A DNA stretch of 64,000 nucleotides, from the NCBI RefSeq assembly GCF_016592155.1, contig NZ_AP024237.1, positions 1,054,001 through 1,118,000 of the forward strand, written 5' to 3'. Below the pieces are notes generated by a model, which saw only the letters and a list, made by a program, of their open reading frames with translations, was not told where the DNA came from and did no database searches. Below are positions 1-64,000 of the stretch, in pieces (the stretch's first letter is position 1; the number at the start of each line of letters is the position of its first letter). The DNA comes from Mycobacterium heckeshornense. GTDB lineage: Bacteria; Actinomycetota; Actinomycetes; Mycobacteriales; Mycobacteriaceae. The position numbers and the translations under genes are program-made.

Positions 1-898
1 AACCGGACAGAAAGTCGGCGAACCGTTCTCGGCCCACGGCGGCCATTACCGAAATCCCGATCGCGGAGTCGACCGAATACCGCCCGCCGACCCAGTCCCA
101 GAATCCAAACATGTTGGCGGTGTCGATGCCGAACTCCTCGACCAGCTTCTTGTTCGTCGAGACCGCCACGAAATGCTTGGCCACCGCGGCGTCGCCGAGT
201 GCTTCGGTCAGCCACCGCCGCGCGGCGGTGGCATTGGTGAGCGTTTCCAGCGTGGAAAACGTTTTCGACGAAACAATGAAAAGCGTTGTGGCGGGGTCTA
301 AGTCGGCTAGCTTCGCGGTCAGGTCCGCGGGGTCTACGTTGGACACGAAACGCGCCGAGATGCCGGCGTCGGCGTAGTGGCGCAGTGCCTGATACACCAT
401 CACCGGACCGAGGTCCGAGCCGCCGATGCCGATGTTGACCACGCATTCGATACGTTTGCCGGTGGCGCCGGTCCACTCGCCGCTGCGCAGCCGGTCGGTG
501 AAATCACCCATCGCGTCCAGCACCGCGTGCACGTCCTCGACGACGTTTTGGCCGTCGACGATCAGCTCGGCATCGCGCGGCAGGCGCAGCGCGGTGTGCA
601 GCACCGCTCGGTTTTCCGAGGTGTTGATGTGCTTGCCGGCGAACATGTCGTCGCGGCGCTGCTCAAGGCGCGCCGCGCGCGCCAGCTCGACCAGCAGCCT
701 GAGCGTCTCGCGGGTCACGCGGTGTTTGCTGTAGTCGATGTAGAGGTCGCCGACCGTGACCGTGAAATCGCGGCCGCGGTCAGGGTCGTCGGCGAACAGC
801 TGGCGCAGGTGGGTGTCTTTGATCTCGTCGTGATGCCTGCGCAGAGCGTGCCACGCGCTGGTGGCGGAGATGTCAGGAATCTGTTGGACGGAGGTCAT
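1..898 (-). CDS. pgi: Glucose-6-phosphate isomerase, N-terminal part (cut by window edge)
   Basis: Cytosolic interconversion of glucose-6-phosphate and fructose-6-phosphate in glycolysis and gluconeogenesis. The minus-strand frame starts at ATG 898 ([10 protein letters not shown]) and stays open to base 1, giving 299 residues of an enzyme normally about 550 long. The SIS-domain stretch [16 protein letters not shown] and the phosphosugar-binding stretch [10 protein letters not shown] are typical of bacterial Pgi. Its place next to an Rv0948c-type chorismate mutase and uvrD1 matches the M. tuberculosis Rv0946c neighbourhood. The C-terminal part lies outside the window, so completeness cannot be judged. 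Confidence 0.96.
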
Positions 899-916
899 GG
901 TTCGACCCTAGTGCGC

Positions 917-1720
917 TTAGGGCGACCGGAAGCGTCGCGGGAGCCGCAGATAGGAGCGAATGGCTTCGCTGTAGGGCCATCGGCCCGCGGCCAGCTGCTC
1001 ATCGAGATAGCGCTCGAACGGTATGGTGCCCACCGCATGCTCGGGTGTTAGGTTGCCGCCGCTCCGGTAGCCGCGAGAGATGCGACCGGGCAGCGGTAGC
1101 GACACCACCGGTCGTCGTTTGCCCACTGCTGCCAGATACCGCCGTGCCAGCTCGGCAATCGGTAGCACCTCGGGTCCGCCCATATCGGCGACCCGTCCGG
1201 CGGGACCGTCTAACGCGAGTTCGGCCAGGCGTGCACCTACCTCTCGAACGTCGATCGGCTGCACTCGCCACCCCGCCGGGACCATGAGAATCGGCGGTGT
1301 GGCCAGCATCCGCAGCGCAGCAGCGATCAAGTCGTGAAATTGAGTGGCGCGCAGTACCGTCCATGGCAACCCAGAGTCCATGATCAGCTGCTCGTCGGCG
1401 AGCTTGCGCCGGTAATAGCCGAGCGGTACTCGGTCGACCCCGACGATCGAAATGAAAACCACATGCGGCTTTCCGGCCGCAAGCGCAGCATCGACGACAT
1501 GGTGGGCCGGATCGACGCAGTGCACGATCGTGTCGACGCCCCGTATTGCCTCGGCGAGTCCTTCGCCGGTACGGACATCGCCCACCACATGGGGTGTGCG
1601 GCCGATCGAACGCAAACCCCGGCTAAGAACGCGTACCTGCGCTCCGGCGTCGAGAAGGCGTTCGCTGACGACGCGCCCGACCGTTCCGGTGCCACCGGTC
1701 ACCAGGATCAGCTCGGCCAC
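917..1720 (-). CDS. NmrA-like NAD(P)-binding protein
   Basis: Atypical short-chain dehydrogenase (NmrA/NAD(P)-binding Rossmann type) of 267 residues from GTG 1720. The first strand runs directly into the dinucleotide loop GGTGTVG, followed by VRVLSR and a HVVGDVRTGEGL segment that resembles the NADP-selecting region. There is no clear YxxxK pair, so it may bind the nucleotide without being a classical dehydrogenase. An upstream in-frame GTG at 1801 would add 27 Arg-rich residues with no fold-like character. I prefer 1720 because the Rossmann strand begins there. It ends 18 bp before pgi in the same direction. Substrate unknown. Confidence 0.8.
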   Translation of the reverse strand: MAELILVTGGTGTVGRVVSERLLDAGAQVRVLSRGLRSIGRTPHVVGDVRTGEGLAEAIRGVDTIVHCVDPAHHVVDAALAAGKPHVVFISIVGVDRVPLGYYRRKLADEQLIMDSGLPWTVLRATQFHDLIAAALRMLATPPILMVPAGWRVQPIDVREVGARLAELALDGPAGRVADMGGPEVLPIAELARRYLAAVGKRRPVVSLPLPGRISRGYRSGGNLTPEHAVGTIPFERYLDEQLAAGRWPYSEAIRSYLRLPRRFRSP

Positions 1721-1852
1721 GATGCGGCTGCTCAGGTGGACCCGCCGTTGTGTCCGCCGGCGGGCGGCACGGTCCCTAGCCTGGGGATCATCGACCGACA
1801 CAACCGGGCAATACCGGCTGTTCTCATGCGTCAGCCCGCCTGCTACTCGCGG

Positions 1853-2155
1853 CTAGTGCCCGAGGCGACCGCGGCCCATCCGAAGCAGCAGCATGGCCAG
1901 ATCTTTGCCGTCGGGACCAAGCTCGCTATAGCGCTCGATGACCTTCATTTCACGGCTGTGCACCAGCCGGGTGCCGCCGGAGGCCATCCGCAGCTTGCCG
2001 ATCTCGCGGGATATCTCGGTGCGGCGTTTGACTGCGGCGAGGATCTCGGCGTCGAGCCGGTCGATTTCGCACCGCAGCTCATCGATGTCGGGAAGTTGTT
2101 CGGTTTCCATGGGTTTGGTCTCCGCATTCGGGTTGTGTGGGGGTCTTGGTTTCAT
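1853..2155 (-). CDS. Intracellular chorismate mutase (AroQ class)
   Basis: Converts chorismate to prephenate for Phe and Tyr synthesis in the cytosol. The product has 100 residues from ATG 2155. The all-helical AroQ fold is recognisable from the segments DELRCEIDRLDAEI and VKRRTEISREIGKLRMASGG, and the C-terminal RYSELGPDGKDLAMLLLRMG ending in GRLGH is almost identical to M. tuberculosis Rv0948c. In that species the weak enzyme is activated by complex formation with DAHP synthase AroG through its C terminus, which is conserved here. An upstream in-frame start at 2176 is possible but would add residues the family lacks. Confidence 0.95.
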   Translation of the reverse strand: MKPRPPHNPNAETKPMETEQLPDIDELRCEIDRLDAEILAAVKRRTEISREIGKLRMASGGTRLVHSREMKVIERYSELGPDGKDLAMLLLRMGRGRLGH

Positions 2156-2385
2156 CCGGTATCGGGCCTCACACAACAGACGAGCCCCGGACGCGAACCG
2201 CGGGGCTCTGGAAGGCAGCTAAGCCACAGGCACCGCTGGCCGGTACCCGTAGAGAAATCGGCGACGCGACTCTTGGGTCAACCAACGTCTACGAAGCTGC
2301 GGTCTGAGCACGGATCGAGTGTGCCACTAACGGTCGCGCCAGCGCAAAAACTGTCGGCGAACGGCGGTAAGTTTGGGTCGACATG

Positions 2386-2484
2386 CGTGCCGGCGACGAT
2401 GCGGACAATAGCGATGAGGAGGAGCGACGCATATCGCGCGCCGGCGACGATGTGGAGAATAGCGATGAGGAGGAGCCGCGCATA
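2386..2484 (+). repeat. Two MIRU-like repeat units in tandem, 51-bp period
   Basis: Two copies of a 51-bp unit carrying CCGGCGACGATG and GCGATGAGGAGGAGC are seen; the first CCGGCGACGAT begins at 2390 and the second at 2441. The period is a multiple of three, so the repeat stays open in frame with uvrD1 and encodes an acidic AGDD/NSDEEE pattern. The second copy places an AGGAGG ribosome-binding sequence at about 2468-2473, just upstream of the likely TTG start of uvrD1. MIRUs are known mycobacterial repeats that often sit at gene junctions. Confidence 0.8.
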
Positions 2485-4809
2485 TTGAGCGTGCATGTGA
2501 CCGATGCCAAGCCCGCGTCTGAAGCAGAACAACTCCTCGACGGGCTCAACCCGCAGCAGCGCCAGGCCGTTTTGCACGAGGGGTCGCCGCTGCTGATCGT
2601 CGCCGGCGCAGGCTCGGGCAAGACGGCGGTACTGACCCGCCGCATCGCCTACCTGATGGCCGCGCGCGACGTCGGCGCCGGGCAGATACTGGCGATCACT
2701 TTCACCAACAAGGCGGCCGCCGAGATGCGCGACCGCGTGGTGCAGCTCGTCGGACCGCGCGCGCGATCAATGTGGGTGTCGACGTTTCACTCGATGTGCG
2801 TGCGGATCTTGCGCAATCATGCCTCGCTCATTGCGGGCTTGAATTCCAACTTTTCGATCTATGACGCCGACGATTCCCGACGCCTGCTGCAGATGGTCGG
2901 CAGGGATATGGGCCTCGACATCAAGCGGTACTCGCCGCGTCTGCTGGCCAACCGCATCTCCCACCTGAAGAACGAGCTGATCGACACCGAAAAAGCAGCG
3001 GCGAGCGTGTCCGACGGCGCCGACGAGCTCGCCCGTACGGTCGCCGCTGTATACGCCGAATATCAGCGGCGGCTGCGCGCGGCCAATGCGCTGGACTTCG
3101 ATGATTTGATTTCAGAGACCGTTTGGGTATTGCAGACGTTTCCGCAGATCGCCCAGCATTACCGGCGCCGGTTCCGGCACATTCTGGTCGACGAGTACCA
3201 GGACACCAACCACGCCCAGTATGTCCTGGTGCGGGAATTGGTCGGTCGTGATGTGGAAGACGAAGTCCCGCCCGGTGAGTTATGTGTGGTCGGTGACGCC
3301 GACCAGTCGATCTACGCGTTCCGCGGTGCCACCATCCGCAACATCGAAGACTTCGAACGCGACTACCCGGACGCCACAACGATTCTGCTGGAACAGAATT
3401 ACCGCTCCACCCAAAACATTCTGTCTGCGGCCAACTCGGTCATCGCACGCAACTCCGGGCGGCGCGACAAACGCCTGTGGACCGATGCCGGAGCCGGCGA
3501 ACTGATCGTCGGCTACGTCGCCGACAACGAGCACGATGAGGCGAGGTTTGTCGCCGAGGAGATCGACACGCTCGTCGAGCGTGGCGAGATCACCTATCAG
3601 GATGTGGCCGTCTTCTACCGCACGAACAACTCATCGCGGTCTTTGGAAGAAGTGTTCATCCGCGCTGGCATCCCCTACAAGGTCGTTGGGGGAGTGCGGT
3701 TTTACGAGCGCAAAGAGATCCGCGACATCGTCGCTTACCTGCGGGTTCTGGATAACCCGGGAGACGCGGTCAGTCTTCGGCGCATCCTCAACACCCCGCG
3801 GCGCGGCATCGGTGATCGGGCCGAGGCCTGTGTAGCGGTGTACGCCGAGAACACCGGCGTCAGCTTTGCCGACGCGCTGGTCGCCGCGGCCGAGGGCAAG
3901 GTTCCGATGTTGAACTCCCGCTCGGCCAAAGCGATCTCGGGGTTCGTCGAGCTGCTCGACGATCTGCGGGGTCGTCTCGATGACGACCTCGGTGAGCTGG
4001 TGGAGGTCGTGCTAGATAGGACGGGGTATCGCGCCGAACTCGAGTCCTCCAGTGATCCACAGGATTTGGCAAGACTTGACAACCTCAACGAACTTGTAAG
4101 TGTCGCACACGAATTCAGCATTGACCGGGCCAACGCCGCCACGTTCGAAGAGTCTTTACACACTCCCGAAGACGAAGACGTGCCCCACACCGGTGTGCTG
4201 GCGGAGTTCCTTGAGCGGGTGTCGCTGGTAGCCGAGGCCGACGAGATCCCCGAGCAGAATTCAGGTGTTGTCACCCTGATGACCCTGCACACCGCGAAGG
4301 GCTTGGAGTTCCCGGTGGTGTTCGTGACGGGTTGGGAGGACGGGATGTTCCCGCACATGCGCGCGCTGGACGATCCGCGCGAGCTCTCCGAGGAACGCCG
4401 GCTGGCTTACGTCGGCATCACCCGGGCCCGCCAACGACTCTATGTGAGCCGCGCCAAGGTCCGCTCGTCGTGGGGCCAGCCGGTGCTGAATCCGGAATCG
4501 CGGTTTTTGCGGGAAATCCCGCCAGAACTCATCGACTGGCGGCGCAGCGAGCCGGCGCCGTCGGTCAGCGCCCCGGTGACCGGCGCCGGTCGATTCGGCG
4601 CCCCCCGCCCGTCGCCGGCTCGCTCGGCGGCCGGCAGGCGCCCACTGTTGGTGCTTCAACCGGGCGACAGGGTTTCGCACGACAAGTACGGGCTGGGCCG
4701 GGTGGAGGAAGTCTCCGGGGCCGGCGAATCGGCGATGTCACTGATCGATTTCGGCAGTTCCGGCCGGGTCAAGCTGATGCACAACCACGCCCCGCTGACC
4801 AAGCTGTAG
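2485..4809 (+). CDS. uvrD1: ATP-dependent DNA helicase UvrD1
   Basis: Superfamily 1A 3'-5' helicase in nucleotide excision repair; the mycobacterial protein also works with Ku. The chosen TTG start gives 774 residues beginning LSVHVTDAKP, matching the M. tuberculosis N terminus. Helicase motifs run in order: NPQQRQAV (Q motif), GAGSGKT (Walker A, about residues 41-48), FTNKAAAEM (Ia), VDEYQDTN (II), GDADQSIYAFRGA (III), EQNYRST (IV) and TLHTAKGLEF (V). A C-terminal LQPGDRVSHDKYGLG segment looks like the UvrD/PcrA Tudor domain that contacts RNA polymerase. A longer reading from 2383 would translate the MIRU-like repeats and is less likely. Confidence 0.96.
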   Translation: MSVHVTDAKPASEAEQLLDGLNPQQRQAVLHEGSPLLIVAGAGSGKTAVLTRRIAYLMAARDVGAGQILAITFTNKAAAEMRDRVVQLVGPRARSMWVSTFHSMCVRILRNHASLIAGLNSNFSIYDADDSRRLLQMVGRDMGLDIKRYSPRLLANRISHLKNELIDTEKAAASVSDGADELARTVAAVYAEYQRRLRAANALDFDDLISETVWVLQTFPQIAQHYRRRFRHILVDEYQDTNHAQYVLVRELVGRDVEDEVPPGELCVVGDADQSIYAFRGATIRNIEDFERDYPDATTILLEQNYRSTQNILSAANSVIARNSGRRDKRLWTDAGAGELIVGYVADNEHDEARFVAEEIDTLVERGEITYQDVAVFYRTNNSSRSLEEVFIRAGIPYKVVGGVRFYERKEIRDIVAYLRVLDNPGDAVSLRRILNTPRRGIGDRAEACVAVYAENTGVSFADALVAAAEGKVPMLNSRSAKAISGFVELLDDLRGRLDDDLGELVEVVLDRTGYRAELESSSDPQDLARLDNLNELVSVAHEFSIDRANAATFEESLHTPEDEDVPHTGVLAEFLERVSLVAEADEIPEQNSGVVTLMTLHTAKGLEFPVVFVTGWEDGMFPHMRALDDPRELSEERRLAYVGITRARQRLYVSRAKVRSSWGQPVLNPESRFLREIPPELIDWRRSEPAPSVSAPVTGAGRFGAPRPSPARSAAGRRPLLVLQPGDRVSHDKYGLGRVEEVSGAGESAMSLIDFGSSGRVKLMHNHAPLTKL

Positions 4810-4816
4810 CGGTGTT

Positions 4817-5248
4817 CTAATCGATGAGCCAGCGCCTGGTTTGCGGGTGCAGTGCGAGCACCGCGCTGGCCACCGGCAACACCGGAAGCGTGTGCACGAT
4901 CCAGGCGACCCGGGCACCCGCGATGAAGATGCCCCCATAGGTCAGCAACGCCACCACCGCCCCGGCCACAATGAGGTAGCGGCCCAGGCTGCGGCGCTGC
5001 AACAGCAGAATCACGCCCGCGACCGTGGCCAGGGCGAATACCAACGCCAAAAATCCCACCGCAACGCAAAACAGACGGTCGGTTCGCCACCAGCCGGCAA
5101 TCAGGTCGGTGGCAACCACCGCCGTGGCCCAGCCGGAGACGAAGCTGACGGCGGAGGCGGCGACGGCTGTGGCGGCGCTGGCTTGCGAGCTGTCAGCACC
5201 GACCGCGCCGTAGCCGCCGGGCCGAGCCGGGTGCACCGCACCCTCCAA
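4817..5248 (-). CDS. Small membrane protein, start codon uncertain
   Basis: The frame encodes about 143 residues from a TTG at 5248, with four hydrophobic segments (around ATAVVATDLIAG, LFCVAVGFLALVFALATVAG, YLIVAGAVVALLTYGGIF and IVHTLPVLPVASAVLAL). Coding-like sequence continues upstream in the same frame to 5410, giving a polar N terminus that starts ETTASADDNAS and includes RTRIIRRAPTTPLPP, a style common in mycobacterial membrane proteins. No ATG, GTG or TTG starts that longer frame. The expected start site at 5410 reads GAG behind an AGAAAGG sequence. Function unknown. It ends 7 bp from uvrD1, converging with it. Confidence 0.65.
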   Translation of the reverse strand: MEGAVHPARPGGYGAVGADSSQASAATAVAASAVSFVSGWATAVVATDLIAGWWRTDRLFCVAVGFLALVFALATVAGVILLLQRRSLGRYLIVAGAVVALLTYGGIFIAGARVAWIVHTLPVLPVASAVLALHPQTRRWLID

Positions 5249-5532
5249 GGGGGCCGGCCGCCGCGGGATCTGGGTGGTCTGGAACTGCTGGGTGATCGGA
5301 GGCAGCGGCGTGGTCGGTGCACGCCGGATAATGCGGGTTCGCGGTTCGTCTTGCTGCGATGACGCTGCGGACCCGGCTGAGGCGTTGTCGTCGGCGGATG
5401 CTGTCGTCTCAAAGCCTTTCTGCCGTCGGTCGGTGAGTCGCTATCCAGGTTATCCAGAAGTGCCAATGCTCAACCCACCACCGCGGCCCGGGCCAGGTCC
5501 CGCCGGCTGCCGGGCTCGGCCTGGCCGCTCGG

Positions 5533-6600
5533 TCAGCCCGCGTAATTGCCGACGCTGAGGCCCCGCTGGGCCAGCCATGGCACCGGGTCGACGCGTGTGG
5601 TGCCGCCGAGAAGCACCTCGAAATGCAGATGCGGGCCGGTGGAATTGCCGCGGTTGCCCATGGTGGCGATCTGATCGCCCGCCAGCACGCGCTGGCCGAC
5701 GCTGACCAGCGTGCTGTTGACGTGACCGTAGAGCGTGACGGTTCCGTCGGCGTGGCGCAGCTTGACCCACATCCCGTAGCCGGCGGTCGGGCCGGCGTCG
5801 ATGACCACACCGTCGGACACCGCCAGGATCGGGGTGCCGATCGAGTTGGCGATGTCGATGCCGGCGTGCAGCACCCCCCAGCGGTATCCGAAGCTGGACG
5901 TGAAGATGCCTTTGGTCGGCATGACAAACAGTGGCTGCTGGAGCCGGGCCTCGCGTTGGGCGCGCTCCTGGGCGAAGGCGACTCCTTTGGCGAGCTCCTC
6001 GTTGTGCACGGCGATGTTGGCGGCCGGCTTTACGGTGATCATCTGCATCCCGCGCGCCGACGCAGTCGTCGCCCCGCCGTTGATGGGTGACGCGTCGGCG
6101 GCCAGCACCGTCTCGGTCTTGGCGGCGTTGGACGGGTGGGTTGCCGAATGCGCCGCCGCGGCCGCGGCGCCCGCCGCCATCGCCGTGATCAGGACGCGGC
6201 CGCGCACCGCACTGCTCGTCGGCTTGCGATGCTGGCCACGTCGCCACGGGATGGCGGTGGTGTCCGCCTCGTCGTCGGGCTCGTCAAGCCCGTCGGTCAC
6301 GAGGTGCGGATAGGGGTCGTCTGCGCTGCGCTCCATGCCGGGATCAGGCTCGCCGGGAGCGGCCAGCCACAGCGGGGTCAGATTGTCGGTGTCATGCAGG
6401 TCGTCCAGTTCGGGTGCCCGCAGGACCTGCACCTCGCTGTCGAAGGTGGAGTTGTCGCTGAAGTCCAGATCGTCGAGGCTGCCGAACTCGTTGAAAGGGA
6501 TGATGTCGGTGACCTCGTTGGAGTCGAGGTCTGGCCAGCGGTCAGTGGATCCACGAGGGGCTCCGGCTGCAGGAGACCGGGCAAAACGATGCTGGGTCAA
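5533..6600 (-). CDS. M23 (LytM-type) peptidase with one membrane anchor
   Basis: Probable zinc metallopeptidase acting on peptidoglycan cross-links in the periplasm; equivalent to M. tuberculosis Rv0950c. The TTG at 6600 gives 355 residues starting LTQHRFARSP; an open frame continues to 6717 but looks non-coding. A long acidic cytoplasmic N terminus precedes an Ala-rich membrane segment (VLITAMAAGAAAAAA). The catalytic domain has the M23 signatures HAGIDIA, LYGHVN and HLHFEV, so all expected zinc and catalytic histidines are present and it is probably an active enzyme rather than a LytM regulator. No operon partner is obvious. Confidence 0.9.
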   Translation of the reverse strand: MTQHRFARSPAAGAPRGSTDRWPDLDSNEVTDIIPFNEFGSLDDLDFSDNSTFDSEVQVLRAPELDDLHDTDNLTPLWLAAPGEPDPGMERSADDPYPHLVTDGLDEPDDEADTTAIPWRRGQHRKPTSSAVRGRVLITAMAAGAAAAAAHSATHPSNAAKTETVLAADASPINGGATTASARGMQMITVKPAANIAVHNEELAKGVAFAQERAQREARLQQPLFVMPTKGIFTSSFGYRWGVLHAGIDIANSIGTPILAVSDGVVIDAGPTAGYGMWVKLRHADGTVTLYGHVNSTLVSVGQRVLAGDQIATMGNRGNSTGPHLHFEVLLGGTTRVDPVPWLAQRGLSVGNYAG

Positions 6601-6852
6601 CCTGGAAAGTCCTCGGGTCGTAACCAAAGCGTTATCTGGACCCTGAGACGTTAACCACTTTCGGACATAAGTGGCAACCGATGCCGAAAATCCGGCCGGG
6701 ATTGTGATCTGAATCACTCGATGCGCGCGGTGACCTGCACCACATCGGCGGATGCGGCGTCAGAGCGCTTCGGCCGTGTCGATACAGTTCCCCGCAGGCG
6801 TGGTGCGCTACCACAGCCCGACGAGGTATCGGCCGACACAGACAGTGAGCCA

Positions 6853-8016
<1,164 letters not shown>

Positions 8017-8083
8017 CGTGGCGATCGCAAGCGCGGCGAAGCCGGGTGCAGCCGGTCGCCACTAGAGGAAGGACTTGTAACAA

Positions 8084-8998
<915 letters not shown>

Positions 8999-9004
8999 CC
9001 CCCT

Positions 9005-9051
9005 GCCGGCGACGATGCAGAGCGAAGCGATGAGGAGGAGGAACGGCGCCG
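9005..9051 (+). repeat. MIRU-like repeat unit between sucD and the thiolase-like gene
   Basis: One unit is seen: GCCGGCGACGATGCAGAG followed by GCGATGAGGAGGAGG and ACGGCGCC. It resembles the canonical mycobacterial MIRU. Its AGGAGGAGG lies 12-15 bases before the TTG start at 9052, so the repeat appears to supply the ribosome-binding site of the downstream gene. Confidence 0.8.
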
Positions 9052-10578
9052 TTGAGGCTGGATCCGCACACGCCCGTCGTCGTCGGCGTAGGGCAGGCCG
9101 CTGAGCGGATCGACGATCCGTACTACCGCGCGATGTCGGCGGTCGAGCTGGCAACTGCCGCGGCGCGTGCCGCGCTCGAGGACTGCGGCGCCGACGCCGC
9201 CAAGGTGGCCGCGGCGATCGACACCGTGGCCGGCGTGCGGCAATTCGAGATTTCCGGGCCGGCGCAAGCGGTTTTGGGCAAGTCCAACAACTATCCGCGG
9301 TCGGTGGCGCGGCGTATCGACGCCGATCCCGGCCGCGCCATCTTGGAGATCGTCGGTGGTCAGGGTCCGCAGCACCTGATCAACGAGCTTGCCGGCGAAA
9401 TCGCCAGGGGGCGTAGCGAAGTTACGCTGATCTTCGGCTCCGATGCCACCTCGACCACCCGCTATTTCGCCGGATCGGACAACCGGCCGGACTTTTCCGA
9501 GACGGTCGAGGGCTCGCTCGAAGACCGCGGCCATGGGCTGGAAGGGCTTATCAGTCGCTACACGGTCATCCACGGCTTGGTCGATGCCCCAACGCAATAC
9601 GCGCTGCTGGAAAATGCCCGGCGGGCCGGGACGGGTCTGGGCCCGGCCGAGTATTTGCGCTCGATGGGCGAGCTGTTCGCGCCGTTTACCAAGGTGGCCG
9701 CGGGCAATCCGTTCGCGGCTGCGCCGGTCGAACGTAGTGTCGAGGAGCTGATCACCGTCACCGAAAGCAACCGGATGATTGCCGAGCCCTACCCACGGCT
9801 GCTGGTTGCGCGAGACCAGGTGAACCAGGGGGCGGCCGCACTGCTGATGTCGGTGGGAGCCGCGCAGCGGCTGGGTGTGCCACAGGAGAACTGGGTATAT
9901 CTGCACGGGTACGCCGATCTGGCGGAGCAGAGTCTGCTGGACCGCCCCGACCTGGGACACGCGCCGTCGGCGGTGCTGGCGGTGCGCGAGGCGCTGAGAG
10001 TGGCCGGTATCGGCATCGACGACGTGGCCACCTTCGACCTGTACAGTTGTTTCCCGGTCGCGGTGTTCAACATCTGCGACGGCATGGGCATCGCGCCGGA
10101 CGATCCGAGAGGGCTGACCCTCACCGGTGGGCTGCCGTTTTTCGGGGGTGCCGGCAACAACTATTCGATGCACGGTGTGGCCGAGACAGTTGTGCGGATG
10201 CGAAGTGCGCCAGGGCAATTCGGTCTTGTCGGTGCCAACGGCGGGATCATGAGCAAGTACTCGGTCGGGGTGTACTCCACCACGCCGGTGGAGTGGAAGC
10301 CGGACCGCAGTGCGCAGCTGCAGGCGGAGATCGACGCATGGCCTAAGGTGGCGGTGACCGAACATCCCGACGGTGGCGGTGTCGTCGAGACCTACACGGT
10401 CCGTCGGGACAACGGGCGGCTGACGGGGATCATCGTCGGACGGCTCGACGCCGATGAGACCAGGTTTCTGGCGACCACCGAAGACGAGGGTTTGATCGCG
10501 TTGCTCACCGATGGCGACCCTCTGGGACAACCGATTTCAGTGCGCTCGTTGGAGTACGGCAACCGCTGTCGGCTCTAG
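9052..10578 (+). CDS. Thiolase-superfamily protein lacking the nucleophilic cysteine
   Basis: The product has 508 residues from TTG 9052. The N-terminal half has the thiolase fold (HTPVVVGVGQAAERI, MSAVELATAAARAALED). The C-terminal thiolase domain includes FDLYSCFPVAVFN and GNNYSMHGVAETVVRMR, followed by an extra domain of roughly 80 residues. Where thiolases carry the acylated cysteine this protein reads VGGQGPQ (about residues 101-107), so classical thiolysis is unlikely. Databases commonly label such proteins acetyl-CoA acetyltransferase; I would only say acyl-CoA-binding thiolase-like. In M. tuberculosis sucD is followed directly by Rv0953c, so this gene is an addition. Confidence 0.82.
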   Translation: MRLDPHTPVVVGVGQAAERIDDPYYRAMSAVELATAAARAALEDCGADAAKVAAAIDTVAGVRQFEISGPAQAVLGKSNNYPRSVARRIDADPGRAILEIVGGQGPQHLINELAGEIARGRSEVTLIFGSDATSTTRYFAGSDNRPDFSETVEGSLEDRGHGLEGLISRYTVIHGLVDAPTQYALLENARRAGTGLGPAEYLRSMGELFAPFTKVAAGNPFAAAPVERSVEELITVTESNRMIAEPYPRLLVARDQVNQGAAALLMSVGAAQRLGVPQENWVYLHGYADLAEQSLLDRPDLGHAPSAVLAVREALRVAGIGIDDVATFDLYSCFPVAVFNICDGMGIAPDDPRGLTLTGGLPFFGGAGNNYSMHGVAETVVRMRSAPGQFGLVGANGGIMSKYSVGVYSTTPVEWKPDRSAQLQAEIDAWPKVAVTEHPDGGGVVETYTVRRDNGRLTGIIVGRLDADETRFLATTEDEGLIALLTDGDPLGQPISVRSLEYGNRCRL

Positions 10579-10637
10579 GCGAACACCCGCAAAGGCCCTT
10601 TTCCGTCGGCGCATCCGGTGCTGCGCGCCTACTCGCG

Positions 10638-11486
10638 CTAGACGGCTGCGGCGAGCTTGCCGGCCAAGCGTTCGATGTAGGCGGCCACTTCCTGCTCGGA
10701 TCGGTCGGGCAACCCGAAAAGCACTTCGGTGACGCCCAATTCAGCCCAGTGCGCCAGCTTTTCAGGCACCGGCTTGAAATCCAGGGCCACAATCCGCGGT
10801 GCGCCCTGGCGTCCGGCGCTCGCCCAAACGTCGTGCAATAGCTTGACCGGCTCGTCGATGTCGACGTCGCGGGGAGTGGTGATCCAGCCGTCGGCGCTGC
10901 GGGCAATCCATTTGAAGTTCTTCTCGGTGCCCGCGGCGCCCACCAATACCGGGATGTGCTGCTGGACCGGTTTGGGCCAAGCCCAGCTGGGTCCAAACTG
11001 GACGAATTCGCCCTCGTAGGCGGCTTCTTCTTGGGTCCACAACGCTCTCATCGCCTCGATGTACTCTCGCAGCATTGTGCGCCTGCGCCCGGATGGGACG
11101 CCGTGGTCGGCGAGTTCGTCAGTGTTCCAACCGAATCCGACGCCGAGGCTTACCCGGCCACCCGACAGATGGTCGAGGGTGGCGATGGATTTCGCCAACG
11201 TGATCGGGTCGTGCTCGACGGGCAGTGCCACCGCGGTGGCCAGGCGCACCCGGGAGGTGACTGCACACGCCGTACCCAGGCTCACCCATGGATCCAGGGT
11301 GCGCATGTACCGGTCGTCGGGAAGCGACGCGTCGCCGGTGGTTGGATGCGCGGCCTGCCGCTTGACCGGAATATGCGTGTGCTCGGGTACGTAGAAGGTG
11401 TCAAAGCCGTGGTCTTCGGCAAGGCGGGCGGCCGCCGCCGGGGTGATGCCACGGTCGCTGGTGAAAAGCACAAGCCCGTAATCCAT
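10638..11486 (-). CDS. LLM-class F420-dependent oxidoreductase
   Basis: Luciferase-like TIM-barrel oxidoreductase of 282 residues from ATG 11486, the same length as M. tuberculosis Rv0953c. Supporting motifs are EDHGFDTFYVPEHTHIP, the barrel segment VRLATAVALPVEHDPI, SGGRVSLGVGFGWN, and the C-terminal ELGVTEVLFGLPD. The family uses F420 (or FMN) to oxidise or reduce diverse substrates; the substrate here is unknown. An open frame to 11720 has no protein-like character and is discounted. It faces the thiolase-like gene tail to tail. Confidence 0.9.
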   Translation of the reverse strand: MDYGLVLFTSDRGITPAAAARLAEDHGFDTFYVPEHTHIPVKRQAAHPTTGDASLPDDRYMRTLDPWVSLGTACAVTSRVRLATAVALPVEHDPITLAKSIATLDHLSGGRVSLGVGFGWNTDELADHGVPSGRRRTMLREYIEAMRALWTQEEAAYEGEFVQFGPSWAWPKPVQQHIPVLVGAAGTEKNFKWIARSADGWITTPRDVDIDEPVKLLHDVWASAGRQGAPRIVALDFKPVPEKLAHWAELGVTEVLFGLPDRSEQEVAAYIERLAGKLAAAV

Positions 11487-11738
11487 GCCGAGAATTAGAA
11501 CGTGTTCACCCACCGCGAGCAAGCGGCACCGATGCACGGTGCGAAGACACGCCGGTCGCCGCGACACCCCCACCGCCAGGTGCGCTAGCGTGGATGGTCG
11601 AATCGCGTCGCAACGCCTGCCCTGACAAGTCACGGCGTTCATGGAGCGGTCCACGTAGCGTCGCGCGGAAGCGGCGCCTGGGGAATACAGCGTCGCAACA
11701 CAGTGGCGCCCTAACGGCACTGATGCACAGGAGAAGCC

Positions 11739-12674
11739 ATGACGTACTCGCCCGGTAGCCCCGGATATCCACCCGCGCAGTCCCCCGGTTCCTACGGCGG
11801 CTCCGCACCGTCGTTCGCCAAATCCGACGACAGCGCCGGTAAGCTCCAGCTGTATCTGACCATCGCGGTGGTGGCGCTCGGCCTGGCGGCGTACCTGGCG
11901 AGTTTCGGTCCCATGTTCACCATCAGCGCCGACCTAGGACCGTCTGGAAGCGATCTGTCAGGTGGTGGCGGCGGCTTGGCGATCGTAGCGGCCTTGCTGG
12001 CGGCGCTGTTGGCGGCGGTGGGTCTGCTGCCTAAGGCCAAGAACTACACGGCCGTCGTCGGGGCGGTGGCGGTGCTGGGCGCCCTGCTGACGATCTCTCA
12101 GACGCTCAGCAAACCTAGCGGCTTCTCGATCGGCTGGGCGCTGTGGTTTGTGCTGGCTTGCACCGTGGCGCAGGCGATTGTGGCAGTTGGAGCGCTTCTG
12201 CTGGACGCTGGCGTCGTCACCCCGCCAGCGCCGCGGCCCAGGTACGACCAGTACGCGCAGTATGGCCAGTACGGCACCCAGCCCGGCGGATATTACAGCC
12301 AGCCCGGTGGGCAGCAACATCCGCCGTTTCAGCATCATGGCCAGCAGCCGTCCCCGCAGCCTTCCGGCTACGGGTCCCAGTACGGCGGTTATTCGGGCCC
12401 GTCCACCGGCGGATTCGGTGCGGTCGGTCACCAGCAGGGCGCGCAGACGGGTCCACCGCAGTCTTCGCAGCAAGGTCCCCCCACCCCGCCGACCGGATTC
12501 CCCAGCTTTGGCCAACCGCCGTCGTCCGGGTCCGGCCAGAGTGCGCAAAACCACAGCCAGGGCAGCTCCGGAAATCAGGGGGGACCCGGCCCGGGCCAGC
12601 AGCAGGGTCAGGCTCAAGGCCAGGGCCAGCAGCCGCAGTCGCCCTCTTCGCCATCAGGCCCACCGCCGTCCTAG
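11739..12674 (+). CDS. Four-helix membrane protein with Pro/Gln-rich tail (34 kDa antigen-like)
   Basis: The product has 311 residues and a short N terminus rich in Pro, Ser, Gly and Tyr. Four hydrophobic segments lie between about residues 40 and 165 ([72 protein letters not shown]). About 140 C-terminal residues are low complexity and rich in Gln, Pro, Gly and Tyr. This layout matches M. tuberculosis Rv0954, a member of the 34 kDa antigenic protein family. The tail is probably disordered and cytoplasmic. perM follows after 48 bp, so co-transcription is likely. Confidence 0.85.
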
Positions 12675-12722
12675 GCAGGCGATTTTGCGCCTAGCCAGCC
12701 AGCTGCGCGAACACTGACACAG

Positions 12723-14036
12723 GTGCAAAACAGTCGGGCGGCGAGCCCACACCAGGCGCGCGAGCTTCTGCGGGTGGCGTTCGGACCGGCACTGGTGGCG
12801 CTGGTTGTCATCGCCGCGGTTACGCTGCTGCAGCTGCTGATCGCCAACAGCGACATGACCGGCGCGCTGGGCGCCATTGCCAGCATGTGGCTCGGCGTCC
12901 ACGATGTGCCGATTTCCATCGGCGGGCGCCAGCTGGGGGTGATGCCACTGCTCCCAGTGCTGCTGATGGTGTGGGCGACAGCGCGCACCACCGCACTGGC
13001 CACACCTCCGGCGGCGTCCTGGTTTGTCATCCGTTGGATCGTGGCCTCAGCACTGGGTGGGCCGTTGCTGTGTGCGGCGATCTCGCTGGCTGTCATTCAC
13101 GATGCCGCCTCGGTGATCACCGAGCTCCAAACCCCCAATGCGTTGCGTGCATTTGCCAGCGTGCTGGCGGTGCACGCGATCGGTGCCGCCATCGGAGTGG
13201 GATCGCACGTCGGGCCCCGGCTGTTGGCGGCCTCGGCGTTGCCCGTGTGGCTAGGTGGTTCGCTGCGCGCAGCAGCGGCGGGGGTGTTGGCGCTGTTCGG
13301 ACTGTCTGGGCTGGTGACGGCGGGATCGCTGGTTGTGCACTGGGCGAGGATGCATGAGCTTTACGCGATCACCGACTCGGTATTCGGCCAATTCAGTCTC
13401 ACCTTACTGTCGGTGCTGTATGTGCCGAACGTCATCGTCGGCACCGCCGCGGTCGCGGTGGGGTCCAGCGCCCATGTGGGGTTCGCGACGTTTAGTGCGT
13501 TCACCGTCTTCGGCGGTGACATCCCGTCCCTGCCGGTCTTGGCCGCTGCCCCGTCACCGCCGCTCGACCCGGTGTGGGTCGGATTGCTGATCGTTGGCGC
13601 CTCGTCGGGGGTGGCGGTGGGACAGCAATGTGCGCGACACCCGTTGTCGCTGGTTCCCGCGATGGGCAAGCTGCTGTCGGCGGCGGTTTTCGCGGCGCTG
13701 ACGATGGCGCTGCTCGGTTACGCCGCGGGCGGAGAGCTGGGCAACTTCGGCGGCGTCGGCGTGGACCAGGGAACCTTCGGGATCGCGGTATTCCTGTGGT
13801 TCTCGGTCGTCGGCGCGATCACCGTGGGGATGGCCAACGGGATCAAGCGCGATCCCGCAAGGCCGAAGTCCCGGCCCGCAGAGGAAGTCGCCGCCGAGAC
13901 ACTTGCGCGCGCCCAACCGGACCGCGACGACGCCGTCGCCGACACCGCCGATGAAGCCGGGCCAACGCCCGCCGATGAGGCGCACGACGACACCGGCACT
14001 ACGACAGCTGAGCAGCCGCCGAACGATTCAGATTGA
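12723..14036 (+). CDS. perM: Integral membrane protein PerM (cell division in persistence)
   Basis: The product has 437 residues from GTG 12723. About ten hydrophobic segments span residues 20-365, followed by a charged, Ala/Asp/Glu-rich C-terminal tail of around 70 residues. The order after an Rv0954-type gene and before purN matches M. tuberculosis Rv0955, named PerM, which is needed for cell division and persistence in chronic infection and is linked to FtsB stability. The assignment rests on synteny and topology; there is no enzymatic motif. The stop codon lies at the edge of a 57-bp tandem repeat. Confidence 0.82.
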
Positions 14037-14147
14037 TGTTCGGGTGTCCGGTTCCTCCTCGTGCCGCCTGCGGCACGTATCGTCACCGGCTGATGTTCGG
14101 GTGTCCGGTTCCTCCTCGTGCCGCCCGCGGCACGTATCGTCACCGGA
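14034..14147 (+). repeat. Two 57-bp tandem repeats, MIRU-like in reverse orientation
   Basis: Two near-identical 57-bp copies start at 14034 and 14091 and differ at few positions. Each contains the inverted pair GTGCCGC...GCGGCAC. Read on the minus strand, each unit has CCGGTGACGATACG at one end and GAGGAGGAACCGG at the other, which resembles a MIRU with a palindrome in its centre. The block fills the gap between perM and purN. It could form hairpins in the transcript, and copy number may vary between strains. Confidence 0.8.
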
Positions 14148-14160
14148 CTAGGCTCGCCGT

Positions 14161-14790
14161 GTGCAGCAACCGCTCCACGTGCCCCCGAGCGCACCGGCAC
14201 GGCTGGTGGTGCTGGCCTCGGGTACCGGTACGCTGCTCGCTTCCCTGCTGGAGGCGGCCGCCGGGGAATACCCGGCACGGGTGGTCGCGGTTGGCGCCGA
14301 CCGTGACTGTCGGGCCGTCGAAATCGCCAAGGCCGCATCGCTGCCCACCTTTATCGTCCGGTTGGCCGACTACTCTGGCCGTGAGGCCTGGGATGCCGCT
14401 CTCACCGCTGCCGCCGCGGCACATTCCCCAGACCTGATCGTTTCCGCTGGATTCATGAAAATCCTTGGCCCACAGTTCCTTTCGCGTTACTCGGGGCGGA
14501 TCGTCAACAGCCATCCGGCGTTGCTGCCCGCGTTCCCGGGTGCGCACGCCGTGGCCGACGCGCTGGCCTACGGAGTGAAGGTCACCGGCTGTACGGTCCA
14601 TTTGATCGACGCCGGCACGGACACCGGACCGATACTGGCGCAACAGGCCGTCCCGGTCCTCGACGGCGACGACGAAGAGACCTTGCACGAGCGCATCAAG
14701 GTAGCGGAACGGCGGCTATTGGTGGACGTGGTGGCCGCGGTGGTAACCAGTGGCGTCACCTGGACCGGACGAAAGGCAACCATAGGATGA
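14161..14790 (+). CDS. purN: Phosphoribosylglycinamide formyltransferase
   Basis: Third step of purine synthesis: transfers formyl from 10-formyl-THF to GAR. It has 209 residues from GTG 14161. The N-terminal [18 protein letters not shown] is the GAR-binding loop. [14 protein letters not shown] contains the catalytic Asn-His region, and [16 protein letters not shown] holds the catalytic Asp. The last codon region overlaps purH by four bases (ATGA), so the two are translationally coupled. Confidence 0.97.
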
Positions 14791-16373
14791 GCAACCACGA
14801 CGAGGGGCAGGGCTCAGCGAGGCGGCCGATCCGCCGCGCCTTGATCAGTGTCTACGACAAGACCGGGCTGGTCGAGCTTGCCCGCGGTCTGCATCAAGCC
14901 GACATCGAAATTGTCTCTACCGGTTCAACAGCGAAAACCATTGCTGATCAAGGTATTCCAGTTACACCGGTAGAAGAGGTGACCGGTTTCCCCGAAGTGC
15001 TCGACGGCCGGGTCAAGACCCTGCACCCCCGCGTGCATGCCGGACTATTGGCCGACCTGAGGAAACCCCAGCACGCGGCGGCGCTGCAGCAGCTGGGCAT
15101 CGCGGCGTTCGAACTGCTGGTAGTCAATCTGTACCCGTTCACCGAGACCGTGGACTCCGGTGCCGGAATCGACGACTGCGTCGAGCAGGTCGACATCGGC
15201 GGACCGTCGATGATCCGTGCTGGCGCCAAGAATTATCCCAGTGTGGCGGTGGTCGTCGACCCGTCCGGGTATGACGGTGTGCTGGCTGCGGTCGGCAACG
15301 GAGGGTTCACGCTTTCTGAACGGAAGCAGTTGGCGGCACTGGCGTTTCGGCATACCGCGGAGTATGACATCGCCGTCGCGAGTTGGATGCAGACAGTGCT
15401 CGCACCCGAGCAGCCGCGCGTCACCTTCCCGGAGTGGTTCGCCAGAACGTGGCGACGTTCTGCGCTGCTGCGCTACGGCGAAAACCCGCACCAAGAGGCC
15501 GCGCTCTACCGCGATACCAGCGCGTGGCCCGGGCTGGCGCAGGCCGAGCAGCTGCACGGAAAAGAGATGTCCTACAACAACTTCACTGACGCTGATGCTG
15601 CCTGGCGGGCCGCGTTCGACCATGACCAGATATGCGTGGCGATTATCAAGCACGCCAACCCGTGCGGAATCGCGATCTCGTCGGTCTCGGTTGCAGACGC
15701 TCACCGCAAGGCGCACGACTGCGATCCACTCAGCGCGTTCGGCGGGGTGATCGCTGCCAACACCGAGGTCAGCGTCGAGATGGCCGAGTATGTGAACACC
15801 ATCTTCACCGAAGTCATCGTGGCACCCGGCTATGCGCCCGGCGCGGTCGATGTGCTGGCACGGAAGAAGAACATCCGCATACTGGTCGCCCCTGAGCCGC
15901 TGCGCGGCGGGACCGAACTGCGCCAGGTCAGCGGCGGGCTGCTGATCCAGCAACGCGACCGCCTCGATGCGCCCGGCGACAACCCGGAGAACTGGACGCT
16001 AGCCGCCGGCTCAGCGGCCGGCCCAGATACTATGGCGGACTTGCTTTTCGCGTGGCGGGCCTGCCGCGCGGTGAAATCCAACGCGATCGTGATCGCCGCC
16101 GACGGTGCCACGATTGGCGTGGGCATGGGCCAAGTAAACCGCGTCGACGCAGCGCGGTTGGCCGTCGAACGCGGGGGCGCGCGGGTGCGCGGAGCGGTCG
16201 CGGCCTCCGACGCGTTCTTCCCGTTCCCCGACGGGCTCGAGACGTTGGCGGCGGCGGGGGTTACCGCGATCGTGCATCCCGGTGGCTCGGTACGCGACGA
16301 CGAGGTGACCGCTGCCGCGGCCAAGGCCGGGCTGACGCTTTATCTCACCGGCGCACGGCATTTCTCGCACTAG
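14787..16373 (+). CDS. purH: Bifunctional AICAR transformylase / IMP cyclohydrolase
   Basis: Last two steps of IMP synthesis. It has 528 residues from ATG 14787, which overlaps the purN stop. The N-terminal cyclohydrolase (MGS-like) domain shows [15 protein letters not shown] and STGSTAKTI. The C-terminal transformylase shows [14 protein letters not shown], the catalytic Lys-His stretch IKHANPCG and [10 protein letters not shown]. Length and motif order are complete. Confidence 0.97.
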
Positions 16374-16765
16374 TGCACCGTCGAGTGGCCACTGATGACG
16401 CGCGGAAGCCGCGAAAAGCCGTAACCGGCCAGTCGACAAACTGGTCAGCGTGCACGAAATCGCCTGCTCAATCTCCTCCCCGGACAATAAAGATCCGGCG
16501 CAAACCCCGCGACGCGAAATAGCGGTTTGCCTCACGGCCATCGGACACGGCGTCTCGATACCAACCTGCGGTGCAGACGGTCGCAGGCCGACCACGCTAA
16601 CCGGCACGTTGGTAGTACCGAAGGTATCGGGTAGCGTTCGGGCCGAGCAGAGCCGCCTAGGAAGCCGGCGCGCGCGGGCTAGTGGCCCGCGCGTCACCAT
16701 CAGGCGGGATCATCAGTAACCCGGGACACTGTGACGCCGAACGCGGGCCGTCGTAGCGTGGAGTG
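16374..16765. other. Intergenic region with two hairpins, no supported gene
   Basis: Reading frames here are shadows with no family resemblance. Two inverted repeats stand out: GCAAACC/GGTTTGC at 16500-16530, and a perfect GC-only 9-bp stem CGCGCGGGC/GCCCGCGCG with a 5-base loop at 16671-16693. Neither has a run of T after it. They could mark the end of the purNH transcript or fold in the leader of the MoxR operon. Confidence 0.55.
16671..16693. terminator. Perfect 9-bp GC hairpin, possible terminator
   Basis: The arms CGCGCGGGC and GCCCGCGCG are exactly complementary around the loop TAGTG. The stem is very stable, but no U tract follows on either strand. Mycobacterial terminators often lack a U tract, so this could end purNH transcription. 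Equally, it may lie within the leader of the next operon. Confidence 0.35.
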
Positions 16766-18157
16766 GTGACTTTACCCACCGATCTGCCCCGCACCGTCGG
16801 CCAATTGCGTGCCGCCGGGCATCGCGAACGTGGTGTCAAACAGGAAATCCGGGAGAATCTGTTGGCGCGCCTTGCCGAGGGCGCAGATGGTGAAGCCATC
16901 TGGCCCGGCATCGTCGGCTTTGACGGCACCGTGTTGCCCCAGCTCGAACGGGCGCTGATCGCCGGCCATGACATCGTGCTGCTCGGAGAACGCGGGCAAG
17001 GCAAGACCCGGCTCCTGCGGGCCCTGGTGGGCCTGCTCGACGAATGGATACCGGTGATCGCCGGGGCCGAGCTCGGCGAACATCCCTACTCGCCGATCAC
17101 CCCCGAGTCGATTCGTCGGGCTGCCGAGCTCGGTGACGAGTTGCCGGTCGCGTGGAAGCACCGAAGCGAGCGCTACACAGAAAAGCTGGCCACCCCCGAC
17201 ACCAGCGTTGCTGACCTGGTCGGCGACGTCGACCCGATCAAGGTTGCTGAGGGTCGCACCCTGGGTGATCCGGAGACCATCGCCTACGGCCTGATACCGC
17301 GGGCGCACCGCGGAATCGTGGCGGTCAATGAGCTGCCCGACCTGGCCGAGCGTATCCAGGTGTCCATGCTCAACGTCATGGAGGAGCGCGACATCCAGGT
17401 CCGCGGGTACACGCTGCGGCTACCGTTGGACGTGCTGGTCGTGGCCAGCGCCAACCCCGAGGACTACACCAACCGCGGGCGCATCATCACTCCACTCAAA
17501 GACCGCTTCGGCGCCGAGATCCGGACCCACTACCCGCTCGAGCTGGAAGCGGAGATGGGTGTCGTCATCCAAGAAGCACATCTGAGCGCGCGGGTGCCCG
17601 ATCATCTGATCCAGGTCATCGCGCGGTTCGCCCGCTACCTGCGGGAGTCTAAGTCGATCGACCAGCGGTCGGGAGTGTCGGCGCGGTTCGCGATCGCCGC
17701 CGCGGAGACCGTCGCGGCCGCCGCGCGGCATCGCGGCGCGGTGCTCGGGGAGACCGATCCGGTGGCCCGAGTGGTCGACCTGGGCACGATCATCGACGTG
17801 CTGCGCGGCAAGCTGGAATTCGAATCCGGCGAAGAGGGCCGTGAGCAGGCGGTGCTCGAGCACCTGCTGCGCCGTGCCACCGCCGACACCGCGGCCAAAG
17901 TGCTGGGCGGGATCGACGTCGGACCGTTGGTCGCCGCCGTGGAGGCCGGTTCGGCGGTGACGACCGGCGAGCGGGTTTCGGCCAAGAATGTGCTGGCCGC
18001 GCTGCCCGACTTGCCCGTCGTCGACGCGATCGCCAAGCGGCTGGGCGCAGAATCCGAGGGCGAGCGGGCAGCCGCGCTGGAATTGGCGCTGGAAGCACTG
18101 TATTTGGCCAAGCGCATCGACAAGGTGTCCACAGAAGGCGAAACCGTTTATGGCTAA
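16766..18157 (+). CDS. MoxR/magnesium-chelatase-type AAA+ ATPase
   Basis: The product has 463 residues from GTG 16766; GTG 16763 directly upstream is equally possible. The AAA+ core has Walker A GERGQGKT at about residue 75 and a downstream NELPDLAERIQVSMLNVMEER, with sensor-type sequence VVASANPEDYTNRG. It matches M. tuberculosis Rv0958. MoxR ATPases act with VWA-domain partners as chaperones that mature metal or cofactor complexes. Its last codons overlap the VWA gene by 8 bp, which supports a working pair. The target protein is unknown. Confidence 0.9.
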   Translation: MTLPTDLPRTVGQLRAAGHRERGVKQEIRENLLARLAEGADGEAIWPGIVGFDGTVLPQLERALIAGHDIVLLGERGQGKTRLLRALVGLLDEWIPVIAGAELGEHPYSPITPESIRRAAELGDELPVAWKHRSERYTEKLATPDTSVADLVGDVDPIKVAEGRTLGDPETIAYGLIPRAHRGIVAVNELPDLAERIQVSMLNVMEERDIQVRGYTLRLPLDVLVVASANPEDYTNRGRIITPLKDRFGAEIRTHYPLELEAEMGVVIQEAHLSARVPDHLIQVIARFARYLRESKSIDQRSGVSARFAIAAAETVAAAARHRGAVLGETDPVARVVDLGTIIDVLRGKLEFESGEEGREQAVLEHLLRRATADTAAKVLGGIDVGPLVAAVEAGSAVTTGERVSAKNVLAALPDLPVVDAIAKRLGAESEGERAAALELALEALYLAKRIDKVSTEGETVYG

Positions 18158-20135
18158 ACCCGCGGGGGGCCACTCAACTCGGTACTCGGCGTACACCGGC
18201 GGGCCCGACCCGCTGGCTCCGCCGGTGGACCTGCGTGAGGCGCTTGAGCAGATCGGACAGGACGTCATGGCGGGCAGCTCGCCGCGGCGGGCACTGTCCG
18301 AATTGCTCAGGCGAGGAACAAGGAATATGCCCGGGGCCGACCGGCTGGCGGCTGAGGCGAACCGGCGTCGACGGGAGTTGTTGCGGCGCAATAACTTAGA
18401 TGGGACCCTTCAAGAAATCAAAAAGCTGCTTGACGAGGCAGTGCTGGCGGAGCGCAAGGAGTTGGCGCGCGCGCTCGACGACGACGCCCGGTTCGGTGAA
18501 CTCCAGCTGGATGCGTTGTCGCCGTCGCCGGCGAAGGCCATACAGGAGCTCTCGGACTACAACTGGCGCAGCGGCGAGGCCCGCGCGAAATACGAGCAGA
18601 TCAGGGATTTGCTTGGGCGCGAATTGCTCGACCAGCGCTTCGCCGGCATAAAGCAGGCGCTTGAGGGCGCCACTGACGAGGATCGCCGGCGTGTCACCGA
18701 GATGCTCGACGCCCTCAACGAGCTGCTGGACAAGCATGCCAGGGGACAAGACACCCAGCAAGACTTCGACGACTTCATGAAAAAGCACGGCGAGTTCTTC
18801 CCGGAGAACCCCCGTAATGTCGAAGAACTGTTGGATTCACTGGCCAAGCGGGCAGCCGCCGCGCAGCGTTTCCGCAACAGTTTGACGCCGGAGCAACGTG
18901 CTGAGCTAGATGCCTTGGCGCAGCAGGCTTTTGGATCACCAGCCCTGATGCAGGCGTTGGAGCGGCTGGATGCTCACCTGCAGGCGGCGCGTCCGGGCGA
19001 GGACTGGTACGGCAGTGCGGAATTCTCCGGCGACAATCCGCTGGGTATGGGCGAGGGGACCCAGGCCCTCGCGGATATCGCGGAGCTCGAGCAACTGGCT
19101 GAGCAGCTGTCGCAGAGCTATCCGGGCGCCACCATGGACGATGTCGACCTCGATGCGCTGGCCCGTCAGCTCGGCGACCAAGCCGCTGTCGACGCTCAAA
19201 CACTCGCCGAGCTGGAGCGCGCGCTGCTCAACCAGGGATTTTTCGACCGCGGTTCCGACGGCCAGTGGCGGCTATCTCCGAAGGCGATGCGCCGGCTCGG
19301 TGAGACTGCGTTACGTGATGTGGCCCAACAGCTTTCCGGACGACGTGGCGAGCGCGATCATCAACGTGCCGGCGCGGCCGGCGAGCTGACGGGTGCTACC
19401 CGGCCTTGGCAGTTCGGCGACACCGAGCCGTGGAATGTCACCCGGACGCTCACCAATGCGGTACTGCGGCAAGCCGGAACCGCGACGGCCCAATGGCCGA
19501 TCCGGATAACCGTTGAAGACGTGGAGGTTTCGGAGACCGAAACACGCACCCAAGCGGCGGTTGCGTTGCTGGTGGACACCTCGTTCTCCATGGTCATGGA
19601 GAACCGCTGGATTCCGATGAAACGTACCGCACTGGCGCTCAGCCATCTGGTCAGCACTCGATTCCGCTCGGATGCATTGCAGATCATCGCATTTGGGCGC
19701 TATGCACGGACAGTGACGGCTGCCGAATTGATGGGCCTGGAAGGCGTGTATGAGCAGGGCACCAACTTGCATCACGCGCTGGCGTTGGCCGGCCGGCATC
19801 TGCGACGGCACCCCAATGCTCAGCCGGTTGTGTTGGTGGTCACCGATGGTGAGCCGACGGCACATTTGGAAGATTTCGACGGTGACGGCACCGCAGTGTT
19901 TTTCGACTATCCGCCGCACCCACGGACCATTGCTCACACCGTGCGTGGATTTGACGACATGGCGCGACTGGGCGCTCAGGTGACTATCTTCAGGCTGGGC
20001 AGTGATCCCGGGTTGGCGCGGTTCATCGACCAGGTGGCGCGGCGGGTTGAAGGCCGTGTCGTGGTGCCGGATCTCGACGGGCTGGGCGCGGCGGTGGTCG
20101 GTGACTATCTGCGGTCTCGGCGGCGGCGGCGCTAG
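18150..20135 (+). CDS. VWA-domain protein, partner of the MoxR ATPase
   Basis: The product has 661 residues from ATG 18150. A long helical N-terminal region (about residues 20-430) is rich in Glu, Arg and Leu. The C-terminal von Willebrand factor A domain carries the MIDAS motif DTSFS, with the Thr and Asp contacts in YEQGTNLHHAL and VTDGEPTAHLEDF. It matches M. tuberculosis Rv0959. Translational overlap with the AAA+ gene mirrors MoxR-VWA pairs in other bacteria. The frame extends back to 17988, but that part is antisense-like shadow of the ATPase gene. Confidence 0.9.
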   Translation: MAKPAGGHSTRYSAYTGGPDPLAPPVDLREALEQIGQDVMAGSSPRRALSELLRRGTRNMPGADRLAAEANRRRRELLRRNNLDGTLQEIKKLLDEAVLAERKELARALDDDARFGELQLDALSPSPAKAIQELSDYNWRSGEARAKYEQIRDLLGRELLDQRFAGIKQALEGATDEDRRRVTEMLDALNELLDKHARGQDTQQDFDDFMKKHGEFFPENPRNVEELLDSLAKRAAAAQRFRNSLTPEQRAELDALAQQAFGSPALMQALERLDAHLQAARPGEDWYGSAEFSGDNPLGMGEGTQALADIAELEQLAEQLSQSYPGATMDDVDLDALARQLGDQAAVDAQTLAELERALLNQGFFDRGSDGQWRLSPKAMRRLGETALRDVAQQLSGRRGERDHQRAGAAGELTGATRPWQFGDTEPWNVTRTLTNAVLRQAGTATAQWPIRITVEDVEVSETETRTQAAVALLVDTSFSMVMENRWIPMKRTALALSHLVSTRFRSDALQIIAFGRYARTVTAAELMGLEGVYEQGTNLHHALALAGRHLRRHPNAQPVVLVVTDGEPTAHLEDFDGDGTAVFFDYPPHPRTIAHTVRGFDDMARLGAQVTIFRLGSDPGLARFIDQVARRVEGRVVVPDLDGLGAAVVGDYLRSRRRRR

Positions 20136-20147
20136 CCCTGCTCGGCA

Positions 20148-20738
20148 CTATTGCTGCGGTTTGCGGTTTTTCCGCTTGATGCCGACCCCGCCCCACAGCG
20201 AGAAGCCACGCACCCGCACCTTGGGTGCACCCGGGGTGCCTTCGCTGTTGACGTGCTGGTCGAAGCCGCCCATCACACCGTGGCCGTGGATCTCGACGTT
20301 GACCTCCGGCGGCAGCAAGATGGTCTGCCCGCCCATGATCGAATACGCGTGGATATCGACTTCGGTAGAGGTGAAGTCGGCGTAACGCAAATCGATGACG
20401 CCGCCGCCCCACAGCGCGAACGTCGTCAATTTCTTCGGGATCGGCCATCGGCCGCGCCGTTCGAACGCGCCCATGATGGCCAGCAACAGGGTCGAGGGCG
20501 CCGGTTTACAGGCTTCGCCGCGGCGCGGGCTGACCGAGGAGCCCGGCAGATCTGCCCGGAGCCGATCCAGTTCTTGATACGTGGTCGCCGCGTAGGCCTT
20601 GGCAAGCCGTTCCTCGTATTCGCTCAGTTGCAGGCGACCCTGCGCAGCGGCGTCGGTGAGCAACTGCGCCACCTGTATGCGATCGGTGTCGGCGGCGCGC
20701 GACTCGTCCCGCATGTCGCGCTGCGCTTCTTTGCTCAT
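20148..20738 (-). CDS. DUF1707 protein (Rv0966c-like)
   Basis: The product has 196 residues from ATG 20738. The N-terminal DUF1707 domain (SRAADTDRIQVAQLLTDAA to YQELDRLRADLPG) is a helical module found on many actinobacterial proteins. The C-terminal half holds a beta-rich repeat-like segment (FALWGGGVIDLRYADF, AYSIMGGQTILLPPEV, GHGVMGGF, GFSLWGGVG) similar to LiaF-type cell-wall-active domains. No membrane helix is obvious. It is convergent with the VWA gene (12-bp gap). A role in envelope stress sensing is possible from the domain type but is not shown here. Confidence 0.85.
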   Translation of the reverse strand: MSKEAQRDMRDESRAADTDRIQVAQLLTDAAAQGRLQLSEYEERLAKAYAATTYQELDRLRADLPGSSVSPRRGEACKPAPSTLLLAIMGAFERRGRWPIPKKLTTFALWGGGVIDLRYADFTSTEVDIHAYSIMGGQTILLPPEVNVEIHGHGVMGGFDQHVNSEGTPGAPKVRVRGFSLWGGVGIKRKNRKPQQ

Positions 20739-20784
20739 CAGTGCTGAGCCTACGACGAAGAAATTCGGCTGCAAGGCCAGTTCG

Positions 20785-21573
20785 CTAAACTATGTCGTCA
20801 CCGCGCGGCGGCACCCATCGGGGCGGCCGTTTCTGCAGGAAGGCGAGCATTCCTTCGCGGGCCTCGTCCGAGACGAACAGGCGCGCCGAGTCGACGCTGA
20901 GCCGCTCGGCGTCGCGGTCGAAGCCCGCTAGCACCGCCGCGGTGGTCAATGCCTTCGACGCGGCCAGTCCCTGCGGCGACCCCAGTCCCAGCTCCGCGAC
21001 CAACGTTGCCACCGCGGCGTCGACGTCGTCTGCCGCCAGGGTTACCAACCCGATCGCCGCGGCTTCCCGAGCGTCAAATTTTTCACCGGTCAGGTAGTAG
21101 CGTGCCGCCGCCCGGGCTGACATCTTCGGCAGCAGGGTCAGCGAGATGATCGCCGGTGCCACCCCGATCCGCGCTTCGGTCAGCGCGAAGCTGCTGCGTG
21201 GACCGGCCACAGCGATATCGCAGGCTCCGACTAGGCCCAGGCCGCCCGCGCGGACGTGACCGTCGATGGCAGCGATCACCGGCAGCGGTGACTCGACGAT
21301 GGCGCGCAGCAGCGCGGCCAACTCCCTGGCACGTGCGGCCGCGGCGTCGAAGGGGTCGCCGCCCGATGCCTCCGACAGGTCCGCCCCCGCGCAGAACGTG
21401 CCGCCGGTATGGCCGAGCACCACCACGCGGACCGCTGTGTCGGCCGCCGCGTCCCGCAGCCCCTGGTGCAGCTGGCTGACCAGCGTGCTGGACAACGCGT
21501 TGCGGTTCTTCGGAGAATTCAGTGTCAGCCGAGCGACGTTCCCGTCGACCGCGTATTCGACCAGGGTCTCCAT
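20785..21573 (-). CDS. echA7: Enoyl-CoA hydratase EchA7
   Basis: Crotonase-family enzyme of 262 residues, last gene of a coupled six-gene operon. The oxyanion-hole segments GGTFCAGADLSEAS and IAAIDGHVRAGGLGLVGACD are present. It begins in the TGATG overlap with fadE12. In related clusters (liu/atu in Pseudomonas) the hydratase acts on a branched glutaconyl-CoA made by the neighbouring biotin carboxylase. Here the exact substrate is unproven. Confidence 0.93.
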   Translation of the reverse strand: METLVEYAVDGNVARLTLNSPKNRNALSSTLVSQLHQGLRDAAADTAVRVVVLGHTGGTFCAGADLSEASGGDPFDAAAARARELAALLRAIVESPLPVIAAIDGHVRAGGLGLVGACDIAVAGPRSSFALTEARIGVAPAIISLTLLPKMSARAAARYYLTGEKFDAREAAAIGLVTLAADDVDAAVATLVAELGLGSPQGLAASKALTTAAVLAGFDRDAERLSVDSARLFVSDEAREGMLAFLQKRPPRWVPPRGDDIV

Positions 21574-22739
21574 CAGTAGGAGCGCGGCAGACCCAATGAC
21601 GTCTGGGCAATGAAATTCAGCACCATCTCGCGGCTCACTGGCGCGATCCGCGACAGCCGTGACGCAGTCAACGCCGCGGCGATCCCGTATTCCTTGGTCA
21701 GCCCGTTACCGCCCAGCGATTGCACGGCTTGGTCGACGGCCCGCGCAGAGGCTTCGCCCGCAGCGTATTTCGCCATGTTGGCCGCTTCCGCGGCACCCAT
21801 GTCGTCACCGTGGTCGTAGAGCGTCGCGGCTTTCTGCATCATCAATTTCGCGAGTTCGATCTCAACGTAGTTCTGCGCCAGCGGATGCGACAGCCCCTGG
21901 TGCGCACCGATCGGGGTGTCCCACACCTTGCGCGTCTTAACGTAGTCGGTGGCTTTACTCAGTGCGAAGCGTCCCATACCGACGGCGCTGGCCGCACCCA
22001 TGATTCGCTCCGGGTTTAGGCCGGCGAACAGCTGGGCGATCGCGGCGTCCTCCGATCCGACCAGCGCATCGGCGGGCAGCCGCACGTCGTCGATGAAGAC
22101 TGTGAATTGCCTTTCGGGGCTTATCAGCTCCATTTCAATCGGGGTGTAGGTAAAGCCGGGGGCGTCGGTGGGCACCACGAACAGCGCCGGTCGCAATTTG
22201 CCGGTCTTGCTCTCTTCAGTGCGGCCCACCACTAGTACCGCTTGGGCTTGGTCGACGCCGGAAATGAAAACCTTTTGGCCGGAAAGGATCCAGTCGCTGC
22301 CGTCACGACGGGCGGTGGTGGTGATCCGGTGCGAGTTGGAGCCGGCGTCGGGTTCGGTGATGGCGAACGCCATCGTGATCGAGCCATCGGCGATGCCGGG
22401 CAGCCAGCGTTGTTTTTGCTCGTCGGTGCCGAACTTGGAGATGATAGTTCCGTTGATCGCCGGTGAGACCACCATCATCAGCAGGCCGCACCCATGCGCC
22501 GACATTTCCTCCATTACGAGTGACAACTCGTACATGCCAGCGCCGCCGCCGCCGTACTTTTCCGGCAGATTCACCCCAAGAAAGCCCAGTTTGCCTGCCT
22601 CATTCCACAATTCGTCGGTATGCTGATGCGCTCGCGCTTTCTGCAGGTAGTAGTCGGGGCCGTAGTTGGATACCAGGGCGGCGACCGCCTTACGCAGCGC
22701 CCGGCGCTCCTCGTTTTCGATAAAGCTGGTGTCGGTCAC
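21573..22739 (-). CDS. fadE12: Acyl-CoA dehydrogenase FadE12
   Basis: FAD-dependent alpha,beta-desaturation of an acyl-CoA. It has 388 residues from GTG 22739, which overlaps the accA2 stop by four bases (GTGA). Signatures are FAITEPDAGSNSHRITTTA, the acyl-CoA binding stretch GLNPERIMGAASAVGMGRFAL, and QSLGGNGLTKEYGI near the C terminus. The open frame extends far upstream to 23096, but that part is antisense-like. Its position between hydratase and carboxylase genes argues for a branched-chain substrate. Confidence 0.94.
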   Translation of the reverse strand: MTDTSFIENEERRALRKAVAALVSNYGPDYYLQKARAHQHTDELWNEAGKLGFLGVNLPEKYGGGGAGMYELSLVMEEMSAHGCGLLMMVVSPAINGTIISKFGTDEQKQRWLPGIADGSITMAFAITEPDAGSNSHRITTTARRDGSDWILSGQKVFISGVDQAQAVLVVGRTEESKTGKLRPALFVVPTDAPGFTYTPIEMELISPERQFTVFIDDVRLPADALVGSEDAAIAQLFAGLNPERIMGAASAVGMGRFALSKATDYVKTRKVWDTPIGAHQGLSHPLAQNYVEIELAKLMMQKAATLYDHGDDMGAAEAANMAKYAAGEASARAVDQAVQSLGGNGLTKEYGIAAALTASRLSRIAPVSREMVLNFIAQTSLGLPRSY

Positions 22740-24748
22740 GATTGCGAGACTCCTTCTGTTTGTTGGGGGGATGCATCGACGCGAGCCAACACCGCGCCTA
22801 CTTCGACTTGTGCGCCAGGACCGACGGCGAGCTGCGACAGTACCCCGTCCGTCGGCGCGGTGATTGTGTGCTCCATCTTCATCGCTTCCAGCCAGACCAG
22901 CGGTTGGCCGGCGGTCACCGTGTCGCCGACCTGAGCGCCGACCCGGATGACGTTGCCAGGCATCGGTGCCACCAGCGAACCCTGTTCGACAGCCGAACCC
23001 GGCTCCGGGAAGCGGGGCAGGGCCACCAGGTGTACCGATCCGTGCGGTGAGTCGACGTAGATGTCGTCTCCGTAACGGGCGGCCTCGATCCGGCACGCTA
23101 CGCCGTTGCCATCAGCCAGCACCACCTCGTCGGCGGTGCAGGAAACCAGGTGCACCGACTCGTCGTCGGGGAGCTCTAAACCCGTTCTGGTGAAACGATA
23201 TTGGACACGATGATCGTGACCGTTGTCGTCGCGGAAGTTCTTGACCTGATACCCAGAGGCCAGGTTGCGCCACCCGCTCGGCATGGACCCGAATACGGCT
23301 GCCGTCGCGCGGTTGTGTGCGGCGTCGGCGAGCGCGGCCGCGATCGCGGATAACCGGACCGCCGCCGCGTCGCACAGCGGTGCCGCCAGCGTCGGCAGCC
23401 CGTGGGTGTCGAAAAACGCGGTATCGGTGGCGCCGTCGAGGAAAGCGGGGTGCCGCAGCACATTGACCAAAAGCTCGCGGTTGGTGCGGACGCCATGCAA
23501 GCGGGTGCGGGCCAGTGCGTCGGCGAGCACCCGTGCTGCCTGACGGCGGCTGGGGGCGTAGGAGATTACCTTGGCCAGCATCGGGTCGTAGTGGATCGAC
23601 ACCACCGATCCGTCCACAATGCCCGAGTCCAGCCTGATCCCGGTACGCCGGCCGAGGGTTTCGAACTGTGCGCGCACCCCGGGTACGTCGATGGTGTGCA
23701 CCTGACCGGCCTGCGGCTGCCAGTCCCGCGCCGGATCCTCAGCGTAGACTCGCGCCTCAATCGAATACCCTTGTGCCGCAGGAGGTTCAGGATCCAATCG
23801 GCCACCGTCAGCCACCGCCAGCTGCAGCTCGACCAGGTCGGTTCCTGTCGTCTCCTCGGTAACGGGGTGCTCGACCTGCAGGCGGGTGTTCATCTCCAGG
23901 AAGTAGAACTCGGCGTCCCCAGAAGGAGAGATGTCGGCGAGGAACTCCACGGTGCCGGCTCCGGTGTAGCCGATCGCGCTGGCGGCGAGGCGGGCAGCGT
24001 CGAACAGCTTGGCTCTCATCCCCGGCGTGCGTTCCACCAGCGGGGAGGGGGCTTCTTCGATGATCTTCTGGTGCCGACGCTGGATCGAGCATTCCCGTTC
24101 TCCAACAGCCCATATCGTGCCGTGGGTGTCGGCGATCACCTGGACTTCGACGTGGTGGCCGGTGGGCAGGTAGCGCTCGCAGAACACGGTCGGATCGCCG
24201 AACGCGGACTGCGCCTCGCGCCGCGCAGCGGCAACCTCGTGCGGAAGCGCCGCCAACTCGCGCACTACTCGCATCCCGCGGCCACCGCCACCCGCCGAGG
24301 CCTTGACCAATACCGGCAGTTGCTCGGCGGTGACCGTGTCGGGGTCGAGCTCGGCGAGCACCGGAACGCCGGCGGCGGCCATCAGTTTCTTGGCCTCGAT
24401 CTTGGAGCCCATCGCGCGCACCGCCGTCACCGGCGGGCCGATCCAGGTCAACCCCGCATCGACTACTGCCGCCGCGAAATCAGCGTTCTCGGAGAGGAAC
24501 CCGTAACCCGGATGGACAGCGTCGGCGTCGGTGGCCCGGGCCGCGGCGATCAGCGCCTCGGGATTGAGGTAGTCGTTGACCCGCGGCAGACGCACCCGCA
24601 GATCCGCCTCGGCCACGTGCGGCGCTGCCGCGTCCGGGTCGGTGTAGACCGCGACCGTGCTCACGCCCAGCCGGCGGCAGGTCGCGAAGATCCGCCGGGC
24701 GATCTCGCCGCGGTTGGCGACCAGAACTCGAGTGACACCCATACCCAT
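22736..24748 (-). CDS. accA2: Acyl-CoA carboxylase alpha subunit (biotin carboxylase + BCCP) AccA2
   Basis: The product has 670 residues with the start in a TGATG overlap with accD2. The biotin carboxylase domain begins TRVLVANRGEIARRIF, with the ATP-grasp loop KASAGGGGRGMRVV and the catalytic EMNTRLQVEHPVTEE. A middle linker is followed by a biotin carrier domain whose biotinylated lysine lies in LEAMKMEHTI at about residue 625. With AccD2 it should carboxylate a branched enoyl-CoA, as in methylcrotonyl- or geranyl-CoA carboxylases. A second upstream ATG/GTG choice changes only a few residues. Confidence 0.95.
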   Translation of the reverse strand: MGMGVTRVLVANRGEIARRIFATCRRLGVSTVAVYTDPDAAAPHVAEADLRVRLPRVNDYLNPEALIAAARATDADAVHPGYGFLSENADFAAAVVDAGLTWIGPPVTAVRAMGSKIEAKKLMAAAGVPVLAELDPDTVTAEQLPVLVKASAGGGGRGMRVVRELAALPHEVAAARREAQSAFGDPTVFCERYLPTGHHVEVQVIADTHGTIWAVGERECSIQRRHQKIIEEAPSPLVERTPGMRAKLFDAARLAASAIGYTGAGTVEFLADISPSGDAEFYFLEMNTRLQVEHPVTEETTGTDLVELQLAVADGGRLDPEPPAAQGYSIEARVYAEDPARDWQPQAGQVHTIDVPGVRAQFETLGRRTGIRLDSGIVDGSVVSIHYDPMLAKVISYAPSRRQAARVLADALARTRLHGVRTNRELLVNVLRHPAFLDGATDTAFFDTHGLPTLAAPLCDAAAVRLSAIAAALADAAHNRATAAVFGSMPSGWRNLASGYQVKNFRDDNGHDHRVQYRFTRTGLELPDDESVHLVSCTADEVVLADGNGVACRIEAARYGDDIYVDSPHGSVHLVALPRFPEPGSAVEQGSLVAPMPGNVIRVGAQVGDTVTAGQPLVWLEAMKMEHTITAPTDGVLSQLAVGPGAQVEVGAVLARVDASPQQTEGVSQS

Positions 24749-26343
24749 CACATCCGGAAGACACCAAAGTTCGACGTGCCCTTGATCGGGGCATTAGCGA
24801 TGGCAGACAAGCACATTCCCAGCACGGTCCGGGTGTCACGCGGATCGATGACGCCGTCGTCGTACAGTCGTCCGGACAGAAACAACGGTAACGACTCCGC
24901 TTCGATCTGCGCCTCGATCGCCGCCCGCAGCGCAGCGTCGGCCTCTTCGTCGAATTGCTGACCCCGCGCTTGCGCGGCGGCGCGGTTGACGATGGAGATC
25001 ACGCCCGCCAATTGGGCGCCGCCCATGACGGCGGCCTTCGCGCTCGGCCAGGCGAACAAGAAGCGCGGATCGTAGGCCCGTCCACACATGCCGTAGTGCC
25101 CGGCTCCGTATGACGCTCCGATCAGCAGCGAAATGTGCGGCACGGTCGAGTTGGAAACCGCGTTGATCATCATCGAGCCGTGCTTGATCATCCCGCGTTC
25201 CTCGTAGTCCTTGCCGACCATGTAGCCAGTGGTGTTGTGCAAGAACAACAGTGGGGTGTCGGAGCGGTTGGCCAACTGGATGAACTGAGTCGCCTTCTGG
25301 GCTTCCTCGCTGAACAGGATGCCGCGGGCGTTGGCCAAAATGCCCAGCGGATAGCCGTGCAGCCGGGCCCAGCCGGTGACCAGGGACGAGCCGTAGAGCG
25401 GTTTGAACTCGTCGAATTCCGAGCCGTCGACGATACGGGCGATGACCTCCCGCGGGTCGAATGGGATACGCAGATCGGACGGCACGATGCCCAACAGTTC
25501 CTCGGCGTCGTAGCGCGGCTCGATGACCGGTCCGGGTGCCGGCCCTAGCTTCTTCCAGTTCAACCGGGCCACGATCTGGCGGCCGATGCGCAGCGCGTCG
25601 AGCTCGTCGAGGGCGAAGTAGTCAGCCAAACCCGAGATGCGGGCATGCATTTCGGCGCCGCCCAGAGATTCGTCATCAGATTCTTCGCCGGTCGCCATTT
25701 TCACCAGCGGCGGCCCGGCCAAGAACACTTTAGAGCGTTCTTTGATCATCACCACGTGGTCGGACATCCCCGGCACATAGGCGCCGCCCGCGGTGGAGTT
25801 CCCGAACACCAGGGCGATGGTCGGAATCCCGGCTGCCGACAGCCGGGTCAGGTCACGGAACATCTGTCCGCCGGGGATGAAAACCTCTTTCTGCGTTGGT
25901 AAGTCGGCGCCGCCGGACTCCACCAGTGAGATGACCGGCAGGCGGTTCTGGAAGGCGATCTGATTGGCCCGCAGTATCTTTCGCAGCGTCCACGGATTAC
26001 TGGTGCCACCTTTGACCGTGGGATCGTTGGCGACGATGATGCATTCCACGCCGGATACCGCGCCGATGCCCGCGACGACGCTGGCGCCCACCTGGAATTC
26101 GCTGCCCCACGCCGCAAGCGGGCACAACTCCAAGAACGGCGAATCGGGATCGACCAGCAACTCGATTCGTTCCCGTGCGGTCAGCTTGCCGCGGGAATGA
26201 TGGCGCTCGACGTATCTAGGGCCGCCGCCTGCGAGCGCCTTGGCCAGCTCGCCGTCGATCTCGGCGAGTTTGGCGGTCAACGCGGAAGCCGCCTCGGTGT
26301 AGGCGGGCGAGGCCGGGTCGAGCGTCGATTGCAGGACCGTCAT
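24748..26343 (-). CDS. accD2: Acyl-CoA carboxylase beta subunit AccD2
   Basis: Carboxyltransferase subunit of 531 residues from ATG 26343; a GTG two codons upstream is possible. The two crotonase-like halves are visible: the N-terminal part with ECIIVANDPTVKGGTSNPWTL and GGAYVPGMSDHVVMI, and the C-terminal part with LFLHNTTGYMVGK and GAGHYGMCGRAYDPRFLFAW. The pattern fits the methylcrotonyl/geranyl-CoA carboxylase group better than propionyl-CoA carboxylase. It is coupled to accA2 by a start/stop overlap. Confidence 0.95.
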   Translation of the reverse strand: MTVLQSTLDPASPAYTEAASALTAKLAEIDGELAKALAGGGPRYVERHHSRGKLTARERIELLVDPDSPFLELCPLAAWGSEFQVGASVVAGIGAVSGVECIIVANDPTVKGGTSNPWTLRKILRANQIAFQNRLPVISLVESGGADLPTQKEVFIPGGQMFRDLTRLSAAGIPTIALVFGNSTAGGAYVPGMSDHVVMIKERSKVFLAGPPLVKMATGEESDDESLGGAEMHARISGLADYFALDELDALRIGRQIVARLNWKKLGPAPGPVIEPRYDAEELLGIVPSDLRIPFDPREVIARIVDGSEFDEFKPLYGSSLVTGWARLHGYPLGILANARGILFSEEAQKATQFIQLANRSDTPLLFLHNTTGYMVGKDYEERGMIKHGSMMINAVSNSTVPHISLLIGASYGAGHYGMCGRAYDPRFLFAWPSAKAAVMGGAQLAGVISIVNRAAAQARGQQFDEEADAALRAAIEAQIEAESLPLFLSGRLYDDGVIDPRDTRTVLGMCLSAIANAPIKGTSNFGVFRM

Positions 26344-26368
26344 AACCACCGCCGACGATGCACATTAA

Positions 26369-27517
26369 TCACGATTGATATCCAAGGGTTTTGGCTGCTA
26401 ATGCAGTCAGGATTTCCGTTGTTCCCCCGCCGATGCCGAGGATTCGCATGTCGCGGTATTGACGCTCGACTTCGGATTCCGACATGTAGCCCATGCCGCC
26501 GAACAGCTGCACGGCCTGGTGGGCCACCCATTCACCGGCTTTTACCGCGGTGTTCTTGGCGAAGCACACCTGCGCGATCAGGTCGGTCTCGCCGGCAAGT
26601 TGACGCTCCACCACGTGGCGCGTGTAGACCCGGGCGACGTCGATGCGCCTGGCCATCTCGGCGAGAGTGTTCTGCACGGCCTGCCGGGAGATCAGCGGCC
26701 GACCGAAAGTCTCCCGGTCACGGCACCACTGCAAGGTAATGTCCAGGCAACGCTGCGCACTCGAATACGCTTGCACGGCAAGACCGATGCGCTCAGCCAG
26801 GAACGCGTGTGCGATTTGGGCGAAGCCGCTGTTCTCGGCGCCGACAAGATTAGCAGCCGGGACACGGGCATCGGTGTATGACAATTCGGCGGTATCCGAG
26901 GAGCGCCAACCCATTTTGTCGAGCTTACGGGTGACCTCGAATCCCGGTGTGCCCTTTTCCACCACCAGCAGCGACACCCCAGCAGCACCCGGGCCGCCGG
27001 TGCGCACCGCGGTGACGACATAGTCGGCCCGGACCCCGGAGGTGATGTAGGTCTTGGCGCCACGGACAATGTAGTGGTCGCCGTCGTGGACGGCGGTGGT
27101 GCGCAGATGGCCGACGTCGGAGCCACCACCGGGCTCGGTGATGGCCAGCGCGCCGATCTTGTCCCCGGCCAGGGTGGGCCGCACAAACCTCTCGATGAGC
27201 CGCTCGGCGCCCGAAGCAACCATGTGCGGCACCGCGATGCCGCAGGTGAACAAGGACGCATACACCCCACCCGCCACGCCGGCTTCGTGCAGTTCTTCAC
27301 AGATGATCACCGAGTCGGCGGCGTCGCCGCCGCCACCGCCGACCGTCTCCGGGAAACCCGCCCCCAGCAGCCCGGCTCGCCCGGCGCGGCGGTGCAAGTC
27401 GCGCGGCAACTCGCCGTCGCGCTCCCACTCGTCGATATGTGGCAGGATCTCGCGCTCGGCGAAGGAGCGGACCGTTTTCCGCAGCTGATCGCGCTCCGGT
27501 GTGGTCCAAATGGTCAC
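26369..27517 (-). CDS. fadE13: Acyl-CoA dehydrogenase FadE13
   Basis: The product has 382 residues from GTG 27517, overlapping the preceding AtuA-like stop by four bases. It has the usual acyl-CoA dehydrogenase signatures ALAITEPGGGSDVGHLRTTA, GMGYMSESEVERQYRDMRI and the C-terminal GGGTTEILTALAAKTLG. It is the second dehydrogenase of the cluster and clearly distinct from FadE12, suggesting two separate desaturation steps or substrates. Confidence 0.94.
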   Translation of the reverse strand: MTIWTTPERDQLRKTVRSFAEREILPHIDEWERDGELPRDLHRRAGRAGLLGAGFPETVGGGGGDAADSVIICEELHEAGVAGGVYASLFTCGIAVPHMVASGAERLIERFVRPTLAGDKIGALAITEPGGGSDVGHLRTTAVHDGDHYIVRGAKTYITSGVRADYVVTAVRTGGPGAAGVSLLVVEKGTPGFEVTRKLDKMGWRSSDTAELSYTDARVPAANLVGAENSGFAQIAHAFLAERIGLAVQAYSSAQRCLDITLQWCRDRETFGRPLISRQAVQNTLAEMARRIDVARVYTRHVVERQLAGETDLIAQVCFAKNTAVKAGEWVAHQAVQLFGGMGYMSESEVERQYRDMRILGIGGGTTEILTALAAKTLGYQS

Positions 27518-29211
27518 GGCAGCAGCCTTTCCGGGATGTCGACATAGCGGCTGCGCAGCCATTCTCCCAGCCCTTTGGCTTGCGGGTCGAAGCGCGCCTG
27601 ATACGCCACGCCCCGGCCGAGGATGCCGTCGATGACGAAGTTCACCGCCCGAAGGTTGGGCAGCAGATGCCGGGAGACCGGTAGGTCGGCGGTCTCCGGC
27701 AGCAGCTGCCGCAGCAGGTCGACGGTCAGGGTGTGAGCCAGCCAGCGCCACTGCTCATCGGTGCGCACCCAGACCCCGACATTGGCCGAACCTCCCTTGT
27801 CACCGCTGCGCGCGCCGGCCACAACGCCTAGCGGCGCCCGACGGGTCGGGCCGGCCGGCAGCGGCTCGGGCAGCGGCGGCTCGTCGACCGGGGCGAGCAC
27901 CAAAGTTTCACTGGCACAAGGGATGTCGACGCGACTGCCGTCGGCATGCACGGCGACGTGCGCCACCTCGCCGGCGTCGACGTAGCCGGGGGTGAACACA
28001 CCGTAGACCTGGCCGTCGCCGGGCGGTGCGGTGACAGTGAAGCCCGGATAGCTGGCCAGTGCGAGTTCGACTGCCGCAGAGGAGAATTGACGCCCCACAT
28101 TGGCAGGGTCAGGGTCACGGACCACGCAGTGCAACAGCGCACTGGCCGCTTCTTCGGTATCGGCATCGACGTGATCGGTGCGCGCTAACGTCCACTGCAG
28201 CTCAGCCGGTTCGACCGTCAAGCTGGATTCGAGTTGTCGGCGCACCAGCTGGGCCTTGGCTTCGATGTCCAGCCCGGTCAGCACGAAGGTCATCGAGTTG
28301 CGGAACCCGCCGATGCTGTTCAGCGACACCTTCAGCGTCGGCGGCGGCGGTTCGCCAACCACCCCGCTGATCCGCACCCGGTCGGCGCCGTCGCTCGCGA
28401 GGGCGATGCTGTCCATCCGCGCGGTGACATCCGGGTTGGCGTAACGGGCACCGGTGATCTCGTAGAGCAGTTGCGCGGTCACCGTGTCGACGCTGACCTG
28501 CCCGCCGGTGCCCGGGTGCTTGGTGATCACCGAGGAACCGTCGGCATAGATCTCGGCCAGCGGGAATCCGGCGTAGGTCAAATCGGGGATCTCCGTGAAA
28601 AACGCATAGTTGCCGCCGGTGGCCTGAACTCCGCATTCGATGACGTGGCCGGCCACCACCGCGCCGGCCAGCTGGTCATAGTCGGTGCGGTGCCACCCGA
28701 AGTGCGCGGCCGCCGGCCCGACGAGCACCGAGGCGTCGGTCACCCGCCCGGTGACGACGACGTCGGCGCCGGACTTGAGGCAGTCGACGATGCCCCACGC
28801 ACCCAGGTACGCGTTAGCGGTCAACGGACTGCCCAGCCCGAGCTCTTCGGCACGCGGCAACAGATCGTCGCCTTCGACATGCGCCACCCGCACCGGTACA
28901 CCCAGACGCTGGGCCAATCCGCGCACCGCGTCGGCCAAGCCGGCCGGGTTGAGCCCGCCGGCGTTGGCCACGATCCGCACCCCGCGCTCGTGGGCCAGCC
29001 CGAGGCATTCTTCCAGCTGGGTCAAAAACGTCTTGGCGTAGCCGCGTTCCGGGTGCTTCATCTTGTCGCGACCCAGAATCAACATGGTCAGCTCGGCCAG
29101 ATAGTCCCCGGTGACGTAGTCCAGCTCGCCGCCGGCGATCATCTCGCGCATGGCGGACACCCGGTCGCCGTAGAAACCCGAGCAGTTTCCGATGCGGACC
29201 GCCGAGCTCAT
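27514..29211 (-). CDS. AtuA-like protein (DUF1446)
   Basis: First gene of the minus-strand operon, 565 residues from ATG 29211. The N-terminal DUF1446 domain begins VRIGNCSGFYGDRVSAMREM and includes VRIVANAGGLNPAGLADAV and GRVTDASVLVGPAAAHFGW. A C-terminal domain contains GARSGDKGGSANVGVW, typical of AtuA-like proteins. It matches M. tuberculosis Rv0976c. In Pseudomonas, AtuA is encoded with the geranyl-CoA carboxylase genes for acyclic terpene breakdown, and its reaction is not firmly known. A degenerate MIRU-like repeat lies just upstream and may supply its ribosome-binding site. Confidence 0.9.
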   Translation of the reverse strand: MSSAVRIGNCSGFYGDRVSAMREMIAGGELDYVTGDYLAELTMLILGRDKMKHPERGYAKTFLTQLEECLGLAHERGVRIVANAGGLNPAGLADAVRGLAQRLGVPVRVAHVEGDDLLPRAEELGLGSPLTANAYLGAWGIVDCLKSGADVVVTGRVTDASVLVGPAAAHFGWHRTDYDQLAGAVVAGHVIECGVQATGGNYAFFTEIPDLTYAGFPLAEIYADGSSVITKHPGTGGQVSVDTVTAQLLYEITGARYANPDVTARMDSIALASDGADRVRISGVVGEPPPPTLKVSLNSIGGFRNSMTFVLTGLDIEAKAQLVRRQLESSLTVEPAELQWTLARTDHVDADTEEAASALLHCVVRDPDPANVGRQFSSAAVELALASYPGFTVTAPPGDGQVYGVFTPGYVDAGEVAHVAVHADGSRVDIPCASETLVLAPVDEPPLPEPLPAGPTRRAPLGVVAGARSGDKGGSANVGVWVRTDEQWRWLAHTLTVDLLRQLLPETADLPVSRHLLPNLRAVNFVIDGILGRGVAYQARFDPQAKGLGEWLRSRYVDIPERLLP

Positions 29212-29256
29212 CGGCGCCGCTCCCGCTCATCGCATCGCTTACGCATCGCCACCCGC
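29212..29256 (-). repeat. Degenerate MIRU-like repeat upstream of the AtuA-like gene
   Basis: On the minus strand the sequence directly before ATG 29211 reads GTGGCGATGCG, then GCGATGCGATGAGCGGGAGC and GGCGCC. This keeps the order of MIRU landmarks seen at 2386 and 9005, with substitutions. The GAGCGGGAG part can serve as ribosome-binding site. Confidence 0.5.
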
Positions 29257-29478
29257 GCGCCCCACGCGTATCCCTTCCTCAAGCCGCACCAACCAACCGG
29301 TAGGTTAGCGGGTACCGTGGGTGTCACGTCAAGGATGCCCGTTTCGGGCACGCCGTGCCGCGGCGGGTCGGTTTTGGCTGGCACCGGGGGCAGCGACTAT
29401 CGTGGACGGCACATATCGCCAGCTGCCGACCAACCGTTTCCATGGCGATAGCCCGTAGTTGAGGAGTAAGGCCCGATC

Positions 29479-29652
29479 ATGGCTGTGCCCAAGCGCAGGA
29501 CGTCGCGCGCGAACACCCGCAGCCGGCGCGCGCAGTGGAAAGCTGCCCGCCCCGAGCTGGTCAACGTCACCGTGGCCGGCCGGCAGCACAAGGTGCCGCG
29601 TCGACTGCTCAAGGCCGCGCGCCTGGGCCTGATCGATCTCGACCGGCGCTAG
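29479..29652 (+). CDS. rpmF: 50S ribosomal protein L32
   Basis: Short gene encoding 57 residues from ATG 29479 to TAG 29652. The sequence starts [20 protein letters not shown] and ends GLIDLDRR, the actinobacterial L32 pattern and the same length as M. tuberculosis Rv0979A. It lacks the four zinc-binding cysteines of the zinc-dependent form. GAGGAG at 29461-29466 is the likely ribosome-binding site. It lies 126 bp before mprA, the same order as in M. tuberculosis. Confidence 0.95.
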
Positions 29653-29778
29653 GTGCAGCACTCGCGTCGAACGTGAAACCCCGGCGATACTGCCGCCGAT
29701 TTTTCGCAGTCGCTTCACGGTCGGCGCAAGAGTTGCCAAGCGCTTCTCAGGTCGCTCTCAGGCGATTGGATGACACTG

Positions 29779-30473
29779 GTGGCCGTGCGAATTCTTGTCG
29801 TTGACGACGATCGCGCCGTGCGCGAGTCGCTGCGCCGGTCGCTGTCGTTCAACGGCTACTCGGTGACGTTGGCCGGCGACGGTGCCGAGGCGCTCGACAT
29901 GATCGCCAGCGATCGCCCCGACGCGGTGGTACTGGACGTCATGATGCCGCGGCTGGACGGGCTGGAAGTCTGTCGTCAGCTGCGCAGCACCGGTGACGAC
30001 CTGCCGATCCTGGTGCTGACTGCCCGCGATTCGATCTCGGAGCGGGTAGCCGGGCTCGACGCCGGGGCCGACGACTATCTGCCGAAGCCATTCGCGCTTG
30101 AAGAACTGTTGGCCCGCATGCGGGCCCCTGTTGCGCCGCACCAAACCCGACGACTCCGCCGAGTCGGTAGCGATGACGTTCTCCGACCTCACGCTGGACC
30201 CGATCACTCGCGAAGTCACCCGCGGGCAACGTCAGATCAGTTTGACGCGAACCGAATTCGCATTGCTGGAGATGCTGATCGCTAATCCCCGACGGGTCTT
30301 GACCCGCAGCCGCATTCTCGAGGAGGTGTGGGGATTCGACTTCCCCACCTCGGGCAACGCGCTGGAGGTCTATGTCGGATATCTGCGTCGCAAGACCGAA
30401 GCCGAAGGAGAGCCGCGGTTGATCCACACCGTGCGCGGCGTGGGTTATGTGCTCCGCGAAACACCCCCCCTGA
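29779..30473 (+). pseudogene. mprA: Response regulator MprA, frame broken by one base
   Basis: OmpR-type regulator of envelope stress and persistence, partner of MprB. The receiver domain reads [19 protein letters not shown], with phospho-acceptor Asp in [19 protein letters not shown] and the conserved Lys in [12 protein letters not shown]. After LLARMRA the frame breaks at a run of four C (30125-30128). Three C would give [13 protein letters not shown] and the winged-helix domain ([39 protein letters not shown]) in one frame. A second run of seven C at 30464-30470 (six expected) also removes the natural TGA that overlaps the mprB ATG. The start is GTG 29779 by comparison with MSVRILVV in M. 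tuberculosis. An assembly error is the most likely cause. Confidence 0.9.
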
Positions 30474-31990
30474 TGTCCCTGTTTCGCCGACGGCGCCGAG
30501 TTCCGCTGCGACCCACCACCTCGTTGTCGTTGCGGTGGCGGGTGATGCTGTTGGCCATGTCGATGGTGGCGATGGTGGTCGTCCTGATGGCAGCCGCGGT
30601 CTACGCGGTGATTTCGGCGGCGGCCTACAAGGACATCGACAACCAGCTGCAGAGCCGAGCGCAGATGCTGATCGCGAGCGGGTCGCTGGCGGCAGATCCC
30701 GCGAAGGCCATTGAGGGCACCGCCTATTCGGACGTCAATGCGATGCTGGTGAACCCCGGCCGGTCGGTGTACACCGCACATCAGGAAGGCCAGACACTTC
30801 CGGTGGGTGGGCCCGAGAAGGCGGTCATCCGCGGCGACCTGTTCATGTCCCGGCGCACGGCCGGCGATCAGCGGGTGCTGGCGATTCGTCTGCCCAACGG
30901 CAGTTCGCTGCTGATCTCCAAGAGTCTGGCGCCGACCGACGCGGTCATGACGAAACTGCGCTGGGTGTTGTTGATTGTCGGTGGTATCGGTGTCGCGGTT
31001 GCCGCGGTGGCCGGGGCGATGGTCACCCGGGCCGGGCTGCGCCCGGTGGCGCGGCTGACCGAAGCCGCCGAACGGGTGGCCCGCACCGACGACCTGCGGC
31101 CGATACCGGTGTTCGGCAGCGACGAATTGGCTAGGCTCACAGAGGCATTCAATTTGATGCTGCGTGCCCTGGCCGAGTCCCGGGAACGGCAGGCGCGTCT
31201 GGTCACCGACGCCGGTCACGAGCTGCGAACCCCGCTGACGTCGCTGCGTACCAATGTCGAACTGCTGATGGCTTCGATGGAGCCGGGTGCACCACCGCTG
31301 CCGGAGCAGGAGATGGTCGGTCTGCGTGCCGACGTACTCGCCCAGATCGAGGAATTATCAACTCTGGTGGGTGATTTGGTGGACCTCACCCGATACGACG
31401 CGGGCGAGGTGGTGCACGAGTCGGTCGACATGTCCGATATCGTCGACCGGAGTCTCGAGCGAGTTCGTAGGCGCCGCAACGATATTCAATTCGATGTCCA
31501 AGTCATCCCGTGGCAGGTCCACGGCGACGCCGGTGGTTTGGCGCGCGCGGTGCTGAACCTGTTGGACAACGCCGCAAAGTGGAGCCCGCCCGGTGGGCGG
31601 GTCGGCGTGACATTAAGGCAGCTCGATCCCGCGTATGCCGAGCTGGTGGTGTCCGACAACGGTCCGGGGATCCCGCCGCACGAGCGCAGCCTGGTATTCG
31701 AGCGGTTCTTCCGCTCGGCGTCCGCGCGGGCGATGCCCGGATCAGGGCTGGGCCTCGCGATCGTCAAGCAGGTGGTACTTAAACACGGGGGCGCGCTGCG
31801 GGTGGAAGATACCGTGCCGGGCGGTCAGCCCCCGGGCACGTCGATCTATGTGTTGCTTCCCGGGCGTCCGCTACCGGTTGCGGCCCACCCCGCGCCCGCA
31901 GCCGACGCCGGTCGCACCGCAGACTCGGGAAACTCTCTGGGTCCCGCGAACGTTGTCTCAGCGGATTCTCAGTCCACCCAGGCAGGGTAG
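30473..31990 (+). CDS. mprB: Sensor histidine kinase MprB
   Basis: Membrane sensor of the MprAB system, which responds to envelope stress and controls sigB, sigE and pepD in M. tuberculosis. It has 505 residues from ATG 30473. There is a membrane segment at about residues 25-47 ([20 protein letters not shown]), an extracytoplasmic loop of some 110 residues, a second membrane segment ([20 protein letters not shown]) and a HAMP domain. The HisKA motif [11 protein letters not shown] and ATPase boxes [18 protein letters not shown] and GSGLGLAI follow. In this sequence its ATG is in frame with the displaced MprA tail, giving an apparent MprA-MprB fusion that is probably artefactual. Confidence 0.95.
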
Positions 31991-32043
31991 TTGCGGTTAC
32001 TGTTGAATCCGAAGCCCCATTCACGGAAGAGCGACCCAGCGAC

Positions 32044-33381
32044 ATGACGAATCACCCGAGGTATTCGCCACCGCCGCAGCAGCCGGGATACCGTCTAGCG
32101 CCGAATCAGCCGACGGGCCCCGGTTATGGCGGCCAGGGCCAGCAGTACGACTGGCGCTTCGGCCAGCAGCCCCCGTACCGCCCGCCGTTTGCTCCGTTTG
32201 GCGGAGCTGGGCAAGGCGCCCCGGTCGGGGCGCCTTCGCCGCTTTTCGGTGGTGTAGGCCAAAAGCGCTCGCGCGCAGGGTTGTTGGCGGTTGGCGCGTT
32301 GGCGATCGCGGTGGTGTCGGCCGGCATCGGCGGGGCAGTGGCATCGGTGGTCGAGCATGGCCAGCAGCTGGCGAGCAGCGGAGCCGGTGCGACGGTGGGC
32401 GGCGCGGCTCCCAGCGTCCCCGCGGCTAATGCGCCGGCGGGGTCGGTGGAGCAGGTTGCCGCCAAGGTGGTGCCCAGCGTGGTCATGCTGGAGACCGACC
32501 TGGGCCGGCAATCCGAGGAGGGCTCGGGCATTATCTTGTCGCCCGACGGGACAATCCTGACCAACAACCACGTGGTCGCCGCGGCCGCCAAAAGCAGTCC
32601 TGACATCGGCGCCGGCCCGCTGAAAACCACGGTGACCTTCTCCGACGGCCGCACCGCACCGTTCACCGTGGTGGGCGCGGATCCGACTAGCGATATCGCG
32701 GTGGTGCGGGTTCAGGGCATCTCCGGGCTCAAACCGATCACGCTCGGTTCGTCGGCGAACCTGCGGGTGGGTCAACCGGTGGTGGCGGTCGGGTCCCCGC
32801 TGGGTTTGGAGGGCACGGTCACCACGGGCATCGTCAGCGCGCTCAACCGGCCGGTGTCCACAACGGGAGAGTCGGGTAACCAGAACACCGTGCTTGACGC
32901 CATCCAGACCGACGCCGCGATCAACCCCGGCAACTCCGGCGGCGCGCTGGTCAACATGAACGGCGATTTGATCGGCGTGAACTCGGCGATCGCGACCCTT
33001 GGTGCCGATTCGGCCGATGCGCAAAGCGGTTCGATCGGTCTGGGTTTCGCCATTCCGATCGACCAGGCTAAGCGCATCGCCGACGAGCTGATCAGCACCG
33101 GCACGGCGTCACATGCCTCGCTGGGTGTGCAGGTGACCAGCGATAAGGACACGCCGGGCGCCAAGGTGGTCGATGTGGTGCCCGACGGCGCGGCGGCGAG
33201 CGCGGGCCTGCCCAAGGGCGTGACCATCACCAAGGTCGACGACCGTCGGGTCAACGGCGCCGACGCCCTCGTCGCCGCCATCCGGTCGAAGGCTCCCGGT
33301 GACAAGGTGACGTTGACATACCAGGATCCGGGTGGCGACAGCCGGACCGTGCAGGTCACCCTCGGTAAGGCGGGCCAGTGA
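32044..33381 (+). CDS. pepD: HtrA-like serine protease PepD
   Basis: Membrane-anchored periplasmic protease of the envelope stress response. It has 445 residues from ATG 32044. A Pro/Gln/Tyr-rich cytoplasmic N terminus precedes one membrane segment (LLAVGALAIAVVSAGIGGAVASV). The trypsin-like domain has His in LTNNHVV, Asp in TSDIAVVR and Ser in NPGNSGGAL, so the triad is complete. A C-terminal PDZ domain includes PGAKVVDVVPDGAAASAGL. It follows mprAB by 53 bp and overlaps moaB2, the same order as M. tuberculosis Rv0981-Rv0984. Confidence 0.96.
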   Translation: MTNHPRYSPPPQQPGYRLAPNQPTGPGYGGQGQQYDWRFGQQPPYRPPFAPFGGAGQGAPVGAPSPLFGGVGQKRSRAGLLAVGALAIAVVSAGIGGAVASVVEHGQQLASSGAGATVGGAAPSVPAANAPAGSVEQVAAKVVPSVVMLETDLGRQSEEGSGIILSPDGTILTNNHVVAAAAKSSPDIGAGPLKTTVTFSDGRTAPFTVVGADPTSDIAVVRVQGISGLKPITLGSSANLRVGQPVVAVGSPLGLEGTVTTGIVSALNRPVSTTGESGNQNTVLDAIQTDAAINPGNSGGALVNMNGDLIGVNSAIATLGADSADAQSGSIGLGFAIPIDQAKRIADELISTGTASHASLGVQVTSDKDTPGAKVVDVVPDGAAASAGLPKGVTITKVDDRRVNGADALVAAIRSKAPGDKVTLTYQDPGGDSRTVQVTLGKAGQ

Positions 33382-33923
33382 TGAGAGTCGGTGCGCCGTG
33401 GTCAGATGCCAGATATACGGTGGCAGCTATGGAACAGCGGGCGGGGATCGTCGGTAGGGCACTGGTCGTGGTGGTCGATGACCGCACCGCGCACGGCGAC
33501 GAGGATCACAGCGGTCCGCTGGTCACTGAACTGCTCACCGAAGCCGGGTACGTCGTCGACGGTGTGGTGGCCGTCGCCGCCGACGAGGTAGAGATCCGCA
33601 ACGCGTTGAACACCGCGGTGATCGGCGGGGTGGACCTGGTGGTGTCGGTCGGCGGCACCGGTGTGACGCCCCGCGATGTCACCCCGGAAGCTACCCGCGA
33701 CATTCTGGACCGGGAAATCCTCGGGATCTCCGAAGCCATCCGCGCATCGGCGCTGTCCGCCGGCATCGTCGACGCCGGGCTGTCTCGCGGACTGGCCGGG
33801 ATTTCGGGCAGCACGCTGGTCGTCAACCTCGCCGGCTCCCGCTATGCCGTGCGGGACGGAATGGCCACCCTGAATCCACTGGCGGCGCAGATCATCGGCC
33901 AGCTGTCGAGTTTGGAGATTTAA
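33378..33923 (+). CDS. moaB2: MogA/MoaB-family molybdopterin protein MoaB2
   Basis: Molybdopterin-binding protein of 181 residues; the GTG at 33378 overlaps the pepD stop. The MoCF motif is clear: DLVVSVGGTGVTPRDVTPEATRD, followed by GISGSTLVVNLAGS. The family adenylylates molybdopterin or supports Moco assembly. In M. tuberculosis this paralogue is encoded with the MprAB-PepD genes, and a link to the stress system has been proposed. An ATG at 33381 and later codons are alternative starts. Confidence 0.9.
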   Translation: MMRVGAPWSDARYTVAAMEQRAGIVGRALVVVVDDRTAHGDEDHSGPLVTELLTEAGYVVDGVVAVAADEVEIRNALNTAVIGGVDLVVSVGGTGVTPRDVTPEATRDILDREILGISEAIRASALSAGIVDAGLSRGLAGISGSTLVVNLAGSRYAVRDGMATLNPLAAQIIGQLSSLEI

Positions 33924-34059
33924 CTCCGGCGACCGGGGCTTTTCAGCACGGGTCCATGACCAATTGCGGTGAACACGCGCAAGCGCGCGCCCAGGGACAT
34001 ACCGTTCTTCGCGGCGGCTTCATGTCGCCTCGCCAATTCGCTGACGGGAGGTGGCTCGC

Positions 34060-34503
34060 GTGTTCAAGGGATTCAAAAACTTTCTGATGCGCGGTGACGT
34101 AATCACTGTGGCCGTCGGGCTGGTGGTGGCCCTGGCCTTCTCGAACCTGGTCAAAGCTTTCACCGACAGTGTGATCAATCCGCTTGTCGCGGCCACACAG
34201 CCGCATCATGCGTTCGGGTTGGGTTGGCAACTCGGCGACGCGGGCAACAAGGCTACTTTCCTCGACATCGGGGCGTTCATCTCGGCGGTCATCTACTTCA
34301 TCGTCTTCGTCGCGGTGGTGTACTTCGTGATCGTGATGCCCTACCGGCATATTCAAAAACGCCGTGGGGTGACCGTGTTCGGCGAGGACCCGGCGACCAA
34401 GGCCTGCCCGGCATGCCTATCCGACATTCCCGAGGCCGCACAGAAATGCAAGTACTGTGCCGCCGAGCAGCCCAAGACCGGCGAAGCGGTCAGTGCAGGG
34501 TAA
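34060..34503 (+). CDS. mscL: MscL-family mechanosensitive channel with C-terminal zinc ribbon
   Basis: The product has 147 residues from GTG 34060, chosen because a GGGAGG lies at a normal distance and the protein then begins MFKGFKNFLMRGD like other MscL proteins (GTG 34051 is an alternative). TM1 is VITVAVGLVVALAFSNLV, followed by the conserved TDSVINPLV. TM2 is AVIYFIVFVAVVYFVIVMP. The usual helical tail is replaced by a ribbon with two CxxC knuckles (CPAC and CKYC). The zinc ribbon is unusual for MscL and could be a regulatory or tethering module. The end overlaps the SAF-domain gene by 14 bp, tail to tail. Confidence 0.88.
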   Translation: MFKGFKNFLMRGDVITVAVGLVVALAFSNLVKAFTDSVINPLVAATQPHHAFGLGWQLGDAGNKATFLDIGAFISAVIYFIVFVAVVYFVIVMPYRHIQKRRGVTVFGEDPATKACPACLSDIPEAAQKCKYCAAEQPKTGEAVSAG

Positions 34504-35143
34504 AGGTCACCGTCTGAACCAGTGCGGCACCGGCCACCGCGTGCGCGGTGCGGCCGGGCAGGGCGACCAAAACGACGCGATCATCGTCGGTCGCCCCCGC
34601 CTTCGGTTTGGCCGAGACCAGAACCACGACGGCGTCCGTTGCCACGACGCGGGCAGCGTCCTTGGACTCCGTGTCTGACGCCGCCAAGATGTCGACGACA
34701 TCACCGGGGCGAACCAGGTCGATCAGCGCGGGATCCGCCAGGTGCAGTGGCACGATCCGCGCGCCGGGGCCAGCCGCCGATTCGGCCAGCCGGCTACCCA
34801 GTAAGCGGACATCGGTGAGCACCTCGCCACGACGCGCCGGGCCGGCCAGCGTCGAGCCAACCACACGTGCTACGTCAGTCTGCGACCCGTCGGGAATTGT
34901 TGTCGCCAAACGCTTTTCAAGCCGCACATCCTCGGCCGCCAGGGCAGCGCCCGGGCTGAGGTCACGCGCTGCGACCACGACGTCTGCACGGTCGCCGTCG
35001 GGGTTGGGCCGCATCGCCGCAACACCCGCCAATACAACCAGGACGGCGGCCGCAACACGTCGAGCCAGCACGGTCCTTGTCCAGTCCGGCCGCAGGGCCT
35101 GCGTGATCTGCCTCAGCAGCGGCGGGTTCAGCGACTCGCGCAT
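34490..35143 (-). CDS. SAF-domain protein (Rv0990c-like)
   Basis: The product has 217 residues from ATG 35143. One N-terminal membrane segment (AAAVLVVLAGVAAMRP) is followed by a SAF domain (VVVAARDLSPGAALAAEDVR, RGEVLTDVRLLG) and a RcpC/CpaB-like second half (VRPGDVVDILAASD, LVALPGRTAHAVAGAAL). The domain order resembles CpaB of type IV pilus/Flp systems, but no pilus genes are near. It lies 66 bp downstream of the Rv0991c-type gene in the same direction. In M. tuberculosis the pair is heat-inducible through HrcA. Confidence 0.86.
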   Translation of the reverse strand: MRESLNPPLLRQITQALRPDWTRTVLARRVAAAVLVVLAGVAAMRPNPDGDRADVVVAARDLSPGAALAAEDVRLEKRLATTIPDGSQTDVARVVGSTLAGPARRGEVLTDVRLLGSRLAESAAGPGARIVPLHLADPALIDLVRPGDVVDILAASDTESKDAARVVATDAVVVLVSAKPKAGATDDDRVVLVALPGRTAHAVAGAALVQTVTFTLH

Positions 35144-35209
35144 GCCGCAACGCTAGGCGCGGCGCCAACGCAGGGGTGCCGGTCGCAGCACCGGCTTGTG
35201 GATAACTTC

Positions 35210-35503
35210 CTACGCTGCCGCCGTGCTCGAGGAGGTGGTCGACTTCTCGCTCGGGCTGCTCTTTTCGCCTGTGCTCGATTCACTCGAACTCTTCTCGCCC
35301 GAACCGTTCGTCGAGCTCTTCGCCGACTCGCGACTGTCGGTGCGGTAAAAGCCGCTGCCCTTGAACACCACACCGACCGAGTTGAAGATCTTGCGCAGCC
35401 GGCCGGAGCAACGTTGGCAGGTAGTCAGCGCGTCGTCGGTGAAGGCCTGCACGATGTCGAAGCGGTTGTCGCATTCGGTGCACGCGTAGCTGTAGGTCGG
35501 CAC
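35210..35503 (-). CDS. FmdB-type zinc-ribbon chaperone (Ruc, Rv0991c-like)
   Basis: The product has 97 residues from GTG 35503 with GGAGG just upstream. The N-terminal FmdB zinc ribbon has two CxxC pairs (YACTECDNRF and TTCQRCSGRL). It ends in a disordered Ser/Glu/Lys-rich tail of about 45 residues. It matches M. tuberculosis Rv0991c, shown to be a redox-regulated chaperone that works with the Hsp70 system. A CIRCE operator lies 26 bp upstream of the start, fitting heat-shock control by HrcA. Confidence 0.93.
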   Translation of the reverse strand: MPTYSYACTECDNRFDIVQAFTDDALTTCQRCSGRLRKIFNSVGVVFKGSGFYRTDSRESAKSSTNGSGEKSSSESSTGEKSSPSEKSTTSSSTAAA

Positions 35504-35529
35504 GGAAACCTCCGAGTATGTGAGCTTGG

Positions 35530-35556
35530 TTAGCACTCTAGCGTCTTAAGTGCTAG
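35530..35556 (-). promoter_or_regulatory. CIRCE operator (HrcA site)
   Basis: Inverted repeat TTAGCACTC, 9-base spacer, AAGTGCTAG. This is the CIRCE layout (consensus TTAGCACTC-N9-GAGTGCTAA) with two mismatches in the outer positions of one arm. It precedes the Rv0991c-type gene, matching the known HrcA regulon of M. tuberculosis (groES, groEL2, Rv0991c, Rv0990c). The site also sits just inside the 3' end of the cyclo-ligase transcript unit. Confidence 0.88.
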
Positions 35557-35561
35557 AACCG

Positions 35562-36172
35562 CTACATTTGCCGCGTCATTCCGGCGGTGTGCAGGGCAAC
35601 CACCCCGCCCCCCGGGTGTCAGGGCATGTGTCATCGCCACGTCGTGCGGTTCGCACGGCAACTCGTCGACCAGCTCCTGGTCACGCACCACCGCAACCAG
35701 CCGCGCGCGCGGGCCACAAGAGACCAGGGAGCGATCGTAGAACCCGCGGCCACGGCCCAGGCGCACCCCACGGCGATCGACCGCCAGGGCAGGCACCAGC
35801 ACCAGGTCGGCTTCGGTCAGCGCCGACGCCGGCAGCCACGGCGCTGCGGGTTCGAGCAGACCAAACCGCCCGGCCACCAATCCGCCGGGCCGGTATTCGC
35901 CCCACCGCAGCGGCAGCGGGGGTGTCGTCGGCCGTCGTGCGCGCGACCGGCAGCAACACCCGTCGTACCCGGCGTCGTAACACCTCGAGCATCTCGATCG
36001 ATCCCGGCTCCGCGCCCACCGGCACATAGGCGCACACGGTGTTGCCGTCGGTCGCCACCAGTGCCAGGTGCTCGGCGAGCGAACGCGCCTCGGCGGCCCG
36101 CACGTCCTCGGCGACCGACCCCCGAGCGGCTAGCAGCTGCTGTCGCAATGCGGCCTTGCCGGCGGTGCCCAT
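35562..36172 (-). pseudogene. 5-formyltetrahydrofolate cyclo-ligase, frame broken twice
   Basis: Folate salvage enzyme (MTHFS/YgfA type, Rv0992c-like) that makes 5,10-methenyl-THF with ATP. It starts MGTAGKAALRQQLLAARGSV at ATG 36172 and runs to VLLPVARTTADDTP. The frame then shifts at five G (35918-35922; four expected). The next frame continues LRWGEYRPGGLVAGRFG, LVLVPALAVDRRGVRLGRG, GFYDRSL and HDVAMTHALTPGG. It shifts again at six C (35608-35613; five expected). Removing one base at each site gives a normal 202-residue protein ending MTRQM at the stop 35562-35564. Both changes are +1 in homopolymers, so assembly error is the likely cause. Confidence 0.88.
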
Positions 36173-36243
36173 GCCCCAACGATGACAGCAACAGCTTTGG
36201 CATCGCCACACCGGCGCCACCTGCTGCAGTTAGGGTGTGATTC

Positions 36244-37146
36244 ATGGCACCACCACACGTTCCCCGTACGGCGGTCGTGCCCGCGGCCGGCCTGGGCACC
36301 CGGTTCCTGCCCACGACCAAAACGGTGCCCAAAGAGCTGCTGCCGGTCGTCGACACACCCGGCATCGAGCTGGTGGCCGCCGAGGCGGCCGAGGCCGGCG
36401 CTGACCGCCTGGTGATCGTCACCTCGCAGGGCAAAGACAGCGTGGTCGCGCACTTCGTCGAAGACCTGGTGCTGGAAGGAACGCTCGAAGCTCGCGGCAA
36501 GAAAGACATGCTCGACAAGGTGCGCCGCGCCCCCCGGCTGATCAAAGTCGAGTCCGTGGTGCAGGACGAGCCGCTGGGGTTGGGACACGCCATTGGTTGC
36601 GTGGAGCCGGTGCTGTCGGCCGACGACGACGCGATCGCCGTGCTTCTGCCCGACGACCTGGTGTTGCCGACCGGTGTGCTGGAGACCATGTCGAACGTGC
36701 GGGCCCAGCGGGGCGGCACGGTGCTGTGCGCCATCGAGGTCAGCCCCGAGGAGATCAGCGCCTACGGCGTCTTCGACGTCGAGCCGGTTGCCGGCGCCGG
36801 CAAGGACGTGCTCAAGGTCAACGGGATGGTCGAAAAGCCGAAGCCGCAGGACGCGCCGTCGAGTTATGCGGCCGCGGGCCGCTACGTACTCGACCGCGCC
36901 ATCTTCGACGCGTTGCGCCAGACCGAACGCGGCGCGGGCGGGGAGGTGCAGCTCACCGATGCGATCGCACTGCTGATCAAGGAAGGTCATCCGGTCCACG
37001 TGGTGGTGCATCGCGGGTCTCGACACGACTTGGGAAATCCCGGCGGCTACCTCAAGGCTGCGGTTGACTTTGCACTGGACCGTGACGACTACGGCCCGGA
37101 TTTGCGGGAATGGTTGGTGGCGCGGTTGGGCCTGGCCGGGCGCTAG
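36244..37146 (+). CDS. galU: UTP-glucose-1-phosphate uridylyltransferase
   Basis: Makes UDP-glucose for cell-envelope glycans and trehalose. It has 300 residues from ATG 36244. The nucleotide-binding N terminus reads TAVVPAAGLGTRFLPTTK with the sugar-loop PKELLPVVDTPGIE. Further GalU signatures are GLGHAIGCVEP, LLPDDLVL, the metal-binding region and KPKPQDAPS. It is the first gene of a same-strand run galU-moeA1-rimJ-glpR-like, with 50 bp to the next gene. Confidence 0.97.
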   Translation: MAPPHVPRTAVVPAAGLGTRFLPTTKTVPKELLPVVDTPGIELVAAEAAEAGADRLVIVTSQGKDSVVAHFVEDLVLEGTLEARGKKDMLDKVRRAPRLIKVESVVQDEPLGLGHAIGCVEPVLSADDDAIAVLLPDDLVLPTGVLETMSNVRAQRGGTVLCAIEVSPEEISAYGVFDVEPVAGAGKDVLKVNGMVEKPKPQDAPSSYAAAGRYVLDRAIFDALRQTERGAGGEVQLTDAIALLIKEGHPVHVVVHRGSRHDLGNPGGYLKAAVDFALDRDDYGPDLREWLVARLGLAGR

Positions 37147-37196
37147 CGACGGGTCAGGCCTGAGCTTTTCACGGCTTGACGGCAGGAAGGCGCGCT

Positions 37197-38456
37197 GTGC
37201 GTTCGGTGGAAGAACAGCAGGCCCGGGTGTCGGCCGCCGCGGTAGCGCCGAGGCCGGTGCGGGTCGCGATCGCCGAGGCGCAAGGCCTGATGTGTGCCGA
37301 AGAGGTGGTGACCGAACGCCCGCTGCCCGGCTTCGACCAGGCAGCAATCGACGGCTACGCGGTACGCAGCGTCGACGTGCTCGGTGTGGGTAACTCCGAT
37401 CACGCCGAGGACGAGGCTGCGGCCGAGGTGAGCCTGCCGGTGATGGGCTCGATCGAAGCCGGTGCCCGCACCCCCGGTAGGTTGCAGCCCCGGCAGGCGG
37501 TTCGGGTGCAGACCGGTGCGCCGCTGCCCACATTGGCCGACGCAGTGTTGCCCGTGCACTGGACCGACGGTGGGCGGTCGCGGGTGCGGGTGCTGCGCGG
37601 GGTGCGCTCGGGTGCTTACGTGCGACGCACCGGTGACGACGTGCAGCCCGGCGACGTCGCGGTGCGGGCCGGGACGATCATCGGGCCCGCCCAGGTAGGG
37701 CTGCTGGCGGCGGTGGGCCGCGAACGGGTCCTGGTCCACCCGCGCCCGCGGCTATCGGTGATGGCGGTCGGCGGCGAGCTGGTCGACATCTCGCGCACGC
37801 CGGGTCCTGGGCAGGTATACGACGTCAACTCCTATGCCCTGGCGGCTGCGGGCCGGGACGCAGGCGCGGAGGTCAACCGCATCGGCATCGTCAGCAGCGA
37901 CCCCAAGCAGCTGCGCGACGTCGTGGAGGGCCAGATCAACCGGGCCGAGATCGTCGTCATCGCGGGCGCCGTCGGCGGCGCAGCGGCCGACGCGGTGTGC
38001 GCGGTGCTCTCCGAACTCGGCGAGATGGAGGTCACTCGCGTCGCCATGCACCCAGGGTCCGTTCAGGGCTTTGGACAACTGGGCGGCGAAGGTGTGCCGA
38101 CGTTTCTGTTGCCGGCCAACCCGGTCAGCGCCCTGGTGGTCTTCGAGGTGATGGTGCGCCCGCTGATCCGTCTCTCGCTGGGCAGACGGCAGCCGATGCG
38201 CCGGGTGGTGCAGGCCCGCACGCTGTCCCCGATCAGCTCGGTGTCGGGTCGTAAGGGCTATCTGCGTGGGCAGCTGATGCGCGACCAGGACAGCGGTGAA
38301 TACCTGGTACAGGCTCTCGGCGGCGCCCCGGGCGCCTCATCGCATTTGCTGGCGACGCTCGCTGAGGCAAACTGTCTGGTGATGGTTCCCAGCGAGGCTG
38401 AACAGATCCGCACCGGCGAGATCGTCGACGTCGCCTTCCTGGCTCAGCGTGGCTGA
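37197..38456 (+). CDS. moeA1: MoeA1/gephyrin-like molybdotransferase (Glp)
   Basis: The product has 419 residues from GTG 37197, preceded by AGGAAGG. It has the MoeA layout: an N-terminal domain with DQAAIDGYAVRS, a beta-rich domain with VQTGAPLPTLADAV, the MoCF-like domain (DVNSYALAAAGRDAG, VIAGAVGGAAAD) and a C-terminal beta domain. The MoCF signature is altered from the usual GGxSxG/GG type to GAVGG, which suggests reduced molybdotransferase activity. In Corynebacterium the syntenic MoeA-like protein Glp binds FtsZ and the membrane receptor GlpR. The nearby GlpR-like gene supports the same role here. Confidence 0.88.
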   Translation: MRSVEEQQARVSAAAVAPRPVRVAIAEAQGLMCAEEVVTERPLPGFDQAAIDGYAVRSVDVLGVGNSDHAEDEAAAEVSLPVMGSIEAGARTPGRLQPRQAVRVQTGAPLPTLADAVLPVHWTDGGRSRVRVLRGVRSGAYVRRTGDDVQPGDVAVRAGTIIGPAQVGLLAAVGRERVLVHPRPRLSVMAVGGELVDISRTPGPGQVYDVNSYALAAAGRDAGAEVNRIGIVSSDPKQLRDVVEGQINRAEIVVIAGAVGGAAADAVCAVLSELGEMEVTRVAMHPGSVQGFGQLGGEGVPTFLLPANPVSALVVFEVMVRPLIRLSLGRRQPMRRVVQARTLSPISSVSGRKGYLRGQLMRDQDSGEYLVQALGGAPGASSHLLATLAEANCLVMVPSEAEQIRTGEIVDVAFLAQRG

Positions 38457-38477
38457 GCGGCACGATCGCGCACTGCA

Positions 38478-39131
38478 GTGAACCTGTGGCGCTCCAGCTT
38501 CCGGCATCCGGGGTGGCCGATGGTCGTCGGGCCGCTGCGGGTCCCGGCGGGCGTCATCCGGCTGCGCCCGGTGCGCATGCGCGACGGTGTGATGTGGAGC
38601 CGGATCCGGTTGGCCGATCGCGCCCACCTCGAGCCGTGGGAGCCCAGCACAGGTGCGGATTGGACTGTGCGGCACATGGTTTCGTCCTGGCCAGCGGTGT
38701 GCTCGAGCCTGCGGGCGGAGGCCCGCAAAGGCCGGATGCTGCCGTACGCGATCGAGCTCGACGGGGAATTCTGCGGCCAGCTGACGATCGGCAACGTCAT
38801 CCATGGCGCGTTGCGGTCGGCGTGGATCGGCTACTGGGTGTCGAGCGCGGCGACCGGCGGCGGAGTCGCGACCGGCGCACTGGCGTTGGGGCTCGACCAC
38901 TGCTTCGGACCGGTGGCCTTGCATCGCGTGGAGGCCACCGTGCGCCCGGAGAATGTGGCCAGCCGTGCGGTACTGGCAAAGGTCGGATTCCGGGAGGAAG
39001 GCCTGCTGCGACGCTACCTCGAGGTCGACGGTGCGTGGCGCGATCACCTGTTGATGGGGCTCACCGTCGAAGAGGTGTACGGGTCGGTGACGTCGACGCT
39101 GGTGCGCGAGGGGCACGCCAGCTGGGTCTAG
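38478..39131 (+). CDS. rimJ: GNAT acetyltransferase RimJ-like
   Basis: GNAT-fold N-acetyltransferase of 217 residues from GTG 38478. It has VIRLRPVRMRDGVMWSRIRL at the N terminus, the acetyl-CoA core GGGVATGALALGLDHCF, and EATVRPENVASRAVLAKVGF, typical of ribosomal-protein Ser/Ala acetyltransferases. It matches M. tuberculosis Rv0995. The native substrate (ribosomal S5 in E. coli) is unconfirmed in mycobacteria. It lies between the Glp-like and GlpR-like genes. Confidence 0.9.
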   Translation: MNLWRSSFRHPGWPMVVGPLRVPAGVIRLRPVRMRDGVMWSRIRLADRAHLEPWEPSTGADWTVRHMVSSWPAVCSSLRAEARKGRMLPYAIELDGEFCGQLTIGNVIHGALRSAWIGYWVSSAATGGGVATGALALGLDHCFGPVALHRVEATVRPENVASRAVLAKVGFREEGLLRRYLEVDGAWRDHLLMGLTVEEVYGSVTSTLVREGHASWV

Positions 39132-39171
39132 GACCAGCCGTATGGACGTGACGGCAGCAGGCCACGGCTCT

Positions 39172-39185
39172 GTTACAGAAGTGAC
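39172..39185 (+). promoter_or_regulatory. Possible MtrA-type direct repeat
   Basis: GTTAC and GTGAC are spaced by four bases, giving the 9-bp direct-repeat pattern described for the essential regulator MtrA. It lies about 95 bp before the GlpR-like gene. The motif is short and could occur by chance. Confidence 0.25.
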
Positions 39186-39278
39186 ATTTGTGGTTTGCGG
39201 TGCTTGTCATCGGCAAATCACAGGTGTGTAATTATCCTCACCGGCTGAGCTGGATCGCCGGGAAAGGAGCAGGTCGCC

Positions 39279-40211
39279 ATGCCAAGCATCCCGCAATCAT
39301 TGCTGTGGATCTCGTTGGTGGTGCTGTGGCTGTTCGTGCTGGTTCCGATGCTGGCAAGCAAGCGGGATGCGGTGCGGCGAACCAGCGATGTGGCCCTGGC
39401 GACCAGGGTGCTCAACAGTGCCGCCGGCGCGCGGCTGATGCGACGCCGGGGACCGGCGGCAGGCCATCGCAGCGATCCCCACTGGCGGCCGCAGGACAGC
39501 GCGGACGCCGATGACGACGACGCTGACGACGACGACGATGGCCCAGCCCCGCCGGATTCCGATGACGTCAACGTGGTGGAGCATGACGAGGCCGAGCCGG
39601 TTGCCGAGGAGCACACCGCATCCGCTGAATTGGCAAGCGACGAAACCGAATTCGACGACGCGCCAGCTGAATTCGACGATGTCGACACCGGCGACTCGGA
39701 GGAAATCGGTGCTCGATACGAGTATGTCGAAGATACGTCCGGTATCGAGGTCGCGGCTGACCCGGCCACGGCGGCCACCCCGGTGGCGCGCTACCGATAT
39801 GAGTCCAAGACGGCCGCCGCTGTCAGTGCCCGCAAATACCGGTTCCGCAAGCGGATGCTGATGACGATGGCGCTGGGCATGCTCGCTTCGGCCGCGGTGG
39901 CCTACCTGGCGACACCGAGTGCGTGGTGGGTCTGCGGCGGTGTCGGTGGCCTGATGCTGCTGTATCTGGCATATCTGCGCCGCCAAACCCGGATCGAGCA
40001 GCGGTTGCGGCGTCGGCGGATGCAGCGGATGGCGCGCTCGCGGCTGGGCGTGGGAAACGCGCACGACCGCGAGCGGGACCTGGTGCCGGCGCGGCTGCGG
40101 CGTCCGGGTGCGGTCGTGCTGGAGATCGACGATGAAGATCCGATCTTCGAACACCTCGACTATGCCCCGTTCTCGCGCCACTACGACCTGCCGCGAGCGG
40201 CTGGCCAGTAG
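39279..40211 (+). CDS. GlpR-like membrane protein with long acidic linker
   Basis: The product has 310 residues from ATG 39279 behind GGAAAGGAG. TM1 is near the N terminus (LLWISLVVLWLFVLVPML). A strongly acidic linker of about 120 residues follows (runs of Asp and Glu between about residues 65 and 165). Two further membrane segments are LMTMALGMLASAAVAYLA and WWVCGGVGGLMLLYLAYL, followed by an Arg-rich tail ending EHLDYAPFSRHYDLPRA. It matches M. tuberculosis Rv0996 and the corynebacterial GlpR receptor that binds the MoeA-like Glp in divisome and polar growth control. That role is inferred from synteny and topology. Confidence 0.82.
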   Translation: MPSIPQSLLWISLVVLWLFVLVPMLASKRDAVRRTSDVALATRVLNSAAGARLMRRRGPAAGHRSDPHWRPQDSADADDDDADDDDDGPAPPDSDDVNVVEHDEAEPVAEEHTASAELASDETEFDDAPAEFDDVDTGDSEEIGARYEYVEDTSGIEVAADPATAATPVARYRYESKTAAAVSARKYRFRKRMLMTMALGMLASAAVAYLATPSAWWVCGGVGGLMLLYLAYLRRQTRIEQRLRRRRMQRMARSRLGVGNAHDRERDLVPARLRRPGAVVLEIDDEDPIFEHLDYAPFSRHYDLPRAAGQ

Positions 40212-40262
40212 CGCCGCGGGTTGCGGCTGCCGGCGCCGTGACTGGTAACCTGCTAGCGGCTA

Positions 40263-40338
40263 GGGGCTATGGCGCAGTTGGTAGCGCGACTCGTTCGCAT
40301 CGAGTAGGTCAGGGGTTCGAATCCCCTTAGCTCCACCA
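40263..40338 (+). tRNA. tRNA-Ala, anticodon CGC
   Basis: A complete cloverleaf is seen. The acceptor arm GGGGCTA pairs with TAGCTCC. The D arm contains GCGC and AGTTGGTA. The anticodon arm ACTCG/CGAGT encloses loop TTCGCAT (anticodon CGC). The T arm AGGGG/CCCCT encloses TTCGAAT. The CCA end is encoded at 40336-40338. It follows the GlpR-like gene, as tRNA-Ala does in M. tuberculosis. Confidence 0.97.
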
Positions 40339-40362
40339 GCGAAGCCGACCGATCGGGCCAGG

Positions 40363-40710
40363 CTATTCCGGCTGGTTCAACTCGACCAAGTTGCCGAATG
40401 GATCGTGCAAAAAAGCCTGATGCCCCGCACCGGGGACGAACGGGGTGCGGTGCACTTCGACGCCGTGCTCCCGCAGGTCGCTGACCGCGGCCTCGATGTC
40501 GTCGACCCGGATCGCGAAGTGGTTGGCGCCGTGTGGCTGGCTCTCCGACTCCATTAGGTGCACCTGCTGACCGCCGGCGTCCAGCCAGTACCCGGGGCCG
40601 AGGTCGGGACGCGGCAACGGCGTCATACCGAGCACATCGCGGTAGAAGGCGAGACCCTGCTGCGCGTCGGCGACGCAAATGGCGACATGGTGCACACCGG
40701 CTGGTTTCAT
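40363..40710 (-). CDS. VOC-superfamily (glyoxalase-like) protein
   Basis: Small protein of 115 residues from ATG 40710 made of two beta-alpha-beta-beta-beta halves. The first half starts VHHVAICVADAQQGLAFYRDVLG with WLDAGGQQVHLMES. The second starts ANHFAIRVDDIEAAVSDL and ends HDPFGNLVELNQ. His and Glu at the usual metal positions are present. The family includes lyases, dioxygenases and resistance proteins, so the reaction cannot be named. No operon partner. Confidence 0.86.
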   Translation of the reverse strand: MKPAGVHHVAICVADAQQGLAFYRDVLGMTPLPRPDLGPGYWLDAGGQQVHLMESESQPHGANHFAIRVDDIEAAVSDLREHGVEVHRTPFVPGAGHQAFLHDPFGNLVELNQPE

Positions 40711-40807
40711 CGCTCAATTCTGCCTCGGGTCTGCCTCGGGTCGCCCATTCCGGTATCAACTACGTATATGCGTTGATCGAGGGTCGGGACTCCGAGGAGA
40801 TGGGAAC

Positions 40808-41428
40808 ATGACGGCTGCCCAACGGGAACGCGCCGCGCTCGTCGAGACCATGCGCAGCGTCGGGCCGGACGCGCCCACCCTTTGCGAGGGGTGGACCACT
40901 CGCGACCTCGCCGCACATCTGGTGATCCGGGAACGACGGCCGGACGCCGCTCCCGGCATCGTGATCCCGGCGCTGGCGTCCTATACGGCCAAGGTCCAAA
41001 AGGAGGTCACCGAATCGAGCGACTGGACTGAACTGCTGGACAAGATTGCCTCTGGACCGCCGGTCTTCTCGCCGCTCAGGTTGATCGATCCGCTGGTCAA
41101 CCTCAACGAGATGTTCATCCACCACGAAGACGTCCGGCGTGCCCAACCGGGTTGGGAACCGCGGACTCTCGACGCCGCTACCGTCAAGGCTTTGACACGT
41201 CCGCTGCCACTCATGGCACGAATGGCGATGGCGAAAATGCCCGCTCGGGTGGCACTTCGGACACCGGACGGCAAGACGGTAGTGACCCTTGGCCGTGGAC
41301 CGGCAGTCACGGTCACCGGCGCGCCGGAGGAACTGCTGCTCTTCGCAGTCGGCCGCGACGCCCGGGTCAACTTCGACGGCGCCGACGACGCCGTCCGAGC
41401 CGTCCGCAACACGCGACGAGGCTTGTGA
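40808..41428 (+). CDS. DinB/mycothiol-dependent maleylpyruvate isomerase-like protein
   Basis: The product has 206 residues from ATG 40808, preceded by GAGGAG. The N-terminal DinB-like four-helix region has LCEGWTTRDLAAHLVIRERRP with a metal-type His. The second conserved site NEMFIHHEDVRRAQPGW gives further His ligands. The C-terminal part resembles the sterol-carrier-like end of the TIGR03083/TIGR03085 families. These often act in mycothiol-dependent chemistry. The substrate is unknown, and the upstream in-frame start at 40679 overlaps another gene and is not family-like. Confidence 0.82.
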   Translation: MTAAQRERAALVETMRSVGPDAPTLCEGWTTRDLAAHLVIRERRPDAAPGIVIPALASYTAKVQKEVTESSDWTELLDKIASGPPVFSPLRLIDPLVNLNEMFIHHEDVRRAQPGWEPRTLDAATVKALTRPLPLMARMAMAKMPARVALRTPDGKTVVTLGRGPAVTVTGAPEELLLFAVGRDARVNFDGADDAVRAVRNTRRGL

Positions 41429-41921
41429 GCTGGCAAGCCCGTGCGTCGATAACGGCCTCACCCTGGCTTGCCGGCGGCCACCAACCGCAGTGCGCGCGGG
41501 CCGGTCGGTCTTGAAGATTTCCTCCGCTCGGCGATTACCGGAGACGGCAATATGTCAGTGCCAAAGGGTGCGGCCTAAAGGAGGCGCACGACCGTCCTGC
41601 TCTACATCGCCGCGCTGATCCCCATCGGCCTGGTGCTCTACATCCTGTTAGGTAAACGGCCCCGCCATTATGGGCGTGATCAACGACCTGGGAGTCAGGT
41701 CGCCCGCCTGATGCGGGGAAGTCTAGGTAATCAGCAGAGGCGATCTTGCGGATAACTGCCGGGTGCTGATCGGCCCCATCGCTGTGCGACAGTCCGCTCG
41801 GAGAGCAGCTGCTGTCATCACTCTCTGCGTCGGGCAGTGTACTCCAGTCCACCAGTCTCGCCCGCACGTCGACAGTCCGGCCCTTCCTGAGAACTGTCGA
41901 TGACATGGTTAAACTTCGCAG
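41429..41921. other. 493-bp gap with a possible small membrane ORF
   Basis: No convincing gene is seen. On the plus strand 41588-41755 is open for 55 codons and encodes VLLYIAALIPIGLVLYILLGK, a good single membrane helix, behind a strong AAAGGAGG at about 41576-41583. The codon at normal spacing is ACG rather than ATG, GTG or TTG. It is either a lost-start remnant or a real small protein with a miscalled base. The minus-strand frame at 41535-41906 looks like random coding-strand composition. Confidence 0.4.
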
Positions 41922-42581
41922 ATGCTGCGATGGACGCGCACTGCGGTAGCAGTTGGGGTAGCCGCCGTTCTAGTTGGGTGCAGCAAAGGCTCTATCATCG
42001 AGTCTCGTGGCGACACCACCACGCCTGCACCGGTAGGCCAACCGGTGGACGCAAAAGAAATCGACTCGCTTGTGGTCCCGATGGACCAGGTGCCGGGTAC
42101 CGGCGACAGCCTTCGCCACAGCACTGTCGACAGCCATCCATTGAGTTCACCATCACCTGCAGGCAGTTGTTTGTTAGCGAAACTCCCTGCCGGTCATGTT
42201 GCGGTTTTTGGCAATGACACGATCGCGTTCCGCAACATGAATTACGTCGGGTTCAGCAACGTCTACGTAGCGCAAGCAATCGGGATCTATGCTGACGTTT
42301 CGAACGCCAATACCGTATTCGAGCAGTTGATTAACGGGTTGCAGGCATGCAAGTCCGACGGCGGCGAGGTTTCTGTCGATTCAATCGCACCGAACAGGGC
42401 GATGTGGCATGCGCACGCATTCTCTCCTGTTAAGGGAACCGACGAAACGTCGTTTGCCACCGACGCGCGCACAGTCAAAAACGTGGTTTTCACCGTCACG
42501 GCAGGGCATTTCGATAATTCACAACAGATCGCAGCTTCCACCGCGGATCAGATCGCAGCGAAGATCAACAAACCTCTTTAA
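41922..42581 (+). CDS. Lipoprotein with PknH-type sensor domain (LppR/LpqQ-like)
   Basis: The product has 219 residues from ATG 41922. The signal peptide MLRWTRTAVAVGVAAVLVGC ends in a lipobox (VLVGC, Cys20). The mature part has two widely spaced cysteines and the segment AIGIYADVSNANTVFEQLINGLQACKSDGG, which recalls the extracellular PknH_C/sensor-domain lipoproteins common in mycobacteria. It would sit on the outer face of the plasma membrane. The stop overlaps the convergent NlpC/P60 gene by 4 bp. Confidence 0.85.
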   Translation: MLRWTRTAVAVGVAAVLVGCSKGSIIESRGDTTTPAPVGQPVDAKEIDSLVVPMDQVPGTGDSLRHSTVDSHPLSSPSPAGSCLLAKLPAGHVAVFGNDTIAFRNMNYVGFSNVYVAQAIGIYADVSNANTVFEQLINGLQACKSDGGEVSVDSIAPNRAMWHAHAFSPVKGTDETSFATDARTVKNVVFTVTAGHFDNSQQIAASTADQIAAKINKPL

Positions 42582-43816
42582 CGCAGGCGTCGCACACGCA
42601 CCAGGTTGCCATTCGGCATCGTCGTGCGATGGTCGAGTTCGACCGGTAGGCCCGATTCAGGCGCGTTCAGAATGACGCCAGGAGCGACGTAGATCCCGAC
42701 ATGTTCGGCGCTGCCAGGACCGTAGTAAATCAAACCACCCGGCTTGAGCGGCGCTCCCCCCGCCACGCTGGTCAGGTTGGGTGAACCGAGCTGGCCGCTT
42801 GTGCCCTGGCCGATGTCCACACCTGGCCGCGCGTGCGCTGCTGCATACTCCGTCAGGCCACTGCAGTCGAACCCGATGCGTTGGTCGTCGCGGTAAATGT
42901 GCGCGCCCCCGGGAGGATTGACGGGATCGCCACTGAGCGTTCCTTTACCTGGACCATTCAGCCCTTTTCCACCCCAGGCGTACGACGTGCCCAGCTGGGC
43001 TGCGCCGAAACCGACCATTTTCAGGCCGGGATCGCTGACCGCATCGGGATTGGGTAAGTATCCTCGCTGGTCGGTCGGAAAATGCGCCAGATAGTTCTGC
43101 CATGCTTGGTCGCGCGCAGGCCCAGGTCCGCCGGTATAACCAGGAGGGTTGTCGGCAAGTAAAGGGTTCTGCCAAGACTTCTTCCACTGATCGGGATTGA
43201 AGCCGGGCTGCCATTTCACGCCGGGATCGTTGACATCTGTGACACCCGGGCGTTCTTGGCTGCCAACGTCTCTCGGCTGACCGCTGTCCTGACCGCCGTG
43301 CTCGTCGAGTGGGATTTCACCGACCGAGGCGCGGATGGCTGTGGCTAGTTCGTGGTCGGCGGCGTGGGCGCGCACCTTCAACTGATCCAGTTCGGTTTGC
43401 AACGCTTGCTGTTCGGCGGCAACCGCGATGGGGTCGAGCCCAATACGTGCCGTGTCGGGAATCTGGACGCGCCAGTCCGGTGTGATGGTCCACAGGTTCG
43501 AGTCGGCGACTTCTTTTATCCGCTGTGCCTCGGACCGGCACCAGCGCACATCGGCTTCGGCGCGGCCCACCGCCGCGGCGACCTGCTTGGATTCTTGCCC
43601 ATTGGTTTCGATGTCGGCGCGGGCCTTGTCCATATCGGCCTGGAACGCTGCCCCCGCTTCGCCCTGCCAGTGTTCGAGCACCATCTTCTGAATCGTTTGC
43701 AGGTTGTCGCCCAAGGTGTGCAACGTTTGGGCACGGTTGTTGGCGATCTGAAAAACTTGATGCACCGCTGCGGGGTCCCATCGCAGCAGAACATCGTCGA
43801 AGGTCAGCGGCTCCAA
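42578..43816 (-). CDS. WXG-type N-terminal domain fused to NlpC/P60 hydrolase
   Basis: The product has 412 residues from TTG 43816, four bases after the stop of the preceding WXG gene. Residues 1-160 are helical with a central WQG turn (Trp50) like WXG100 proteins. A polar linker rich in Asp, Gly and Pro follows. The C-terminal NlpC/P60 domain has catalytic Cys318 in IGFDCSGLTEYA and His372 in SAEHVGIYVAPG. No signal peptide is seen, so export by a type VII (ESX) system together with the neighbouring WXG protein is the simplest reading. It is probably a peptidoglycan endopeptidase or a secreted effector. Confidence 0.85.
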   Translation of the reverse strand: MEPLTFDDVLLRWDPAAVHQVFQIANNRAQTLHTLGDNLQTIQKMVLEHWQGEAGAAFQADMDKARADIETNGQESKQVAAAVGRAEADVRWCRSEAQRIKEVADSNLWTITPDWRVQIPDTARIGLDPIAVAAEQQALQTELDQLKVRAHAADHELATAIRASVGEIPLDEHGGQDSGQPRDVGSQERPGVTDVNDPGVKWQPGFNPDQWKKSWQNPLLADNPPGYTGGPGPARDQAWQNYLAHFPTDQRGYLPNPDAVSDPGLKMVGFGAAQLGTSYAWGGKGLNGPGKGTLSGDPVNPPGGAHIYRDDQRIGFDCSGLTEYAAAHARPGVDIGQGTSGQLGSPNLTSVAGGAPLKPGGLIYYGPGSAEHVGIYVAPGVILNAPESGLPVELDHRTTMPNGNLVRVRRLR

Positions 43817-43820
43817 CTGT

Positions 43821-44132
43821 TTAGAAGCCGGACTCGCCGGCCAGCGTGAGCGCCTGTGCCGATGCGGCCTCGTTTTGCACGTAGCGCTGGGCCACCTCGA
43901 TCACGTTGTTGCTGATTTCGGCCACCGTGATCTTGTGGTGGGAATGCTGAAGCTCCCAGCGTGCCGCCAGCTCACCTAGTGCTTGCTGTGAGGCACCGAT
44001 CCAACCCGGGGCAGCTTCGGCCAGCTCGTCATCATGGCGGATGAAACCGATAGCGGCCTGCTGGAGGGCCGCGGACATCTGGTCGGTCCCGACCTGGAGC
44101 ACAGCAGGCTCGACGATCAACCCATCGGCCAT
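43821..44132 (-). CDS. WXG100-like type VII secretion substrate
   Basis: The product has 103 residues from ATG 44132 with GGAAGG/AGGTGG upstream. Two helices are separated by the turn PGWIGAS (Trp44-Gly46), and the second helix ends with RYVQNEAAS, a YxxxE form of the general YxxxD/E type VII export signal (Tyr84, Glu88). It has no signal peptide. It is the first gene of a two-gene unit with the WXG-NlpC/P60 protein. The two are likely to pair as a helical heterodimer. ESX genes themselves are not in the window. Confidence 0.85.
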   Translation of the reverse strand: MADGLIVEPAVLQVGTDQMSAALQQAAIGFIRHDDELAEAAPGWIGASQQALGELAARWELQHSHHKITVAEISNNVIEVAQRYVQNEAASAQALTLAGESGF

Positions 44133-44355
44133 GGGGGCCACCTTCCAAGGGACTGCTGCTCGGCGAGAGCATAAACCGCCGGTATCCCGGCGCAAGTCAC
44201 AATATCTTCGGAACAGGGTCAGGCAATCGACCCCACCTGTCGAGCCGGGCTGACCATCACCCCATGGGAAAAATGGAGTCTTGCAGGATGATCACGGTGG
44301 TCGCAGCATTAGTGTCGGATGGCATGTCGGACCATCCCGGGTTTCGTGCACACCT

Positions 44356-45430
44356 TCTGTTGAGGGTAAGGATGGCACGAAGGCAACGAGGTCCGACCAG
44401 GACGCGAAGGCCGAGGCGGTCCGGCTGGTCCGGGCGCATCGCGACGAGTACGGCACTGACTGGGCGGTGATGCGGGCCATCTCGGCGCGGCTGGGGATGA
44501 GCGCGGGGAGCCTGCACAAGTGGGTGCGCCAGGCAGAGATCGACGACGGCAAGGCCGCTGGGGTGTCGACGGTGGAGTGCCGGGAGTTGCGCCAAAAAGA
44601 ACCGTGAGCTTGAGCAAACCATCGAGATCCTGAAGGCGGCAACGGGTTTGTCGCGCGGGAGAACGACCCGCGACACCGTTGATTTGTGACTTCAGCGTCG
44701 AGCATCGTGCCCGGTTTGGGGTCGCTGCAATCTGCCGCGCGCTGTCTGAGCATAGCTGCACGATCGCCCCGAGACCTTCTACGCCCAGCAGGCTCGCCCA
44801 CCATCGAAACGGGCCTTGTCGGACATGACGGTCACCGAGATCCGGCCGGCTACTACACCCCCGATGCTGACCGGTCGCGGTAAGGCCGAGTCGCTCTACG
44901 GCGCGGCCAAGATGTGGGCGCACCTGCAACGACGGGGCATCCCGGTGGCTAAATGCACCGCGGAGCGCCTCATGCGGGCCAACGGCTGGGCCGGTGTGCG
45001 GCGGGTCCCTGATCTGGTGGATCGCAAGTTGGCTGTCGATGCCCCGAATCGGCTGCTGGTAGCCGATTTCACCTACGTTCGCCTGGTCACCGGAATGTTC
45101 GTCTACACCGCGTTCGTGGGTCGACGCCTATGCCGGGCAGATCTTGGGCTGGGCGTGCTTGATAGTCAAACAGGCCTGGTTCGTCGAATCGGCGATCCGC
45201 CAGGCCGCGGCTGCTGCGGACCCGTGAAGGCCACCCGTTGGCGGGGTTGACGCTTCCTCACTCCGATGCCGGGTCGCAGTACACGTCGGTGCACTGCTGT
45301 GAAGCGATCGTGTTCGCCGGGATCAAGCCCTCGATTGGAACGATCGCAGATGCCGACGATAATGCGTTGGCGATGATAATGATTGGTCTCTCAAAGACCG
45401 GCTGGGAACTGTTGAAACCACCCGCAAGGC
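44356..45430 (+). mobile_element. Decayed IS3-family insertion sequence
   Basis: Both transposase parts are recognisable but broken. The OrfA part has KAEAVRLVRAHRDEYGTDWAV and SAGSLHKWVRQAEIDD, with a frame change at a run of A near 44594-44598 before NRELEQTIEILKAATG. The OrfB part (about 44690-45430) includes SLYGAAKMWAHLQRRGIPV, the catalytic-Asp region VADFTYVRL and HSDAGSQYTSVH. Several further frame changes occur between these blocks. The segment that should carry the catalytic Glu reads DDNALAMIMIGLSKTG instead of an AEST-type sequence. The element is inactive. Inverted-repeat ends could not be defined. Confidence 0.85.
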
Positions 45431-45768
45431 CTCCCGGCGCGAGGCGCCGCGAAATCGCCAGGGCCGCAAGCCACGTCGAGCAATCGGTCAGCTCCCGACA
45501 AACGCAGCGCAGCGGCGGCCCGGCGCCGTTCGGCCGCGTGGTGACGTCGCTGGCAATGTAGAACGCGATCGGAGGCCCCCGCCGTTCATACACCGTCACC
45601 ATGAACGGGCTGGTCACCGCTCGCTGAAGCCGGACCTGCCGCGCTCCTACTACTCGCGCGCCCGGATGGGCGAGTCCTTGCCGCATGCGCAGACGACGCC
45701 ATAGCCTAGGCCACATTGGACCGCGGCCGGGCGCCGATGGGAGTGCGGTCGTGGCGGGTCCGCAATGA
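45431..45768. other. 338-bp region between IS remnant and acetyltransferase gene
   Basis: It holds the ragged end of the IS3-family remnant and no convincing gene. A minus-strand segment around 45540-45620 reads MVTVYERRGPPIAFYIASDV and looks somewhat protein-like, but it has no recognisable family or clear limits. The promoter of the acetyltransferase gene should lie here; no specific motif is certain. Confidence 0.4.
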
Positions 45769-46779
<1,011 letters not shown>

Positions 46780-46825
46780 CGGCGTGTCGGCGAAGCACCC
46801 TGGCCCTCGCGTGGTATCAACGGGC

Positions 46826-47497
46826 ATGCGGTTCGCGTCGGCTGTCACGGCGGTCATGCTGGCAGCGGCATGCGCTCACCCAGCCGGGTCAGCCCGCAGT
46901 ACCTGGCCCACCTCGGCCGCCGTCAGCCAGATGCGGATCACCCCGGCCAACATCAAGAGGGTTACCCGTGACCTGCCCCGCGGTTACGAGGTGACCGGCC
47001 TGGCCGCTGCGACGGTGCCCGCAGCGATCTGGGGTCTGGGGGCGCACTGGGCGGCACATCCGGCTCAATGCGCGACGCTGGCCGACCCTCTGCAGGGCCG
47101 TGGCGAATCCGGGCAAGGCGTATCGGGGTCCGGTTCCGGTGGGATTGTCTATGCGGTGGTCACGACGCTCCCAGCACAGTCGGCGCCAACAGAGCATCCA
47201 ATCATGTCCCAATGCCGGCAGTGGATTATGGCGACACACCATGCGGCGACAAGGGTGCGCCTCGTCGACCCGCCACACATCGACGGCATCCAAACCGTGG
47301 GGATGGCAAGCGAGACCACCACCTCGGTCGAAGGCGGAAGTGAAATCGCTTTTTACGCTCGAACATTCGCCGCGTATCTGGGCGACTATTACGCGTTCAC
47401 AGTGCTCGTCACCGACCCTGGTTCGGCGTATTCGCCGTTGCCGCCGCAATTCGCAGCCGATCTGTTGGTCAAAACGGTGGGCGCGTTACGTGGCTGA
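46826..47497 (+). CDS. Putative lipoprotein, DUF5642-like
   Basis: The product has 223 residues from ATG 46826, where a signal peptide MRFASAVTAVMLAAAC with a lipobox-like LAAAC begins; a GTG at 46784 would add 14 residues. The mature region has several Cys residues and the pattern RDLPRGYEVTGLAA, typical of DUF5642-type secreted mycobacterial proteins. It overlaps the next, paralogous lipoprotein gene. Function unknown. Confidence 0.8.
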   Translation: MRFASAVTAVMLAAACAHPAGSARSTWPTSAAVSQMRITPANIKRVTRDLPRGYEVTGLAAATVPAAIWGLGAHWAAHPAQCATLADPLQGRGESGQGVSGSGSGGIVYAVVTTLPAQSAPTEHPIMSQCRQWIMATHHAATRVRLVDPPHIDGIQTVGMASETTTSVEGGSEIAFYARTFAAYLGDYYAFTVLVTDPGSAYSPLPPQFAADLLVKTVGALRG

Positions 47498-48188
47498 CGG
47501 TCGCTGGTTGGGTAAATTCACCACGGTGATCAGAGCGGTGCTCACGCTTGGATGTGTGTGTTGGCTCGCCGCATGCGCATCCGCCGGACCGGCCGATTCC
47601 GCGTCGGCCGATATCGCCAAAGTTGCCGGGGTGAGATCGAGTTTTGGACCCGAGTTCCATGTCACCAACATCGCACCGACCGGTATCGACCCGAAGTTGT
47701 TGGCGGGGCAGAAGCTGCCGGGCGGCCTGAAGTTCGAGCCGCCGAACTGCGCCAAGGTCGCGGCAGCCCCGGCGGTGCCGCCTGGCCTGCAAGGCAATAT
47801 GGCCGCCGTCTCTGCCGAGGGTGAAGGCAACCGCTTCATCGCGATCGCGGTCGAAACCTCCCGGCCGGTGCCGGTTAACGATCCCGGAACCGGCTGTCAG
47901 AAGGTGGGATTCGCTGGCGGCTCAGTTCGCGGCGTCATCGAGGTTGTCGACGCCCCGCGCATTGCGGGCACCCGGACGCTTGGCGTGCACCGGATCCTGC
48001 AGACCGTCATCGACGGGCAAACCCGCACCGGCGAGGTCTACAACTACTCCGCTCATTTCGGCAACTACCAGGTGATCGTCACGGCCAACCCGCTGGTGCT
48101 TCCCGACAAGCCAGTGGCGGCAGTCAATACCCAACGTGCTCGCGAGCTGCTCACCACCGCAGTGGCCGCGGTCAAAAACTCGCCTTAG
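47490..48188 (+). CDS. Putative lipoprotein, DUF5642-like (second paralogue)
   Basis: The product has 232 residues from GTG 47490, overlapping the preceding stop by 8 bp; GTG 47526 is an alternative that starts directly at the signal peptide. The signal peptide ends CVCWLAAC, giving a lipobox Cys. The mature part has two further cysteines (FEPPNCAKV and DPGTGCQKVGF) that could form a disulfide. It resembles M. tuberculosis Rv0999 and the upstream gene, so the two form a tandem duplicate pair. It converges with the AlkB-like gene with a 4-bp overlap. Confidence 0.84.
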   Translation: MADGRWLGKFTTVIRAVLTLGCVCWLAACASAGPADSASADIAKVAGVRSSFGPEFHVTNIAPTGIDPKLLAGQKLPGGLKFEPPNCAKVAAAPAVPPGLQGNMAAVSAEGEGNRFIAIAVETSRPVPVNDPGTGCQKVGFAGGSVRGVIEVVDAPRIAGTRTLGVHRILQTVIDGQTRTGEVYNYSAHFGNYQVIVTANPLVLPDKPVAAVNTQRARELLTTAVAAVKNSP

Positions 48189-48781
48189 CGCACATCACGC
48201 GGCCGGAACTGGATGCTGATCCGCGGACCCGTCGGCGCGGACGTCTTGGGAACCGAATGCTCCCAAGTGCGTTGACACGACCCGCCCATCACCAGTAGAT
48301 CGCCGTGACCCTGCGGCAGCCGCAACGATGCACCGCCCCCGCGCGGCCGCAACGCGAACGTGCGGGTAGCGCCGAGGCTGACGATCGCGACCATGGTGTC
48401 CTCGCGGCTGCCGCGCCCGATGGTATCGCCGTGCCAGGCAACGCTGTCGGTGCCGTCGCGGTACAGGCACAGTCCCACCGTGGTGAACGGCTCGCCCAGT
48501 TCGCCGGCGTAGATGTCGTTGAGCCGCCCACGCAGCCGCGTGAGCTCCGGGTGCGGCGGCTCGTCGACCGCCAGGTCGTGAAAGCTCACCAGCCGCGGCA
48601 CGTCGACGACGTGGTCGTACATGTGGCGGCGCTCGGTGCGCCAGGCCACGGTGGTCAGCAGCGCGTCGAACAGCTTGTCGGCGCCCGCCAGCCAGCCGGA
48701 GCGTATGTCGATCCAGGCGCCATCACCGAGGTAGCGACGTTGTTGGACGTCGAACAGCGAACCCTGCACGGCGAGCGCCAT
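48185..48781 (-). CDS. AlkB-like 2-oxoglutarate/Fe(II) dioxygenase
   Basis: The product has 198 residues from ATG 48781. The iron ligands are visible as HxD in VAWHGDTIG and the distal His in TWEHSVPKT. The 2-oxoglutarate-binding Arg lies in the C-terminal [10 protein letters not shown]. AlkB enzymes remove alkyl groups from DNA or RNA bases. It matches M. tuberculosis Rv1000c. It is divergent from arcA (56 bp), so the two starts share a promoter region. Confidence 0.92.
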
Positions 48782-48837
48782 GGCGGCAGTCTATCGCACG
48801 CCCGTTCGAACGGCGCCGAGGTGTCGCGGGCATTACC

Positions 48838-50055
48838 GTGCTAGATGTGACCGTCACCGAACTGGGGACCAATTCCGAGGTGGGACGGCTCCGCGTGGCC
48901 ATCCTGCATCGACCCGGAGCGGAGTTGCAACGGCTGACGCCCCGCAACAACGACCAGCTGCTCTTCGATGGATTGCCATGGGTTGCCCGCGCCCAGGAGG
49001 AGCACGACGCCTTCGCGGAGCTGCTTCGTTCCCGCGGCGTCGAAGTGCTGCTGCTGTCCGATTTGCTGACCGAAGCGCTCAACAGTGGCGCAGCCCGGAT
49101 GCAGGGTATCGCCGCCGCCGTGGACGATCGGCGGCTGGGATTTCCTTTGGCACAAGAACTTTCGGCTTACCTGCGCGGTCTGGATCCGGCCAGCCTGGCG
49201 CATGTCCTGACGGCCGGCATGACGTTCACCGAGCTGCCTACGGGCGCGCAGGCCGACGTGTCGCTGGTCCGCCGCATGCACCACGCGGCCGACTTCGTCA
49301 TCGAACCGCTGCCCAACCTGGTGTTCACCCGCGACTCGTCGATATGGATCGGACCGCGAGTGATCATCCCGTCGCTGGCGCTACCGGCCAGGGCCCGCGA
49401 GGCATCGTTGACCGACCTGATCTATGCCCATCACCCGCGGTTCACCGGCGTGCGGCGCGCTTACGAATCGCACACCGCGCCGGTCGAGGGAGGAGACGTG
49501 CTGTTGCTCGCTCCGGGAGTGGTCGCGGTCGGGGTCGGTGAACGCACCACACCGGCGGGCGCGGAAGCCTTGGCGCGCAGCCTATTCGACGATGATCTGG
49601 CCCACACGGTGCTCGCGGTGCCGATCGAGCAGAAACGCGCTCAGATGCATCTGGACACGGTGTGCACAATGGTCGACACCGACGCGGTGGTGATGTACGC
49701 GAACGTGGTGGACACCCTGTCCGCGTTCACCCTTCGGCGCACCCCTGACGGCGTCAAGATCAGCGACGAGGCGCCGTTCGTCGAGGCGGCCGCGAACGCG
49801 ATGGGCATCGACAAGTTGCGGGTTATCGACACCGGTCTAGACCCTGTGATCGCCGAACGCGAACAATGGGACGACGGCAACAACACGCTGGCGTTGGCGC
49901 CGGGAGTCGTCGTCGCCTATGAGCGCAACGCGCGAACCAATTCCCGTTTGCAGGACGCCGGCATCGAGGTGCTGACCATCGCGGCCTCAGAGCTGGGCAC
50001 GGGCCGCGGGGGTCCGCGGTGCATGTCGTGCCCGGTGGCTCGCGATCTGTTGTAG
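48838..50055 (+). CDS. arcA: Arginine deiminase
   Basis: Hydrolyses arginine to citrulline and ammonia in the cytosol. It has 405 residues from GTG 48838. The guanidino-modifying fold is seen in [20 protein letters not shown] and [15 protein letters not shown]. The catalytic His is in [12 protein letters not shown], and the nucleophilic Cys in [12 protein letters not shown] near the C terminus. It matches M. tuberculosis Rv1001. The other arc genes (carbamate kinase, exchanger) are not adjacent, so a complete ADI pathway is not shown here. Confidence 0.97.
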
Positions 50056-50065
50056 CTCTCGTATC

Positions 50066-50084
50066 GAGATTGCGCTCAGGGCTG
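50066..50084 (+). repeat. Left arm of a perfect 19-bp inverted repeat
   Basis: GAGATTGCGCTCAGGGCTG lies just after arcA. Its exact reverse complement is at 51032-51050, so the pair brackets the DUF559-type gene. A related sequence (GAAATTGCGCTTAGGGTC on the minus strand) forms the last codons of that gene at about 50102-50119. Confidence 0.85.
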
Positions 50085-50098
50085 CGAGTGAGCGAAGA

Positions 50099-50958
50099 TC
50101 ACGACCCTAAGCGCAATTTCACGTGATAGCCGCGGCGCGCGAAGGCGTCGGACACCCGATAAAGGACGAATCGCCTGCTGTGCTCGGCAACCACGCGGAT
50201 GTCGATCCAGCCCGCGCGTTCGATCAGCTCCGCACGCCCGATGTCGTGCACGTACCGCTCGCGATCGGTGCTGTGGTGCGCGCCGTCGTAGTCCAGGCCC
50301 ACCATCGGTTCGTCGTAGCCCATATCGATGAACGCCTCGTTGACACCGTCGCTGACTCGTATCTGTGTCCTCGGCGCAGGCAGTCCCGCGTCGATGAGCA
50401 CCAGCCGTAGCCATGTCTCCCTCGGTGACGCCGCGCCGGATCCATCAGGCGCAGCGCGACCTTCGACCGATGCAGCCCTCGCGCCCGCCGGTAGCGCTCG
50501 GTTAGGGCGAGAGCATCACCCGCCCGTACGCCTGTGGCACGAGCCAATGCGTCGAGGTGCCTGACGGCGGCGTCACGCGGCAGATGGCGGGCAAGATCCA
50601 GCGCAGTCCTCGCCGGGCTGGTCACCGCCATCCCGGCGACATCGACGATCTCGTCGGCGTCTATCCGCTCGTTGCGCACCACGATCCCCGACGGCGGGCG
50701 GCCACTGCGCCAGATCATTTCGATCGGTGTGTCCGGATCGACCCACAGCGCGCCGTGTAGCGCAGCCGCGGCGCGCCCGGCGATTACGCCATCGCGGCCA
50801 GACCACAGCCAGGCGCCTACGGTATTACGCCGAAGTGACGGGGCCATGCGCTTGGGCGCATACACACCAGGGAATAGCGCGGTGTAATTCCAGCGCAGCT
50901 GGCCCCTGGTGAGCTCACCACGGGCAAGCATCTCCGTCCCGATAACCACGTCAGGCAT
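50099..50958 (-). pseudogene. DUF559/AbiEi-antitoxin-like protein, frameshifted
   Basis: The first part from ATG 50958 (MPDVVIGTEMLARGELTRGQ) has the helix-turn-helix/AbiEi-like N terminus and the middle segment RAGDALALTERYRRARGLHR. At about 50420-50433 the frame changes. The following frame encodes ETWLRLVLIDAGLPAPRTQI and the DUF559/Vsr-like nuclease region VGLDYDGAHHSTDRERYVHD with ERAGWIDIRVVAEH. One missing base (or two extra) in a GCGCGGCG stretch explains the break; the repaired protein has about 286 residues. It lies between perfect 19-bp inverted repeats. Function unknown; the family is common and multicopy in mycobacteria. Confidence 0.82.
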
Positions 50959-51031
50959 GCCGTGATACTGGCGGCAAACCGGTATTCGGCCAGTGAGATT
51001 GCATCCAGGGTTGTGGATAACCAGGATTCAA

Positions 51032-51050
51032 CAGCCCTGAGCGCAATCTC
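51032..51050 (-). repeat. Right arm of the perfect 19-bp inverted repeat
   Basis: CAGCCCTGAGCGCAATCTC is the exact reverse complement of 50066-50084. It reaches into the pmt stop codon (51049-51051) on one side and lies about 75 bp before the start of the DUF559-type gene on the other. Confidence 0.85.
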
Positions 51051-52605
51051 AACGCCAGCTGGGTAGCCAGATCTCCATGTTCCAGGTGGACTGCGAGATC
51101 GGCTGACCGGTGAGCACCGGGAACAGCCACGCGAAATTGGTCAACACCAGCGCGACGTAACAAGACACCACGATCAGTCCGAGCGTTCGTCGTTCCGGGT
51201 TTTGGCCTGGCTGATGCAAGATGTCGCCGAGAATCAGCGCGATCGCGATCACCAGAAACGGCGCCATGGTGGCGGCGTAGAAGAAGTACATCTGCCGGTC
51301 GATGTCGGCGAACCACGGCAGCCATCCTGCGCAGTAGCCGACCAGGGCGGCGGCGTAGCGCCAGTCGCGACGCACCAGCATCCGCCAGCCGGCATACAAC
51401 AGCACGGGCACCGAGAGCCACCACATGGCCGGGGTGCCGACCAGCATCACCGCTTTAATGCACGATTGTGCGCCGCACCCGGGGATGTTCTGCTGGTCGA
51501 TCGCGTACAGTACCGGGCGAAGCGACATCGGCCAGGTCCACGGTTTGGATTCCCACGGATGGTGGTTACCGGCCGAATTCGTCAGGCCCGCATGAAATTT
51601 GTAGGCGTTGTAGGTGTAATGCCACAGCGAGCGGATGGCGTCGGGCAGTGGAAACGACGCATGCGCGCCGATTGACTGGCCGACCTCGTGGCGGTTGATC
51701 GCGGTCTCGGAGGCGAACCACGGCGCGTAGGCGGCCAGGTACACCGCCGACGGGATCAGCAGCAGCGCATAGGCGGTGGGCCCGAAGTCACGGCGGATCA
51801 CGCCCAGCCAGGGCCGGGGCACCCGGTAGGCGTGGCGTGCGGCCAGGTCAAACCCCAATGACATCACAGTGAAGAACAACACGAAGTAGAGCCCGGACCA
51901 CTTTGTGGCGCAAGCCAATCCGAGTAGGACGCCGGCGCCGAACCGCCACCAGCGCACCCCCAGCCGGGGGCCCCACGCGGTTTCGGCGCTGCGGCCCTCC
52001 AACAGCACAACGTGCATGCGTTCGCGTACCTGATCACGGTCGACAATGAGCGCGCCGAACGCTGCAACCACGAAGAAGCTGAGGAAACCGTCGAGCAACG
52101 CCGTGCGTGAGGTCACGAAGCTCACGCCGTCGCCGATGAGCAGCAGTCCCGCGATGCCGCCGACCAGCGTCGAACGGCTGATCCGCCGCACGATCCGGGC
52201 AACCAGCCCCACCATGATGACGCCGAGCAGCGCGCCGGTGAACCGCCAGCCCAGGCCGCTGTAGCCGAAGATCGCCTCGCCGATCGCGATCAGCTGTTTG
52301 CCCACCGGAGGGTGAACGACCAGGCCGAAGCCGGGGTTGTCCTCCACACCATGGTTGTGCAGCATTTGCCAGGCCTGCGGCGCGTAATGCTTCTCGTCGA
52401 AAACCGGTGTGCCGGCGTCGGTCGGTGCGCCGAGGTTCGCGAACCGGGTCACCGCCGCCAGCGCGGTGATCACCGCGGTCATCGCCCAGCCCCGCAAGCG
52501 GTCGACCGGCCCGAAATCCGGCACGGGCACCAGCGGCCCGGGGCTGATGACGGGTCCTGCCCGCCCGGCAACGGCGACGGGGCTTTCGCTGGTCGGCGCT
52601 GTCAT
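51049..52605 (-). CDS. pmt: Protein O-mannosyltransferase
   Basis: GT39-family membrane enzyme that transfers mannose from polyprenyl-phosphomannose to exported proteins at the outer face of the plasma membrane. It has 518 residues from ATG 52605 (ATG 52608 adjacent). After a first membrane helix (VITALAAVTRFANLG) comes the catalytic acidic motif DEKHYAPQAWQ. About ten further hydrophobic segments follow, with the loop NSAGNHHPWESKPWTWP between them. The C terminus WNMEIWLPSWR matches M. tuberculosis Rv1002c. It is divergent from rsmI, 24 bp apart. Confidence 0.95.
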   Translation of the reverse strand: MTAPTSESPVAVAGRAGPVISPGPLVPVPDFGPVDRLRGWAMTAVITALAAVTRFANLGAPTDAGTPVFDEKHYAPQAWQMLHNHGVEDNPGFGLVVHPPVGKQLIAIGEAIFGYSGLGWRFTGALLGVIMVGLVARIVRRISRSTLVGGIAGLLLIGDGVSFVTSRTALLDGFLSFFVVAAFGALIVDRDQVRERMHVVLLEGRSAETAWGPRLGVRWWRFGAGVLLGLACATKWSGLYFVLFFTVMSLGFDLAARHAYRVPRPWLGVIRRDFGPTAYALLLIPSAVYLAAYAPWFASETAINRHEVGQSIGAHASFPLPDAIRSLWHYTYNAYKFHAGLTNSAGNHHPWESKPWTWPMSLRPVLYAIDQQNIPGCGAQSCIKAVMLVGTPAMWWLSVPVLLYAGWRMLVRRDWRYAAALVGYCAGWLPWFADIDRQMYFFYAATMAPFLVIAIALILGDILHQPGQNPERRTLGLIVVSCYVALVLTNFAWLFPVLTGQPISQSTWNMEIWLPSWR

Positions 52606-52629
52606 CATGACGATCGTAGGCTTTGCCCC

Positions 52630-53466
52630 ATGAGCGGTGGCCGACTGCTGCTGGGCGCAACCCCGTTGGGGCAGCCCTGCGACGCGTCGCCGCGGCTGAT
52701 CGCCGCGCTGGCCGCTGCTGACGTGGTCGCCGCCGAGGACACTAGACGGCTGCGCAGGTTGGCCAACGCGCTCGACGTCCAGATCGCCGGCCGCGTGGTC
52801 AGTTTGTTCGATCATGTCGAGGCGGCGCGGGTGCCTGCGCTGATGGCCGAGATCGCCGCCGGCGCGACGGTGCTGGTGGTCAGCGACGCCGGGATGCCGG
52901 TCATCAGCGACCCGGGGTATCGACTGGTCGTGGCCTGTATCGACGCCGGCGTGCCGGTGACATGCTTGCCCGGGCCATCCGCAGTGATCACCGCGCTGGC
53001 GGTGTCCGGGTTGCCTTCGGAGAAGTTCTGTTTCGAAGGTTTCGCCCCGCGCAAGCAGTCGGCCCGCAGGGCGTGGCTGGCGTCGCTGGCCGACGAGCGG
53101 CGCACCTGTGTGTTCTTCGAATCGCCGCGTCGGCTGGCCGCGTGCCTGCATGACGCCGTCGAGCAGCTCGGCGGCGCGCGTCGGGCGGCGGTGTGCCGGG
53201 AACTGACCAAGGTGCACGAGGAAGTGGTGCGCGGACCGCTAACCGAGCTGGCGAAGTGGGCGGCGGGCGGCGTGCTCGGCGAGATCACGGTGGTGTTGGC
53301 CGGTGCAACGCCGCAAACTGATTTGTCGGCCCTGGTAACGCAGGTAAATGCCCTGATGCGTCAAGGGATTAGCGTCAAGGACGCCTGCAGCCAGGTGGCC
53401 GCCGCCCATCCGGGACTGCGATCGCGGCGTGAGCTCTATGACGCGGTCGTGCGTCCGCGCACCTAG
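52630..53466 (+). CDS. rsmI: 16S rRNA 2'-O-ribose C1402 methyltransferase
   Basis: SAM-dependent tetrapyrrole-methylase-type enzyme of 278 residues from ATG 52630. The N terminus has LLLGATPLGQPCDASPRL, the site EDTRRLRRLA, the SAM-binding region VLVVSDAGMPVISDPGY and LPGPSAVITALAVSGLP. The C-terminal DNA/RNA-binding-like tail includes MRQGISVKDACSQVA. It matches M. tuberculosis Rv1003. It converges with pabB with a 4-bp overlap. Confidence 0.95.
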   Translation: MSGGRLLLGATPLGQPCDASPRLIAALAAADVVAAEDTRRLRRLANALDVQIAGRVVSLFDHVEAARVPALMAEIAAGATVLVVSDAGMPVISDPGYRLVVACIDAGVPVTCLPGPSAVITALAVSGLPSEKFCFEGFAPRKQSARRAWLASLADERRTCVFFESPRRLAACLHDAVEQLGGARRAAVCRELTKVHEEVVRGPLTELAKWAAGGVLGEITVVLAGATPQTDLSALVTQVNALMRQGISVKDACSQVAAAHPGLRSRRELYDAVVRPRT

Positions 53467-54710
53467 CCGGCGCGGGCCGCGGCGGTGATCTCAGATGTGA
53501 GACCAAGGATCGGCGCCGCCTTGTGAAGGCATTCGTCCCACTCGGCGTCGGGATCCGAGTCGGCCGTGATCCCTCCGCCGGAGCCCAGCACAGCGTTTCC
53601 GGCAGCGTCGAACTCGACGGTCCGGATGGCCACGTTCAGCTCACAGCCCGCTGCCGGTGATGCTAACCCTACTGTGCCACAATATATCCCGCGGCGGAAC
53701 TGTTCCCAGTGCGAAATCAGTTGGCGTGCGCGTAGTTTCGGTGTACCGGTAACCGACGCCGGAGGAAAAGTGGCGTCGAGCAGGGCCGATGTCGGCAAGT
53801 CGACCGACACCCGGGCCGACACCGTCGACACCAGATGCCACACGCCCGGGGCACGCCGCACCGCCAACAGCTCGGGCACGGTCACGGTGCCGGTAACCGC
53901 AACCCGGCTCAGGTCATTGCGGACCAGGTCCACGATCATGATGTTCTCGGCGACATCCTTGACCGAGGCTCGTAACGCCGAGGGAGACGCCTGCAGTGGC
54001 AAGGTGCCCTTGATCGGGCTGGACGTCACGACATCCCCGCAGCGTCGTAGGAAAAGCTCCGGCGATAGCGACGCCACCGCCCCCCACGGTCCGGCCACAT
54101 AGGCGGCCCGAGCCGGCGCGGTGGCCGCGATCGCGTCGACGAAGAAGTCCAGGGGCGTCCCGGCAAGGGTCCCGGTGAACTGGGTGCACACGCACGCCTG
54201 ATACACCTCCCCTGCAGCGATCGCCTGCAGGCAGGCCAGGACCCCGGCGCGGTGTGCCGCCCGGTCGGCCGCGGCCCAGTCGATACGCCAAGCATGGGCC
54301 GGTGCCGGCGTCGCGAGTGCCCTTGCCAGCCAATCCGGCATGCGGGCACCCGACAGGCTCTCATACCACCACTGGCCGTCCCGGTCGCGGCGCAGCACGC
54401 AATCGGTCCAGCCCCCGGCGGCCTGGGTAAGCCGCCCGGGTGCGCCGTCTCGGCCCGGGTCGGGGTAGGAGAGGTAGCCGATCCAGCCGCCACCCACCGC
54501 TGTGGTGTCGCAGCCTGGCCGAACGGCGAACACGTCGCCCGCATCCGCGGGTTGCGCCGACACGCTCGGCGCGATGACTGCTTGCGCGCCGAACCAGTCA
54601 CCGGTCAGCGCGGCCGGCGGCGCCAGGCCGAGTCGGCTGGTAGCGTCACCCACGGCGCGCAGCACCTGCGGTGCCCCGCCAAGGTCGCCAAGCCGCTCGA
54701 TTCGCACCAC
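53463..54710 (-). CDS. pabB: Aminodeoxychorismate synthase component I
   Basis: Makes 4-amino-4-deoxychorismate for folate synthesis. It has 415 residues from GTG 54710 (GTG 54707 also possible). The chorismate-binding fold shows GEVYQACVCTQF, LSPELFLRR, the PabB-type motif SPIKGTLP, ENIMIVDLVRNDLSRV, and the C-terminal TGTPKLRARQLI and GSGGGITADSDP. The motif reads PIKGT, with the lysine that PabB uses to form a covalent intermediate. It matches M. tuberculosis Rv1005c; the M. tuberculosis gene Rv1004c is not present between it and rsmI. Confidence 0.95.
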   Translation of the reverse strand: MVRIERLGDLGGAPQVLRAVGDATSRLGLAPPAALTGDWFGAQAVIAPSVSAQPADAGDVFAVRPGCDTTAVGGGWIGYLSYPDPGRDGAPGRLTQAAGGWTDCVLRRDRDGQWWYESLSGARMPDWLARALATPAPAHAWRIDWAAADRAAHRAGVLACLQAIAAGEVYQACVCTQFTGTLAGTPLDFFVDAIAATAPARAAYVAGPWGAVASLSPELFLRRCGDVVTSSPIKGTLPLQASPSALRASVKDVAENIMIVDLVRNDLSRVAVTGTVTVPELLAVRRAPGVWHLVSTVSARVSVDLPTSALLDATFPPASVTGTPKLRARQLISHWEQFRRGIYCGTVGLASPAAGCELNVAIRTVEFDAAGNAVLGSGGGITADSDPDAEWDECLHKAAPILGLTSEITAAARAG

Positions 54711-54792
54711 ACCAGCTTGGTGTGTGGCGCCGACAGACGCAAAAGCTCCCGACGCTGTGCACCGGTGGGGGCTTTCGTGTCAGTCCGGCGAT

Positions 54793-55704
54793 TCAGCTGC
54801 GGCTGACTTGGTGCGTGGTCGCCAGCGCGGCCAGTTTGTCGGGATTGCGGATCGCGTAGAAGTTGGTGATCTTGCCGTCGACGATTTCGGCGGTGAAGAC
54901 TCCCTCGAGGTGGTCGCCGCGGTAGAACAGCACGGCCGGTGCGGAGTTGCACAGGGCCATCTCCAAGCGAACGTCGGGCATCCGTTTGCCGACCCGCATA
55001 ATCCCCATGACCGCGTTGGCGACCTTCTGCGCACCAACGATCGGCCGGCGGGCCGCGGTGGCCTTGCCGCCACCGTCGGCGGTCCAGACCACATCGGGTG
55101 CCAGCATCGACATCACGGTCGCCACGTCGCCATCGGATGCGGCCGCCAAAAACTCGGCCGTGATGCGCGCGTTCTGTTGCGGGTCGACTGGGCCGAAACG
55201 CCGACGCCGCGCCTGCACGTGCTCCCGCGCCCGGTGCGCGATCTGGCGCACTGCAGGCACGGATTTTTCTACTGCAGAAGCGATTTCGCCGTAGTCGAAT
55301 CCGAACACCTCCCGCAGCACGAACACCGCGCGCTCGTCGGGGCTGAGCGCCTCCAGCAAAATCAGCATCGCCATCGACACCGATTCGGCGAGAACGACAT
55401 CCGCCGACGGGTCCTGGTCTTCCAGCAGCAGCGGCTCGGGCAGCCACGGCCCGACGTAGTCTTCGCGGCGGCGGGCGTCGGCGCGCAGCGCGTTGAGCGC
55501 TTGTCGGGTGACCAGCTGGGCCAGATAGGACTTGGTGTCGCGCACTGTCGACAAGTCGACCTGAGCCCACCGCAGATAAGCATCCTGCAGCACGTCGTCG
55601 GATTCGGTTGTAGAGCCGAGGATTTCGTAGGCGATGGTGAATAGCAACGGCCGCAACAGCGTGAACCGTTCGGCGTGCTCGGAGGCATCCGGCGAGGCGG
55701 TCAC
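54793..55704 (-). CDS. ECF41-type sigma factor with SnoaL-like C-terminal domain
   Basis: The product has 303 residues from GTG 55704, in a GTGA overlap with the flavoprotein gene stop. Region 2 reads LLRPLLFTIAYEILGSTTES and DDVLQDAYLRW; region 4 reads LSPDERAVFVLREVFGFDYGEIA. The linker PWLPEPLL and the C-terminal DGGGKATA and NPDKLAAL motifs define the ECF41 group, in which the SnoaL-like extension controls the sigma factor instead of an anti-sigma protein. ECF41 genes usually sit beside the oxidoreductase gene they control. Confidence 0.92.
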   Translation of the reverse strand: MTASPDASEHAERFTLLRPLLFTIAYEILGSTTESDDVLQDAYLRWAQVDLSTVRDTKSYLAQLVTRQALNALRADARRREDYVGPWLPEPLLLEDQDPSADVVLAESVSMAMLILLEALSPDERAVFVLREVFGFDYGEIASAVEKSVPAVRQIAHRAREHVQARRRRFGPVDPQQNARITAEFLAAASDGDVATVMSMLAPDVVWTADGGGKATAARRPIVGAQKVANAVMGIMRVGKRMPDVRLEMALCNSAPAVLFYRGDHLEGVFTAEIVDGKITNFYAIRNPDKLAALATTHQVSRS

Positions 55705-56876
55705 GAGACCGTGACCGCCTCGTGCGCAAGCCGCTCGGTGCGCTTGCCGCCCTTGAGCCAGGGGTTCGAGCCGGGCTTGGCCGCCTCGCGGCGGATGCCC
55801 CACACCGTCGCTTTGCAGACCGCCTCCTTGACCCAGGCCGCGACCCGGCCGCCGAGGGCCAGGTTGATCGGCGTGTCGTCGAAGCGGGCGAGCTGGAAGG
55901 TGGCGTGCTTGCGGCCCAGGCTGACGCACTGTCCAACGAACGCCTGGTCGATCACCGCCGGTTCCGTGCCGGCGATGCGAGCCAGCACGGTGTTGGCGGC
56001 CTGCACGCCCAGCGGGCCGGCCGCCTGGCAGCTCATCCGCAGCGGCCGGCCCGACGGGGCGGCGGCGTCTCCGGCTGCCACAATGTGCGGGTCGTCGATG
56101 CCGGTCAGGGTTTCGTCGGTGAGCAGCCGACCGAGGGCGTCGGTGCTTAAACCACTGCGGGCAGCCAAGTCCGGCACACCAAAGCCTGCAGTCCACACGG
56201 TCACCGCGCTGCGCAGCTCCGAACCGTCGATGAGCCGCACCGCCCCGGGCGCCACTGCTTCGACCACCGCGGTTTCACGCACCTCGACGCCGAGTCTGCG
56301 CAGCCACTTGGCCACCGAACGTCGACCGGCTGCGCTCAACGACGGCCCGAGCACCCCGCCGCAGACCAACGTCACGCGGCGACCCTGCTCGGCAAGCTCG
56401 GAGGCGGTTTCGATGCCGGTTAACCCAGCGCCGACCACGACGACCGGTGCGTCTGGATGCAGTTCGCCGAGTGCGTGCTGCAGCCGCTCGGCGTGCTCGA
56501 ATTCAGCTATGGGGTAAGCGAATTCCACTGCGCCGGGCACCGCTGCAGGCGGCGTGCCGGTGCTGCCCACGGCATAGATCAGGTAGTCGTAGCCCAACAC
56601 CGCACCAGAGGCCAATACCACCTTGCGGTCGGACATGTCGATCCGTTCGGCGGTGTCAACGACCAGCTGGATGCCGTCGCCAAGAAGCGTGCCGTAGTCG
56701 ACGGTGGCGGAACCGGTCCCAGCGACGAACTGGTGTAAGCGAATCCGCTCGACGAACATCGGACGTGGGTTCACCAACGTGATGTCGAGATCCGCGCTCA
56801 GCCGCAGATGGTTGGCGGCCACGGTGCCGGCGTATCCGCCGCCGACGACCACGACGCGCAGGCGTTGGTCGGTCAT
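55701..56876 (-). CDS. NDH-2-like FAD-dependent oxidoreductase
   Basis: Pyridine-nucleotide-disulfide oxidoreductase-fold flavoprotein of 391 residues from ATG 56876, with AAGGTAAGGA upstream. The FAD-binding loop is VVVVGGGYAGTVAANHL, the NAD(P)-binding loop VVVVGAGLTGIETASELAEQ, and the second FAD site DDPHIVAAGDAAAP. No membrane anchor is clear. It is the likely target of the coupled ECF41-type sigma factor. The electron acceptor is unknown. Confidence 0.9.
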   Translation of the reverse strand: MTDQRLRVVVVGGGYAGTVAANHLRLSADLDITLVNPRPMFVERIRLHQFVAGTGSATVDYGTLLGDGIQLVVDTAERIDMSDRKVVLASGAVLGYDYLIYAVGSTGTPPAAVPGAVEFAYPIAEFEHAERLQHALGELHPDAPVVVVGAGLTGIETASELAEQGRRVTLVCGGVLGPSLSAAGRRSVAKWLRRLGVEVRETAVVEAVAPGAVRLIDGSELRSAVTVWTAGFGVPDLAARSGLSTDALGRLLTDETLTGIDDPHIVAAGDAAAPSGRPLRMSCQAAGPLGVQAANTVLARIAGTEPAVIDQAFVGQCVSLGRKHATFQLARFDDTPINLALGGRVAAWVKEAVCKATVWGIRREAAKPGSNPWLKGGKRTERLAHEAVTVS

Positions 56877-56899
56877 GATTTCCTTACCTTTCTTGCAGG

Positions 56900-58400
56900 G
56901 TGGTCGTTGCCGTTGGCCGTAGGCTTCGAACTGCCCAGGGGCGTCGGGTATGGCTTTCATGGGTTTGCCGTCGGTGATGGCCGAAGGAGATTGGCCGCCC
57001 GGCGTCCCGCGACGACTCGACCGCTAATTGAGAGATGCGATTCGATCGCTGTGTAAGGACACGTCGGCGTGGTCGTCTGCTGGGTCGATTGTTACGGCGA
57101 TTACGGAGGTGGTTGTGGGGCAGCAGTTGTGGGCTGGTGTCGACGCCGGTAAATCTGATCACTACTGTGTGGTCATCGACGCCGAAGGGCAGCGGCTGCT
57201 GGCGCAGCGGGTCGCTAACGACGAAACTGCGCTGCTGGAGTTGATCAGCACGGTCAGCACTGTGGTTGATGGCGCTGAGATCACCTGGGCGATCGATCTC
57301 AACGGTGGTGGCGCTGCGGTGTTGATTGCTCTGCTGGTCGGGGCCGGGCAGCGGCTGCTGTATATCCCCGGGCGCACCGTCTATCACGCCTCGGGCGGCT
57401 ACCGCGGCGATGGCAAGACCGACGCCAAAGACGCCGCGATCATTGCCGATCAGGCCCGGATGCGCCGCGACCTGCAGCCGTTGCGACCCGGCGACGAGAT
57501 CGCGGTGGAACTGCGCATCCTCACCAGCCGGCGCGCTGATTTGGTGGCCGATCGCACCCGGGCGATCAACCGGCTGCGGGCCCAGCTGCTGGAATACTTC
57601 CCCGCCCTGGAACGCGCCTTTGACTACAGCACCAGCAAGGCCGCGTTGATTTTGCTTACCGGCTATCAAACGCCTGACGGGCTGCGCCGCGCCGGTGCTG
57701 CTGAGCTGGCCGCCTGGTTGCGAAAACGTAAGGCCCGCAATGCCGATGCTGTCGCGTCCAAAGCCCTTGCGGCCGCTAACGCCCAGCACACCATCGTGCC
57801 CGGACAACACCTGGCTGCCACCGTGGTGGCTCGCCTGGCTAAGGAGGTGATGGCCCTCGACATCGAAATCGACGACACCGAGACGATGATCGAGGAGCGA
57901 TTTCGCCGCCACCGCCACGCTGAAATCATCTTGAGCATGCCCGGCTTCGGTGTCGTGCTCGGCGCCGAGTTCCTCGCCGCCACCGGCGGCGACATATGCG
58001 GCTTCGACTCCGTCGACCGCCTCGCCGGCGTGTCCGGACTGGCCCCGGTACCCCGCGACTCCGGGCGCATCAGCGGCAACCTCAAACGCCCCCGCCGCTA
58101 CCACCGCCGCCTGCTGCGCGCCTGCTACCTGTCCGCCCAAATCGCCATCCGCACCGACGCCGCCTCGCGCACCTACTACGACCGCAAAAGATCCGAAGGC
58201 AAAACCCACACCCAAGCCGTCCTCGCTTTGGCGCGCCGCCGCCTCAACGTGGTATGGGCCATGCTCCGCGACGGCACGGCATACCAGCCCGCACCTACCG
58301 CCGCGGCGGCTTGACAACTTCATTGAGAATCTCCTGGTTTCTCGCGGGCCTGGTGCCATGGAGACACCGCGGCGTTTCGGGATGTGACAGCCTGTGACGG
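56900..58400 (+). mobile_element. IS110-family insertion sequence (ends approximate)
   Basis: The intact recombinase gene at 57115-58314 defines the element. Its outer limits are uncertain because this family has neither terminal inverted repeats nor target duplications. The short motif ATTGAGA occurs on both sides (near 57028 and 58324), which may relate to the core. The element lies between the NDH-2-like gene and metG, in a spot occupied by other genes in M. tuberculosis. Confidence 0.6.
57115..58314 (+). CDS. IS110-family recombinase (transposase)
   Basis: The product has 399 residues from GTG 57115, with GGAGG at 57105. The N-terminal RuvC-like DEDD domain begins LWAGVDAGKSDHYCV and includes the DxxD-type TDAKDAAIIADQARM. 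The C-terminal Transposase_20 domain includes LSMPGFGVVLGAEFLAATGG and LAGVSGLAPVPRDSGRISG with the candidate catalytic Ser. The gene is intact, so the element may be mobile. IS110 elements lack terminal inverted repeats. Members of this group encode a bridge RNA in the end upstream of the gene, here somewhere within about 56900-57114. Confidence 0.93.
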   Translation: MGQQLWAGVDAGKSDHYCVVIDAEGQRLLAQRVANDETALLELISTVSTVVDGAEITWAIDLNGGGAAVLIALLVGAGQRLLYIPGRTVYHASGGYRGDGKTDAKDAAIIADQARMRRDLQPLRPGDEIAVELRILTSRRADLVADRTRAINRLRAQLLEYFPALERAFDYSTSKAALILLTGYQTPDGLRRAGAAELAAWLRKRKARNADAVASKALAAANAQHTIVPGQHLAATVVARLAKEVMALDIEIDDTETMIEERFRRHRHAEIILSMPGFGVVLGAEFLAATGGDICGFDSVDRLAGVSGLAPVPRDSGRISGNLKRPRRYHRRLLRACYLSAQIAIRTDAASRTYYDRKRSEGKTHTQAVLALARRRLNVVWAMLRDGTAYQPAPTAAAA

Positions 58401-58841
58401 ACCTCACAGTGTCTGCGATTGTCTGCGACGGCTTTCCGGCATCACCGCTGCGGTGTACTTCGCGCCGATCATTCCCGGCATGAAAGCCCTGGGAGTTCCC
58501 TTGTCGTAATTGATGTTTCCCCGACTGTGACCTGACTTCGTTCACATCCCGCGCGACGGTCTCAGTCGAGGGCGAATCAGATCGAAGACGGTGCTGGCGG
58601 CGCCGGGTGAGCAAGGGTTTAGGTGCGATTTGGAGCGCTTCGACCGACGAGGTCGATGAACGCGCGGTCGGTGTCGAACTCGGTAGGAGCCCGGGTCATG
58701 CGCTGGCCGCCGAACGCCGCGAACAGCTCGACTCCTCACCGCCGCGACGGCGCTCGCCCAGCGCCGCGTGCCTGGTGCGCCTTGGTGGCCATCGGCTCCA
58801 CCGACGCCTCCCGTCGGCTCACACGATGCTCGCCACACTAG
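58315..58841. other. 527-bp gap with IS end and a possible gene fragment
   Basis: It contains the right end of the IS110-family element and a direct repeat GTCTGCGA at about 58412 and 58422. On the minus strand 58619-58729 is open and reads ELFAAFGGQRMTRAPTE followed by FDTDRAFIDLVGRSAP to a TAA. This resembles the C-terminal end of a protein that has lost its front part. I cannot assign a family. No complete gene is supported. Confidence 0.4.
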
Positions 58842-60386
58842 TCACGGCGTTTGATAGCGGGGGAACACCGCCGCCGGGGGCGGCAACACCGTGCCCGGGG
58901 CGAGCCGAGTTCCCACCGCGGCGAACGTCCGCTGGTCCGCGGGCTGACCGAGCAGGTCCAGCAGCTTGGCCGCTGACTCGGGTAACACGGGCTGGATCAG
59001 CAGCGCCGCGATACGCAGCACTTCGCAGGTCACATACAGCACGGTGCGGAACCGGATCTGATCCGACTCCGATTCGCTTTTGCGTAACACCCAGGGCTGC
59101 TGCGCCGAGAAATACTTGTTGGCCGCGCCCAGCATCAGCCAGATCGCCTCCAGCGCCAAGTGCATGGCCTGGCCGTCGAAATGGGCCCGCACCTGCTCCA
59201 GCAGGCCGTCGGCAATGGCCAGCAACTCCGCGTCGTCAGCGCTGAATTCGCCTGGGGCGGGGACGATTCCGTCGAAATTCTTCGCGACCATCGATAGCGA
59301 CCGCTGCGCCAGGTTGCCCAGCTCGTTGGCCAGGTCGGTGTTGATCCGGGTGATGATCGCCTCGTCGCTGTAGCTCCCGTCCTGGCCGAATGGCACCTCC
59401 CGCAACAGGAAATAGCGGACCTGATCCACGCCGAACCGCTCGACCAGCGACACCGGGTCGATGACATTGCCCACCGACTTGCTCATCTTCTCGCCGCGGT
59501 TGAGCAGAAACCCGTGCGCGAAAATCCTTCGCGGAAGCTCGATTCCAGCTGACATGAGAAACGCAGGCCAGTACACGGCGTGGAACCGGATGATGTCCTT
59601 GCCGATCATGTGCAGATCGGCCGGCCAGTAGCGGCGAAACAACTCCGAGTCGGTGTCGGGATAGCCGACGCCGGTCAAGTAGTTGGTCAGCGCATCGACC
59701 CACACGTACATGACGTGGTCGGGATGATCGGGCACCGGGATCCCCCAGTCGAACGACGTCCGGGAGATGGACAGGTCGCGCAGGCCGCCCGAGACGAAGC
59801 TGACCACCTCGTTGCGCCGCACCTCGGGCCCGATGAAATCGGGGTTGGCCTCATAGTGGGCCAGCAGTTTGTCGGTGTAGGCGGACAGCCGAAAGAAATA
59901 CGTCTGTTCCTCGGTCCAAATCAGCGGGGCGCCGGTCTCGGTGGCGACCCGCGTGCCGTCATCGAGCACCCGGGTCTCCGATTCGACGAAGAAGCGCTCG
60001 TCGCGCACCGAATACCAGCCCGAGTAGGTGTCGAGGTAGATATCGCCGGCATCGGCCATCCGCTGCCAAATCGCCTTGGACGCCTCGTGGTGGTCGGGGT
60101 CGGTGGTGCGGATGAACCGGTCGAACGAGATGTTGAGCCGCTCCTGCAGCCGCTGGAATACATCCGAGTTGCGCCGGGCCAGCTCAGCGGTCGACACGCC
60201 CTCGGCCGCCGCCGCCTCGGCCATTTTGAGCCCGTGTTCGTCGGTTCCGGTCAAGAACCGCACGTCGAAGCCCTCGAGCCGCTTGAACCGGGCAATCGCA
60301 TCGGTGGCGATGTACTCGTACACGTGCCCCAAGTGCGGCGCGGCATTGGGATAAGTGATCGCGGTGGTGACGTAGTAGGGCCTCAT
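58842..60386 (-). CDS. metG: Methionyl-tRNA synthetase
   Basis: Charges tRNA-Met. It has 514 residues from ATG 60386 (TTG 60392 also possible). Class I signatures are both present: [18 protein letters not shown] (HIGH) and [14 protein letters not shown] (KMSKS). The methionine-site region [14 protein letters not shown] and the anticodon-binding stretch [18 protein letters not shown] are typical. It matches M. tuberculosis Rv1007c in sequence and in position before tatD, from which it diverges. Confidence 0.97.
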
Positions 60387-60411
60387 CGACAATCCACCCT
60401 ATTGTGTGCGG

Positions 60412-61263
60412 GTGAGCACCAACCGGCCCGGTAAACGCACGGCACCGCCAGCCCCGGAGCCGTTGGCCCCGTTGATCGACGCGCACACCCATCTCGACGC
60501 GTGTGGCGCCGCCGACGTCGCGGGCGTGCGCGCGATCGTCGACCGCGCCGCCGCCGTCGGCGTCGAGGCGGTGGTGACCGTCGCCGACGACATGAACTCG
60601 GCGCGCTGGGTGGTCCGCGCAGCCGAGTGGGATCCGCGGGTCTATGCCGCGATAGCGCTGCACCCGACCCGCGCCGACGCGCTGACCGAGGCCGCTCGCG
60701 CCGACATCGAGCGGCTCGCCGCGCACCCGCGGGTGGTGGCGATCGGCGAAACCGGGATGGACCTGTACTGGCCGGGCCGCCTGGACGGCTGTGCGCGGCC
60801 AGCCGCGCAGCGCGAGGCGTTCGCCTGGCACATTGACCTGGCCAAGCGGACCGGCAAACCGTTGATGATCCACAACCGCCAGGCCGACGCCGAGGTGCTC
60901 GATGTGCTGTGCGGCGAGGGCGCACCCGACACCGTGATCTTTCACTGCTTCTCGTCAGGCCCGGCGATGGCCCGCAGCTGCGTCGATGCCGGCTGGTTGC
61001 TGAGCCTCGCCGGGACGGTCAGCTTCCGCAATGCCCGTGAGCTGCGGGACGCCGTCGTGCTGGTGCCGGCCGAGCAGTTGCTGGTGGAGACCGACGCACC
61101 GTATCTGACCCCGCACCCCTACCGCGGCGCTGCCAACGAGCCGTACTGCCTGCCCTACACTGTGCGAGCGCTGGCCGAACTCGTGCAGCGACCCGCGGAC
61201 GAACTGGCGCAGGTCACCACGGCCAATGCTCGCCGGGTCTACCGGCTCGTCACCGGCTCTTAA
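60412..61263 (+). CDS. tatD: TatD-family metal-dependent deoxyribonuclease
   Basis: The product has 283 residues from GTG 60412 (GTG 60406 also possible). The metal ligands of the TIM-barrel hydrolase are in place: HxH in IDAHTHLDAC, Glu in IGETGMDLYW, His in MIHNRQADAE and FHCFSSGPAM, and Asp in VETDAPYLTPHPY. TatD enzymes are 3'-5' exonucleases in DNA repair and turnover. It matches M. tuberculosis Rv1008 and precedes the rpfB leader. Confidence 0.93.
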   Translation: MSTNRPGKRTAPPAPEPLAPLIDAHTHLDACGAADVAGVRAIVDRAAAVGVEAVVTVADDMNSARWVVRAAEWDPRVYAAIALHPTRADALTEAARADIERLAAHPRVVAIGETGMDLYWPGRLDGCARPAAQREAFAWHIDLAKRTGKPLMIHNRQADAEVLDVLCGEGAPDTVIFHCFSSGPAMARSCVDAGWLLSLAGTVSFRNARELRDAVVLVPAEQLLVETDAPYLTPHPYRGAANEPYCLPYTVRALAELVQRPADELAQVTTANARRVYRLVTGS

Positions 61264-63431
<2,168 letters not shown>

Positions 63432-63439
63432 CGGGCGGC

Positions 63440-64000
63440 TCAGCGCAGCACTCGGGTGATGTGTTCGACGAATTCCGTGCAGGATTGATACCGCAGTTCG
63501 GGATCTCGCGACATCGCCTTGGCGACCGCGGCGTCGAAGGCGCGCGGCAGCCACGTGGCTTTACGTGACATGCGTGGGGGGATACCACGTAGATGAGCGT
63601 CCACCAGCTCCGCGGCGGTATCTGGGGTGAATGGCGGTGCGCCGGTGATCAGTTCCACCGCTGAACAAGCCAGCGCGTATTGGTCTGTCGCCGCTGTGGG
63701 TGCGTATCCACGCAGCACCTCTGGAGCGGCATACGACAGCGAGGCCTGCAGGTTCTTGGGCCGCCGAAACACATCCTCGACGACTGCGTGCGCCACCCCG
63801 AAGTCGACCAGCACCGCTCCAGTCCGCGAAAAATCGTTTGCCACAAGGATATTGGCTGGCTTGACGTCGGCGTGCACGATACCACAACGGTGGATGTAAT
63901 CCAGGGCGTCGGAAATCTGGGCAAGCGCGGCCAGGCGTTGTTCCAGTCGTTGCAGCCGCGTCGATTTGCCGCCGTCGACGAATTGCATCGCCAGCCAATG
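63440..64000 (-). CDS. Serine/threonine protein kinase, C-terminal part (cut by window edge)
   Basis: The minus-strand frame runs from beyond base 64000 to the stop at 63440, giving at least 186 residues. Hanks motifs are clear: catalytic HADVKPANIL, DFG as VLVDFGVAHA, AAPEVL at the end of the activation segment, and TDQYALACSAVELITGAPPF. The chain ends right after the kinase fold (YQSCTEFVEHITRVLR), so this is a soluble kinase with no membrane anchor or sensor after the catalytic domain. The N-terminal lobe is outside the window. It ends 9 bp from the ksgA stop. Confidence 0.9.
   Translation of the reverse strand, partial: HWLAMQFVDGGKSTRLQRLEQRLAALAQISDALDYIHRCGIVHADVKPANILVANDFSRTGAVLVDFGVAHAVVEDVFRRPKNLQASLSYAAPEVLRGYAPTAATDQYALACSAVELITGAPPFTPDTAAELVDAHLRGIPPRMSRKATWLPRAFDAAVAKAMSRDPELRYQSCTEFVEHITRVLR

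Follow-up and report, generated by a model that had tools for sequence, protein, structure and literature searches.

The locus at 41922-44132 of the analysed stretch of Mycobacterium heckeshornense DNA (64,000 nucleotides of contig NZ_AP024237.1, hereafter the window) is probably a three-gene antibacterial toxin cassette, consisting of a small WXG partner, a toxin with an NlpC/P60 tip and an immunity lipoprotein. In the proposed mechanism, the small WXG protein would pair with the WXG N-domain of the effector and contribute the YxxxE signal; the pair would leave the cell through one of its ESX (type VII) secretion systems. Judging from its family, the NlpC/P60 tip may then cut peptidoglycan stem peptides in the wall of a neighbouring bacterium through its Cys-His site. 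The lipoprotein would shield the producer and its kin, presumably by binding the cognate tip while anchored on the outer side of the membrane, at the enzyme's site of action. The initial annotation had described an orphan type VII pair, which proved too narrow, as the pair is part of a cassette from a family of modular toxins.

The two genes of the pair lie on the minus strand and are separated by four bases, with the effector gene downstream. The small WXG100-like partner (43821-44132, minus strand, ATG start) has 103 residues and 78 homologues, and carries a WIG motif at residues 44-46 (44003-43995, minus strand) and the export-type motif YVQNE at residues 84-88 (43883-43869, minus strand). 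The effector, a polymorphic toxin of 412 residues (42578-43816, minus strand, TTG start), is built from a WXG N-domain, a linker and an NlpC/P60 tip. Its N-terminal trafficking domain (residues 1-175; 43292-43816, minus strand), common to proteins with other tips, contains WQG at residues 50-52, and the tip (residues 262-412; 42581-43033, minus strand) holds the active-site residues Cys318 and His372 (minus-strand codons 42865-42863 and 42703-42701). The effector scored 38.8 bits against the Pfam NlpC/P60 family (PF00877, cut-off 23) and thus belongs to it; Cys318 and His372 are invariant across 32 aligned relatives, and in alignment they coincide with the corresponding Cys and His of 8aud and 2xiv, two NlpC/P60 proteins of known structure. 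Both proteins scored below the Pfam WXG100 cut-off (PF06013, 27.3 bits; effector 25.6, small partner 18.5), and the WXG assignment therefore rests on homologues. WxG is kept in 77/78 homologues of the small partner, 69/78 of which have YxxxD/E past residue 60, a conservation that places the combined pattern beyond chance, and WxG is found near the N-terminus in 31 of the 32 aligned relatives of the effector. No YxxxD/E occurs anywhere in the 412 residues of the effector itself. The gene arrangement, both WxG motifs, the export signal and the Cys/His site are all as initially annotated.

A classical signal peptide on the effector was considered and not seen, again as annotated. The highest 11-residue Kyte-Doolittle mean in its first ~50 residues is 0.85, compared with 2.87 in the lipoprotein, and with such low N-terminal hydropathy no Sec signal is apparent; the TTG start is supported by the relative P0113, which begins MEPLTFDDV in register. 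A profile built from the 78 homologues of the small partner, applied to the 300 bases preceding the effector gene, detected a partner in 64/83 related loci and in only 14/28 loci with NlpC tips, half of which the profile misses. Co-export by an ESX system encoded elsewhere had also been proposed. EccCa had no match inside the 64-kb window and four matches over the cut-off elsewhere in the genome, and presumed co-export of this kind is still the most fitting interpretation.

The cassette sits between a tRNA-Ala gene (40263-40338, plus strand), at the edge of a variable interval, and the Pat gene (interval 40263-45768), and is adjoined by transposase remnants (44281-45250, plus strand; phrogs matches at 6.5e-4 and 2.8e-17). 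None of its three genes was found in 14 relatives (tblastn, E<=1e-8; stretches of 9.5-12.5 kb, mostly upstream of Pat), and the tRNA-Ala to Pat interval spans ~1.2 to 8.6 kb in the five relatives with both ends in view. With such differences in length, the interval counts as variable between mycobacterial genomes. A plasmid or phage origin of the cassette was also considered and rejected: there was no plasmid DNA match, and within the window the 3' end of the tRNA occurs without a duplicate. The lipoprotein gave no tblastn match to phages and plasmids, and no phage genes were recognised among the neighbours examined (part of the window). Behind the gene for Pat, a cNMP-dependent acetyltransferase, lie two tandem DUF5642 genes (46784-48188), the second with a lipobox-like start; they are not linked to the cassette.

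The NlpC/P60 enzymes RipA and RipB are house-keeping hydrolases, and this precedent would suit an effector that is a self-acting wall-remodelling enzyme and opens peptidoglycan for the ESX machine or for growth, together with a lipoprotein that anchors or regulates it rather than conferring immunity. A comparable role is described for EssH of S. aureus, a wall hydrolase dedicated to the type VIIb system (PMC13059805, available sections). Such a role is unlikely for an accessory cassette that has no counterpart in the stretches of 14 relatives upstream of Pat. The build of the protein family argues in the same direction, with an N-domain joined to TNT, GH19 and lipase-like tips and a tip that differs between close relatives.

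The N-terminal ~170 residues of the effector are up to ~60% identical to mycobacterial proteins with other C-termini. Our locus sample comprised 13 contigs (L049-L061; three labelled as uncultured actinobacterium), two further sets of 18 and 60 regions, and the window; removal of eight duplicate loci before counting (L049, L129, L130, L132, L133, L134, L147, L148) left 29 NlpC-tip and 55 other-tip loci. According to Pfam, the tips of the latter are TNT (PF14021) in 8 cases, GH19 (PF00182) in 6, Abhydrolase_8 in 3 and other in 38. No tip domain over cut-off was found in the 37 of these 38 that were scanned, the truncated L168 having been left out, and weak ADP-ribosyl cyclase matches in L171 and L181 fell below the cut-off. 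A scan of genome contigs with a single protein had given no match, whereas an alignment-based scan did give matches. Four further proteins of the window's own genome are related through the N-domain and end differently; the N-domain identity to the window is ~47-51% for two of them (L031, L032) and ~30% for the others (L033, L034).

Exchange of the tip is seen most directly in M. heckeshornense JMUB5695. Its protein P0010 is identical to the effector at 153/158 positions over residues 18-175, and at 0/20 over residues 178-197, with a sharp drop after residue ~175. The P0010 tip is an NlpC/P60 domain 36% identical to the window tip, its nearest matches being the tips of P0029 and L037. The small partner P0121 differs from that of the window at 1/103 residues, and the genes for P0010 and P0121 presumably sit together, at the same place as the window cassette. 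At the level of sequence, modular architecture, exchange of the tip between close relatives whose N-domains are nearly identical, and linkage of NlpC tips to lipoprotein genes are established for this family. NlpC tips of the window type also occur on N-termini other than the window's WXG type (L053, P0020, P0021, P0022), two of which (P0020, P0022) carry PF22905. At L055 (2220-5844), a tip of the same type is found on a protein without a WXG match, and the neighbours resemble by eye a membrane-fusion protein and an ABC transporter, an arrangement that may point to another export route. In M. chelonae S00154 (L057, 1600-2845) the gene for the toxin is broken into two ORFs that overlap, and the lipoprotein gene looks whole.

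The third gene of the cassette (41922-42581, plus strand) encodes a candidate immunity lipoprotein of 219 residues with the lipobox LVGC (Cys20, codon 41979-41981, plus strand). The protein is a member of the Pfam PknH_C family (PF14032; 32.8 bits, cut-off 27), and its gene is convergent with the effector gene, the 3' ends overlapping by four bases (42578-42581). Initially it was named only as possibly an immunity gene; the idea is well supported by the neighbour and identity tests described below, which make the convergent PknH_C lipoprotein the likely cognate immunity gene.

For the neighbour test, lipoproteins were called with a simple gene caller and a script for lipobox pattern and hydropathy rather than SignalP, and loci with no 3' gene in view were dropped (L054 and L146 with NlpC tips, L168 with another tip). 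Among the 27 remaining NlpC-tip loci, the first 3' gene encodes a predicted lipoprotein in 20; it has another signal peptide in two (L036, L050), the lipoprotein is the second called 3' gene in one (L137), and four lack an adjoining lipoprotein (L055, L059, L060, L061). A lipoprotein is next in 5/6 loci with GH19 tips (L045, L162, L165, L179, L187; exception L185) and in 3/3 with Abhydrolase_8 tips (L033, L046, L047), although those at L162, L187 and L033 are 364-539 bases off and their link is therefore looser. The corresponding counts are 0/8 for TNT tips and 3/37 for other tips without a recognised domain, against a background of 81 predicted lipoproteins in 986 genes across all these loci. 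Lipoprotein adjacency thus differs between NlpC tips (20/27) and TNT plus unknown tips (3/45; Fisher p 3e-9), as well as between envelope-type tips (28/36) and TNT (0/8; p 7e-5), p-values that overstate independence because the loci are related by descent.

All four NlpC exceptions lack the window-type N-domain by profile: L055 has no Pfam WXG match, L061 is a 280-residue ORF without an N-domain profile match, and the WXG head of L059 and L060 is weak and of another kind, no small partner being called upstream of either. A missing N-domain match is not by itself the mark of the exceptions, as L053, L057, L137 and L141 miss it too and yet have a lipoprotein; the N-part of L057 is a separate ORF. 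In a control set of NlpC/P60 loci without a WXG match, 0/3 readable loci had a lipobox in the next gene, a thin control given that four of its eight loci were on the other strand and uncalled and one had no next gene. In viral contigs with NlpC tips, many of them near-redundant, the 3' gene had a lipobox in 26/32 loci (32/47 examined, with the 15 loci L221-L235 left out), as scored by a script that chose among neighbouring ORFs and favoured one with a lipobox. On re-scoring with stricter criteria, the chosen ORFs passed in 26/31, L205 stopping at the contig end. At L210-L213 and L219 the script picked another ORF and these loci were not counted; the immunity gene annotated in their twin L240 begins, on visual inspection, with the lipobox-like AAC. 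Within the tip clade of the window (window, L035, L050, L051, L053, L057), the lipoprotein gene is convergent in 6/6 loci and ends between -3 and +5 bases from the toxin end. Such an orientation is uncommon among immunity genes, a point against this assignment.

It is very unlikely that the lipoprotein gene stands there by chance or for regulation, with the true immunity gene missing or located elsewhere. PknH_C domains do occur elsewhere in mycobacteria, and this genome has six matches; with six copies in 4.96 Mb, chance adjacency to the toxin gene would be improbable, and a profile built from 10 lipoproteins, that of the window among them, finds the same adjacency at 15 NlpC loci. Five of these loci are independent of the profile (L036, L137, L143, L144, L145). 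Pfam PF14032 was over its cut-off in all four lipoproteins sampled (window, L036, L051, L144), and a PknH_C match lies ~2 kb away at the control locus L048.

A second lipoprotein family, with the signature IWPA...ITNDHVV, is present at eight NlpC loci (L131, L135, L136, L138-L142), of which L131, L135 and L136 helped to build its profile; it is the lipoprotein of the M. abscessus prophage cassettes. Comparison of the two families with hhalign found no profile relation beyond the lipobox, and a common origin accordingly has no support at the profile level. None of the seven second-family members scanned matches a Pfam family over the cut-off, and a PDB sequence search with the window lipoprotein returned no relative at E<=1. 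At L136 (6592-7689), a single NlpC-tip toxin is followed by two second-family copies in tandem, an arrangement reminiscent of immunity gene arrays. The service of one tip superfamily by two lipoprotein families without detectable relation is a further point against the effector being a self-acting wall-remodelling enzyme.

Lipoprotein and tip identities are correlated across the 15 PknH_C loci (Mantel r 0.77, p 0.0002). With 13 loci (excluding L053 and L057), r is 0.78 for the tip and 0.53 for the N-domain, and partial Mantel coefficients are 0.69 for the tip given the N-domain and 0.24 for the N-domain. Four loci (L036, L052, L058, L053) are natural swaps. The N-domain of L036 is 69% identical to that of L056, whereas its tip is 70-73% identical to those of the L137/L143-L145 group, and its lipoprotein shares 49% identity with that of L137 versus 21% with that of L056. 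L052 has an N-domain 56% identical to that of the window, but groups with L056 and L058 in both tip and lipoprotein; L053 combines the tip type (65%) and lipoprotein type (40%) of the window with an N-terminus missed by the N-domain profile. The exception is L037, with a tip nearest those of the window and L035 (49%) and a lipoprotein nearest that of L056 (38%). In these comparisons, lipoprotein identity mostly tracks the tip, more than the N-domain, and the guard gene seems to travel with the cutting end.

Bacterial peptidoglycan is the substrate of the NlpC/P60 family, which argues against a toxin directed chiefly against eukaryotic hosts or amoebae, in the manner of CpnT/TNT, whose lipoprotein would only guard the producer. 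Peptidoglycan is also the stated substrate of the NlpC/P60 clade in the available text of PMC3482391. What speaks for a host target is the similar layout of CpnT in M. tuberculosis, which is an ESX-5 substrate, has EsxE-EsxF as partners and is encoded next to an immunity factor (PMC8092274, available sections). Sister tips of the GH19 and lipase-like types, with lipoprotein neighbours, weigh on the other side, and a mainly eukaryotic target appears quite improbable.

The results may also be read jointly, in a form that we put forward as speculative and rather doubtful. Envelope-attacking tips (NlpC/P60, GH19, alpha/beta-hydrolase) would pair with lipoprotein immunity and cytosol-attacking tips with cytosolic immunity, PknH_C lipoproteins would be an unrecognised immunity family against peptidoglycan-cutting tips, and the sensor domain of the kinase PknH may be of an immunity type that recognises wall hydrolases or their products. 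To our knowledge, the ligand of this sensor domain is not settled. Our search, with most subscription papers and preprints outside its scope, found no literature linking PknH_C lipoproteins with immunity to toxins or formulating such a compartment rule. PknH_C lipoproteins would then be a testable immunity family for wall-cutting T7SS toxins in mycobacteria, and the step from tip target to immunity compartment a simple guide to the genes that confer immunity to other ESX toxins. Should this reading hold, it would have consequences for the question of ESX action from one bacterium on another and for the ligands of PknH-type sensor domains.

Both WXG-NlpC/P60 polymorphic toxins, in M. abscessus prophage records, and extracytoplasmic T7SS immunity, in TelC-TipC and TslA-TilA, are known already. 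Zhang et al. 2012 (PMC3482391), in the text available, list NlpC/P60 toxins with T6SS, PVC and TcdB/TcaC, not with T7SS, and name no immunity partner. The closest systems are the three-gene cassettes of M. abscessus prophages, described as a WXG protein, a polymorphic toxin and an immunity protein, with some of the immunity proteins noted as lipoproteins and the immunity proteins stated to co-vary with the toxin domain (PMC8092301, PMC10654092, available sections). They are termed PEST, for phage-encoded ESX-secreted toxin, and their role is called unclear in the accessible part of PMC10654092. The same source describes poor transformation of M. smegmatis with two PEST cassettes that share the layout of the window cassette, have other tips and lack the immunity gene; the two toxins have no recognised tip domain, and this result therefore has no bearing on NlpC tips. 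WXG-NlpC/P60 fusions, for which the initial annotation suggested a survey, are annotated as polymorphic toxins in the prophage records, three of which (MW584206, MW584184, MW584191) read 'RipA-like peptidase domain and WXG motif'.

These PEST toxins share an NlpC/P60 tip with the window effector and 25-35% identity over most of the protein, and the immunity gene of the phage records has a lipobox in 6/7 cases by script and in the seventh, OQ417964, by eye. With regard to the PEST2 N-domain superfamily, the profile from the 32 aligned relatives, which include M. abscessus-group proteins, matches the N-domain of prophiGD05-2 at 5e-29, whereas the window N-domain alone matched a single mycobacterial phage, prophi91-4 at 1e-5, and not prophiGD05-2. 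Like a PEST cassette, the window locus has a small WXG100 gene beside the toxin (43821-44132), a toxin with a WXG N-domain and a variable C-terminal toxin domain, and a candidate immunity gene that, judged by sequence comparison and with the exception of L037, co-varies with the toxin domain. It differs in that its lipoprotein belongs to the PknH_C rather than the IWPA...ITNDHVV family, and in that the candidate immunity gene is convergent, whereas in PEST the immunity gene is co-directional. It is also not prophage-encoded, having transposase remnants and no phage genes among the neighbours examined, and is thus PEST-like rather than PEST, because it lies outside a recognisable prophage.

Three better-studied systems share parts of this design, as described in the available sections of their sources. 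In TslA-TilA of S. aureus (PMC10730906), a lipoprotein likewise neutralises a T7SS toxin outside the membrane, but the toxin is a lipase with the reverse domain order and the lipoprotein is of the DUF576 family. CpnT/TNT-IFT with EsxE-EsxF of M. tuberculosis (PMC8092274) resembles the window cassette in combining an ESX substrate, Esx partners and an adjacent immunity factor, and differs in its NAD+ glycohydrolase tip and its two Esx partner genes. TelC of S. intermedius (PMC6193138) is a lipid II phosphatase rather than an NlpC/P60 enzyme, and its neutraliser TipC has an N-terminal transmembrane segment; nevertheless, as proposed for the window cassette, a T7SS toxin active in the inner wall zone is countered by a membrane-anchored, outward-facing protein.
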